NCBI GenBank assembly: GCA_937904325.1 | Contig: CALGTK010000126.1 | Coordinates: 1 to 50,847, forward strand | Length of the DNA stretch: 50,847 nucleotides | Direction: 5' to 3' | DNA from: an uncultured Planctomyces sp. | Lineage (GTDB): Bacteria; Planctomycetota; Planctomycetia; Planctomycetales; Planctomycetaceae | Shown: positions 1-50,847 of the stretch, in pieces | Position numbering within the stretch: position 1 is the stretch's first letter | How the letters are laid out: the number at the start of each line of letters is the position of its first letter | Notes under the pieces: model-generated | Seen by the model: the letters and a program-made list of their open reading frames with translations, nothing else | The model's database searches: none | What the model was told of the DNA's origin: nothing | Program-made: the position numbers and the translations under genes

Positions 1-285
1 CTGGAGGCCGGCGCGCGCGCGAGCGGCGCAATTGTGTGTCTCGGTGCGTTCCAGAGTCCGGCCCAGGTAAAGCTGGTTCGGATTCAGAACGAACCCTTCT
101 TCAGGAATCGTGTACCGCCTCAGCCGATTCGGCCGATGCATGTCGAGCACGATTTCCTCGTAAACAAGCAACTCGTCGTGCAGACGCAGGTCGTACCCGT
201 TTGAGTTGAGTTTTTTTTCGTCGAACGGCTCAATGAAGATATTCTTATTGAGCTGCTGCTTGATCTCGTGACCAGTGAGGATCAT
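1..285 (-). CDS. dcd: dCTP deaminase, N-terminal part (partial at window edge)
   Basis: The reading frame starts at an ATG (283-285) and runs off the left edge, giving 95 codons. Its residues follow the dCTP deaminase / dUTPase family closely: an N-terminus MILTGHEIKQQL, then IEPFD, GYDLRLHDELLVYEE and LYLGRTLERTETHN. This family deaminates dCTP to dUTP (some members also hydrolyse dUTP to dUMP) in the cytoplasm to supply thymidylate synthesis. It is divergent from dnaK, with about 490 bp between the two starts. Oddity: after the TETHN motif the family normally continues into a conserved segment with an E-G-R-S-S motif, but here the last nine residues (CAARARAGLQ region) are Ala/Arg-rich and encoded by very GC-rich DNA. 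The edge sequence may therefore be an artefact or a real divergence. The identity of the first 85 residues is secure. Confidence 0.85.
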   Translation of the reverse strand, partial: MILTGHEIKQQLNKNIFIEPFDEKKLNSNGYDLRLHDELLVYEEIVLDMHRPNRLRRYTIPEEGFVLNPNQLYLGRTLERTETHNCAARARAGLQ

Positions 286-775
286 GGACAGCCTTCTCTA
301 CAAGCGGACGAAATAGCCAGTTCGGAACGGAGCTCACAGTACGACTTACCCGTTCGCGATTCAACGAAGTCAGATGTTCATTATCAGCCGGCAGGCGATT
401 CTCCCGTTTGTGAGCCGTCGAAGCGTCTTTCCTGTCGTCATTAAGTCGCCTCTGCCAATTTGGCCGACCGCCGCGTGCGGACGCAAGATCCCGAAAACTT
501 GCCAAAATGGCACTCGCTGACTGAGCAGCTCACCAGCACTGACTCTTCGTAACTGATTATTTAATAGGAAGATAAAACACCTGACACGTCACAGACAAAG
601 CATTGGCACGACCTTTGCTTTCCTATCCTGACAACTGAAGAAACTCGCCCGCACGAGTCGTGCGACATCGGGTCGCTGGCGGAAAACCGCTGCTGAAGTG
701 CGGCCGAAATTGGATGGCAACGTCGCTCGTCGACTAGCCGCCACACATAAATTGAGAACTCAAAGGAGAGACATT
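286..775. other. Divergent intergenic region dcd / dnaK
   Basis: This stretch of about 490 bp separates the divergent dcd and dnaK starts. I see no convincing gene in it: the short frames on either strand have no recognisable protein and overlap real starts. It holds the sigma-54 type motif at 604-619. I saw no CIRCE-type inverted repeat (TTAGCACTC with its mate), so HrcA control of dnaK is not supported here. Confidence 0.6.
604..619 (+). promoter_or_regulatory. Candidate sigma-54 (RpoN) -24/-12 promoter for dnaK
   Basis: The sequence TGGCACGACCTTTGCT matches the RpoN consensus TGGCAC-N5-TTGC[A/T] at every defined position and has the correct spacing. The -24 GG is at 605-606 and the -12 GC at 617-618. 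It points toward dnaK and would give a leader of about 145 nt before the ATG at 776. A match of this quality is uncommon by chance. RpoN promoters need an enhancer-binding activator, whose site I cannot identify. Confidence 0.6.
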
Positions 776-2677
776 ATGGCTGAAGGCGAAAAAGTCATCG
801 GCATCGACCTGGGTACAACCAACTCTGTTGTTTCCGTGATGGAAGGCAAAGAAGCCAAGGTCATCGCCAACCTTGAAGGAAATCGACTTACACCGAGCGT
901 CGTCGCGTTCACCGATAAAGGCGAAACGCTCGTCGGCGAACCAGCCAAGCGTCAGGCCGTGACCAACCCTCACAACACGATCTACTCAGCCAAGCGATTC
1001 ATGGGGCGACGCCACAACGAAGTCGCTTCTGAAGAAAAAATCGTTCCGTACAACGTGATCGGCGGAGCTGATGACTATGTCAAAATCAAAGTCAACGAGA
1101 ACGAGCACACGCCACCGGAAATCTCGGCAATCGTTCTTCGTAAGCTGAAGGAATCAGCCGAAAGTTATCTTGGCCATAAGGTCAACAAGGCGGTCATCAC
1201 CGTTCCCGCTTACTTCAACGACGCCCAGCGACAAGCCACTAAAGACGCCGGACAGATCGCAGGCGTGGTAGTTTCGCGAATCATAAACGAGCCAACGGCA
1301 GCCGCACTTGCTTACGGGCTGGAAAAGAAACAGGACCAAAAGATCGCCGTCTTCGACCTCGGTGGCGGAACATTCGACGTTTCCGTCCTTGAAGTCAGCG
1401 ACGAACTGGTCGAAGTGCTCAGCACCAACGGCGACACTCACCTGGGTGGTGACGACTTTGACGAAGAGCTGATCAACCACATCGCCGATCAGTTCGAAAA
1501 AGAAAACAGCATCGACCTGCGCAGCGACGCAATGGCTCTGCAGCGACTTCGAGAAGCTGCTGAAAAAGCCAAGAAAGAACTTTCAAGCCAGCAGAATACT
1601 GACATCAATCTGCCGTTCATCACAGCCGACGCTTCCGGCGCAAAGCATCTTCAGATGTCGATTTCGCGATCGGACTTCGAACGCCTGATCGATCCGCTTG
1701 TCGAACGTTGCCGAAACCCGGTTCTGAACGCGTTGAAAGACGCAAAGCTCGGCAAGGGCGAAGTCGACGAAGTCGTCCTGGTCGGTGGTTCAACTCGAAT
1801 CCCCAAAGTTCAGGAGTTCGTTAAAGAACTGTTCGGCCGCGAACCTCACAAAGGTGTCAACCCGGACGAAGTCGTCGCCGTTGGAGCATCGATCCAGGGC
1901 GGCATCATCTCGGGCGAGGTCACCGACGTGGTTCTGATGGACGTCACGCCGCTGTCGCTCGGCATCGAAACCGAAGGCGGCGTAATGACAGTTCTGATCG
2001 AACGGAACACGACGATCCCGACGACCAAGAGCGAAATTTTCTCGACCGCTGCCGACAACCAGCCAGCAGTGACCGTGACCGTTTTCCAAGGCGAACGATC
2101 GATGGCTGGCGACAACCGTCAGCTTGGACAGTTCAATCTGGACGGTATTCCGCCGTCACCCCGAGGCGTTCCACAGATCGAAGTCACCTTTGACATCGAT
2201 GTGAACGGCATTCTGAACGTTTCCGCGAAGGACAAAGCGTCCGGCAAAGAACAGAACGTTCGCATTGAGCAGTCCAGCGGTTTGTCCGACGAAGAAATCG
2301 AAAAGATGCGAAAGGACGCCGACGCCAACGCCGCAGAAGACAAGAAGCGTCGCGACCTGGCAGACATCCAGAATCAGGCTTCGTCGCTGACGTTCCAGAC
2401 GGAAAAGTCGATCACCGAATTCGGCGACAAGCTGGACGACGCATCGAAGTCCGCCATCGAAGCATCAATTAACAAGGTGAAAGAAGCTGCCGAAGGCGAC
2501 GATGCCGATAAGATCAAATCGGCCATCGAAGAACTTCAGCAGGCCGCTCAAGCCTTCGCCGCGCTATACGAGCAGGCTGGTACGGAAGGCGGAGCACCAG
2601 AACCTGAGACCGCCGGAGCAGCAGCCGGTGGCGGTGAAGACGACGACGTCATCGACGCCGAATTTGAGAAGAAGTAG
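776..2677 (+). CDS. dnaK: Molecular chaperone DnaK (Hsp70)
   Basis: ATP-dependent Hsp70 chaperone of the cytoplasm, 633 residues, the usual length. The ATPase domain opens with GIDLGTTNS at residues 9-17 and has the second phosphate motif [15 protein letters not shown]. The substrate-binding domain and linker follow ([11 protein letters not shown]), then a helical lid and the acidic [12 protein letters not shown] tail typical of DnaK. The frame is open upstream to 698, but the ATG at 776 is chosen because AGGAG (764-768) lies 7 nt before it and the protein then begins where DnaK proteins normally do. Neighbours: clpB lies downstream on the same strand, separated by a strong hairpin. Neither grpE nor dnaJ is adjacent. 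Likely regulation is the sigma-54 motif at 604-619. Confidence 0.98.
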
Positions 2678-2702
2678 TAACGAAAATCGTAGACTCCACA
2701 AA

Positions 2703-2731
2703 GCGGCGTGCCACTCCCTCCGGCACGCCGC
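2703..2731 (+). terminator. Hairpin after dnaK (terminator-like, no T-tract)
   Basis: A perfect 10-bp GC-rich stem, GCGGCGTGCC (2703-2712) with GGCACGCCGC (2722-2731) and a 9-nt loop, begins 25 nt after the dnaK stop. No run of T follows it, so it may stabilise the dnaK mRNA 3' end or act with Rho. It suggests that dnaK and clpB are at least partly separate transcripts. Confidence 0.55.
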
Positions 2732-2943
2732 CGACGTGAGTTCGGATTGTGCCGTTCAGCTTATGATTTCCAGAAGGCTGCTGAGAGTCATCAATCCTGA
2801 ACCCCCTTCACTGTGACGGCTCAATCCGAGCCTGCACTGAATTCACTTGCTCTTCAAACGGTCGTGATGGCCGCGGCTTGTTCCCTCGTTCATCTTCTGC
2901 GTCACGGTTGCGCGCACCCCGCAACTTCATCGGGAGAAGAAAC

Positions 2944-5574
<2,631 letters not shown>

Positions 5575-5775
5575 CCGTTTATGGCGACTCGCTGGCAGGC
5601 AGAATGAATTCCAAACCTGCCGCCGACAGCGTTGATATTGGCTCAGTCTGCCCGTAGACTGCCCCGCTTCCCGCCGCGTCTTTATGCCAAGCGGGCACTA
5701 TAGAACAGATCATGTCGAGGCTTAAGCTGCGTTGCCGCAGGAGTTTACGACCTCTGATGACAAATCGGCTCCGGA

Positions 5776-7251
<1,476 letters not shown>

Positions 7252-7293
7252 CTCGCCCATTGGCGATGCTCGTTCACAAGGAGTAACTGGCAA

Positions 7294-7674
7294 GTGGTAC
7301 GAATTCGACTGAAGCGTATGGGACGGACACACCGACCGTTCTACCGAATCTCGGTGATGGACGCGCAGAAGCAGCGCGATGGCAAGACGATCGAAGACAT
7401 TGGGCACTACGACCCGATGGTCCAGGACAAGTCGCAGCGAGTGACGCTCAACATGGAGCGGCTCGACTACTGGATCAGTGTTGGTGCTCAGCCAACCGAA
7501 AAGGTCGCCGTACTGATCAAGAAACTGAAGAAAAACGACTGGGGTGCGACCAACGCTCCGCCGGAAGCTCAGTCTCCAAAGCAGCCTGATCCACCGGCAC
7601 CGGAGGAAACTCCAGCCGAAGAGGCTGCCGAAGCCTCAGCAGAAGCAACTGAAGAAGCGGCTGCAGCAGAGTGA
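7294..7674 (+). CDS. rpsP: 30S ribosomal protein S16 with acidic tail
   Basis: Small-subunit ribosomal protein S16 (VRIRLKRMGRTHRPFYRI, GKTIEDIGHYDPM, LDYWISVGAQPT), needed for 30S assembly. It starts at GTG 7294, with AAGGAG at 7278-7283. The conserved core is about the first 85 residues. Roughly 40 more residues form an Ala/Glu/Pro-rich, strongly acidic tail, making the protein 126 residues against 80-90 in most bacteria. It sits between ffh and trmD. rimM, which is usually between rpsP and trmD, is missing from this position. Confidence 0.97.
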   Translation: MVRIRLKRMGRTHRPFYRISVMDAQKQRDGKTIEDIGHYDPMVQDKSQRVTLNMERLDYWISVGAQPTEKVAVLIKKLKKNDWGATNAPPEAQSPKQPDPPAPEETPAEEAAEASAEATEEAAAAE

Positions 7675-7787
7675 TTTTCTGCCGTTGCTGAGCGGATGGC
7701 AGAGTGAGGAATTGAGAACGGTGATGTTTCATTTCCTCGTTTTACTTCCGCTTCGTTGTCGACAACCCTCGTCACCTTGTCACGTTT

Positions 7788-8522
7788 ATGCGGTTTGACG
7801 TCCTGACACTCTTTCCCGAAATGTTCTCCGGATACGTCGGGCAAAGTCTTCTGAAACTGGCCATTCAAAACGGCTTAGTTGACGTTAAAACCTGGAACTA
7901 TCGTGACTGGGCTCAAGGGAAACGAAAGTCGGTCGACGACAAACCGTTCGGTGGTGGTCCGGGGATGCTGCTTTCGTGTGAGCCGGTTTACGACTGTGTC
8001 GAAGCCGTCCAGGCGGATACAGAAGACCCCGGCCAACTGATCATGATGACTCCACAGGGGCGAAAGCTGGATCACAAACTGGTCACAGAACTGGCCACTG
8101 ATCACAAGAGACTGATTCTTCTCTGTGGAAGATACGAAGGCTTTGATGAGCGGATTCGTCAGGGACTTCAGCCGATGGAAATCTCCGTTGGCGACTTTAT
8201 CTGCAACGGCGGCGAAGTGCCGGCAATGCTTATCATCGACACGGTCATCCGGATGATCCCGGGATGCCTTGGCGACGAAACAAGCAGCAGGTACGACTCA
8301 TTCGCTGAAAAAGGATTACTGGAACACCCACAGTACACACGGCCTCGCGAGTTCCGCGGGATGAGTGTTCCAGACGTTCTACTCAGTGGAAACCATAAAG
8401 AGATCGCTCACTGGGAAGAGGAACAGTCCCTTCGAATGACTCAAGAGCGACGAAAAGACATCTTTGATTCTTACCGGAAACAATATCCCGAAGAGGATCA
8501 ATCGACAAAAAAGAAGAAGTAG
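7788..8522 (+). CDS. trmD: tRNA (guanine-37-N1)-methyltransferase TrmD
   Basis: SPOUT-class enzyme that methylates G37 next to the anticodon using S-adenosylmethionine and so prevents frameshifting; cytoplasmic. It has 244 residues, the usual length. Visible family motifs are MRFDVLTLFPEMF at the N-terminus, FGGGPGM at 54-60, LLCGRYEGFDERI, and the trefoil-knot cofactor loop SVGDFICNGGE near 133-143. The C-terminal helical domain ends in a Lys-rich run. The ATG at 7788 has no obvious Shine-Dalgarno. It lies 113 bp after rpsP and 169 bp before rplS on the same strand, so co-transcription is likely, though a hairpin follows at 8527. Confidence 0.98.
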   Translation: MRFDVLTLFPEMFSGYVGQSLLKLAIQNGLVDVKTWNYRDWAQGKRKSVDDKPFGGGPGMLLSCEPVYDCVEAVQADTEDPGQLIMMTPQGRKLDHKLVTELATDHKRLILLCGRYEGFDERIRQGLQPMEISVGDFICNGGEVPAMLIIDTVIRMIPGCLGDETSSRYDSFAEKGLLEHPQYTRPREFRGMSVPDVLLSGNHKEIAHWEEEQSLRMTQERRKDIFDSYRKQYPEEDQSTKKKK

Positions 8523-8526
8523 AAAT

Positions 8527-8546
8527 GGCGGTTGCAACTAACCGCC
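8527..8546 (+). terminator. Small hairpin between trmD and rplS
   Basis: GGCGGTT (8527-8533) pairs perfectly with AACCGCC (8540-8546) across a 6-nt loop, starting 4 nt after the trmD stop. No T-tract follows, so it may attenuate or process the mRNA rather than terminate it fully. Confidence 0.4.
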
Positions 8547-8691
8547 CCACATACCGAAATTCAGCTACGGTCAGTTGGCCGCAGCATCCCGGCTTAGTCG
8601 GCAACACCCGACAGAAACATCTCAGATAGAGAGGGTAAGTGCTCTTCGAAAAACGAACCGCACCTCTGCCGCCAGATAAAGGGTTGGAATC

Positions 8692-9057
8692 ATGCGAAAC
8701 GAAGCTTTAGATCTCGTCGAACAAGGCAGTCTTCGCGAAGAAGCACTATCGTTCGAAGTCGGCGACACTGTCGACGTTCATTGCCGAATTCAAGAAGGCA
8801 CCAAGGAGCGAATCCAGGTGTTTTCCGGCATTGTGATCGCACATCGGCGAGGCAACGGCGTCACCGCCACCTTCACCGTTCGACGTCTCGTCGCCGGCGA
8901 AGGTGTTGAGCGCATCTTCCCGGTTCACTCACCAAAAATCGCAAGCCTTGTCGTAAAACGACACGGTGTCGTGCGACGTGCCAAACTGTTCTACCTGCGC
9001 GACCGAATCGGTAAAGCAACCCGCCTTGCAGAACGTCGCGAAAAAAAGGCTGAATAG
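8692..9057 (+). CDS. rplS: 50S ribosomal protein L19
   Basis: Large-subunit protein L19, located at the 30S-50S interface; 121 residues, normal length. The KOW-like beta core is clear: FEVGDTVDVHCRIQEG, KERIQVFSGIVIAHRRG, and SPKIASLVVKRHGVVRRAKLFYLRDR, with a basic C-terminus. The ATG at 8692 is preceded by AAAGG (8678-8682) at 9 nt. It completes the rpsP-trmD-rplS order seen in many bacteria. Confidence 0.98.
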   Translation: MRNEALDLVEQGSLREEALSFEVGDTVDVHCRIQEGTKERIQVFSGIVIAHRRGNGVTATFTVRRLVAGEGVERIFPVHSPKIASLVVKRHGVVRRAKLFYLRDRIGKATRLAERREKKAE

Positions 9058-9212
9058 GCTCGGCAACTCAACTGCCCACATTGATGTGTGCAGTTTGTGA
9101 CAGAACTCGGCATACTGATATTTTCCGTCGATGTTCGGGTAGCCTTGCGACAGGTTACGATGCCCGGACGAGATTGCTCTTAAGTGAGCCATTTCATTAC
9201 GGAGCAAGTTTC

Positions 9213-10430
9213 ATGTCGAAGTCCTATTGCGATTTAACAGAAGCCTCGACTGGCGATTGCCGTCGAGGCTTCTTTGCGCACCAATCTTTCCTGCAGAGAT
9301 CGTGCTGCACCTGTTGTTCGGTACTGATCGTTAGCTTGTTCCTGGCTGGCTGCGGAAGCGGCAAACCTCAACCGGCAACGCCAACTGCGATAGAACGACC
9401 GCGTGCCAACTCAGCGCCTGTCGGATTTGCGAAACGGGTCGTAGAAGAAGTCGACGACTCAATCGACCTATCAGGCGTTGACCCGGATGATATCTTTGAC
9501 TTCGCATCCGCACCTCCGCCGAACTTCCTGACTGCAGGAAAATCGCCAGAATCACGTCCACAAGACCGCTTCCTCGCGACCATCGATCCAGCGGCAGGCT
9601 CTTCACTTTTCGAAGTGGACACACTGGATCAAACAACAACAAGCGGAAACGGTAGTAATACGTCGCTCCCAGCCGGATTCACTGCCATCGCCGGCGCACC
9701 AGTCATCGACGGGTGGCCATCCCGAATTATCTGTAAGGCAGATCAGTCAGAGATGATGCTGATCCCTGCCAGTGATTCGGTACTCGGAACCGGGGACGGT
9801 CCAGATGATTGTGTCCCGGAAGTTCTCATCCCACTCAGTGCGTTTTACATCTCGAAGCTTGAAGTGAACGTCGCTCAGTACTCCTCGTTTCGCAGCCAGT
9901 CAATCAAGACAGGAAAGGTCGTTGAAAAGTCATTAAACGTCGACGCCCCGTCAGAGTTTCCCGCGATAGGTGTTGCCTGGGTAGAAGCTCGAGCCTACGC
10001 CCAGGCATCCAGACGAGAACTTCCAACTGAGTGCCAATGGGAAAAAGCAGCTCGCGGCAGCCAAGGACTGGCAGCTCCGTGGGGCAACGGCCGACCACTC
10101 TGGAGCGAGCCTCGCGAGCTCGGCCAGATCGATCCTTGCGGAATGTTTCCTGACGACAAGAGCGTCCACGCCGTACTCGACATGGCCGGCAATGCCCAGG
10201 AATGGGTACTGGATTTCTACAGCGAAACCAACCACCAGGATCTGACAAGCATGGACGCCAGCCGCCGGAAAAACTGGACCGGCCCGCGACGAGCATCTCA
10301 ACCTGGAGAACGAGTCGTCAAAGGCGATGGTCCGGCGTGGGCAGCCTGGTTTCGCCGAGGAGTACGCATGACAGAACGAAGCCCCAACATTGGCTTCCGC
10401 TGTGTCCTGAATCTACCGGCTTCACAATAA
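9213..10430 (+). CDS. Lipoprotein with FGE-sulfatase (SUMF1-like) fold domain
   Basis: A 405-residue protein. A hydrophobic run ends in a lipobox LAGC with the lipidated Cys at 47, so export and lipid anchoring are likely. A low-complexity linker rich in Pro, Ser and Asp follows. From about residue 175 an FGE-sulfatase domain is visible: MMLIPASDSVLG, YISKLEVNVAQYSSF, LPTECQWEKAARGS, VLDMAGNAQEWVLDFY and a terminal GFRCVLN. The Cys pair that binds copper and does catalysis in true formylglycine-generating enzymes is not seen between RVVKG and GFRC, so this is probably a structural or binding relative. The ATG at 9213 has GGAG (9201-9204) 8 nt upstream, but the resulting n-region is unusually long (about 30 residues) and contains the hairpin at 9240-9272. 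No other ATG, GTG or TTG in frame precedes the hydrophobic run. Confidence 0.85.
   Translation: MSKSYCDLTEASTGDCRRGFFAHQSFLQRSCCTCCSVLIVSLFLAGCGSGKPQPATPTAIERPRANSAPVGFAKRVVEEVDDSIDLSGVDPDDIFDFASAPPPNFLTAGKSPESRPQDRFLATIDPAAGSSLFEVDTLDQTTTSGNGSNTSLPAGFTAIAGAPVIDGWPSRIICKADQSEMMLIPASDSVLGTGDGPDDCVPEVLIPLSAFYISKLEVNVAQYSSFRSQSIKTGKVVEKSLNVDAPSEFPAIGVAWVEARAYAQASRRELPTECQWEKAARGSQGLAAPWGNGRPLWSEPRELGQIDPCGMFPDDKSVHAVLDMAGNAQEWVLDFYSETNHQDLTSMDASRRKNWTGPRRASQPGERVVKGDGPAWAAWFRRGVRMTERSPNIGFRCVLNLPASQ
9240..9275 (+). terminator. Strong intrinsic-terminator-like hairpin inside the start of the lipoprotein gene
   Basis: GAAGCCTCGAC (9240-9250) pairs perfectly with GTCGAGGCTTC (9262-9272), 11 bp. 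An inner GGC/GCC pair closes a GATT loop, and TTT follows at 9273-9275. It lies 27 nt after the proposed ATG at 9213 and 183 nt after the rplS stop. It could end the rplS transcript, attenuate the lipoprotein gene, or indicate that the lipoprotein start is wrongly placed. Confidence 0.6.
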
Positions 10431-10467
10431 TCGTCCGACCGTGCGTCGCAGTGCTGTTGTCAGAAAT

Positions 10468-11154
10468 CTAGTTCTGGTAATCCACTGGATCTTTGATTCC
10501 GTTTTGACTGAAACCTTCGAGACGCAGCGAGCAGGCGTCGCAGTGTCCGCATGCTTGTCCAGACCCGCCAGGGTCGTAGCAACTACTCGTCAGGCTGTAG
10601 TCGACGTTTAATTCCAGGCCGCGTTTGATTATCTGTGACTTCGTCAGATCAATCAGCGGAGTGTGCAGGGTCAACGGTTCGTCGGTTTCGACAGCCGATC
10701 TGGTCGCCAGCCGGGCCATTGTTTCGAACGCCCGAATGTATTCCGGCCGGCAATCAGGGTACCCCGTATAGTCCAGCGCGTTGACGCCGACAAAAATATG
10801 GTGTGCCTTCAAACTCTCGGCATAGCCCAACGCGAACGACAGAAATATCGTGTTACGAGCCGGGACATAGGTAACCGGAATTCCCTTCTGCATCTGCTCG
10901 GCCGATCGATCTTTCGGAACATCGATGCTTGAAGTCAGTGCCGAGCCGCCCATTGCTCGCAGGTCGAACTCAACTTCCAGATGCTCTGCCACGTCCATGG
11001 CTTGAACGATTCGGCGAGCCGCTTCAATCTCAACTGCGTGTCGCTGCCCATAATGGAAGGTGAGGGCGCACGGCTCAAACCCCTTGTGACGAGCGATCGC
11101 CATCATCGTTGCAGAATCGAGACCTCCGCTCAGCAGCACGACAGCTTTTGACAC
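10468..11154 (-). CDS. queC: 7-cyano-7-deazaguanine synthase QueC
   Basis: ATP-dependent enzyme that converts 7-carboxy-7-deazaguanine and ammonia to preQ0 in queuosine biosynthesis; cytoplasmic. It has 228 residues, the usual length. The PP-loop SGGLDS is at 9-14, followed by FHYGQRH and the substrate region [18 protein letters not shown]. Four zinc-binding cysteines stand at 192, 202, 205 and 208 (C-x9-C-x2-C-x2-C). The start is GTG at 11154 with a weak Shine-Dalgarno. It is convergent with the lipoprotein gene, with only 37 bp between stops. No other queuosine gene is in the window, and I see no preQ1 riboswitch upstream. Confidence 0.97.
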
Positions 11155-11381
11155 AGTTTCTATTTCTCGCTTCGGCCCTCTTCTCCGCGTGTAATCGCCC
11201 GAGAATATTGAGCCGCCTTACTGGATTGAAATCACCGGTGCACCACGAAAATAACATCCAGGTGATCGGACACTCTGAATGGTAACGCCTGGATTGTCCT
11301 ACGCAGGACTTCCGACATCAACAATCAGGTACTGCATCGCTCACCAGTTCACGCAAGTTGAGCAGGATCCAAGTCACTCAA

Positions 11382-11636
11382 TCACTCGCCACCAGCACGA
11401 CTGCCGCTTGTGTTCCGACCGGTAGCCCAACTTGTCGCCGCCGACATCTCTACGGCGTGAACTGGATACTTCGAGTACGTCAGCATGACGTACAACGCTG
11501 GCGCCAACGTCAGGGCAGGAATGGCTCCGACTCCTCCCGCAATGCAAACGGCGAGTGGTCGCCAGAATCCGCTTCCATCGAGTATCAGGGGAGCGAATCC
11601 GGCAATCGTCGTGCGAGACGTGGCGAGTTGATCGAA
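11382..11636 (-). pseudogene. Remnant of the C-terminal end of an RND efflux transporter
   Basis: Reading the minus strand from about 11636 to the TGA at 11382-11384 gives 84 residues that contain TTIAGFAPLILDGSGFWRP, then a glycine-rich hydrophobic segment IAGGVGAIPALTLAPALYVML. This matches the last two transmembrane segments of AcrB/HAE-type RND permeases (T-T-x-x-G...P, GFW.P, GG, PALY). A TAG interrupts the frame directly upstream, no start is available, and the family protein would be about 1,000 residues, so this is a fragment. The rest of 11155-11848 shows no gene. A longer open frame over the same DNA (11374-11814) is in another frame and has no recognisable protein. No RND fragment or membrane-fusion partner is adjacent. 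Confidence 0.6.
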
Positions 11637-11848
11637 CTACGACCCGCCGAATCGCCTTCGGTGAACCAGTCCGGGCTTCACTGTCTTCACGAATTCCCGC
11701 CAGAATTCGAATTCGAATAATCTGAAATGGGACGACATCGTCGTACGACCACCTGGCGGACCGGTCCGCCAGTCCCTTGAAGACGGCGGGATATTTTCTG
11801 TTAAGTACGTTCATCAGTCCCGCACGGGAACTACTCGCGGAGAATCGG

Positions 11849-12532
11849 TCATCCGCTGGGTCGCGTCCTGCTGATTGTCACTTCTGTTCCCGCCAGCACG
11901 GCCTTCAGCGCATCGAGTGCGTACGTGTGTTGACGATCCTGAAACTGTCCGAGATAGCGCAGTGTGCCCGTACTATCAATCACAGCGGTTGTTGTCGTTG
12001 CGTTAACTCCGAATATGTCAGCTGCTGAACCGTTCGCATCCAGAGCGATGGGCATTGTCAGTTCATTGTCCTTCGCAAAGGCTGCAACGGACTCTCTTGT
12101 TTCACCGGCACTCGCATCAAGTGCGATCACACCAGCCTTCCCGCGATATTGCCTGGCCAGTCGATTAAGCTCCTGTTCCATGTCACGGCAACTGTGGCAG
12201 AAGGAGCACCAGAACGTCAGCACAAGAGTGCCATCTAGCGTCATGTCTCTGTTCCCTCGCAGTTCGCTCAACTTCCATGTACGGCCGTCGAGCGTCACTT
12301 CGAAGTCCGGTACCCGATCGCCGACGCTGAGCGGTCTGTTTTCTGGACCGGACCGCCCCGGGACACCATGCGTCGCAGGCTCTCCCCCGGATTCCCTGTG
12401 ATGGGCCTGCCCTGCGGTGTGTTCTGCGGCGGACTGCGAAAGCGCGGATTCCGGAGCCTGGCGGGGAGATTCCGAACACGAAGTCAGTGACAGGCAGACA
12501 ACTCCAGCAGTAATGTCTCTCAGCAGTCGCAT
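11849..12532 (-). CDS. TlpA/ResA-like thioredoxin-fold lipoprotein
   Basis: A 227-residue exported thiol-disulfide protein. The N-terminus has Arg residues, a hydrophobic run and a lipobox LTSC with Cys19, giving a membrane-anchored lipoprotein. After a Ser/Ala/Gly-rich linker the redoxin domain begins (VGDRVPDFEVTLDGRTWKLS). It carries the redox motif Trp-Cys-Ser-Phe-Cys with cysteines 109 and 112 and an extra Cys at 115, and ends with a conserved strand (TTTAVIDSTGTLRYLG). Proteins of this type reduce or form disulfides outside the cytoplasm, often for c-type cytochrome maturation; the window has many CxxCH proteins, but a link is inference. The ATG at 12532 is chosen over one 30 nt upstream because GGGAG lies 7 nt before it and the signal sequence then has normal length. 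Confidence 0.88.
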   Translation of the reverse strand: MRLLRDITAGVVCLSLTSCSESPRQAPESALSQSAAEHTAGQAHHRESGGEPATHGVPGRSGPENRPLSVGDRVPDFEVTLDGRTWKLSELRGNRDMTLDGTLVLTFWCSFCHSCRDMEQELNRLARQYRGKAGVIALDASAGETRESVAAFAKDNELTMPIALDANGSAADIFGVNATTTTAVIDSTGTLRYLGQFQDRQHTYALDALKAVLAGTEVTISRTRPSG

Positions 12533-12720
12533 AATCCGTCTCCCTGTTTGCTCATTGACCACAGCAGAAACTGTACTGGTTCCTCGCTCCCAACAGAACG
12601 ATTCAGGTTCATAATGCCGACGGGCAGTGGATCACGGCAGCCCGGTCACGACGCCTGACAAGCCGCACTCATCGCGGATGACAGTCCAGTTCCTGCTGCA
12701 CGTCATGCCCCGCATCAGTG

Positions 12721-12734
12721 CAGGCATGTGCCTG
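12721..12734. repeat. Perfect inverted repeat CAGGCA-TG-TGCCTG
   Basis: A 14-bp dyad (6-bp arms, 2-bp centre) located 18 bp before the orphan terminator hairpin. It could be a protein-binding site or a small stem in an untranslated RNA. Confidence 0.35.
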
Positions 12735-12752
12735 AACGATTATCCGTATGCC

Positions 12753-12786
12753 TGCCGGATTCGTCGGGTACATCCGGCACTTTTTT
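12753..12786 (+). terminator. Rho-independent terminator on the plus strand with no gene upstream
   Basis: TGCCGGAT (12753-12760) pairs perfectly with ATCCGGCA (12772-12779) across an 11-nt loop, and C then six T follow (12781-12786). The T-tract is only on the plus strand. No plus-strand gene with support lies between 10431 and here, so it may end a small RNA or a lost gene. The gene-free stretch 12533-12897 otherwise holds only the inverted repeat at 12721. Confidence 0.7.
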
Positions 12787-12897
12787 GCCTGTCAGTGACC
12801 GGCGGGCTGTTTTCCGGCAGACGCTTCACTGAATCATCAAGCAGCAACTTCAGCGTCTGTTTCAGCGTCTGGGGAATGTTACAAGCGTGATCGAAGA

Positions 12898-14664
12898 TCA
12901 GTCGCGAACGAACTTACCCGTTGAAGACTTTTTGCGTTCCGACTTTTCGCCCTTCAATTTAACGCCGTCCAGCTTGTCGTTGATTTTCCTTGCTTTTAAT
13001 GCTTCGTAATACGCTTTCAACTTCTCAGGAGAAGCATCCACCTGAGTCGCTTCACGACGCTTTTCGTCCGAGACCGTTTCGATATTCGTTTGCCTCGGCG
13101 GTGAGTTCGTTCCAAACGAAAATGCCGAGCCAGACGACGCTTGAGCTTTGACGAATCCCGAATCCTCGATCGTCTTCATTCGAAGATTCCAGCTATGCAG
13201 CATTCCGAATCGATCGCTGCGCGAGCCGCGAATGATCAGCTGCCAGACTCCCTTCGCACTTTTCCCGTTAAACACACTGAGGCCTGGCTGTCGTTTAAGA
13301 AGTCCTTCCGGAAGAAACGAGTCTTTGAAGGGTGTCCTTGCTTTGGTAATTGAAATGCGTGCCTGATCATCGAAAACGGTCTGATCAAAGTGGTCTCCTC
13401 CGCCGCCCACACTCGAAAACAATTCAATTCGCTGTCCATCTGGGCCGATCAGGTATCCATCAAGATGTTCTACGTGCGAATGAGTAATGGAAAGCTGAAC
13501 GTCCACGTCGCGGATCCGAAAGTCGTCTTCGATTTCAATTTCCGACACGATCGTTCGATATGGAGGCAGCACTTGAGCAGTCTCGTTCCGATAGCCGCCA
13601 GTCGAGGTAGCTCGAAGCACTTCTGACGAGGTCAGCAGACCGTCCTTGTTTACATCCAGCGAGGCAAATTCCTGCCGCTTATCCGTGGTCCAGGTCGTGG
13701 TAAACTCGTGCATGGCCACCTGGCCATCTCGATCAATATCGAGTTCGTAGAACCAGCCGGGTAGACCTTCCGTCAGATCACCAGCCTCATTCTGCATTTG
13801 AGTAACCAGTGCGAACAATTCTTCGCGTGTCAGTTCGCCATCGCGATCGATGTCGACCTGTCCGACAGGAATCCCAAGAGTGTGAACCTCGTTCGGTTCG
13901 AGCCGGCCGTTCTTGTTAACGTCGAAACGCCCCATCAAGCTGGCGGTGAGCCAGTGCTTGTTTCCGCCCTGCCGCCACCACTGCGATCGGTCCTCGCCCT
14001 TTTCGTCATTCGATTTGCGAATCTCGCCGCCTGTTCGTCGAGCCTTCTGAACGAGTTCGCCGGAGTTATCTCTCAGCAGTCGGCGTCGAGCGTAGCGTTG
14101 TCCTAACTCCAATCGACTTAGTCGGCCATCAGCGTTGAGGTCATCCGCAAATGGATTCCGGTGGGTCCACTTTACTTCATCGATTTCTCTGCCATTGATG
14201 AAATTGTCGTCGTTCCTGTCGTAACGTCTCAGCGTCTGGTCGGCTTCGTCCAGATCTTCAAGGGTGTAGGGGTACCGGACTCTGGCAAGGCCAAACACCG
14301 GAACGAGCGGTTGATCTTCATCCGGCCCAAATGGCACGACAGTCCCCCCTCCCTCGGGGCGTACTCGCTCTCCCGCCACCCCATTGGCCAGGGCGTAGTA
14401 GATTCTCGCCGCTTCCTGAAGTTTGTGAATCTCGATGGGACGGTCGAGGTCGAGGCGGCGTTCCCTGGTGATACGTTCCAAATACGGCCTGGCCAGCGTT
14501 GTGATTTCGCCGGGATCGAGCATTCCGTTCTGATTTCGATCGAGCCGCTCCAACGACTCACGCAGTCCAGCTTGTCCAAAAGCCGTTTCAGAGAGCAGGC
14601 CGGAACACAACAGCACGATAGCGCACGGCAGAATCGAAGCCAGCGTCTGCAATCGTGAATTCAT
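12898..14664 (-). CDS. Exported EF-hand repeat protein with C-terminal proprotein-convertase P-domain
   Basis: A 588-residue protein with a signal peptide (hydrophobic run then TAFGQ). It has about seven EF-hand calcium loops, for example DRNQNGMLDPGE, DRNDDNFINGRE, DLNADGRLSRLE, DVNKNGRLEPNE, DIDRDGELTREE, DIDRDGQVAMHE and DVNKDGLLTSSE. A P-domain follows (LSITHSHVEHLDGYLIGPDG, KGVWQLIIRG, LHSWNLRM), a beta-sandwich normally attached to subtilisin-like proteases, but no protease domain is present. The tail is Lys-rich. The ATG at 14664 is preferred because AGGAG lies 7 nt upstream; an earlier ATG at 14706 abuts the stop of the preceding gene. It is 44 bp downstream of the secretin-N-domain gene, so the two are likely co-transcribed. 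A calcium-binding surface or scaffold role is inference. Confidence 0.85.
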   Translation of the reverse strand: MNSRLQTLASILPCAIVLLCSGLLSETAFGQAGLRESLERLDRNQNGMLDPGEITTLARPYLERITRERRLDLDRPIEIHKLQEAARIYYALANGVAGERVRPEGGGTVVPFGPDEDQPLVPVFGLARVRYPYTLEDLDEADQTLRRYDRNDDNFINGREIDEVKWTHRNPFADDLNADGRLSRLELGQRYARRRLLRDNSGELVQKARRTGGEIRKSNDEKGEDRSQWWRQGGNKHWLTASLMGRFDVNKNGRLEPNEVHTLGIPVGQVDIDRDGELTREELFALVTQMQNEAGDLTEGLPGWFYELDIDRDGQVAMHEFTTTWTTDKRQEFASLDVNKDGLLTSSEVLRATSTGGYRNETAQVLPPYRTIVSEIEIEDDFRIRDVDVQLSITHSHVEHLDGYLIGPDGQRIELFSSVGGGGDHFDQTVFDDQARISITKARTPFKDSFLPEGLLKRQPGLSVFNGKSAKGVWQLIIRGSRSDRFGMLHSWNLRMKTIEDSGFVKAQASSGSAFSFGTNSPPRQTNIETVSDEKRREATQVDASPEKLKAYYEALKARKINDKLDGVKLKGEKSERKKSSTGKFVRD

Positions 14665-14708
14665 CAATAGACTCCTGCTGTTTTGCTCGATTTGCAAATT
14701 CATCAACG

Positions 14709-17264
14709 CTATTTCTTTGCCGGCTGCTTCACGCTGCTGGTCGGCCGGACCCCGTCTGAGAAAATTTCCTGCAGAGACTCGATCGCGATTGATTCCGGAA
14801 TTTTGACGAGACGAACAGCCTTCTGACTTCGAGCATCAATGGCTTTTGCAAGCTGCTCAACTTCGCGGAACAAGTGACCGGGCGCCGTGACAATCAGCGA
14901 GTTGCTCGGTTCGTGCACGGCGATCGTCATTTGAGATTCGAGCGTTTTCGCCGGCTGCACGACCAGTTCTTTCTTCGAAGTCGACTTCTTGTCGGTGCTT
15001 TGCTTTGCTGACGGTGGTGCTGGTCGTTGTCCTGATTGAGTTCCACCTGGCTGACCTTGTCCGACTCCGGGAGCACTGCCGGCCACTCGTCCTTCGTAAG
15101 CGCTACGGATAACGTCTGCGACTTCGTTAGCCCGTGAATAAACCAGCTCGATAACATGCGACGTGCCGTAAGTCTCGATTGACGTGATGCTGTTATCTTT
15201 GTCGATGATCTTGAGGTAGCTCTCGACCTGCTCAACATCGCTGGCGGTCCCCTGCACGATCAGCCGATTCAGTCGCGAATCGGCTACCACCGTAATCGAG
15301 CCCGCAATCATCGTTGTCGTGCCCTCGCGGGACGACACCAGACTGCCGAGCAGTGAGTCTGACGAGCTCACAAAGCCGTTCACCAGCGAATCCGAGTCGC
15401 CAAGCAATGAAGCTTCGCCCCCGTCTAACAACTCGGCCAGCATCCAGATCGCATCGTCAGGCCGAGTGTATTTCAGATAAAACACGACGGGCGGAGACGG
15501 AGTTGAGTCAATCGGGCCAGCGATCGTCACCAGATGATCTTCGAACTGGTCGAGTGCCTGCGTGTCTTCTGACTGAATGATCAATCCACGCGGCGTGAAC
15601 TGACAGCGAATCGCGGCTTCCTGGCTTCGAGAATTCCCGGTCAGTAGTTGAGCATTGTCCGCCACCTGGCTGGATCGAGGAGCATCCTCCGAAGAAAACG
15701 GATTTGACTGCGTCGAGTCCTCAGAGACGACGCGTTCGCTGATTTCATCACGCGTGTCGTCAAGTGACGGATAAAGAAATACTGGATTGCTTCGCCAGAA
15801 CTTGACCGAAACCTTGAGCAACCGTTCGCCCTCGCGACCTTTCAGCGGAAGAATGCGAATCCGATCGTTGCTTCCGAGTGTTCTCGACGTACCACTGTCG
15901 AGTTCGGCCACAATCTCTTTGATCTGATCAACTTGATACTTCGTCCCGCGGACGAACAAACGCCGATTGACTGGGTCCGCATCGATTCTGGGAGCACCAC
16001 TGTTCTCGACTCCTTTCATCAGCTCGAAACCCCGCGAATTTCCGTGCCGAGTAAACGCTTCAATTCCGGCCGACTCGCGGCGCTTGCTGTCAGTCAGGTC
16101 GAACATTTCTTCCAGCAGACTGACCACGACATACGGATCGACAGACTTCAGTGGAATGACGGCGAATTCGGCGTCAGAGGCCTGCAACTGCAAAACGGTT
16201 TGCTCAATCTCTTTCTGAATATCCGGCGTTGCAAGAGCGACGATCGTGCCGGCCGTCTCATCCTTTGACAGCCGAACGGTTTCGCCTGCAAGCAAGGTCA
16301 CCAGAACGTCGTATACGGTGTCAACGTTGCCGTTCTTGACGACGTGTGACTTCAGTTCCGCCTCCCCATTCTCCGTCGACAAGCTCTTCTCCGGCTTATC
16401 GATCGCCGTAATCAAACCTTCGACCAGCTTAACTTTATCCTCGATACCCGTGACGAAAATATTCTTACCCTGCAGATCGGCGGAAAGACTCACGTCGATG
16501 CCGATCATCTCGCCCGTGGCCAATCCGAGATGCGGCCTCGCCACCACCAGGATGTCTTCCGCGTCGACGTGCTCCAGCGTGAAACTCTTGACGACCGTCC
16601 CATTGTCGAGTTCATTTGGCTGGAACGCGTCGATGATCGTCTTGACGTTCTTCAGCTTGCGAGCCGTGTCGGTAATCATCAACTGATTCGTCTTGCTGAA
16701 TACCGCCGGAGCCAGCATCAGTTTCAGAGCCGACAACTCGCCCACAGCGTCTTCTGCGTCCAGTTCACCGAGAGCGAAAATGCACTTCACGACGTCGTTA
16801 TCGTTAGCCTGTTGAAGTTGCTCGATCGTGACGAACTTCGCCAGCGAATCTAACTGCTGAAGGCTGCGAGGATCGGCAAGGTTGATCACTGAAAGCAGCT
16901 GGCCGCTTCGAACGAGCGTGAAACCCTGGGGCAGCAGAAACAGGTTCAGTCGATCAAGAGCTTCGTCTGGCGTGAACGAATTTGGATCCGAATACGTGAA
17001 GCTTCCGGTCGGGACATCCCCCACGTGCAGAGCAAGATCGGCAGTGTCTGCAAACCATTTGATAACGTCCCGCCAGGGCATTCCCTCGAACGCAAAATTC
17101 AACGACACCACGTCGTCGTCGATCGTTTCCGGTTTTGCAACGTCTTCGACATCAGCCACCACTTCGATATTCTGACCGACAACCGGCACAGCGGTAAATA
17201 CGACAGCAAAAAGTCCGAGCGTAAACGGTGCCAAAAGGCCATGCTGTATCGAATGGTTCGACAT
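14709..17264 (-). CDS. Exported protein of repeated secretin N-domains without a pore domain
   Basis: An 851-residue protein with a signal peptide ending near VVGQ. An N0/STN-like domain comes first (FAFEGMPWRDVIKWFADTAD). Several secretin N1/NolW-like repeats follow, each a motif such as VKSFTLEHVDAEDILVVARP, FAVIPLKSVDPYVVVSLLEE, VVFYLKYTRPDDAIWMLAEL or HVIELVYSRANEVADVIRSA, then a strand like NRLIVQGTASDVEQVESYL. In GspD or PilQ these domains form the periplasmic ring, but the C-terminal beta-barrel secretin domain is absent here. A Gly/Pro/Ser/Lys-rich linker lies near residues 730-770. The start at 17264 gives a clean signal peptide; an upstream ATG at 17333 would add 23 Arg-rich residues. 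It leads the EF-hand/P-domain gene. A ring-like scaffold in the periplasm is inference. Confidence 0.8.
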   Translation of the reverse strand: MSNHSIQHGLLAPFTLGLFAVVFTAVPVVGQNIEVVADVEDVAKPETIDDDVVSLNFAFEGMPWRDVIKWFADTADLALHVGDVPTGSFTYSDPNSFTPDEALDRLNLFLLPQGFTLVRSGQLLSVINLADPRSLQQLDSLAKFVTIEQLQQANDNDVVKCIFALGELDAEDAVGELSALKLMLAPAVFSKTNQLMITDTARKLKNVKTIIDAFQPNELDNGTVVKSFTLEHVDAEDILVVARPHLGLATGEMIGIDVSLSADLQGKNIFVTGIEDKVKLVEGLITAIDKPEKSLSTENGEAELKSHVVKNGNVDTVYDVLVTLLAGETVRLSKDETAGTIVALATPDIQKEIEQTVLQLQASDAEFAVIPLKSVDPYVVVSLLEEMFDLTDSKRRESAGIEAFTRHGNSRGFELMKGVENSGAPRIDADPVNRRLFVRGTKYQVDQIKEIVAELDSGTSRTLGSNDRIRILPLKGREGERLLKVSVKFWRSNPVFLYPSLDDTRDEISERVVSEDSTQSNPFSSEDAPRSSQVADNAQLLTGNSRSQEAAIRCQFTPRGLIIQSEDTQALDQFEDHLVTIAGPIDSTPSPPVVFYLKYTRPDDAIWMLAELLDGGEASLLGDSDSLVNGFVSSSDSLLGSLVSSREGTTTMIAGSITVVADSRLNRLIVQGTASDVEQVESYLKIIDKDNSITSIETYGTSHVIELVYSRANEVADVIRSAYEGRVAGSAPGVGQGQPGGTQSGQRPAPPSAKQSTDKKSTSKKELVVQPAKTLESQMTIAVHEPSNSLIVTAPGHLFREVEQLAKAIDARSQKAVRLVKIPESIAIESLQEIFSDGVRPTSSVKQPAKK

Positions 17265-17870
17265 GCGAATCCGATATGTAAATCTTGAGGAAAGGAACAA
17301 ACGCAGCCTGAATATCAACCGGCAACGCTGCAAACTTTGGGCGGGAGTCGTCGAGGGAAGTCAGGAGGGAACTGTCGTCGCGCGCGAGAAAATCCGATCA
17401 GACTCAACCCAAAAAACACCCACTACCGTGGACATTATTCTGGTTTCAAGCCGTGTTTCCATTTGTGCTGGGCACAACTATGGCGACTGAATCAGATTCT
17501 ACCATCGAGCAAAATGTGTCCACCAGAGTACTGAAACTGTCGGATAAATCACAATACTCTTATGTAACATTGTGTATGACACAGCCGCAGGAACTACGTG
17601 CAGTCTCAGAAGCGGCTTAATGTGGCTTTTCGTCTCGAACATTCAAATCTGAATGATCTATTCAATCCGAATGATCTATTCAATCTTAAGGTGCGATTCT
17701 CGCTGGATCTGTCAGCATAAATCTGACTGCTGTCGTCGAGCGAGCCACACTCTGCAGGAGCCACTCGATTGCAAGTCGCACGTCATCCGCGAAACTATTT
17801 GTCGCACTCGGGAATCTAACGATCGATAAACATAAAACTACAACCACGCCTTTACACACGGATCAAAAGA
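17265..17870. other. Divergent intergenic region, about 600 bp
   Basis: This region separates the minus-strand secretin-N-domain gene from the plus-strand PVC heme gene. No convincing gene is present; the open frames at 17263-17534 look like shadow. The right half is more AT-rich than its surroundings, as expected for a promoter region, and holds the tandem repeat at 17651-17685. I cannot assign -35/-10 boxes with confidence. Confidence 0.5.
17651..17685. repeat. Two tandem copies of GAATGATCTATTCAATC
   Basis: The 17-mer occurs at 17651-17667 and exactly again at 17669-17685, a period of 18 bp. Each copy contains a dyad (GAAT...ATTC). The copies lie about 190 bp upstream of the PVC heme gene, so they could be operator sites for it. 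Confidence 0.55.
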
Positions 17871-20492
17871 ATGCTCCCACTGACGACTCGATTGAAACCA
17901 GTTCTAGCGTTAGCGCTTGTCGCCACCGTTTGCGTCTCCGCAGCGTCTGCACAGACTGCCAAAGCCAAAAAGCCAAAACCACGACGTCCCGCATCCGTCG
18001 GCCCCGCCATCGGTGGAAACAAAGCAACGCCGGTCGACCGCATCACTGCGGCCAAAGGGTTCAAGGTTGAACTGCTGTATTCAGTGCCTGGCCAGGATCA
18101 GGGCTCGTGGGTCAACCTATGCACCGACGACAAAGGACGACTGCTTGTCAGTAACCAGTTCGGCGGGCTTTATCGGATCACTCCGCCGGCGGCCGGCGAA
18201 GCCGTTCAAGCGACAACCGTTGAGAAAGTCCCGGCGAACATTCGTGGCGTCAACGGAATGGTCTGGGCCTTCGGTGCTCTTTACGTCGGAGTCAATGACT
18301 ACGAACAGAAGATGCCTTCCGGCGTTTACCGAATTTCCGACAGCACCGGCGACGATCAGCTCGACAAGGTCGAAGTCATTCGACACGTCAGCTCTAAGAG
18401 CGATCACGGAGTTCACGCTTTGATCCCGACTCCAGACGGCAAATCACTTTTCCTGATCACAGGTAACAACACAATCCCGCCGGAAATCGCAGACAGCTCA
18501 CCCGTCCGGCAGGTCTGGGGCGAAGATCATCTGCTGCCGAGCTTTCCGGACGGCCGAGGCCACAACCGAGGTGTGCTGGCACCTGGTGGAATTGTTTATC
18601 GATTGACACCAGACGGAAAAACATTCGAAGCCTACGCCTCGGGATTTCGAAACATCTTCGACGGAGCAGTGAACCGCGACGGAGAACTCTTCACCTACGA
18701 TGCTGACATGGAATACGACTTTAATACTCCGTGGTACCGCCCGACTCGAATTTGTCATGTGGTCAGCGGAGCAGAATTCGGCTGGCGCAACGGAGCCGGT
18801 AAACGCCCAGCTTTCTACGCAGACAACATGCCGCCTGTACTCGACATCGGCCCTGGCTCGCCGACGGGAATGACGTTCGGGTACGGAGCAAAGTTCCCAG
18901 CGAAGTATCAGAACGCTCTGTACGCTCTCGACTGGAGCTGGGGTAAACTTTACGCCGTCCACCTGAAGAAAAGCGGTTCGACCTACACCGCGACGAAGGA
19001 AGAGTTCGTCACCGGAGCACCATTACCCATCACCGATGCCATCATCCGTCCGCAGGACGGAGCGATGTACTTCACGATTGGTGGCCGCCGCGTGCAGTCG
19101 GGCCTTTACCGAGTGACCTACGTCGGTGATGAATCGACCGCTCTGGTTCAGGCAAAGCCGTCAAAAAGCAAAGCTCGAGACACTCGCCATAAACTGGAAG
19201 TGTTCCACGGGAAGCAGGATCCGAATGCGATTGACGTCGCATGGCCTTACCTCTCACACAAAGACCGCTTTATCCGAACGGCAGCTCGCACAGCAGTTGA
19301 GCACCAACCGGCAGAAACATGGGCCAGCAAAGCACTCACAGAATCCGACGCCGGGAAACAGGTCGAAGCCCTGCTGGCGTTGAGTCGTGTGGCCGGCGTT
19401 TGCCCGCAGCACCGCAACGATCAAACACCCGCCGTCGACACAGCCATGCGGGACAAGCTGCTGAAGGCTCTGGCCTCAATCGACGCTGCAAGTCTTTCAG
19501 CCAGTCAACAACTGACCTTGGTCCGTACGATTCAAATCGCGCTGAACCGATTCGGTTGGCCGAGCGATCAGATCGTTGAACAGCTCACAGCCAGTCTTGA
19601 TCCGATGTTTCCAGCGAAGACTGCCGAGCTAAACTGGTTGTTGAGCGAAACACTCGCCTATCTACAGGCACCAGGCACAGCTGAAAAAACGATGGAGCTG
19701 ATTGCCGCCGCACCAGCCCAGGAAGAACAGATGCAGTACGCACGTTCGATCCGCATGCTCAAAACAGGCTGGACTCCCAAGTTACGAACCGCGTACTTCG
19801 AGTGGTTCCTGAAAGCGGCCAATTATCGCGGTGGGGCCAGCTTTGCGAAATTTATCGAGTTCATCCGCAACGACGCGGTCGCTTCGCTGAGTGACGCCGA
19901 GAAGGAGTCGATGAAAGAACTTCTGGCAAAGAAGGCCGAGCGAAAATCGGCACTCGAAAACCTGGGCGAAGTTTTCAAGGGCCGTGAGGCGAAGAAGTGG
20001 ACACTCGAAGAACTCTCGGCAGCAGCGAAGACTGACCTGAAAAAGAGAAACTTCGCTAACGGTCGAAAAATGTTTGCAGCAGCCGGTTGTTACGCCTGTC
20101 ACCGGTTCGACAATCAGGGTGGCATGACAGGACCGGATCTGACGTCAGCCGGTCGACGATACTCGTCGCACGATTTGCTCGACCAGGTCATCAACCCGAG
20201 CAAAGTGATCAACGAGCAGTTTTCGGCCGTCACCGTCGTGACTGACGCTGGGCTCGTTCACACTGGCGTCGTCGTCAACTTGAACGGCGACTCGATGACG
20301 TTGAACACGGACCTGACCGATCCTAACAAACGAGTCAACATCGACCGTAAGACGATCGACAATTTGATCGTGTCAAAAACGTCGCCCATGCCTACCAGCC
20401 TGTTCGATCGACTGACGAAGGATGAAATTCTGGATCTGATTGCCTATCTCATCAGCGGCGGAGATCAGAAGCACGAGTTCTTTGCGAAGTGA
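17871..20492 (+). CDS. PVC-type exported propeller / c-type heme-binding protein
   Basis: An 873-residue exported protein. The signal peptide ends at ASAQ. A six-bladed-propeller-like domain (about 50-430) resembles the planctomycete membrane-bound dehydrogenase family (GLYRITPP, PDGKSLFLITGN, APGGIVYRLTPDGKTFEAYASGFRN). A helical HEAT-like middle follows, then a C-terminal cytochrome c domain with heme motif CYACH, cysteines 740 and 743 and His744, and a later Met-rich strand that could supply the second ligand (SKTSPMP). It begins a run of plus-strand redox genes, and the order suggests it serves the same process as the DUF1592/DUF1552 genes, though a hairpin separates them. The substrate is unknown; sugar or alcohol oxidation is a guess from propeller relatives. 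Confidence 0.85.
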   Translation: MLPLTTRLKPVLALALVATVCVSAASAQTAKAKKPKPRRPASVGPAIGGNKATPVDRITAAKGFKVELLYSVPGQDQGSWVNLCTDDKGRLLVSNQFGGLYRITPPAAGEAVQATTVEKVPANIRGVNGMVWAFGALYVGVNDYEQKMPSGVYRISDSTGDDQLDKVEVIRHVSSKSDHGVHALIPTPDGKSLFLITGNNTIPPEIADSSPVRQVWGEDHLLPSFPDGRGHNRGVLAPGGIVYRLTPDGKTFEAYASGFRNIFDGAVNRDGELFTYDADMEYDFNTPWYRPTRICHVVSGAEFGWRNGAGKRPAFYADNMPPVLDIGPGSPTGMTFGYGAKFPAKYQNALYALDWSWGKLYAVHLKKSGSTYTATKEEFVTGAPLPITDAIIRPQDGAMYFTIGGRRVQSGLYRVTYVGDESTALVQAKPSKSKARDTRHKLEVFHGKQDPNAIDVAWPYLSHKDRFIRTAARTAVEHQPAETWASKALTESDAGKQVEALLALSRVAGVCPQHRNDQTPAVDTAMRDKLLKALASIDAASLSASQQLTLVRTIQIALNRFGWPSDQIVEQLTASLDPMFPAKTAELNWLLSETLAYLQAPGTAEKTMELIAAAPAQEEQMQYARSIRMLKTGWTPKLRTAYFEWFLKAANYRGGASFAKFIEFIRNDAVASLSDAEKESMKELLAKKAERKSALENLGEVFKGREAKKWTLEELSAAAKTDLKKRNFANGRKMFAAAGCYACHRFDNQGGMTGPDLTSAGRRYSSHDLLDQVINPSKVINEQFSAVTVVTDAGLVHTGVVVNLNGDSMTLNTDLTDPNKRVNIDRKTIDNLIVSKTSPMPTSLFDRLTKDEILDLIAYLISGGDQKHEFFAK

Positions 20493-20538
20493 TGTTTCGA
20501 CGACTTCCGGGCGAAGAGATTCAATCAGGCTTCTAACG

Positions 20539-20575
20539 GACGACAGGCTGCGTCCAGCGTGGCCAGCCTGTTGTC
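20539..20575 (+). terminator. Long stem-loop between the PVC heme gene and DUF1552
   Basis: GACGACAGGCTG (20539-20550) pairs with CAGCCTGTTGTC (20564-20575) over 12 bp with one G-T wobble and a 13-nt loop. No T-tract follows. It may end or process the upstream transcript before the DUF1552 gene at 20678. Confidence 0.5.
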
Positions 20576-20677
20576 TAAATAGGTAAATCGCATAGAGCGA
20601 ACGCAAGTCGTCAACTGAGTCCCTTTGCCATGGAAGGCTTCGATGTCAGTTCGCCTGAAACCTTTGAGGGCAACACG

Positions 20678-21946
20678 ATGAAACGCACGACCTCAAGCAG
20701 CCGGCGACGGTTTCTACAGAGCACTTTGGGCACTCTGGCCATCCCCGTGCTTCCGTCACTGGCCGGAGCTGCTCCACTTCAGGCTCCGAAGCGGCTTGTT
20801 TGTGCAGGAACTCAACTGGGCTGGTACAAGCCCGCGTTCTTTGCAAGCAATAAGGAAGATGCTCGACTGCTCCGCCCGTTTGACGAGGCGGGGCTTAAGA
20901 ATGACCTCACAACAATCTCAGGCCTCGACCATAAAGGGCCGACTGGCAACGGGCACGCTCTGGTCTACACGCTTTACACCGGCCAGGTGCTTCGCAGCAT
21001 TTCACTGGACCAGTATGTCGCTCCGACGCTGGGAAGAGGCGCACGGTACGAGTCGCTTCAACTCTGTGCCGGCGAGCAGCGTTTCAACGCTCCGCTTTCT
21101 CTGAATCGAAACGGGATTCCGCTGCCGCCAATTATTCGCCCCAGCGTGATGTACTCAAAGATTTTCGGAGGCGACGCAGCCAGCCTCGAACGGCAACAGT
21201 ACCTGCTCGACTCCGGCCGCAGCCTGCTGGACCAGGCAGTTGAAGATGCACGCCGGCTGGGGCACAGCATCAGTCGCGACGACAAAGCGAAACTGGACGA
21301 GTACCTGACATCAGTTCGTGATGTCGAGAAGAAACTTGCGCGCCGTCGAGACTGGCTTGATAAACCGTATGCGAAGCCCGATACAACGTTCAGTCTGCCC
21401 GAAGAAGAGAACGTCGCCCACTCGATGATGATTCAAAACGAGGATCTGATGTGGGACCTCATGGCTCTGGCCGTGAAGAATGATTCGTGTCGAGTGTTCT
21501 CTCTGACAATCCCGCTCGCGGACGGGGCCCTCATGCTCAACGAACAACTAATGAAGTCCGGCTATCACAACCTTTCCCACCACGGAAACAAGAAGGACAA
21601 AGTCGATTCGCTAGTTGCGATCGAAACAGCCCACATGGCAGGAGCAGCCAGATTCCTGAACGCACTCAAAGAAACAACCGACGTGGACGGCAGCCGCATG
21701 CTCAACAACACGACGCTGCTGACAGGCAGCGCGATGGCCGATGCGGCAAAGCACCGGCGAGTCGATTTTCCATTGATGATTGCGGGCGGCGGTTATCGCC
21801 ACCAGCGTCACATCGACTGCGGATCGAAACACGAGCACAAAAACGAAATGGCCTGCGACCTGTTCGTCACCGTTCTTCAGCAGCTTGGGTTCGAGACAGA
21901 CTCGTTCGCTACCAGCCAGTCGAATCTCAACGGAGCTCTCCTGTGA
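20678..21946 (+). CDS. DUF1552 (HXXSHH) protein with Tat-like signal, copy A
   Basis: A 422-residue planctomycete-type DUF1552 protein. The N-terminus SSSRRRFLQSTLG with a hydrophobic run resembles a Tat signal, implying folded export across the inner membrane. The family motif HXXSHH is present as HNLSHH at 297-302, and the C-terminus has the usual LLTGSAMADAAKH and IAGGGYRHQRH segments. The ATG at 20678 has GAGG (20666-20669) 8 nt upstream; 16 extra codons are open before it. The stop codon overlaps the GTG start of the next gene (GTGA), indicating translational coupling with a DUF1592 cytochrome. The biochemical function of DUF1552 is unknown; a metal or redox role beside the cytochrome is inferred from constant pairing. 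Confidence 0.9.
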   Translation: MKRTTSSSRRRFLQSTLGTLAIPVLPSLAGAAPLQAPKRLVCAGTQLGWYKPAFFASNKEDARLLRPFDEAGLKNDLTTISGLDHKGPTGNGHALVYTLYTGQVLRSISLDQYVAPTLGRGARYESLQLCAGEQRFNAPLSLNRNGIPLPPIIRPSVMYSKIFGGDAASLERQQYLLDSGRSLLDQAVEDARRLGHSISRDDKAKLDEYLTSVRDVEKKLARRRDWLDKPYAKPDTTFSLPEEENVAHSMMIQNEDLMWDLMALAVKNDSCRVFSLTIPLADGALMLNEQLMKSGYHNLSHHGNKKDKVDSLVAIETAHMAGAARFLNALKETTDVDGSRMLNNTTLLTGSAMADAAKHRRVDFPLMIAGGGYRHQRHIDCGSKHEHKNEMACDLFVTVLQQLGFETDSFATSQSNLNGALL

Positions 21947-24354
21947 GATACCTTGTTGCGTTACTCGCAGCGTTCGCCGGGACGTCATCACTCGCGGCGG
22001 ACGTTCCTGAATACGTCACTAAGTTCGCCGGCAAATACTGCGTCGAGTGCCACGGCACATCCCAGCAGAAAGGCGACTTCCGGATTGATCAGCTCTCGTG
22101 GAACCTGACCGAAACCGAGTCTCGTGATCAGTGGGATCTCCTGCGGGAATACGTTGCGGACGGCTACATGCCACCGAAAAAGGCGTCGAAGCATCCAGAG
22201 CCCGAAACCATAACAAAGTTCATCAAGCGGCTTGACCTGGACTTCGCCCACGCCGATCAAACTGCCAGGCCTGGCGGGACGCCTCTTCGCCGACTCAATC
22301 GCGTCGAATATCTAAACACTGTGCGTGACCTGTTCGGTATTCGAATGATCAGTCTTCCTCTGTCCTTTCCGGAAGACGCGACGGATTCCGAATTCGACAC
22401 GATGCCCGAGGGATTGTTCCTTTCGCCGGCTGTGCTGCAGGGCTACCACGATGTCGCAACCGACATCGCTCACCGCATGGTGCCTTTGCCAGGCCCAAAG
22501 ACGTACAAATCGAGTTACACCGTTGAGCAGATCGGCGGCGACCAGACCCGGCGGTGGTTCAGTAAGAGCAAAGACTGCCTGAAGTTCACAGGAGTAAATA
22601 ATTCGGGATGGGCCGGAGCACTTTGGGATTCGATCTTCATCGCTCCTGAATGTGGTCAGTACAAAGTCCGCCTGCTCGCCAACGCTCAGGCAGAAACCGG
22701 AGCCGACGACCAACCACTTCGATTGACATTCCACGCGTTTGACCCGACCGAAGAACAGCTACCCAAAAGGTATCTTCGCTACCGAGCAACGAAGGTGGCA
22801 CTAATCGAAGTTCCGTCGGGCGAGCCAACCTGGATTGAATGCGACGTTCCTTTGGAAGCGGGCGAAACGTTTCACGTCTATTGTGAAAACCGTTTCGGAC
22901 CTGGCATCTTTCCTGAAGAGGGTGTCAATCGAGGAGCGGTCAGCAAGGCCGTCAAAGAGGCGAAGAAACACTCGGCTCCGACGGTCGAATTACGTGGTCT
23001 GGCGATTCATGGGCCGGTTGACGTCCTGCCCCGTGTCAAAGAATTATTTGGAAAGTGGCCGCCACGGCTGGATCGAAGTGAACTCAGTCGATTGCTCATC
23101 CCTCTGGCGTCAAGAGCTTACCGGCGTCCGCTTTCCGATACTGAAAAGGAAAACCTGATTAGCTCAGTCCTCAGCCACGGTCAGCAGGTCCACAAAGCTG
23201 AATTCGCCTGGCACTACGCGCTTCGAAGAATACTCTGCTCGCCAGACTTTCTTTATCGCGAAACGGGATCGCAAGGCGCACATCTGGACGACTTCACGCT
23301 GGCGTCGCGGCTCTCATACTTTCTGTGGGGTACGATGCCGGACGAAGAGCTTTTGAACTTGGCTGCAGCCAGGAGGCTGACCAATAAAACTGTGCTGAAA
23401 GACCAGGTCCGACGCCTGCTCGACGATCCAAAGTCCTCACAGTTTATTAAACATTTCACGGGCCAGTGGCTGGGAAACCGCACGGTCGAATCAATCAATG
23501 TGTGCGACAACAGGTACGTCTGGAACGATCTGGTCCGGTACGGCTTCGTCCGCTCGACAGAGATGTTCTTTGGGGAAGTCTTGCGTCAAAACGAACCGAT
23601 TTCGACGTTTGTTGATTCTGACTTCACCTACGCCAACAGTCCGATGCAAATCGTCTGGGGCTTCAGCGGGCAACGCAGCATGGGTGCCCAGGAGGCCGAC
23701 CAGCGACAGAGTCTGGTCTGGCCCGAACCGACGCGGATAGACTTCAAAAAGTTACCACCCGACGCTCCAGCTCACGTTGCCGAACGAGGCGGCATTCTCG
23801 GTCTGCCAGCTGTCCTCACCGTGACGGGCGACGGCGTGGAGTCATCGCCGATTATGCGAGGCGTGTGGGTGCTGGAAAATCTGTTTGGGCAATCGCCACC
23901 GCCGCCACCAAAAGACGTCCCCGCTCTCGACATCGACACCAGCCAGGCGACCAATATTCGTGAAACTCTGGCAGCCCACAAGAAACTTGAAAGCTGCGCA
24001 TCATGTCATCGAGACATCGATCCACCCGGCCTCGCCCTGGAAAACTACGATGCCATCGGAGGCTGGCGGACGTCTTACGCTGGAAACAAACAACCAATCG
24101 ACGCATCGTCCGAGATGACTGACGGCACCATCCTTTCCGGCCCGCAGTCGATTAAAGATTACCTGAAGGCAAACCCAAAAACATTTACACGCTGCCTGCT
24201 GAGCAAACTTCTGGAGTACGGAGCCGGTCGTCAGCTTTCGGTCGGAGACAGACGAATAGTCGATCACATCGTCGAGGCAGCGCCCGAAAATGGCTACAGA
24301 TTCCGCGACCTGATCGAAGCCGCTGTGACCAGCGAAGTCTTTCTGATCAGATAG
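21943..24354 (+). CDS. DUF1592-type planctomycete cytochrome c, copy A
   Basis: An 803-residue exported multi-domain protein. A short signal peptide ends at SLAAD. The N-terminal cytochrome domain has heme motif CVECH (33-37). Domains in the order PSD3 (LRRLNRVEYLNTVRDLFGI), PSD5 (AYRRPLSDTEKENL), DUF1592 (LASRLSYFLWGTMPDEEL), DUF1588 (ERGGILGLPAVLTVT, GVWVLENLFG) and DUF1585 follow. A second CxxCH, CASCH (685-689), sits in the DUF1588 region before DPPGLALENYD. The start is GTG 21943, which overlaps the DUF1552 stop, with GGAG at 21932-21935. An insertion of carbohydrate-binding-like sequence (about 190-345) separates PSD3 from PSD5. Likely an electron-transfer component outside the cytoplasm; the substrate is unknown. 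Confidence 0.9.
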   Translation: MRYLVALLAAFAGTSSLAADVPEYVTKFAGKYCVECHGTSQQKGDFRIDQLSWNLTETESRDQWDLLREYVADGYMPPKKASKHPEPETITKFIKRLDLDFAHADQTARPGGTPLRRLNRVEYLNTVRDLFGIRMISLPLSFPEDATDSEFDTMPEGLFLSPAVLQGYHDVATDIAHRMVPLPGPKTYKSSYTVEQIGGDQTRRWFSKSKDCLKFTGVNNSGWAGALWDSIFIAPECGQYKVRLLANAQAETGADDQPLRLTFHAFDPTEEQLPKRYLRYRATKVALIEVPSGEPTWIECDVPLEAGETFHVYCENRFGPGIFPEEGVNRGAVSKAVKEAKKHSAPTVELRGLAIHGPVDVLPRVKELFGKWPPRLDRSELSRLLIPLASRAYRRPLSDTEKENLISSVLSHGQQVHKAEFAWHYALRRILCSPDFLYRETGSQGAHLDDFTLASRLSYFLWGTMPDEELLNLAAARRLTNKTVLKDQVRRLLDDPKSSQFIKHFTGQWLGNRTVESINVCDNRYVWNDLVRYGFVRSTEMFFGEVLRQNEPISTFVDSDFTYANSPMQIVWGFSGQRSMGAQEADQRQSLVWPEPTRIDFKKLPPDAPAHVAERGGILGLPAVLTVTGDGVESSPIMRGVWVLENLFGQSPPPPPKDVPALDIDTSQATNIRETLAAHKKLESCASCHRDIDPPGLALENYDAIGGWRTSYAGNKQPIDASSEMTDGTILSGPQSIKDYLKANPKTFTRCLLSKLLEYGAGRQLSVGDRRIVDHIVEAAPENGYRFRDLIEAAVTSEVFLIR

Positions 24355-24438
24355 CACTCTTCAAAGTCTGAATGCGCATTCGTTAGTCAGGCGATGCTTG
24401 GCATCGTGTTCGGTGATTCGCGACAGAAATGGAAAGAG

Positions 24439-27003
24439 ATGACTCGGAAGTCGATCACAATTCACTTTCTCTCTTTGGTCACGGTCGCATTCTGCCGCGT
24501 TCGACCGGCTGTGGATGCCGCCGAACAGTCCGCCCCTTCCGCCGTCAAATTCACGAGCGAATACTGCTCCGAGTGTCACTCCGGTAGCGATTCCGAAGGA
24601 AACCTCGACTTCGATCAGCTACCGACGAATCTGGAGTCCGCCGCGAGTCGCGCGCGGTGGGTCGATATCCACGATCGAGTGCAGACACTGGAAATGCCGC
24701 CCGCTCCAAAGGAAGTCTCATCCGCGGAACGTGCGACATTCCTACAGGAACTTTCGAAGAAGCTTCACAAGGCGGACCTTGCCGAAGTCGTAAAAAAAGG
24801 CCGTGGTCCAATCCGGAGGCTGAACCGGGACGAGTATCAGCAGAACCTGCGTGATATTTTAAAACTACCAGCGCTCGACATTCGAGACATGCTGCCTGAA
24901 GACCGGGAGAGTCACCACTTCAATAAGACCACGGAAACACTCGACATCTCGAGAGTCCAACTGGTCGCGTATCTTGATGCCGCCGAAGCGGCGCTGCTTC
25001 GAGCGATGGCCAGCGGAGTTCAATCGCTGCCCAGCAAGAAATACCGAGCCGTGGGAGCAAAGCTGTTTCCATCGAAGTCAACGTTCGGCAATCGCCAGGC
25101 GATGTTTTTCGCGAAGGATTCAAAGGGAATCAGTAGCCAGCAACTCGACGAAGCACCTGATGATCCCGATGTCGAATTGGCGTTGTTTCGATCCGCACAC
25201 TGGCCCTACTACGGCTACCCTCAAGGCTTCGTCGCTCGACTCCCCGGCGAGTATCGAATTCGCTTCTCGGCACGCGCCGTCCTGCAGCAGCCTGGCTTTG
25301 AATTGAAACCGGCGAAACAACCTCTGCCGATGACATTCCGAGCTCGCAAGCCATCTGGCCCCGATGTTTCAGGGGACGTTCGAGCGACTGGTGGAATCAT
25401 CGACATTCAGCCCAAACAAAACGTCTACGAAACCACCATCCGACTCCGCGAGCGGGAAACGTTCGAGTACAGCCTGCTCGGATTGCCGGTTCCCCTGGCA
25501 AGAAACGTTAACAACGGCCCTCCGACATATCGTTACCCGCCATTCCCTGCGGGAGGACAACCCGGGGTGGCATTTAAGTGGCTGGAGATCGAAGGACCGC
25601 TCTCACCGGACAACTGGCCGCCCCCTTCACACAAAGTCTTGTTTGACGACCTTCCGCTTGCTACAGGATCTGAAGACGACGGCCTTGCCGTGAAGGTTGT
25701 CTCTCTAAATGTTCAGGAAGATGCTCGACGTTTGATGCAACGATTCATCGACGCAGCAACTCGACAGCCCGTCCCGCAAGCGGCGGTAAAAAAGTATGAA
25801 CAGTTAATACTGGATCGGCTTAAGCAGGAATCATCCTTCGCTGCAGCCATGCTGACTGGCTACAAAGCATTCTTGTGCTCCGGGCACATGCTCTACGTTC
25901 AGGATCCGAAACACGCTGATGACCACTTTGCCATCGCTTCGAGATTGTCGCACTTTCTGACCAACTCGCGGCCGGATGCAAAGCTGTTCAAGCAAGCAAA
26001 ACATCAGGAACTCCGCAGCATTGAAGTACTGAAAGCGGAAACCGACCGGCTGATCGACGGGCTGAGTTTCGAGCGATTCGTAACACAATTCACGGATTAC
26101 TGGCTGGACCTCCGGAAGATTCATCGCGACGAACCGGACATCAGACGCTTCCCTGAATATCGGTTTGACGCCTACCTTGTCGAATCGATGGAACACGAAA
26201 CTCGAGCTTTCTTCACAACGATGGTGCGGGACAATTTGCCGACCAGCACGCTGGTTGATGCAGACTTTGCCTTCGTTAACGACCGGCTCGCCAGGCACTA
26301 CGAACTTTCGGCAGTCAGCGGCTCCGCCATGCGAAGGATCGAACTCCCTGCTGGAAGCCCGTACGGCGGGCTGCTTACTCAGGCGTCGATTCTGAAAATC
26401 ACTGCGAACGGAACATCGACTTCTCCCGTCTTACGAGGAGCATGGATCATGGACCGGCTGATTGGCCAGCCGCCGCCGAAACCACCTGCCAGTGTGCCCG
26501 CTGTCGAACCAGACATTCGAGGCGCAAAGACCATCCGCGAATTGCTCGCGTTACATGCCGCCGAAGAGTCGTGTTCAGCCTGTCATGCCCGGTTTGATCC
26601 CGTCGGAGTACCCCTTGAAAACTTCGATATCTTCGGCAGATGGAGAACTCGATATCGCGGGCTCGAAAAAGGTGAGTCCATCACGGGAATCGATCGCGCA
26701 GGTCACGACTTCTCCTACGCGCTGACCAGCACCGTTGATCCCCGTGGAAAACTTCTGGACGGTCGCGAGTTTCGGGACGTTATAGAATTAAAAACCATCC
26801 TGGCAGCCAATGATCGTCAGATTGCACGAAATCTGCTGCATCAGTTCACGGTCTATTCGACCGGAACTCCCATCCGTTTTTCTGATCGAGCGGAAATCGA
26901 AGAGTTACTCGATGCCTGCAGTGACAACGGCTACCGTGTCCGCGATCTAATTCACTCACTGGTGCAAAGCAAAATTTTCCTCGGGCTGGCCGGTTGCGAA
27001 TGA
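24439..27003 (+). CDS. DUF1592-type planctomycete cytochrome c, copy B
   Basis: An 854-residue paralogue of the preceding gene. The signal peptide ends near AVDAAE, and heme motif CSECH is at 43-47. PSD3 (IRRLNRDEYQQNLRDIL), a long middle insertion, DUF1592 (IASRLSHFLTNSRPDA), DUF1588 (TQASILKITANGTSTSPVLR, AWIMDRLIGQPPPKPPA) and DUF1585 follow. The second heme motif CSACH is at 712-716, before DPVGVPLENFDIFGRWR. The start is placed at the ATG 24439; an ATG at 24394 in the same frame is possible and would add 15 residues. It lies 84 bp after copy A and only 4 bp before the second DUF1552 gene, so it belongs to one operon with both. Sequence divergence from copy A suggests old duplication and different substrates. 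Confidence 0.88.
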   Translation: MTRKSITIHFLSLVTVAFCRVRPAVDAAEQSAPSAVKFTSEYCSECHSGSDSEGNLDFDQLPTNLESAASRARWVDIHDRVQTLEMPPAPKEVSSAERATFLQELSKKLHKADLAEVVKKGRGPIRRLNRDEYQQNLRDILKLPALDIRDMLPEDRESHHFNKTTETLDISRVQLVAYLDAAEAALLRAMASGVQSLPSKKYRAVGAKLFPSKSTFGNRQAMFFAKDSKGISSQQLDEAPDDPDVELALFRSAHWPYYGYPQGFVARLPGEYRIRFSARAVLQQPGFELKPAKQPLPMTFRARKPSGPDVSGDVRATGGIIDIQPKQNVYETTIRLRERETFEYSLLGLPVPLARNVNNGPPTYRYPPFPAGGQPGVAFKWLEIEGPLSPDNWPPPSHKVLFDDLPLATGSEDDGLAVKVVSLNVQEDARRLMQRFIDAATRQPVPQAAVKKYEQLILDRLKQESSFAAAMLTGYKAFLCSGHMLYVQDPKHADDHFAIASRLSHFLTNSRPDAKLFKQAKHQELRSIEVLKAETDRLIDGLSFERFVTQFTDYWLDLRKIHRDEPDIRRFPEYRFDAYLVESMEHETRAFFTTMVRDNLPTSTLVDADFAFVNDRLARHYELSAVSGSAMRRIELPAGSPYGGLLTQASILKITANGTSTSPVLRGAWIMDRLIGQPPPKPPASVPAVEPDIRGAKTIRELLALHAAEESCSACHARFDPVGVPLENFDIFGRWRTRYRGLEKGESITGIDRAGHDFSYALTSTVDPRGKLLDGREFRDVIELKTILAANDRQIARNLLHQFTVYSTGTPIRFSDRAEIEELLDACSDNGYRVRDLIHSLVQSKIFLGLAGCE

Positions 27004-27007
27004 ACCT

Positions 27008-28318
27008 ATGAAATATCGACACATCTATCGCCCGATGCATCGCCGAGCCTTACTCAAAAGTGCGGCCGTCGCGATGGCTCTGCCCTCGCTTGAGTGCATG
27101 TTTCCGGTCTTTGGCCAGACGGCCAGTGAGACACCACCTCACCGGATGCTGCTCATTTCGAACAACCTTGGCGTTCTTCCGAAACCGTTCTTCCCCACTC
27201 AAACCGGGCCAGGGTACGAACTCTCGCCCTACCTCACTGAGCTTGCAGATTTCAGGAACGACTTCACCGTGTTCAGCGGGTTATCTCATCCCGACGTCGA
27301 AGGTGGACACAGCACGGAAAACTGTTTTTTAACTGGCGCGCGAAGTCCGACACGCAGCGGGTTTCGCAACACAATATCACTCGACCAGTTTGCTACCGAG
27401 AAACTCGGACAGGTCACGCGATTCCCGACGCTGAACCTTGGCGTGAACATCGACAAAGCAAACCGCAGTCTGTCATGGACGCGCGACGGAGTTCTTTTGC
27501 CGGCTGAAGACCGAGCGTCGGCATTGTTCAGCAAGATGTTCATGCAGGGCGACAAGGCAACCGTCGCTCGGGAACTCCATCGCTTGACCGAGCGAGGCAG
27601 TATTCTCGACACACTGCTTGATGACACTCGTCAGTTCAGCCAGCGTCTCGGCAGCAATGACCGATCACGTCTTGATCAGTACTTCACGTCCGTCCGCGAG
27701 GTCGAACAACGATTACACACGGCACGCGAGTGGGAGCTTCGTCCAAAAACCGCCACCACAGAATCGATGCCCGACGACATCACCGACAAGAAGCTGTTCT
27801 TCCAGAAGTTTGAGCTGATGCTGTCGATGGCTCGTCTAGCGTTCGAATCGGATTCAACTCGAATCATCACGCTGATGGTCGACGCGTTTGCAACGCCTTC
27901 GTTCAAGCTTCACGAAGACCAGAATACTACCGACGGGTATCACAACCTCAGCCATCACGGACAGGCAGAAGGCAAGGTCAAGCAACTTGAAGAGGCCGAC
28001 CGACAACAGATGTCGCTCCTGCGGTCACTGCTGCAGGAACTGTCTGATAAGAGAGAAAAAGGAGACCGACTGCTCGACCGGACGATGATCCTCTTCGGCA
28101 GCAACATGGGAAACTCCAACACTCACGACAACACAAACCTGCCCGCCCTTCTGGCCGGTGGCGGTTTCAAACACGGTCAACACCTGGCCTTTAACCGCGA
28201 AACCAACAAACCCCTCAGCAATCTCTACGTCAGCATGCTTCAACGACTCGGAATCGAATCCGACCACTTCGCCAGTAGCACAAGCACCGTGACGGACCTG
28301 GAATTGAAAAACGCGTAA
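27008..28318 (+). CDS. DUF1552 (HXXSHH) protein with Tat-like signal, copy B
   Basis: A 436-residue DUF1552 protein. The N-terminus has HRRALLKSAAVAMALP, a likely Tat signal. The family motif appears as HNLSHH at 312-317, and the C-terminus has MILFGSNMGNSNTHD and LLAGGGFKHGQH. The ATG at 27008 is 4 nt after the stop of copy B of DUF1592, so the two are almost certainly translated from one message. It ends the mirror-image DUF1552-DUF1592-DUF1592-DUF1552 block. Convergent with plsC; about 85 bp lie between their stops. Function is unknown, as for copy A. Confidence 0.9.
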   Translation: MKYRHIYRPMHRRALLKSAAVAMALPSLECMFPVFGQTASETPPHRMLLISNNLGVLPKPFFPTQTGPGYELSPYLTELADFRNDFTVFSGLSHPDVEGGHSTENCFLTGARSPTRSGFRNTISLDQFATEKLGQVTRFPTLNLGVNIDKANRSLSWTRDGVLLPAEDRASALFSKMFMQGDKATVARELHRLTERGSILDTLLDDTRQFSQRLGSNDRSRLDQYFTSVREVEQRLHTAREWELRPKTATTESMPDDITDKKLFFQKFELMLSMARLAFESDSTRIITLMVDAFATPSFKLHEDQNTTDGYHNLSHHGQAEGKVKQLEEADRQQMSLLRSLLQELSDKREKGDRLLDRTMILFGSNMGNSNTHDNTNLPALLAGGGFKHGQHLAFNRETNKPLSNLYVSMLQRLGIESDHFASSTSTVTDLELKNA

Positions 28319-28403
28319 ACGCTTCCGATACAAATTCGGTGATGGCCGGCTGGCAAAAAGCAATACACCACCCACCCCGCCCCAGACTAGCTTGTCCAAC
28401 CTG

Positions 28404-29057
28404 TCACAGGTCTTGATCGTCTTCGTGGCGGGTGAGACAGTGTGTAAATAGCTCTTTGAAATTTCCGGTGAGCTGTTTGACGAACTCGTTCGTCCGACCG
28501 TCGATCTGCATCGGATTGCCAATCACGACGTCGCAGTTAAAGGGAACAAGCAGAGCTTCGCCACGCGGCAGGGCTCGCCCGAGCCCGTGCATGACGACCG
28601 GAATCACTGGCGTCTGTTCGCGGTCATCCAGTAGATGGCAGATTCCCTTGCGGACCCGGCTCATGTGCTCGGGGTCACCTCGCGTGCCCTCTGGAAACAG
28701 AATCAGAATTTCGTTTCGATCGAGAGCCTGGCGGCAGGTTTCAAACAGAACTTCAGTGTCAGTCCCACCGGTGCGGTCGAGTGGTATGATGCCGATAATG
28801 CTCTGCGAGAACCACTCGCGAAAGCGATTCGACAGAAAGTAGTCAGCGGCTGCGACGGGTCTGACTCGGTCTAGTACCGCAAGCGGAAAGAGACTCATCA
28901 GAACCAGTGTGTCCAGGTGGCTGTTATGATTGGCCGCAATGACAGACGGGCCGGATGTGGGCAGACCATTCCGGTTGACGATGTTCAGCCCAAGCCCGAT
29001 CAGAACGAAAGGTCTGACGATCAGTGCGAAGAACAGTACTTTAAGAGTTCGATTCAT
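28404..29057 (-). CDS. plsC: 1-acyl-sn-glycerol-3-phosphate acyltransferase (PlsC family)
   Basis: Membrane enzyme that adds a fatty acyl chain to lysophosphatidic acid in phospholipid synthesis; 217 residues, normal length. An N-terminal hydrophobic anchor is followed by catalytic motif NHNSHLD (His44, Asp49) and the substrate motif FPEGTR at 121-126. A PlsC-like C-terminal strand follows (VIPVVMHGLGRALPRG). The ATG at 29057 begins 3 nt after the stop of the broken cdsA, in an operon of lipid genes whose other three members are damaged. This one is intact, so it may still be expressed, perhaps from an internal promoter, or the lesions upstream may be sequence errors. Confidence 0.93.
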   Translation of the reverse strand: MNRTLKVLFFALIVRPFVLIGLGLNIVNRNGLPTSGPSVIAANHNSHLDTLVLMSLFPLAVLDRVRPVAAADYFLSNRFREWFSQSIIGIIPLDRTGGTDTEVLFETCRQALDRNEILILFPEGTRGDPEHMSRVRKGICHLLDDREQTPVIPVVMHGLGRALPRGEALLVPFNCDVVIGNPMQIDGRTNEFVKQLTGNFKELFTHCLTRHEDDQDL

Positions 29058-29060
29058 CGG

Positions 29061-29993
29061 TCAATAGCAGAGGAAGCAGGTGTAGTGAAAGAACAGCGGT
29101 GCGGTGTAGAGCAGGCTGTCCATTCGGTCGAGGACACCGCCATGTCCGGGAATGAGCTGGCTGGAGTCTTTGATTCGCAGATCGCGTTTGACCGATGAAA
29201 TGACAACGTCGCCGATAAATCCACCGCCCGCGATAATGACCCCGGCAATCAGACCTTGCTTCATGCTCAGGGGCGTCAATAGCGGTGCCAGCCAACCGGC
29301 ACAGACGGTTGTCGTCACAAAGCCTCCAATGAACCCTTCCCACGTCTTGTTGGGACTGACTCGGGGAATGATCTTGTGTCGGCCAAGCATCCTGCCCCAG
29401 ATCTACTGGCAGATATCGTTGAACTGAGTGCTAAACAGCAGGAAGAGCACCAGTCCGATACTGCCAGCGTCGGCATTGAGAGGCTCAAGCGTCAGCAGAT
29501 AAGCGACGTGACTGAGGCAGAAAACGGTGAGCATCACAGCCCAGTGAAGCAGCGCTACGGATTTGATGAAGCCGACGGTTTCGTCGATGAGAACCGTCCG
29601 CATCGGCAGGAAGAGAAAAAGGTAAACGGGGACGAAACCAATGAACATGCCATACCAGCCAATATAGACCCAGTAATACTGCATGGGGATGGCCAGGTAC
29701 GCGCAGAAAATCACTCGCCGGTCGGCATGGCGAGTCGGCACGATCGAGAGAAATTCCTTGAGTGCCATAAAGCTGAGAAAACCGAAAAATGTGATCGCGA
29801 CTCCCCGACTGACGGTGAGAACGACGAATATCGAGCCGACGATCCACCACCAGGATTGCACCCGCTGCCGCAACTCTGTGTAGTCTTTGTCGGAATTTCT
29901 GGCAGCGAGAATCAACCGGCTGGCCGTCGCCAGGACCAGCAGCCCGAAAACGGCCACCATTGCGGTCAGTGAACTTGAAGGAATTTCAGGCAT
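29061..29993 (-). pseudogene. cdsA: Phosphatidate cytidylyltransferase CdsA interrupted by an in-frame TAG
   Basis: CdsA makes CDP-diacylglycerol from CTP and phosphatidate in the membrane. From ATG 29993 the frame runs 310 codons to the TGA at 29061, but codon 197 is TAG (29403-29405), in the segment FNDICQ-stop-IWG, where homologues have Tyr (TAT or TAC). Both halves are in the same frame. Several hydrophobic segments precede the stop, and after it the signature is complete: SPNKTWEGFIGG and KRDLRIKDSSQ through PGHGGVLDRMD, the full CDP-diacylglycerol synthase pattern. So the damage looks recent, or is a sequencing error. The start overlaps the end of the upstream CDP-alcohol transferase by 8 bp, and the stop is 3 nt from plsC, consistent with an operon. 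Readthrough of the TAG is possible but unsupported. Confidence 0.85.
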
Positions 29994-30665
29994 CCGTACC
30001 GGCCTCTTCGTCAACTCCAGTTTCCAGAGCAACGTAAGCGGACCGAGCGCGACGCCCGATCGTCACCACGCAGCCCGCCGCGATCACGCCGAGCGTTATC
30101 AGAATGGCCCACCCGTGATCCCAGAAGAAATGCTCCACCGCTGTGACCAGGCAGGCAATCGTCATCAGCGCCATACGATGTTGCTTGGCCATCGGCCCGC
30201 AAAAATTGGCAGGTGCCCCACGGCTGCACCAAGCGTTCGAACATAGGCAGTCATTACGGCCCCCAGTCCCGCAGCCCAACCAAGTAACTCAGCCCATGGC
30301 ACAACAGTTGTGGCGAATCACGCCGCGACCAGAATGAGCGGATCGACGACGCGGTCGGGGATGTCGTTAAACAGTTCGCCCGACGGAGTGCTCTTGCCTC
30401 CTTCGACGGCGACCATCCCATCAAAAAGATTGCACAGCAGGCGACACTGAATAAAAACGGCCGCCAGGATCGGCAGTCCCCAGGTCACTGGTCCTTGAGC
30501 CTGCGGAATCGCCACCAGGCACGCCGCCGCCCACATGGCAAACAGGACGCTGCACAGTGAGATCTGATTGGGAGTCACGTTTTTCTGACTGAGCCACCTC
30601 GCAAAACGCTGAGACAGTTTCGCGTCGCGAACTTTCAAAGGCCGCCGGTTTTCAATTTCGCTCAA
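29986..30665 (-). pseudogene. CDP-alcohol phosphatidyltransferase with in-frame TGA and a frameshift
   Basis: Membrane enzyme of the PgsA/Pss family that joins a CDP-lipid to an alcohol. From TTG 30665 the first 115 codons include the catalytic region LFDGMVAVEGG followed by GELFNDIPDRVVD. Compared with the canonical D-x2-DG-x2-AR-x8-G-x3-D-x3-D pattern, the first and third acidic positions are Asn (79 and 100). TGA at 30318-30320 replaces an expected Gly codon in LVAA-stop-FATTVVPWAELLG. A second lesion near 30214-30219, a one-base loss in a GC run, shifts the frame before APANFCGPMAKQHRMAL and the last transmembrane helices. The TTG overlaps the stop of the upstream gene (TTGA), and its end overlaps cdsA. 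Homologous sequence continues across both lesions, so the gene was whole recently. Confidence 0.8.
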
Positions 30666-31087
30666 GATGATTTCTCTGCCAGGTCGTTCAAGGGGGTCTC
30701 ATGTCGCTCGCCTTCCCGCCTCAGTTTGGCAGCCGTGTAAACATTGAAGGCGAAAGCGACCGAGAGAGCCGGTGCAATGGTTTGAGCAATGTTCGGTGTC
30801 CTCACCAGGGCATGCACCGTGTGCCGGTCACGGCCACCGCCGCAATCGCTGGCAGCACGATTCGGGCTGGATTGGCGGGCAGTCGGTGATAGACCCAGGT
30901 GACGGCCCGAACCATGAGCAGAGTGATCACAAAACTGCCGATGCCCTGCGTCAGGCCAGATGTCACCGGGGAAGTGGGACCCGTTTCGTCTGCCCCTGGG
31001 TGGTTGATGTAGTAGGCCCATCCACCCCACAAGGCAAATGCCATCCCCGCTGAAGCCAGATTAAATTGTCGACTGGTCTTCGCTCAC
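30662..31087 (-). pseudogene. Small membrane protein broken by two frameshifts
   Basis: An unrecognised membrane protein of about 140 residues, reconstructed from three pieces. From GTG 31087 the start reads VSEDQSTI, then the frame shifts near 31061-31067 (a TTT run). The next piece is MAFALWGGWAYYIN followed by two hydrophobic segments (SFVITLLMVRAVTWVYHRLP, LPAIAAVAVTGT). A second shift near 30811-30828 joins ALVRTPNIAQTIAPALSVAF and AFNVYTAAKLRREGE. Continuity of hydrophobic segments and termination overlapping the CDP-alcohol transferase start support one original gene. It would be the first gene of the lipid operon. The function is unknown. Confidence 0.65.
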
Positions 31088-31239
31088 ATTTTGTCAGTCT
31101 CGAAAACGTCAGACCATCCCAACTCAATCAACCTTGAACACTCCAACACAGAACGAATCCGGTCGAGGATTCTATCCCCAGGTGCACGCCGACGACGAGC
31201 CTGACGACCAGGACTGACCGAAACCAAATCCACCGCTCG

Positions 31240-32586
31240 CTACTCGAGGTCGATCGGCGAATTGCTTTCGGCAAATTTGTCTCGCCGGACACCGAGACGA
31301 TTCAGCATGGCAAGGTGAAGATCGGACATTGAGGTGTCACGGCTACTGCTTACCTGTCGTCCGGAATTGATGTCGTGAGCGGCGCCGCCGGCAAGGAGCA
31401 CTGGCAGATTCTTTGCTGAGTGTTCGTGGCCGTCGGACAGGCTTGAGCCGTAGACGATCATGCTGTTGTCAATCAGCCGGCCGGTGGGTTCTTTGATCTC
31501 ACTGAGACGTTTCAGCAGGTAGGCAACCTGCTCGGTGTGCCACGCCGTCACGCGGTTGTACATGTCGCGTTTTTCGTCGCGCGAAGTCCAGGACGTCTTA
31601 CCGTCGTCGTCTTCGGTTGTGCCGCTGATGTCTTTCCAATGGGACAGCGCGTGCCATGTTCCTTTGACACCATCGACGAAATCGAAGTAACGATTGCTCT
31701 GACCGTGATCCATCATGAACGTGCAGACCCGAGTCGCGTCGGCCCAGAAAGCGAGCACGATCATGTCCATCATCGTCTTCATATACTGACGGTGGTCCTC
31801 AGGAATTCCTGGCTCTGGTCGTACAAGTGCGTTCTTCAATCCCGGTGTCTGTGCCGCACGACTCTGCTGCCGTTGTGCAAAGTCGATCCGGCGTTCGATG
31901 CCCCGCACGGACTCCAGGTATTCATCAATCTTCTTCTGGTCATGATCACTGACCCGACGTTTGAGACGACGAGCATCTTCCAGCACAAGGTCAATCACCG
32001 AGCGATTGCCAAGCCCGGAATCGCCAACTCGAAACATCCGGTCGAAGACAACTCGTGGCTCGATATCGCGAGGTGCGGGGGTTACCGGGTCCACCCACGA
32101 AACGGTATTTCTAGGCAGACTGGTTGTGAATATCCCCTCGCCCCGCGTTGATAACTCGAGTGATGGCAGAAGTGTCACAGAACGAAAATGCTTCGCCGCA
32201 ATCTGGTCGACGGATGCTCCACCGGAATCCAGTTTTTCGCCATCGAACGATCCGCCAGTTAGCCAGGTCGCTGTTCCAGCAATATGCCCGTTTCCGCGCG
32301 GCGTCCACATATTGCGAAAGATCGTCAGGTCATGCTGAAACGGAGCCAGTGATGACATCCACGGATTCAACTCGACGAGTCGGCCGCGACTATCAACCTG
32401 CTTCGGCTGCCACGCCCCTTCTGCGACACCGTTTGGTATATAGAGATAGGCTAACCGGGCGGCAGCCTGCTCCTTCTCGGCAGCTCGAGCAACAGGCTGC
32501 GTCATGACGTCAAGTATGGGAAGAGAGACCGCGGCTCCCAGACCTCGCAGCATAGTCCGACGTGAAATGTGCCAGTTTCCAAACAT
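31240..32586 (-). CDS. DUF1552 protein with Tat-like signal, variant motif, copy C
   Basis: A 448-residue DUF1552 protein. The N-terminus has SRRTMLRGLGAAVSLPIL, a Tat-like signal. The family motif is altered: HALSHW at 312-317 instead of HXXSHH, so the last His is Trp. The rest is standard (RLIDNSMIVYGSSLSDGHEH, LAGGAAHDINSG). The ATG at 32586 is favoured over 32610 because GGGAA lies 7 nt upstream and the Tat region then begins near residue 8. It is 68 bp downstream of DUF1592 copy C and almost surely co-transcribed. The changed His may alter a metal site, or show that the last His is not essential; this is inference. Confidence 0.9.
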   Translation of the reverse strand: MFGNWHISRRTMLRGLGAAVSLPILDVMTQPVARAAEKEQAAARLAYLYIPNGVAEGAWQPKQVDSRGRLVELNPWMSSLAPFQHDLTIFRNMWTPRGNGHIAGTATWLTGGSFDGEKLDSGGASVDQIAAKHFRSVTLLPSLELSTRGEGIFTTSLPRNTVSWVDPVTPAPRDIEPRVVFDRMFRVGDSGLGNRSVIDLVLEDARRLKRRVSDHDQKKIDEYLESVRGIERRIDFAQRQQSRAAQTPGLKNALVRPEPGIPEDHRQYMKTMMDMIVLAFWADATRVCTFMMDHGQSNRYFDFVDGVKGTWHALSHWKDISGTTEDDDGKTSWTSRDEKRDMYNRVTAWHTEQVAYLLKRLSEIKEPTGRLIDNSMIVYGSSLSDGHEHSAKNLPVLLAGGAAHDINSGRQVSSSRDTSMSDLHLAMLNRLGVRRDKFAESNSPIDLE

Positions 32587-32654
32587 GGTTTTCCCGTTCC
32601 GTTGCTTCAAAACTCAGAGCGAGCAATGCACCAATCGTCGCATGTTCGAATGTG

Positions 32655-35249
32655 TTACTGCTTTCCGTCCTGTGAACCCGCACCGCTCTGCTTCATTTGA
32701 AAAGCATCGCATTCAACAATCGCATGGATCAGTGCCGGAATTCGTCGGTCGTTGGCCTGGACCTTTTCGACAAGTTCCTGCACGGTTGCTTCATCATAGT
32801 ATTGCAACTGCCGACCCAGCGCGTAGGACAACATCTTTCGACAAAGCTGAATCGTCAAATCATCGACCCGCTCTTTCAGCAGAGTCTTGCTCAGACCGAT
32901 TAATCCTTTAAACGGCTCCCCACCTGGTAACCGTCCGGTTGTGTCGACAGGCTTGCCACGGCTGACTGGCCGATGCCGCCCGAACCATTCGAATTCTTCG
33001 AGAGCAAACCCCAACGGATCGATCTGACTATGACAGGTGTAGCAGTTCGGGTTCTGCCGATGCATTTCCAGCTTTTCCCGCTGAGTGAGCTTGCGATTCT
33101 CCGCAACTCGCTCGTCAAACTCACTAACGTTCGGTGGCGGAGGCGGTGGAGGCGTGCCAAGCAACTTTGAAAGGATCCAGTTTCCGCGAATCACGGGACT
33201 CGTTCTGCCAGGAAACGATGTCACTGCCAGAATGCTGCCGTGCCCCAGGATTCCGCGACGCGGCGACGTCCGCAGAGAGACTTGTCGCATCTTTGCCCCG
33301 CGAACTCCGTTCATTCGGTAGTGCTTCGCCAGCTCTTCGTTCACGAATGTGTAATCGGCATCGATCAGTCGATCAAGCGGCATGTTGTTCTTTACCACCG
33401 AGTTAAACAGCATGGCCGACTCATGCTTCATCGCTGCTATCAGCGTATCAGTCGCCCAGGGGTTGTCGATCTGACCAGGTCGGACTCGCCCGAGATCTGT
33501 GAAGCCCAGCCATTGCGATGCAAAGATACTGCCCAGCGTGTTTGCTTTCGGATCGCGCAGCATCATTTCGACAGTTGTGCTCAGGATGTCCGGATCGCTC
33601 AAGCCACCAGTTTCGGCCAGGCGAAACAGCTCGCCGTCCGGCATCGACGCCCAGAGAAAGTAAGAAAGTCGGCTGGCCAGTTCCCAGTCCGAAACGCGAA
33701 ACGGCTGACCAATTCTTAAACTGTCTCGTTCGGTTCGGATCAAAAAGCTCGGTGAAACAAGCATGACCTGCAGCACGTCCCGCAGCGCGCCGCGAGACGA
33801 CGCTCCCTGAGCAACCCGGCGACCGTAATGTGCAACGAGTGTGGCAATCTCATCGGTCTCAACCGGTCGACGATAAGCTCGACGAGCAAACCCGGTTAAA
33901 ACTGACTCAACAGCTAATTCATCCCGTAGCTCTGAAAGTTCGCCCAGCAATAAGTTCCATGCTCCTTGCTGCTGCGCGGTAATCGACTCATCCGGCCAGG
34001 CTGCCGTCGCAATTGCCTCCGCCGCACCGATGTACCGTTCCAGCGTGATCGGCTGCAGAAACAAACTGTTTGCGCTGTTTTCGAAGCCGCTGGTCGCAGT
34101 CAGGTCCGCCGGAAAACGGTCGGCCGGACGAATGTCAATTCCTGTAAGGTCTCGCACCGTGTTGTTGTATTCATCGTGTGTCAGGCGGCGAGCCTGTTCG
34201 TAGCCCGGTTGCTTCACCGTCGAATAATCAAAGTTCTCTATCGCGTTTGTCAGCCAGGCGACCATCGTCCGCCGGTCCAGCTCACTCGGTTGTGCAGCAT
34301 CCGCTGGAGGCATGGACCGAACTTTCAATTGCTGAATCACGTTGATCCAGTGCGTCCGGTTGATAACCAGGGGTTGCTCCTGGGCCAGCGTCTCCAGATC
34401 GAGACCGCCTTCAGGAGCATCACCGGCATGACAATCTGAACACGCCGCTTTCAGGATCGGAACTATTCTGCCGTTGAAATCAAGCTTACCCACGGCAGCG
34501 ACTTCATCGGCAGACAGCTGCATCGGAGGCGGCAGAATTCGGGTTTCTTCTCGGTCTGATTCATTCTTATGCGATTTTAGTTTGGGTTCAAAATCGCGTG
34601 TGTCACCCAGTTCTTTCAGCTCTGCTTCCAAGTCGCGAATCGCCTCGTCCTCGCCTTCTTCACGAGCCCAGAACAACTCCAGCTTCAAACGAAGAATGTC
34701 GATACGCCGTTCAAACGTCGCGTGAAAGGCTTCGACTTCGTGTTCAAGTTCACTTTCATCCGACTCCGGTCCGTCTCGATAAATCCTGAAGAGTCGTTCG
34801 ACCAACTTGTCCGCGCGATCGGTCATCTGTAACAGAATCCGGGCCTCGCTTTTCAGAACCCTCGAACCGGTTTCTTCCAGCTCGTCCAGAAGCCCGAGCA
34901 CACCGTTTCGATGCTCCAGGATTTCCAGCTTCGAATTCACGAACTCCAGACCAAACTCGGCCTCTTCCCCCTCTCCTTCAAGCTCTTCAATCTGCTGCAC
35001 GTCACTCTTCGCCTCTGCCGCTTCGAGCTGTCTGTCGAGCGTCGACAGAAACTTTACAAAGGCCCGGGCCTCGGTCAGCAACTTGACCCGTCGATCGACG
35101 ACGTCGATCTTTTGTTTCAGTATCTTCCGTTGTTGCTCGGCGAGTTCCAAACGCTCAGTAATGTCCGCAAGTTCGTCCTCAATTTCCTGAGCACTGACAG
35201 GAACCTGAAAAACACCCAGCAGCGCTAAGACAAGAAGCAATCGTTCCAT
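32655..35249 (-). CDS. DUF1592-type cytochrome c with an N-terminal coiled-coil, copy C
   Basis: An 864-residue exported cytochrome. The signal peptide ends at PVSAQ. Residues 22-230 are a Glu/Lys/Arg/Leu-rich coiled coil (ELADITERLELAEQQRKIL) with no equivalent in copies A and B. The first heme motif, CSDCH, is at 270-274. PSD3 (ARRLTHDEYNNTVRDLTGI), PSD5 (FARRAYRRPVETDEI), DUF1592 (LASRLSYFLWASMPDGELF), DUF1588 (ILGHGSILAVTSFPGRTSPV, WILSKLLGTPP) and DUF1585 follow. The second heme motif, CYTCH, is at 736-740, before DPLGFALEEFEWFGRHR. ATG 35249 is used; a GTG one codon earlier is possible, with AAGGAG upstream. The long coiled coil may bring two or more copies together or attach the cytochrome to a partner; this is inference. 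Confidence 0.9.
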   Translation of the reverse strand: MERLLLVLALLGVFQVPVSAQEIEDELADITERLELAEQQRKILKQKIDVVDRRVKLLTEARAFVKFLSTLDRQLEAAEAKSDVQQIEELEGEGEEAEFGLEFVNSKLEILEHRNGVLGLLDELEETGSRVLKSEARILLQMTDRADKLVERLFRIYRDGPESDESELEHEVEAFHATFERRIDILRLKLELFWAREEGEDEAIRDLEAELKELGDTRDFEPKLKSHKNESDREETRILPPPMQLSADEVAAVGKLDFNGRIVPILKAACSDCHAGDAPEGGLDLETLAQEQPLVINRTHWINVIQQLKVRSMPPADAAQPSELDRRTMVAWLTNAIENFDYSTVKQPGYEQARRLTHDEYNNTVRDLTGIDIRPADRFPADLTATSGFENSANSLFLQPITLERYIGAAEAIATAAWPDESITAQQQGAWNLLLGELSELRDELAVESVLTGFARRAYRRPVETDEIATLVAHYGRRVAQGASSRGALRDVLQVMLVSPSFLIRTERDSLRIGQPFRVSDWELASRLSYFLWASMPDGELFRLAETGGLSDPDILSTTVEMMLRDPKANTLGSIFASQWLGFTDLGRVRPGQIDNPWATDTLIAAMKHESAMLFNSVVKNNMPLDRLIDADYTFVNEELAKHYRMNGVRGAKMRQVSLRTSPRRGILGHGSILAVTSFPGRTSPVIRGNWILSKLLGTPPPPPPPNVSEFDERVAENRKLTQREKLEMHRQNPNCYTCHSQIDPLGFALEEFEWFGRHRPVSRGKPVDTTGRLPGGEPFKGLIGLSKTLLKERVDDLTIQLCRKMLSYALGRQLQYYDEATVQELVEKVQANDRRIPALIHAIVECDAFQMKQSGAGSQDGKQ

Positions 35250-35326
35250 CACTCTGGGTCACTCCTTGGAATAGAAAGTCTGCAGACGGACAGCGACAAG
35301 AGTTTCCGCCGCTGCCAGGTCGTACG

Positions 35327-36964
35327 CTAGGGTCTCTCCTGTTTGTCAGACGCCTCGATGCACAGTAACTCTTTCATCGTTCGATGATAGAGCCGACCGT
35401 TGCTGAAGCTCGGCGTGTTGACCGACCACGTTTCGCCAAATCGTCCCAAATCGTTAAACGAGATCAACGCAGTCTCATCGAAGTCTTTGACCTGCCCATC
35501 GAGTACCTGCACTTTTCCGCACATAAACGTGAAGTAGAGGTACTGATTAACGGCGATCGTATTTCCGTTGAAGCACCACCACCAGCCGTCACGTTTCGAT
35601 CGCTTGTCGTCGGCAACGTCAATCCCTCGACTGTTTGTCGTCATTTTCGGATACAGAGTTCCATGTGGCGATGTGCCTGCGTCCTCGACGTTCGGGATTG
35701 GAAACGGCAGTTCAAGATATTCGACCCGCTCCTTCACCACATCAATTCGAGCGATGCTTCGCCGAGGCCCCATCCTGACGGCCTTGCCTTTGCGACGTCC
35801 TTCGAAACTGAAACATTGAAAGTAGACGTACGGATAAATACTGAGATTCGCGTGCCACGCCGGGAACACCTTCACAGTGGGAGTTTCCTGACTCAGGTCA
35901 ATCCCTTCACGACGCGTAAACGTTTTTGATTCCGCATCGTAAGCCGTAACGATGACATCTTTGATCCATGAGATTCGCTTCGCCTCGCTACCGTCCTTCG
36001 TGTTCAGCACGACGAGGTCCGTCCGCGTTTCGTCCAGCCAGTATGCAAATTGCTGATCCCACGTCTGGGTGACCTGAGCCATCCCTCCGAGTTGCGAAGC
36101 CCAACTCCAGACGGTCTTTCCTGCATCCGGCCCGTCGACTCGGCTCAGCGTGAGACCAGACGGAGTTTCCGGCGTACCGTGATGAGCCCCTCGACCGGCC
36201 AGCACTCCGTAGCCACCACCAGGCAACTTACCCAGAACCGGAGTGTTGTAATGAGTCAGCCCTTCCGGCGCAGTCCAGAGTGATCGGCCCGTCTTCGCAT
36301 CGAATCCGCGCAGGTAATTCCAGGCATCTTCTCGTCGTTTCGAATCGTCGGGGTCGAGCGGTTCGACATTGATCAAAGTGTTGCCGACTTTGATCGGCTC
36401 GTACTGCTTGTTGAATGGCCGTCCTAATGTCGGTGTCCACTTCCGAGTCCACACTTCCTCGCCATCAACCGTCCAGCAACCCATCCGCCCGCTGGCATTC
36501 CAGAACCAGACGAGTTTTCCGTCAGTAATCGGAGTCGGGCTGCTGCTACTGCTGAATCCGTAAGCGTAAATACTGAGAGCTTTCGGATCGCCCGGTAGAC
36601 CATGCTGCCATAAAATCTTTCCATCGGTCGCACTGACACAGTAAATGACAATGTCCGTACCCTTCCTGAGCTTCGCATCGGCAGCGAGCGGCTTCATCGT
36701 CGTCAGAAAAAGTCGATCTCCCCAAACCGCTATTCCACTTTGCCCGGTCTCCGGCAACGGAATTCGCCAGCGTATGTTCTGTCCTTTCTCGACACTCCAG
36801 GAAGTCGGGACAGGCTCGTCAGTCTTCACCGTCCAGTCATAATTTGGCCCGGCCGCCTGTGGCCAATCCGCTGACGATGCCTGGTCCGAATGAAACAGCC
36901 GCACAGCCAGCACAGAAAACAAAAAAACCGATTTAAAATTGTTCATCAATGATGTGCTCGTCAT
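35327..36964 (-). CDS. Exported PQQ-like beta-propeller protein
   Basis: A 545-residue protein with an N-terminal signal (MNNFKSVFLFSVLAVRL...SSADWPQ). Propeller-type strands recur, for example GIAVWGDRLFLTT, DGKILWQHGLPGD, GEEVWTRKW, GRSLWTAPEG and KTVWSWASQLGG, each with the Trp seen in PQQ-like repeats. In Planctomycetota such proteins usually accompany degradative gene sets; whether PQQ is bound cannot be told from sequence. The start is uncertain between 36964 and 36946; neither has a strong Shine-Dalgarno. It is followed by another minus-strand propeller protein upstream (37008), 43 bp away, so they may share a transcript. Confidence 0.85.
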   Translation of the reverse strand: MTSTSLMNNFKSVFLFSVLAVRLFHSDQASSADWPQAAGPNYDWTVKTDEPVPTSWSVEKGQNIRWRIPLPETGQSGIAVWGDRLFLTTMKPLAADAKLRKGTDIVIYCVSATDGKILWQHGLPGDPKALSIYAYGFSSSSSPTPITDGKLVWFWNASGRMGCWTVDGEEVWTRKWTPTLGRPFNKQYEPIKVGNTLINVEPLDPDDSKRREDAWNYLRGFDAKTGRSLWTAPEGLTHYNTPVLGKLPGGGYGVLAGRGAHHGTPETPSGLTLSRVDGPDAGKTVWSWASQLGGMAQVTQTWDQQFAYWLDETRTDLVVLNTKDGSEAKRISWIKDVIVTAYDAESKTFTRREGIDLSQETPTVKVFPAWHANLSIYPYVYFQCFSFEGRRKGKAVRMGPRRSIARIDVVKERVEYLELPFPIPNVEDAGTSPHGTLYPKMTTNSRGIDVADDKRSKRDGWWWCFNGNTIAVNQYLYFTFMCGKVQVLDGQVKDFDETALISFNDLGRFGETWSVNTPSFSNGRLYHRTMKELLCIEASDKQERP

Positions 36965-37007
36965 GTTCTTCGAATGATATTTCTGCTCGCTACCAGACCG
37001 GTCGAGA

Positions 37008-38411
37008 CTACTGCGACAATCTGAAGCAAAACAGGTTTGACACCGTTCTTACGAAAATGCATCCGTCTGAGATTGCGGGAGACGCGTAGACGTCTTCTTC
37101 GAATGAACTTTCCGCAACTTGCTTCCACTCGGCCTCTGCTGAGACGACGGTTAAGTGTCCGCGTTCACCGATGATGTAGATCTTGCCGTCGCCGGCCGCG
37201 GGGGAACTGTAGTATTTGCCCGTGCTGGACAGCCGGCCGCGATACAGCATCTCGCCGGTTTCGGCATTGATTGATGTGGCGATTCCACCGTCGGCGACAA
37301 GGAACAACAAGCCCTTATAGTAGAGGGGCGATGAATTGCGTGGGATCGATTTCGACTCTTTCCAGTCAACGTGGCTGTTTGTGATATCTCCCGTTCCACC
37401 GGGACGAATCGCCATTGCGACGGTTTCGGACAAGCTGAAAATCTCGCGGATGCTGTTGTACTCTTCTTTGTCGAGCGAGCCATCGGCATCCCGGTCAAAC
37501 TGCGTAAAGAAACTCTTGATCGGGCTCTTCGGCAACTCATCCGGTTCGAGCGTTCCGTTGGCATTTGCGTCTGCATCCTTCAGCACTTCAGCAAACACAG
37601 GCTGTTCCGTTTCACTCCCGCCCGTGCATGCCACATAAAGCCGATTGTCATCGCCGACAACCGGCGTCGTATTGACGACTCGACTGATACCGCGAACCGT
37701 CCAAACGACGTCGCCGGATTCAAAAGCGTAGGCCACAACGTGTGCGGAACCGGCGACGACAATCTGCCGCTTTCCGTTAACCGTCCAGATGCACGGCGTC
37801 GAGTAATTGCGACGGGAGTTTGGCCGTTCCGCTTTCCAGACTTCGTCGCCGGTAGTTTTGTCGTAGATGGCGAGAAACGATCCAGTGTCATGATCCTGCA
37901 CCATCACAATTCGATCGTCGACCAGCAGCGGTGAAGACGCGGCTCCAAAACTGTTATTGAACGGCCCCATCGGTCGATGCCACAACTGCTTACCATCGAC
38001 GTCGTAACAGAACAGCCCGCTCGAACCGAACATACTGATAACGACTTCGCCATCGGTCGCGACGCTCGGCGTGGCGTGACTCCCGATCCGATGCACGGAT
38101 TCGAGTTTCTCGTACGGGGCCTCTACCGACCACACGATCTTTCCGTCCAGACGGTTGACTGCAAACGTTCGAAGCGACTTCTTGTCGAGGCCTGTCAGGA
38201 AAATTCGATCGCCGTGCACGATGGGCGTTGAATGCCCCTTCGGAAGCGGTGACTTCCAGACCAGATGCGGGCTGTCTGGGCCGATATCGACAGGCAACGA
38301 TGCAGTACCGTTTGCAACGCCACCGCCAGCCGGTCCACGAAATTGATTCCAGTCGGCAGGCAACGTCGTCACTGCTCCAACTATGATCGCTAACGTAAGC
38401 AGTCCCTTCAT
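37008..38411 (-). CDS. PQQ-like propeller protein with an inserted EF-hand pair
   Basis: A 467-residue exported protein. After a short signal, WNQFRGPAGGG opens a typical planctomycete PQQ-like propeller. Blades are visible as DGKIVWSVEAPYEK, DGKQLWHRPMGPF, TGDEVWKAERPNS and SGDVVWTVRGISR. Between blades, residues about 276-316 form two EF-hand loops: DADANANGTLEPDE and DRDADGSLDKEE. Calcium binding would stiffen the loop, but this is inference. The ATG at 38411 starts a clear signal peptide. The gene lies between the propeller protein at 35327 and the sulfatase at 38474, all on the minus strand with short gaps. Confidence 0.88.
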   Translation of the reverse strand: MKGLLTLAIIVGAVTTLPADWNQFRGPAGGGVANGTASLPVDIGPDSPHLVWKSPLPKGHSTPIVHGDRIFLTGLDKKSLRTFAVNRLDGKIVWSVEAPYEKLESVHRIGSHATPSVATDGEVVISMFGSSGLFCYDVDGKQLWHRPMGPFNNSFGAASSPLLVDDRIVMVQDHDTGSFLAIYDKTTGDEVWKAERPNSRRNYSTPCIWTVNGKRQIVVAGSAHVVAYAFESGDVVWTVRGISRVVNTTPVVGDDNRLYVACTGGSETEQPVFAEVLKDADANANGTLEPDELPKSPIKSFFTQFDRDADGSLDKEEYNSIREIFSLSETVAMAIRPGGTGDITNSHVDWKESKSIPRNSSPLYYKGLLFLVADGGIATSINAETGEMLYRGRLSSTGKYYSSPAAGDGKIYIIGERGHLTVVSAEAEWKQVAESSFEEDVYASPAISDGCIFVRTVSNLFCFRLSQ

Positions 38412-38473
38412 TTTCGCTTCTTTCTAATCTCGTCCCATTTTCTGCCAGGATCGAAGTACGCCCACCCTGCAGA

Positions 38474-40582
38474 TTAATCGCTATCAGGTTTTTCAATTGG
38501 TCTGATTGTGAAGTTTCGGTACCAGACTTCGGCTCCATGATCGGTCAGCATAAATCGGCCGAAGCGATTTCTACTGAAGGCTTCTGCGTCAGAAAATTTG
38601 CTGTCGGCAACCCGGCTGTCCCATTCTTCGTCGCCGACATTTGCGGACGCGATTCGTTCGCCGTTCAGCCAGTGCTCGATGTGGTTTCCGTGGACGATGA
38701 TCCGACTGGAGTTGAACTCGCCTGGAGATTTGAGGACCTTCTTCTTGTTCGGTTCGTACAACGCGTAGATCGATCCGGTACTGCCCTTATCAGACGACTG
38801 ACCGTTCTGGAATTTCGGATCGTCGAGAATCTGGTACTCAAGACCGAGCGTCTTCTTACCGTACTGTCGAACTCGATACTTCAGTCCGCTGTTGCCCTTC
38901 TCTGCAATCTTCCATTCGTACGACAGGTCAAAATCGCCGTACTCCTGCCGCGTGACAATGTGGCCGGACCGTTTCTTGCCCCGATCCAGATGGATGGCTC
39001 CGCCTAGGACTTCCCACCCCTTCGTGATCGGCTTTCCGTCAGACATCATCCAGTTGCCGAGGGTTTTGCCATCGAAGATTGCTGGCAACTCTTTGGGGTT
39101 CTGCTTCACCCGGTTCCGAACGAATGACTTTTCCAGCCACGCATTGACCGGCGCAGTGCTTGTGGATTCGTGATAGTGCTCATCGTGCGTCGGCAGCTCG
39201 GCTCGATGCCGCCGAACGATGTCCTGATGATCCACCGAAGCCGCCAGGTTCACAAATCCGTGTGGGTCTTCCTGGTGATCGTAGAGTTCTTCCGAGCCAT
39301 CTTCGTACCGCATGAACCGGTGACGTTCGGAACGGATTGAATGATTCGCGCGACCGTACGTTGTAATCGTTGAAAACCGCCAGTCCGCATTCGGATCGTC
39401 GAGCAACGGCACCAAGCTGTCGCCTTCGTTGGCCTCGCGTGGTGGCAGGTCGCAGAGTTCAAGCAGCGTCGGGTAAAGATCGATCAGTCCGACCGGCTTC
39501 GAGCACTCATTCGGCGTCGACTTTCCGGGACGTACGACGACCATCGGCACACGAGCTGATTCTTCCCACAAACTGTGTTTGGAAACTCGATGCTTCTCGC
39601 CGAGGTGGTACCCGTGATCGCTGAACAGAACGATCACCGTGTTCTTTGCAGCTGAGTTTTTCTCCAGAGCCTTTACGACTCGCCCGACCTGGTGATCGAC
39701 AAACGCGATGCACGCCAGGTAAGCCTGCACGCATTTTCGCAATTGGTCGTCGTCGTTCTCTCGCAACCAGTCGAGCTGCGGATACCGAGGCATCTCGTGC
39801 AGCAACCGTCCAACTTCTGGAACGTCATCCAGATCGTCCGCCGGGATCTCAGGCAGAACGATCGCCTCGAGTGGAAACCGGTCGAACCATTTCTGCGGCA
39901 CATAGAACGGAACGTGAGGCCGCACGAAACCAACCGCCAGAAAAAACGGATCGTCATGCTTCCTGGCCAGCACTTCCTCGGCCCACGAAGCCACCTTGAA
40001 GTCGGGCATCTTCGAGTCCACATCGGGAAACGCCGCCCAGTCCGTCTGCGTGCCAGTGAAAGGAATCGTCAGATCCGGCGAGTAGTTGAATCGGACCGTC
40101 TTGTCGCCCGGCTTCGGCCCCGAGCCACCGAAACTACCGCCGTATTCCTGAAAGGCATCCTTCATCGGGTAGCCGTGAGTGATCTTGCCGCCACCGAACG
40201 TTGCGTAGCCATACTTCGCAAAATATTCCGGCAGCAGATGTCCCTTGAAATTCACCGAGTCGCTCTGCAATCCCGGTTTAGCCGGCTGCTGATAAACACC
40301 GGTCGAATGCGGATACTTTCCCGAAAGCAACGAAGCTCGCGACGGCCCGCAAATCGGAGCCTGGCAATGGGCATTCGTAAACAGCGTGCCTCGCCGAGCC
40401 AGAGCATCGATATTCGGTGTCTTCGCCTGCGGATGAGTCTTCAAACATCCGACCCAGTCGTTGAGATCGTCAATCGCGATGAACAGAACGTTCGGCCGCT
40501 CCGCTGACGACGCAACATGAGGGAAGACTCCAACACACGAATACGCAAATACAAAACAAACAATACGCCATGGTTTTGGCAT
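38474..40582 (-). CDS. Exported sulfatase fused to a DUF1080 domain
   Basis: A 702-residue protein. A signal peptide ends near VASSAERP. The sulfatase domain spans about 28-470: RPNVLFIAIDDLNDW binds the metal, and CGPSR at 78-82 holds the Cys that is oxidised to formylglycine. HDDPFFLAVGFVRPHVPFYV and VIVLFSDHGYHLGEKH carry further active-site residues. After a linker, residues about 490-695 form a DUF1080 (3-keto-disaccharide-hydrolase-like) beta-sandwich: FDGKTLGNWMM, GHIVTRQEYGDFDLSYEWKI, GNSGLKYRVR and NRFGRFMLTDHG. Fusing a sulfatase to this domain suggests the second part binds or handles the desulfated sugar, but this is inference. The ATG at 40582 gives a normal signal peptide. The activating enzyme is not in the window; the FGE-like lipoprotein at 9213 lacks its catalytic Cys pair. 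Confidence 0.92.
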   Translation of the reverse strand: MPKPWRIVCFVFAYSCVGVFPHVASSAERPNVLFIAIDDLNDWVGCLKTHPQAKTPNIDALARRGTLFTNAHCQAPICGPSRASLLSGKYPHSTGVYQQPAKPGLQSDSVNFKGHLLPEYFAKYGYATFGGGKITHGYPMKDAFQEYGGSFGGSGPKPGDKTVRFNYSPDLTIPFTGTQTDWAAFPDVDSKMPDFKVASWAEEVLARKHDDPFFLAVGFVRPHVPFYVPQKWFDRFPLEAIVLPEIPADDLDDVPEVGRLLHEMPRYPQLDWLRENDDDQLRKCVQAYLACIAFVDHQVGRVVKALEKNSAAKNTVIVLFSDHGYHLGEKHRVSKHSLWEESARVPMVVVRPGKSTPNECSKPVGLIDLYPTLLELCDLPPREANEGDSLVPLLDDPNADWRFSTITTYGRANHSIRSERHRFMRYEDGSEELYDHQEDPHGFVNLAASVDHQDIVRRHRAELPTHDEHYHESTSTAPVNAWLEKSFVRNRVKQNPKELPAIFDGKTLGNWMMSDGKPITKGWEVLGGAIHLDRGKKRSGHIVTRQEYGDFDLSYEWKIAEKGNSGLKYRVRQYGKKTLGLEYQILDDPKFQNGQSSDKGSTGSIYALYEPNKKKVLKSPGEFNSSRIIVHGNHIEHWLNGERIASANVGDEEWDSRVADSKFSDAEAFSRNRFGRFMLTDHGAEVWYRNFTIRPIEKPDSD

Positions 40583-40686
40583 GTTTAATCCCCGAAGACT
40601 GGCAACCAACAGCAACTTCAGACGGGGCGCAGTGTACTGCCCGCGTCGAACCGAATCACCTCGCCCGAACGATTCAAAAAAGAAAG

Positions 40687-41709
40687 CTAATCGCCAATCA
40701 CAAGATCGCAGACGACCATTTGATGATCCGAATGCAGCGTCTTCTTCGCCATGACGGACACTGGCTGAAGGCTGTTGCTTACCCAGACCTGATCAACTCG
40801 AAACAGCGGGTACTCGTTCGTTCCGGTTGCTCCCCAGCCAGAACCAGCCGTGAGAAAAGCGTCGGTCAATCGTGACCGAAGCAACGCTAAAGCATCGTCG
40901 CGCGGCGGAGCATTGAAGTCTCCTCCCACGATCAGGTGACTCCCGGGTGGCACACTCTGCAAGTGTTCGATTATTCGGTTGATCTGCTCGCGATGACTAA
41001 TTCGCTTCATGCGATGATCACTCCAGAAATCCGGCTGCCAGAAATCGAATCGAGGAATGGGCGGAGAAAGTCGGGTGCTGACAACCTCGATGACACGTCC
41101 GGTCGGCAGTTCGACCTCTGCGTGAACAAAATGCGATCGAGCGTCGGAGAATCGACGCGTCAGCTTGCCGCGTGCAAGAATCGAAACGTCTCCGCCGTAG
41201 AGGCACGATCCGTCCTGACCGAACAGCAACTCGACCAGACCCGGCAGTTGCTCTTTGCTTGGCGATTCCTGCAACAACACAACGTCCGGCTTCCAGGCAA
41301 CGACTTCTTCTACACATCGAGACTGCCCGACGTTGCAGTTCAAAGAAACGATTCGAATCCCGCGTCCACTTTCGCGAGCAGTCAGCCACTCGGCCGACGA
41401 CACGCTTTCTCTACGTATCAGGCTGTGAACCTCTTCGACAAACAGCCATGCGAACGCTGCCCACGCAAGCAGCAGACCGACGAACCACTGTTTGCGGTCT
41501 GTGTGAAGTCCGCAACAAGCCAGCATCACCCCACAGACCAGCCAGCACCACGTCGGCACAAGGATTACAGGTGCGAGCCAGCCTGGCTGCGTCACCAGAC
41601 ACAGTGAGACTGCCACCAGCATGACAACGGAACCGATACTTGCCGTCTGACGAAGTCGTCTCAACTTGACCGAAGCTGGGGCATTCGTAGTTGCGTCTGG
41701 TTGAGTCAT
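40687..41709 (-). CDS. Membrane-anchored endonuclease/exonuclease/phosphatase-family protein
   Basis: A 340-residue protein. Two or three hydrophobic segments near the N-terminus (VVMLVAVSLCLVTQPGWLA and WFVGLLLAWAAFAWLF) anchor it in the membrane. The EEP hydrolase domain follows: IVSLNCNVG, VVLLQESPSKEQL (metal-binding Glu), IVGGDFNAPPRDD (catalytic Asp-x-Asn) and SDHQMVVCDL (catalytic His). Proteins of this type cleave phosphodiesters in nucleic acids, lipids or small molecules, and the substrate cannot be told here. ATG 41709 is preferred to the upstream ATG because GGAAG lies about 10 nt before it. Its neighbour upstream is a sodium symporter, with a gap of about 96 bp. Confidence 0.88.
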   Translation of the reverse strand: MTQPDATTNAPASVKLRRLRQTASIGSVVMLVAVSLCLVTQPGWLAPVILVPTWCWLVCGVMLACCGLHTDRKQWFVGLLLAWAAFAWLFVEEVHSLIRRESVSSAEWLTARESGRGIRIVSLNCNVGQSRCVEEVVAWKPDVVLLQESPSKEQLPGLVELLFGQDGSCLYGGDVSILARGKLTRRFSDARSHFVHAEVELPTGRVIEVVSTRLSPPIPRFDFWQPDFWSDHRMKRISHREQINRIIEHLQSVPPGSHLIVGGDFNAPPRDDALALLRSRLTDAFLTAGSGWGATGTNEYPLFRVDQVWVSNSLQPVSVMAKKTLHSDHQMVVCDLVIGD

Positions 41710-41805
41710 GGCTGAGTGCTTCCACGGAACAGGCCGATTGTGACTCCATGATTCGTTTCCGCTCTGATCCGGTCCTGCTGCAAACAATCAGGTTGGTGGG
41801 CAGAT

Positions 41806-43374
41806 CTACGACTCTCGGCGTTTCAGAATTCTCTGGCCAAGCAGGTAACCGAATACGCAACATCCAAATCCGTAGAAGTCTTCGGGAATCACCGCCCAGT
41901 ATGAAGCAGCGGTTCGGAGGCCTTCGATGGGAAACGCAGCGGCGAGGTAGTCGTGGTAGTACTCGTAGGTCTCTGCGAGATGCTCAGGCACCGGCAGGAA
42001 GACTTTCTCGGTAAGGAATCGAAGCCCCCAAGCGGCAAACCCGAAGGTCATGGCCAGGACGGCTGACAGTTCTCCTCGTGGTTTTCCGTAAATGCCCATC
42101 GCGACGGGGATGAACAGCGCGACAAGGTGAATCGACAGGGCGATATCCAGCAGCCCCATCAGCGACTCACCGGCCATCGCGAGAACGACTCCACCTGCGG
42201 CTACGATAACGACGCACAGTCGGTCTCGAAGTAGAGGAGCTTTGGAAACGCCGGGAATTCGATTCAGCAGATTGTGTCCGAGTATCGTCGCCGGGGCGAG
42301 AATGGCACTCGTTGCCGTCGAGACGATCATCGCAACCACGGCGACGATCAGCACGACGGTCATGCCAGAAGAAAGGTACTTATTGGCGAGGTAGGGAATC
42401 GGATTACCCTCGACGCCTGGCAGCGTGACCGACGAAGTCAGGCCGAGTAGAACCGGGACAATGCCAAACGCCAGATAAAGCACTCCGGCGAGGATACAGG
42501 CTCGGGCAGCGACGTTTTCGTCTTTCGAGGCGAAAATTCGCTGCTGCAAATCCTGTCCAGGAATGCAGCCAAAGAGGCCGGTTGCCCAGGCACCGATCCA
42601 ACCCATGATGAGCATCGCTCGGCCAGGAACCTCCGGACCAGGGAAGAAGTCAAGGTGTGTGGGATGTTTCGCCTGGACTTTTTCCATCGCGATCTGGACT
42701 CCGTCGATGACGGAGCCGTTGCCCAGTTCGGGAGATGTAAAGACGGCGTAGCCAAGAGCCAGTAAACCGAATAACGCAATAACAAGCTGCAACGCGTCAG
42801 TCAGCGTTACCGACCACATGCCACCGATCATCGTGTAGACCATTGTCAGACCAGCAGCCCAGTAGATTCCCTGTTCGAACGGGATGTCGAAGTAGACGTG
42901 AAAGATGTGGCCGAGTGCGGCGTACTGCAGAGCGACCCATGAAAAGTTGCTCGGCACCTGAATGGCCGATCCGATCAATTCAGCTTTCGGGCCGTACCGC
43001 TGCCGGTAGAAATCTGCGATGGTGAAGAGGCCCATTTTCCATAGCGGTTTCGCGAAGAAGAGACCAGCAAAGATCAACGTCGCGGAACACGCAAACGGAT
43101 CCAGAATGACTCCCTGTAGACCGTCAGCCTTTGCAGATTCAGCGGCGGCGTTGATTGTCGCTGCGCCGAACCATGTTGCCATCAGAGTTGCCCAGGCAAG
43201 CGAAAGTGGCAACCGCCGGCCGGCAACAACATAGTCTTCTTCGGTCTTTACGCGTCGAGAAGCGACGATGCTCACACCCAGAAGAAACAGAGCGTAGACG
43301 CCCAGCGCAACCTTCAGCATGCCCGAAGCTTCAGCGTTCAGAGCAGGCAATATTTCAGCGGCCAGTATTGGCAT
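41806..43374 (-). CDS. Sodium:solute symporter (SSS family)
   Basis: A 522-residue inner-membrane transporter with about 13 hydrophobic segments, normal for the SSS (SLC5) family. Characteristic regions are SRRVKTEEDYVVAGRRLP, ATWFGAATINAAAESAKADG, and GLTMVYTMIGGMWSVTLTDALQ (the family's second signature). IIG-like Gly-rich helices and a C-terminal cytoplasmic Arg/Lys tail follow. ATG 43374 has GGAG 9 nt upstream. The solute cannot be deduced; its place beside a sulfatase and hydrolase suggests a sugar or organic acid. Transcription probably continues into the EEP gene downstream. Confidence 0.92.
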   Translation of the reverse strand: MPILAAEILPALNAEASGMLKVALGVYALFLLGVSIVASRRVKTEEDYVVAGRRLPLSLAWATLMATWFGAATINAAAESAKADGLQGVILDPFACSATLIFAGLFFAKPLWKMGLFTIADFYRQRYGPKAELIGSAIQVPSNFSWVALQYAALGHIFHVYFDIPFEQGIYWAAGLTMVYTMIGGMWSVTLTDALQLVIALFGLLALGYAVFTSPELGNGSVIDGVQIAMEKVQAKHPTHLDFFPGPEVPGRAMLIMGWIGAWATGLFGCIPGQDLQQRIFASKDENVAARACILAGVLYLAFGIVPVLLGLTSSVTLPGVEGNPIPYLANKYLSSGMTVVLIVAVVAMIVSTATSAILAPATILGHNLLNRIPGVSKAPLLRDRLCVVIVAAGGVVLAMAGESLMGLLDIALSIHLVALFIPVAMGIYGKPRGELSAVLAMTFGFAAWGLRFLTEKVFLPVPEHLAETYEYYHDYLAAAFPIEGLRTAASYWAVIPEDFYGFGCCVFGYLLGQRILKRRES

Positions 43375-43462
43375 CCGCGGAGTCTCCGAATTTCAGTCGA
43401 TTGGGCAGGCACTTGCGTCACTCACGATAGACCATTTCCATGGTTTCTGTGCAGCAACGCCG

Positions 43463-43480
43463 GGTGTGTATTGACACACC
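43463..43480. terminator. Perfect hairpin downstream of the HEAT-repeat gene
   Basis: GGTGTGT (43463-43469) and ACACACC (43474-43480) form a 7-bp stem with a 4-nt loop, 53 nt after the HEAT gene stop on the minus strand. No T-tract follows on either strand. It may be a transcript-end structure. Confidence 0.4.
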
Positions 43481-43532
43481 AGCTCAATCGGTTGAAGCAG
43501 CCCGACGGTACGCACCGTACGGCGACGAGCGA

Positions 43533-45785
43533 TTATTCGCCAGCGGTCGGGATCGCCGGAACCGGCAAACTCTGGAGCAGCTCCGTTACTCGCAGTGGAG
43601 TCGGTTTCAATGAGCCGACTACTGAAGCGAGAGCGGTTCTGAGCGGCCCTGCTGGAGCCCCTTGCCAGGCGAGTTGAACTTCCTGCACTCTCGATTTTGA
43701 CAGCAGAACTCCGTACCGCTGAATATGAAACGCAAGCTGCAGGGAGGCAATTTCGCGGAGCGATTCGTCGCGAACATCGCTGACGACGATCTCCTGCAAT
43801 CGTTCCTGCGAGCTGGAAGTTGCAATGGCCCCCAGAGCGATGAGGGCGTTTTCTCCGACGCCTGGATCATTGACCGCGTCGAACAAGGCGTCTTCAGCAG
43901 CATCAATGTTGAATGTATCGGTACGGCGTCCGCCAGCGATGTGAGCAAACCAGAAGCCGGCAGCGCTAGCCCGTTCAGCTCGCTGTTTCTCACTGACTGG
44001 TGGAGTTCTGAGCCGACTCAGAAATGTTCGAATTCCCTGCTTGAACGATGTTTCACCGTTCAGAACGAAGCCGATCATTGGAAACTGCTCTGCAATTCGA
44101 GCAACGGATGGCTCAACCGATTCCGGTCCGTAGACAACAATCGGAATCCCTGATGTTCGCGCGTCGGCTCGAAGGTTAACAATCGTCTGACCTAGTCCCC
44201 ATCGCACTACCGCTGCGTGAATCACGATCAACTCAATATCACTGCGGTCGGCGGCGATTTTAAATCCATTCTGGCCGGTGGTTGCCTGTAAAGGAGCCAT
44301 GCCCATTTCACTGAGCAAACCTGCCATCGATGCACCACGTTCCTGATTAGAATCAATCGCCAGGCCTTGTCGGTCACCACTGTCGTTGAGAGCTCGAGTC
44401 AGGATTGAAACAATCCTCGAAGCACCGCGAAACGACTTTTCCGGATCAAGCTGCAGCACTGCCGAGGCCGCGGCAAACTGAACTCGGAAGTTTGGATAAC
44501 TCATTGCCTGGATAATCGGCGACGCTTGCCCGAAACGATCACGAAGCTGAGCTCGGTTTCCAATTTGCCCCAGCACCTGCAATGTCGCCAGAGCGGCGGA
44601 AGGGTTGGGGTTCTGTAGCGAGTACCCCAACGCGTGAAGTGCAATTTCTGGCCCTGCGAGAAGAGCGAGATCGTGAGCAGTGCCGGGGCCCGTAGGTAGC
44701 CCGGCATTCCAGCCAGCAACGTGCGCGTCGAAAGCCAGTCTTAGCGAAAGATAAAGTGACTGCACTTCCTGTCGCTCTGGAGCCAGCGTGAGTGCTTGTC
44801 GTGCGAAACGGCTTCCCACGATGAGCGACGCCGTTTCCGGCGCGATGTTCCACGCGGAAAGTGAATTCTGCTGAGCGGACCACGACCACAGTTCAGTGGT
44901 GGCGCCGTCGGCGTTCATCTTCCAGTTGTATTCGAGCCGGAAGTGAGTCGTCGCAATTTTCTGAAGTTGCGAAGCCGCTCCGTAGCTGCTGATGTCGCCC
45001 GCTCGCTTAACGTCGTCGCGAAGAATTCGGGCAAGTGCCTGGCGTGCTGATTGCCGAACGCCAGTTGGCTGATCGGAACCGAATGCCGGGTACCACAGCC
45101 AGGGCACGGTATCGTGTGAACCCAGCCAGCCAAGCGTGTCGATGGCGACGGTTCTGATTCCTTCATCCGGAGCTTCGAGTGCGCCAAGCAGCGGAGGAAT
45201 AATCTGCGCGCCCATACGAGTCATCGCGTAAACTATCGCGTCTTTCTGGGCCGCGTCTTTCGCGGCGGAAACAAGTGTCAGCATCCTGGGAATCGCAGCC
45301 TTGCCGGTATTGCGAAGCTGGATGATCGCTACTTCGCGTTCCTGCGGTGTACCGGTCAGATTGTTAACGAGCCGATCCATGCGAGTCGGGTCAGCCGCAT
45401 ACCGACGGAAAGCTTCGTTCATCCGATCGAGCAACGTGATCGACGAAGGCTGCAATCGCTCATCGTTGGAAAGTTCCAGGAAGACTGCGGGACCGTGTTT
45501 GTCTCGCATCTTGAGGATCGTCGCATCGTCGGGGTCTTCGGCGAGCAGCTGCTTTACATATCTAAGAGCGAGTCCCGGCCGATCGAGATCGAGCATCAGC
45601 ACAACCGCATCGAACAACGCTTCGGGATCCTGCGGTTCGGTGAGCAGCGGAGACGGTTCAAGATCGGGCGAATTTTGCGCGACGGCATCCGTAACCGGGC
45701 TACCGGTGGGTGGCTGGGCGCGCAGTTCGATCGAAGGGCTTAACACCCCAACCAAAACTGCCTGAACAATTAACCGGCGATACAT
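43533..45785 (-). CDS. Exported HEAT-repeat protein with an embedded degenerate receiver domain
   Basis: A 750-residue protein. The signal peptide ends at LRAQPP. Most of the length is HEAT/PBS-lyase-like helical repeats (VAIIQLRNTGKAAIPRML, GIRTVAIDTLGWLGSHDTV, ALATLQVLGQIGNRAQL). Residues about 474-592 read as a CheY-like receiver: QGLAIDSNQERGASMAGLLSEMG, then ELIVIHAAV, TIVNLRADARTSGIPIVVYG and MIGFVLNGETS. All functional residues are replaced: the acidic pair is D478-S, the phospho-acceptor is His523, the Thr/Ser is Tyr, and the Lys is Asn. It cannot act as a normal response regulator and is in an exported protein. ATG 45785 is preferred because GGAG lies 9 nt upstream; an ATG two codons earlier is possible. 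No kinase is nearby. Role unknown. Confidence 0.82.
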   Translation of the reverse strand: MYRRLIVQAVLVGVLSPSIELRAQPPTGSPVTDAVAQNSPDLEPSPLLTEPQDPEALFDAVVLMLDLDRPGLALRYVKQLLAEDPDDATILKMRDKHGPAVFLELSNDERLQPSSITLLDRMNEAFRRYAADPTRMDRLVNNLTGTPQEREVAIIQLRNTGKAAIPRMLTLVSAAKDAAQKDAIVYAMTRMGAQIIPPLLGALEAPDEGIRTVAIDTLGWLGSHDTVPWLWYPAFGSDQPTGVRQSARQALARILRDDVKRAGDISSYGAASQLQKIATTHFRLEYNWKMNADGATTELWSWSAQQNSLSAWNIAPETASLIVGSRFARQALTLAPERQEVQSLYLSLRLAFDAHVAGWNAGLPTGPGTAHDLALLAGPEIALHALGYSLQNPNPSAALATLQVLGQIGNRAQLRDRFGQASPIIQAMSYPNFRVQFAAASAVLQLDPEKSFRGASRIVSILTRALNDSGDRQGLAIDSNQERGASMAGLLSEMGMAPLQATTGQNGFKIAADRSDIELIVIHAAVVRWGLGQTIVNLRADARTSGIPIVVYGPESVEPSVARIAEQFPMIGFVLNGETSFKQGIRTFLSRLRTPPVSEKQRAERASAAGFWFAHIAGGRRTDTFNIDAAEDALFDAVNDPGVGENALIALGAIATSSSQERLQEIVVSDVRDESLREIASLQLAFHIQRYGVLLSKSRVQEVQLAWQGAPAGPLRTALASVVGSLKPTPLRVTELLQSLPVPAIPTAGE

Positions 45786-46358
45786 CAACATCAGCTCCGT
45801 CGATGCGAAGTCACAGCTTGATTGAAACCCGCTGTGAACACGGCGGACGAAATTTGGATTCCCGCGAAGTGCGGCCGTGTAACATGACCGGTTATCGTGT
45901 TCTGCAAATGGGGGAGAAAACAACGAAAAATAGTCATCTTTCCTGTTTTATCAGTGTGCGGTTCCGGGATTGTTCGTCGCCGGTGTCGCTTGTTGCTGGA
46001 ATGTCTGTCTTTGCAGATTTGACCGGGCGCAATATTACTGAGAAATGCACCCAATGTCTGGGTTATCGGACTCCGAGCGGTCGCCGGTCCAACCGGAAAG
46101 TGGCAGCCACCAGTCCTGCGGTGATTTTTGTCAGGAATCTTTTGTTCAAATTTGCTCTACAGTCAGACTTTTAAGCCATTTCGAGCGGCAAACAGGCCTT
46201 ATCTCGTTCCTGGTCGATCGACTAGAGTTGCGTTCCCTTCCGAGTCCGTTCAGAGACTCAATCACGCGAAAGTCGAACCACTTTCGCCAAAGATCATCAT
46301 CCTTCCTGCCACCGATGAAGCCGCAAGGTTTCCCTCATTTCTCCATTTTAGAGACTCC
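45786..46358. other. Divergent intergenic region, about 570 bp
   Basis: This region separates the HEAT-repeat gene (minus) from the lipoprotein gene (plus). Frames crossing it have no recognisable protein. A short GCCGGT-CCA-ACCGG hairpin near 46083 and AT-rich stretches near 45930 and 46130 are present, as expected of promoters, but I cannot name boxes. I see no tRNA here. Confidence 0.45.
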
Positions 46359-47123
46359 ATGATATATTCATTGCTCCGTCCGGGGTGCTCTATTGCTGCG
46401 CTGATGCTTGTGTGCACCTCCGGCTGCGCAACGACCAAGACGACAAATACGGCTCGCACCGCGACCGAGCAGCTTCTCTTGTCGAACGCGATTGATCAGT
46501 CCCTGAACAAAGTTGACTTCAGCGCAATGCACGGTCGGAAAGTGTTTCTCGACCCAGCCTATTTCGACGGAGTCGACACTCAATACGTCATTTCTTCACT
46601 GCGTCACCATCTGCTTTACAACGGTGTGTCTCTCGCCGCGACCGCCGATAAGGCCGACGTGATCCTGGAACCTCGCAGCGGCGGAATCGGCACGGACACC
46701 ACGGAGTCGTACTACGGCATTCCAGGTATTTCCTTGCCTGGTGGCATTTTAACGCTGCCCGAAATCAAACTGGTCACTCGGATGAACCAGCATGCGACAG
46801 CCAAGATTGGATTGGCTGCGTACGATGCTGACGAGCGAGAAATCGTTGGAGGAGGCATTTCGATCGCTCAGGCTCAGCACAACAACTGGCACGTGCTTGG
46901 AGTTGGGCCGTTCACAACAGGAACGATCAAGGAAGAACTGACCGCTGCGACGGGTGACGATGTTTACGATCCGTCAGCCGATCTCCCGCGAAACGTAGCG
47001 TTCGGCTCAGGTTCTTCTGGGCGGTTTGAGAATTACTCAGGCGACCAACCAAGCTTGCTGCCACCTCCTGTGCCGGAGCAATCCGAGTCGGGAATCCGTC
47101 AGACGGGTCATTCGGATCGCTAA
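46359..47123 (+). CDS. Planctomycete lipoprotein (possibly DUF6655)
   Basis: A 254-residue protein. A short Arg-containing signal ends in a lipobox with TSGC, followed by ATTKTTNTARTATEQLLLS, a conserved motif in planctomycete lipoproteins that I think is DUF6655. The protein then has FLDPAYFDGVDTQYVISSLR and ADVILEPRSGGIGTD, a mixed alpha/beta fold resembling outer-membrane assembly lipoproteins only distantly. It ends with a Ser/Pro-rich tail. The ATG at 46359 gives a normal lipoprotein signal; the long open frame upstream (to 46128) has no homology. It stands alone, about 320 bp before the HlyD-like gene. The function is unknown. Confidence 0.75.
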   Translation: MIYSLLRPGCSIAALMLVCTSGCATTKTTNTARTATEQLLLSNAIDQSLNKVDFSAMHGRKVFLDPAYFDGVDTQYVISSLRHHLLYNGVSLAATADKADVILEPRSGGIGTDTTESYYGIPGISLPGGILTLPEIKLVTRMNQHATAKIGLAAYDADEREIVGGGISIAQAQHNNWHVLGVGPFTTGTIKEELTAATGDDVYDPSADLPRNVAFGSGSSGRFENYSGDQPSLLPPPVPEQSESGIRQTGHSDR

Positions 47124-47160
47124 GGATTTGCGGACTGTAACGAACAACCCTTCTTTGCGT

Positions 47161-47181
47161 AGATCGGTTTGTACCGATTTT
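47161..47181 (+). terminator. Small terminator-like hairpin after the lipoprotein gene
   Basis: ATCGGT (47163-47168) pairs with ACCGAT (47173-47178) over a TTGT loop, with two more possible pairs at the base and TTT after it. It lies 40 nt after the lipoprotein stop, a plausible intrinsic terminator of modest strength. The rest of the 47124-47444 gap holds only the palindromes at 47283. Confidence 0.5.
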
Positions 47182-47282
47182 CGGCGTTCATCCGTTCGTC
47201 GGGAGAATGCCTGGACTCATCCACCCAACTTGCATGCCTTCGCATGAACAGCGTCGGCGCATCTCTCCGAAAAGACACTGAG

Positions 47283-47310
47283 CATTCTCCGAGAATGATT
47301 CTTTGAGAAT
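47283..47310. repeat. Adjacent palindromes upstream of the HlyD-like gene
   Basis: CATTCTC-C-GAGAATG (47283-47297) is a perfect 15-bp dyad. It is immediately followed by ATTCT-TTG-AGAAT (47298-47310), so the core ATTCT...AGAAT occurs twice in 28 bp. They lie about 135 bp before the HlyD-like gene and may be operator sites. Confidence 0.5.
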
Positions 47311-47444
47311 GTTCAGCGGTCTGGAAGTGCGGGAACCCTTCCGTTGTCGGCTTTCAGATTTCCTCACGATCTGTCATCTGCAGGTCGCGACGGATCAGAC
47401 GCCTCATTTCGAGACGTCTCCGCACAGTCAAACGGAGAGCCGGA

Positions 47445-48614
47445 ATGGAAGAGCAACGAACAGCCGGGCCTGGCCAGTCTACTGAACCACAAACTGCAGA
47501 TCGCTCACCCAATCCGAAGCGACCAGCGTCACTGTTCAGAACTTTGTCGATGACCACGATAGCTCTTATTCTGAGCGTTGTGGTGACATGTAGTGTCGCT
47601 CGCCAGGGTGGATCGAAGTTTCCCGCCGTTCTTAAGGCAGAAGTTTCCAGACTCGCAGCACCGGCTGACGGCATCATTGAATGGATGGATGTGAAGCCCG
47701 GCCAGATCGTTCTGCCAGGGACGGAGCTGTTCATCATTCGCGACACCGACCTTAAAGAACGCATCTGCAAGGCTGAACTGACGCTCGAAGAATTCCGCAT
47801 CGATCTTACCGCTGCCGCTGCACGCGCCGAACTGGAGCTGCAGCAACGCACGGCCGCACTCGACGCCGAGGCGTTCGACACGGAACTCACACTAACAACA
47901 CTGCTTCAGCAGCGGTTTCAGCATGATTTCGAATCGACAGCACTCGGCGATTACCTCGATCTGTTCGACGCACTCGCCAGCTCCGAAATTCCACCAGTGG
48001 ATCTGAAGTTGTTGACAATGCCTGACAAGTCGCAGGATTACAATCGCCTGCGAGCAATGATCGAACGATCCGAAGTCGAGAACAGTCTTGAAGCACTGCA
48101 GACGCGAATCGATCTATGCGAAGCTCGCCTGAAAGAACTGCATGGAACAATCGATGGTCTACCGACCAGAACTGAAGCCGCACATCGGGTCCCGGTGATC
48201 CAGGCATCGATCAACAGCACAAGGTCGGAGCTCGAAGAACTACAGGGGCTTGAAGCAGAACGCATCGTCAAATCGCCAATCTACGGCATGGCTGGCGTAC
48301 TACGAGTTCAGGAATCGAAAGCCGTTGCCGAAGGTGATCTGCTGGTTGAAATCTTTGACCGCGATCGCGAGTTCGTGATTGTCAATCTGCCGATGACTCT
48401 TGTGTCGGCCCTGGAAGCAGATCAGAAGCTTACACTGTACTTCCCGAACGACGAAGAACGTCACGGGAAGATCGCTTCCATCCCGCCCCAACTACTGGCA
48501 CAGCAAAACGGATTGAACAACGAAGCCACGTTCCCGGTGAAAATTCTTTCAACGGGTAAACCGTGGCCAACGCTTCCAATTGGTTCAGCTCTGCAAGTCA
48601 GTATCGAGCACTGA
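47445..48614 (+). CDS. HlyD-family membrane-fusion-like protein
   Basis: A 389-residue protein. A Ser/Pro-rich cytoplasmic N-terminus precedes one transmembrane segment (SMTTIALILSVVVTCSVARQ, near 35-54). A lipoyl-like half follows (VSRLAAPADGIIEWMDVKPG), then a long helical hairpin rich in Glu/Leu (about 105-255), the second lipoyl half (AERIVKSPIYGMAGVLRVQE) and a beta-barrel region. This is the layout of HlyD/EmrA/RND adaptor proteins, which bridge inner-membrane pumps to the outer membrane. No pump gene is adjacent, so its partner is unknown. ATG 47445 has a strong GGAGAG (47434-47439) upstream. It ends just before, and convergent with, the next gene. Confidence 0.85.
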   Translation: MEEQRTAGPGQSTEPQTADRSPNPKRPASLFRTLSMTTIALILSVVVTCSVARQGGSKFPAVLKAEVSRLAAPADGIIEWMDVKPGQIVLPGTELFIIRDTDLKERICKAELTLEEFRIDLTAAAARAELELQQRTAALDAEAFDTELTLTTLLQQRFQHDFESTALGDYLDLFDALASSEIPPVDLKLLTMPDKSQDYNRLRAMIERSEVENSLEALQTRIDLCEARLKELHGTIDGLPTRTEAAHRVPVIQASINSTRSELEELQGLEAERIVKSPIYGMAGVLRVQESKAVAEGDLLVEIFDRDREFVIVNLPMTLVSALEADQKLTLYFPNDEERHGKIASIPPQLLAQQNGLNNEATFPVKILSTGKPWPTLPIGSALQVSIEH

Positions 48615-48645
48615 TCACAAACGTGAGACGCCCGCAGATTCGTGA

Positions 48646-50847
48646 TTAGAATCCGTTGTCATCTTTTTCGATCGCCACGTTCTCCACTTTGAACGGCACG
48701 TCGACGACGCTCACTTCAGTGTTAAGTGTAAACCGCAGCTGTGCATCATCCGGGACTGGCTGGTCGTCCTGAATTGTCATACTCCAGGCCAAGCTGGAGT
48801 TGCTGCCGAACGACGAATACGACTTGCCGCTGAATTCAGCGATCACCTTTCCATCGGCGTCTACGAGCTGAGGTGTCTGCAGGCCAAGACTGCCGCCGTC
48901 AGCGATCTGCTGGACGTCCACTGTACTGTCGCCAGCGTTGACCCATTCCAGCTGCCAGGACGTGAACTCGTCGTTGCCAAACTTCTCTTTCTTCTCTTCA
49001 AGCTTCAGCTTGTAGCCCGCCGCAACGAGTTCTGAGTTGTCGACTTCCTTACCAAGGAAACTCTTCGCCCCGTCCACAACGATCTGCGATGACCTCTCGA
49101 CGATCCGCAGCTTGACAATCCCCTCCGCTGATGCAATCTCCGTAGCAGCTTTCGCTGGCGGATCGAACACAACGATCGCTGTACATCCATCGTCGGGATG
49201 CTTCACAAAGAAGTCATCCCGATCGATTACCTCAAACCCGCCTGCTCCAAAATTTGTAACAACTCGCAAAGTCAGATCGGCACCATTGTTATCTTTTGCG
49301 GACGTGATACTGGCGAAGCCAGCACCCCCAGCCGCTTTTGCCTGTTCGCCGGTGATGGCCAGTACAAGTTCGATTGCCTTGGGTTTTTCGTTTCCGTCGT
49401 CATCAAGTTCGATCGACGAGCTCATCTTCGCCGTTTCCGCAACAGTCAATCCTTCTGCCGGTTTCGTGGCAGGCGGTGGCTCAGCCGGTTCACCAGAACT
49501 TGTTCCAATGGTGAAGTCACCACCCCCGCCTGGTATATTGCCACCAAGACCAGCCATCGCCCCCATCATCAGCATGGGCAACATTTCTTTCGCTCCCTCG
49601 ACGGCTCGTTCAACCGATTGGGCGGACAGACGCGTCGACAGCGATGCCACCTCTGCCTGTGCCGAATTCTTCTGAGCACGGATTATCGAATCCACAACTC
49701 CCGCAATCGGCGTCGGGACACCTGCCTTTGCAAATGCCCAAAGCCCTTTAGCTTCAACCATCAGCTCTGACATCGACGCGTCGACTTCCGTCGCGGCCGC
49801 GCCGTCAACACAAAGAGCCCGAACTTCAAGTTCCAATGAATCGTTTAACGAAACTCCAAGGCCAACGCCCAAAAGCTGATCCTTTACGGCTGTCGTCAGA
49901 CGATCCAGTGCGTCTGAACCTGATCCTTCTGTCGGCAGCGTCTCGGTCAGCGAAAACGGGTCATCTGGTATAAAGGCGACGGCAAGATGCCTCGACGAGT
50001 CAATAAATTCGAATTCAGGACGACTACCGAGTTCGCCTCCCTCGTCAATCGAGGCTTTGAGTTGTTCCTCTGCAGCAAGGACGACCGTCTTCGAATTCGA
50101 CAGATAGATGCAAGGGGTATTTTGAGCATCCAGAGCACGGAAAAACTTCTTGCCGTCATACGTTGCGGCTTCGAAGTCATCAATCCGACGTTCAACGACC
50201 TGCGGATTGAACGGCAGTCGCAGTCGCACGACGATCACGACATTTTCTTTTCCGGATTCGAGTGCGGCTGGATTGACCGCCCCAGTCATCGCAAGTTCCG
50301 TTGCACCGCGGATTCCAATTGTCACCGATTCAATATCGCGTAGTTCGAGCCCCGTCTCATCCTTCAGCTGTTTCAGACTAGCTTGCGTTTCCGAAGCATC
50401 CATCAACGCTGCCAGCATTGGCGATAGTAAAAGTTCTCTTAGGCGAACACTGACGACGACTTCAGCATCAGCGGGCAGCCATGCAACGTTAAGTGTGTTG
50501 GAACTTGCAACCGGCGGCTTAGTACGCGGATTGGCTGGTGTAGACGGTGTCGTTGTTGATCGTGCAGGCGTTGTCGCCGTTGGCATCGGACTGCTGGCAC
50601 CTGGCGGCAATGTGATCGCTGACTTCGCAATCGCAACGCCACCTTTGCTGGTGGCAGCATCGACGGCGCGTTGCTCGATCAGGGCTGCAATCATGGCCTG
50701 CCGCTTTTTCTCACCGGCTTGCCGCGCGACAGAGATGGCTTCGTGACGATACTTTTTCAGAGCAAGTCGTGCTTCACCCTGAACGGATTCCAGCGAGACA
50801 TCGACGTCGATTCGATTGGCCGGTTGAAGTTCCAGGCCTATCGCACG
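48646..50847 (-). CDS. Large unrecognised protein, partial at the right window edge
   Basis: The frame is open for 733 codons from the right window edge to the stop at 48646. It continues through and beyond the first ATG (50692-50694), so the real start lies outside. The visible N-terminal part is a basic helical segment (ARLALKKYRHEAISVARQAG). A Thr/Pro/Ala-rich linker follows, then LNVAWLPADAEVVVSVRLRE, similar to planctomycete proteins that begin a domain with a negatively charged, hydrophobic pattern. A helical region, a Gly-rich segment (MAGLGGNIPGGGG) and a C-terminal beta-rich half come next. I do not recognise a family. Any signal peptide must be upstream of the window. Confidence 0.8.
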   Translation of the reverse strand, partial: RAIGLELQPANRIDVDVSLESVQGEARLALKKYRHEAISVARQAGEKKRQAMIAALIEQRAVDAATSKGGVAIAKSAITLPPGASSPMPTATTPARSTTTPSTPANPRTKPPVASSNTLNVAWLPADAEVVVSVRLRELLLSPMLAALMDASETQASLKQLKDETGLELRDIESVTIGIRGATELAMTGAVNPAALESGKENVVIVVRLRLPFNPQVVERRIDDFEAATYDGKKFFRALDAQNTPCIYLSNSKTVVLAAEEQLKASIDEGGELGSRPEFEFIDSSRHLAVAFIPDDPFSLTETLPTEGSGSDALDRLTTAVKDQLLGVGLGVSLNDSLELEVRALCVDGAAATEVDASMSELMVEAKGLWAFAKAGVPTPIAGVVDSIIRAQKNSAQAEVASLSTRLSAQSVERAVEGAKEMLPMLMMGAMAGLGGNIPGGGGDFTIGTSSGEPAEPPPATKPAEGLTVAETAKMSSSIELDDDGNEKPKAIELVLAITGEQAKAAGGAGFASITSAKDNNGADLTLRVVTNFGAGGFEVIDRDDFFVKHPDDGCTAIVVFDPPAKAATEIASAEGIVKLRIVERSSQIVVDGAKSFLGKEVDNSELVAAGYKLKLEEKKEKFGNDEFTSWQLEWVNAGDSTVDVQQIADGGSLGLQTPQLVDADGKVIAEFSGKSYSSFGSNSSLAWSMTIQDDQPVPDDAQLRFTLNTEVSVVDVPFKVENVAIEKDDNGF

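Follow-up and report, generated by a model that had tools for sequence, protein, structure and literature searches.

A predicted exported alpha-solenoid protein of the Planctomycetota with an inserted pseudo-receiver domain, a probable docking module

Few signalling domains are as common as the receiver, which is regarded as cytoplasmic. The closest described relatives of the domain considered here are the pseudo-receivers (PsR), or aspartate-less receivers (ALR), such as the receiver of FrzS and the degenerate second receiver of PleD (PMC12632262, PMC4395418), which share with it the (beta-alpha)5 fold and an incomplete phosphorylation site, and whose working has been called a mystery in a 2025 review (PMC12632262). 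Export, signal peptides and the periplasm go unmentioned in the main text of these two reviews, and a search of the open-access literature turned up nothing relevant on receivers that are exported, secreted or periplasmic, or on HEAT/receiver proteins of planctomycetes, an absence that is no proof. Pseudo-receivers as such are known, but an apparently exported one inside an alpha-solenoid is not described in the searchable open-access literature.

The window, by which we mean the whole stretch of DNA analysed (50,847 nucleotides, from an uncultured Planctomyces sp.), appears to encode such a protein. A preliminary description had placed an exported HEAT-repeat protein with a degenerate receiver fold at 43533-45785; the coordinates are right, the strand is minus, and the HEAT_2 (PF13646) score of 63.6 bits, against a cut-off of 27.7, makes it a HEAT-repeat protein by Pfam. 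The features, in the order of the protein, are as follows.

43533..45785, minus strand: gene of the TPR/HEAT - pseudo-receiver - HEAT protein, predicted to be exported (750 aa, ATG at 45785)
45717..45785, minus strand: signal peptide, residues 1-23, MYRRLIVQAVLVGVLSPSIELRA, likely cleavage before Gln24 (from sequence and family conservation)
about residues 50-130, minus strand: N-terminal TPR-like helices preceding the HEAT repeats (weak TPR matches, Pfam)
45006..45308, minus strand: HEAT repeats, about residues 160-260 (Pfam HEAT_2 at 172-252, E 2.1e-17)
44382..44669, minus strand: second solenoid stretch, about residues 373-468, immediately N-terminal of the receiver (weak HEAT_EZ match at 434-471)
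44010..44369, minus strand: predicted pseudo-receiver domain, about residues 473-592 (profiles, AlphaFold domain model, alignments)
44124..44210, minus strand: receiver helix 3 - strand 4, residues 526-554, within the best-conserved block of the protein
43566..43988, minus strand: C-terminal helical (HEAT-like) part, about residues 600-740 (helices in the full-length model)

An in-frame TTG upstream of the ATG would lengthen the N-terminus ahead of the signal peptide, but the short ATG start, with the same hydrophobic N-terminus, is common to close homologues. The helices of the HEAT region reach a pLDDT of about 80 in the full-length AlphaFold model, and the second solenoid stretch lies within the region best matched by distant family members. 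Like other HEAT_2/TPR solenoid proteins, the window protein has the HEAT_2 and weak TPR matches listed above; it differs in having a receiver inserted inside the solenoid, with HEAT-like helices flanking both sides in most members of the family. HEAT_2 is matched C-terminal of the receiver in homologues L067, L076, and L079, while in some other members the C-terminal HEAT-like part is missing and the receiver is itself C-terminal.

As to the receiver fold, Pfam and NCBIfam searches with the protein alone miss it, Response_reg (PF00072) not being matched in the window protein even at E<=1, and the domain was recognised through homologues and profiles. Two receiver alignments were used, one of 27 close members including the window protein (A1) and one of 18 distant members without it (A2). 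Response_reg is matched by 12 of the 18 sequences of A2 (best E 2.2e-7; one listed example scores 29.5 bits, just under the cut-off of 30.2), and when the A2 profile is run against the window genome, residues ~470-555 of the window protein rank first (E 2.2e-18), above bona fide receivers. The same profile matches solved receivers in the PDB at up to 8.6e-18, PleD, CheY, and FrzS (2gkg, 2i6f) among them; the A1 profile matches CheY-type receivers at 4e-6, and the two profiles match each other with a probability of 99.5%. An AlphaFold model of residues 464-602, built with five close homologues (pLDDT 82.6, pTM 0.79), has its strands and helices in the receiver order, b1a1b2a2b3a3b4a4b5a5. CheY is the top match of this model both in Foldseek (E 2e-5) and in VIA-align (Z 15.3 over 120-121 residues, with CheY overall at Z ~15, 120-123 residues, and rmsd ~2.5 A), where every row among the matches listed is a receiver; non-receivers among the listed structural matches are limited to fusion entries. 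Profiles and domain model thus confirm, as two independent lines of prediction, a (beta-alpha)5 receiver domain at residues ~473-592, and the fold that the preliminary description had proposed was found rather than rejected. In the full-length model built with six close sequences the receiver region reaches a pLDDT of only ~35, although the domain alone folded well, and we therefore make no claim as to domain packing.

The five catalytic positions of a receiver (DD1, DD2, D, T, and K) were assigned from HMMER alignments. In the window protein DD1 is kept as Asp478 and the four others are replaced, DD2 by Ser479, the phosphosite Asp by His523, Thr by Gly553, and Lys by Asn576. The earlier statement that every catalytic residue is replaced thus holds for four of the five; its numbering of D478, S479, H523, and N576 was right, while the Thr position is Gly553 and not Tyr552. 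Among the 92 aligned family members (55 close, from Planctomycetia, and 37 distant), none has the complete five-residue site, and so the homologues support the loss of phosphotransfer chemistry. A phosphoacceptor loop is marked by Pro at D+4 and Gly at D+8 (PMC12632262); the window protein has Val527 and Leu531 at these positions, and in the AlphaFold model the beta3-alpha3 loop is gone, strand 3 (517-523) continuing straight into helix 3 (524-540). Compared with CheY and the canonical receivers (PF00072), the domain would have the same fold and topology (CheY at a VIA Z of about 15), but with DD2, Asp, Thr, and Lys replaced, the beta3-alpha3 loop lost, no partner kinase and a predicted location outside the cytoplasm. 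By the definition in PMC12632262 the domain, as read from sequence and model, is a pseudo-receiver; it differs from the PsR/ALR domains described in that it lies inside an alpha-solenoid with a signal peptide, in that its degeneracy is family-wide and ancient, and in that PF00072 no longer picks it up in the window protein.

Conservation falls instead on receiver helix 3 to strand 4. The best-conserved block of 30 in the protein is residues 526-550 (mean majority-residue frequency 0.77), and the helix 3 - strand 4 motif to which it belongs (526-554) reads W-x-L-x2-T-x2-N-L-R-A-D-x-R-T-x3-P-x3-Y-G-P, with N537, D541, R543, T544, P548, and G553 each present in 55 of the 55 close members; its R-x3-R-T-x3-P part resembles the corresponding motif of PleD. 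A patch on receiver helix 2, T503-G504-x2-G507-F508-x2-A511, is also recognised. The reading that we prefer, to which we give a probability of roughly 0.62, is that the protein is exported and serves as an alpha-solenoid scaffold with a receiver inserted in it, and that this receiver, stripped of phosphotransfer chemistry, would act as a static, permanently "on" protein-docking part, a constitutive docking module outside the cytoplasm. The docking face would be formed by helix 3 and strand 4 (W529, L531, T534, N537, R539, D541, R543, T544, P548, Y552, and G553) and would take in the helix 2 patch, and docking would be unswitched because the phosphoacceptor loop is gone in the model. The conserved helix 3/strand 4 block could, on the other hand, be structural and not a binding face.

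The best rival in the Planctomycetia is a ligand-gated extracytoplasmic sensor, in which the Rossmannoid pocket would bind a metal or a small molecule and reshape the solenoid. D478, H523, and Y552 sit at the old active site, where a His and an Asp could bind metal, and the composition of the site in the 55 close members is not random: the phosphosite is His in 25, Glu in 20, Gln in 5, and Asp in 2, Asp478 is present in 50, and Tyr/Phe552 is invariant along with Gly553. Position 479 in these members is Ser, Ala, or Pro, and position 576 is Glu in 36 of the 55. Other branches of the family have not retained these residues, however, the 37 distant members having Ser (13), Arg (9), Ala (5), or Asp (3), among others, at the phosphosite, and many of them having lost Asp478; moreover, no known ligand-binding relative is found among the matches. 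We thus consider a sensor of this kind unlikely.

The presence of a signal peptide, also claimed in the preliminary description, can be read directly from the sequence. The N-terminus MYRRLIVQAVLVGVLSPSIELRA|Q combines two arginines with a hydrophobic core and an end resembling A-x-A, that is, the n-, h-, and c-regions and the signal-peptidase site of a Sec-type signal, with R3 and Q24 kept in at least 90% of the close set. A simple, home-made signal-peptide rule is passed by 89 of 93 homologues, compared to 121 of 329 neighbouring ORFs, a background that includes truly exported proteins, and a later TM-like stretch occurs in only one of them. Of the 45 distinct other Pfam-receiver ORFs in the window genome, five pass the rule, three of these having TM-like segments and two passing only from doubtful alternative starts, so that none of the 45 combines a convincing signal peptide with the lack of a TM segment. 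These data support export of the protein as predicted from sequence, and its signal peptide would then be cleaved. The earlier proposal of a receiver re-used outside the cytoplasm thus stands as to the fold, for which profiles and a domain model speak, and as to location has the support of sequence alone.

Should the signal peptide mislead, a cytoplasmic role would become possible, with an N-terminus that does not serve export and a pseudo-receiver that would work in trans on an adjacent sigma-54 activator. NtrC-type activators normally have a receiver of their own. The activator in question (Sigma54_activat, E 6.1e-73, an AAA+ domain, with a Fis HTH) has none, and its gene comes next on the same strand in 24 of 107 Pirellulales-family genomes, representing 19 of 59 genera (it lies downstream at, for example, L109, L111, L115, L118, L121, L122, L123, and L126); the same orthologous activator is also next in families f2 (with a spacing of 3-38 bp) and f5. 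This recurrent neighbour in the Planctomycetia, being cytoplasmic, would suit a cytoplasmic partner better. Against such a role stand the signal peptide with its A-x-A-type site in 89 of 93 homologues, the lack of a sigma-54 promoter upstream of the HEAT-receiver gene in any of 98 loci, and the position of the activator in the window genome, which is on another contig (G000:C375:75534-76547), with a ccsA-like gene. Downstream of the activator come ccsA-like and hemA genes, also in genomes that carry the HEAT-receiver gene at another locus, and because these neighbours persist without it, the link of the activator may be to haem/cytochrome genes, an observation that sets back the idea of direct regulation through this linkage. 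Overall, a cytoplasmic regulator appears improbable, somewhat more so than the sensor. In the window itself, the HEAT-receiver gene neighbours a DUF6655 gene and an SSF transporter gene, an arrangement common only to the closest relatives. The DUF6655 protein (46128-47123, plus strand; E 6.4e-29), of unknown function, has a lipoprotein-like N-terminus, LVCTSGCATTK, and its gene is kept beside the HEAT-receiver gene only within the same genus.

That the domain is a true receiver which can be phosphorylated on an alternative residue is very improbable: an Asp is present at the phosphosite in L020, L054, L063, L079, and L085, but no member is complete, L067 alone has four of the residues and lacks precisely the phosphosite Asp, in the window protein the site is a His and the beta3-alpha3 loop is missing, and ATP-dependent histidine kinase chemistry is not known to occur outside the cytoplasm. 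In L079 and L085 the phosphosite Asp and the Lys are both kept, strand 3 and helix 3 are separated by a long insertion, and the signal peptide is still present. Equally improbable is a non-functional remnant drifting without selection, for while the catalytic positions all vary in distant clades and homologues without the receiver exist in genome families f73 and f78, the block of the protein that is conserved best lies in the receiver, which appears to be intact over most of the phylum.

As to the distribution of the family, which together with its genomic contexts is what is new beyond the preliminary description, a full-length profile, a match to which does not by itself prove the presence of the receiver in each genome, is matched in 163 of 170 genomes from the family of the window organism and, across the Planctomycetota, to which all the counts refer, in 314 of 392 genomes, 182 of 217 good-quality genomes, and 226 of 267 genera. 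The gene is nearly always present in one copy per genome, and no relative was found on plasmids. The HEAT-receiver family is thus an ancient, single-copy family, near phylum-wide in the Planctomycetota. The receiver-less homologues in f73 and f78 (589-637 aa; L065, L129, and L153-L157) are natural receiver deletions, showing that the receiver is dispensable in these families; one of them groups with a receiver-bearing sequence in a tree of the solenoid part, suggesting receiver loss.

For the docking reading, a partner can be named more tentatively. It would be a machine spanning the envelope, of the type II secretion/type IV pilus kind, proposed because the HEAT-receiver gene heads such a cluster in the Phycisphaerales (families f7 and f96), where 9 of 11 genomes have same-strand prepilin genes +1.5 to +2.8 kb downstream, along with genes for a GspD/PilQ-type secretin (E 1.9e-40, 8.5e-45), PilM (8.6e-30), and PilN (1e-6). 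The arrangement of the HEAT-receiver gene followed by prepilin, PilM, PilN, and secretin genes is seen at L128, L132, L144, L145, L146, L147, L149, L151, and L152. Compared with the accessory proteins of type II secretion systems and type IV pili, the family presents a predicted exported repeat protein at the head of a machine cluster in the Phycisphaerales, but no sequence similarity to a known component was found, and the gene is unlinked in the window genome: neither in the window nor in the other Planctomycetia sampled does such a cluster lie beside it. All 20 genomes tested have secretin and PilM genes, and since nine of them lack the HEAT-receiver gene, co-occurrence with it does not discriminate; the link to secretion or pili therefore comes from gene order in one order, the Phycisphaerales. 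Two further observations can be made on these genomes. In seven f7 genomes, a gene for an excisionase-type HTH fused to a normal-looking receiver lies upstream of the family gene, divergently, on the opposite strand (L132, L144-L146, L148, L150, and L151, the last encoding 281 aa). The high-quality genomes of family f46 (G216, G236, G253, G270, and G286) have no HEAT-receiver match and yet possess secretin and PilM genes, and they represent either a natural loss or a group that predates the origin of the family.

In the widest form of the docking reading, which we offer as a speculation with the odds against it, an ancient receiver was relocated to the outside of the cytoplasm in the lineage of the planctomycetes, where it may have become the docking module for a core envelope factor that serves a machine of the secretion or pilus type in almost all species of Planctomycetota. 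If this were true, a domain of two-component systems would be at work permanently on the far side of the membrane. The conserved, single-copy family would present a clean case in which predicted location and residues together exclude phosphotransfer, opening the non-catalytic use of the fold to direct study, and it would add an unannotated core protein to the envelope of the Planctomycetota, a cell plan whose parts are poorly listed.
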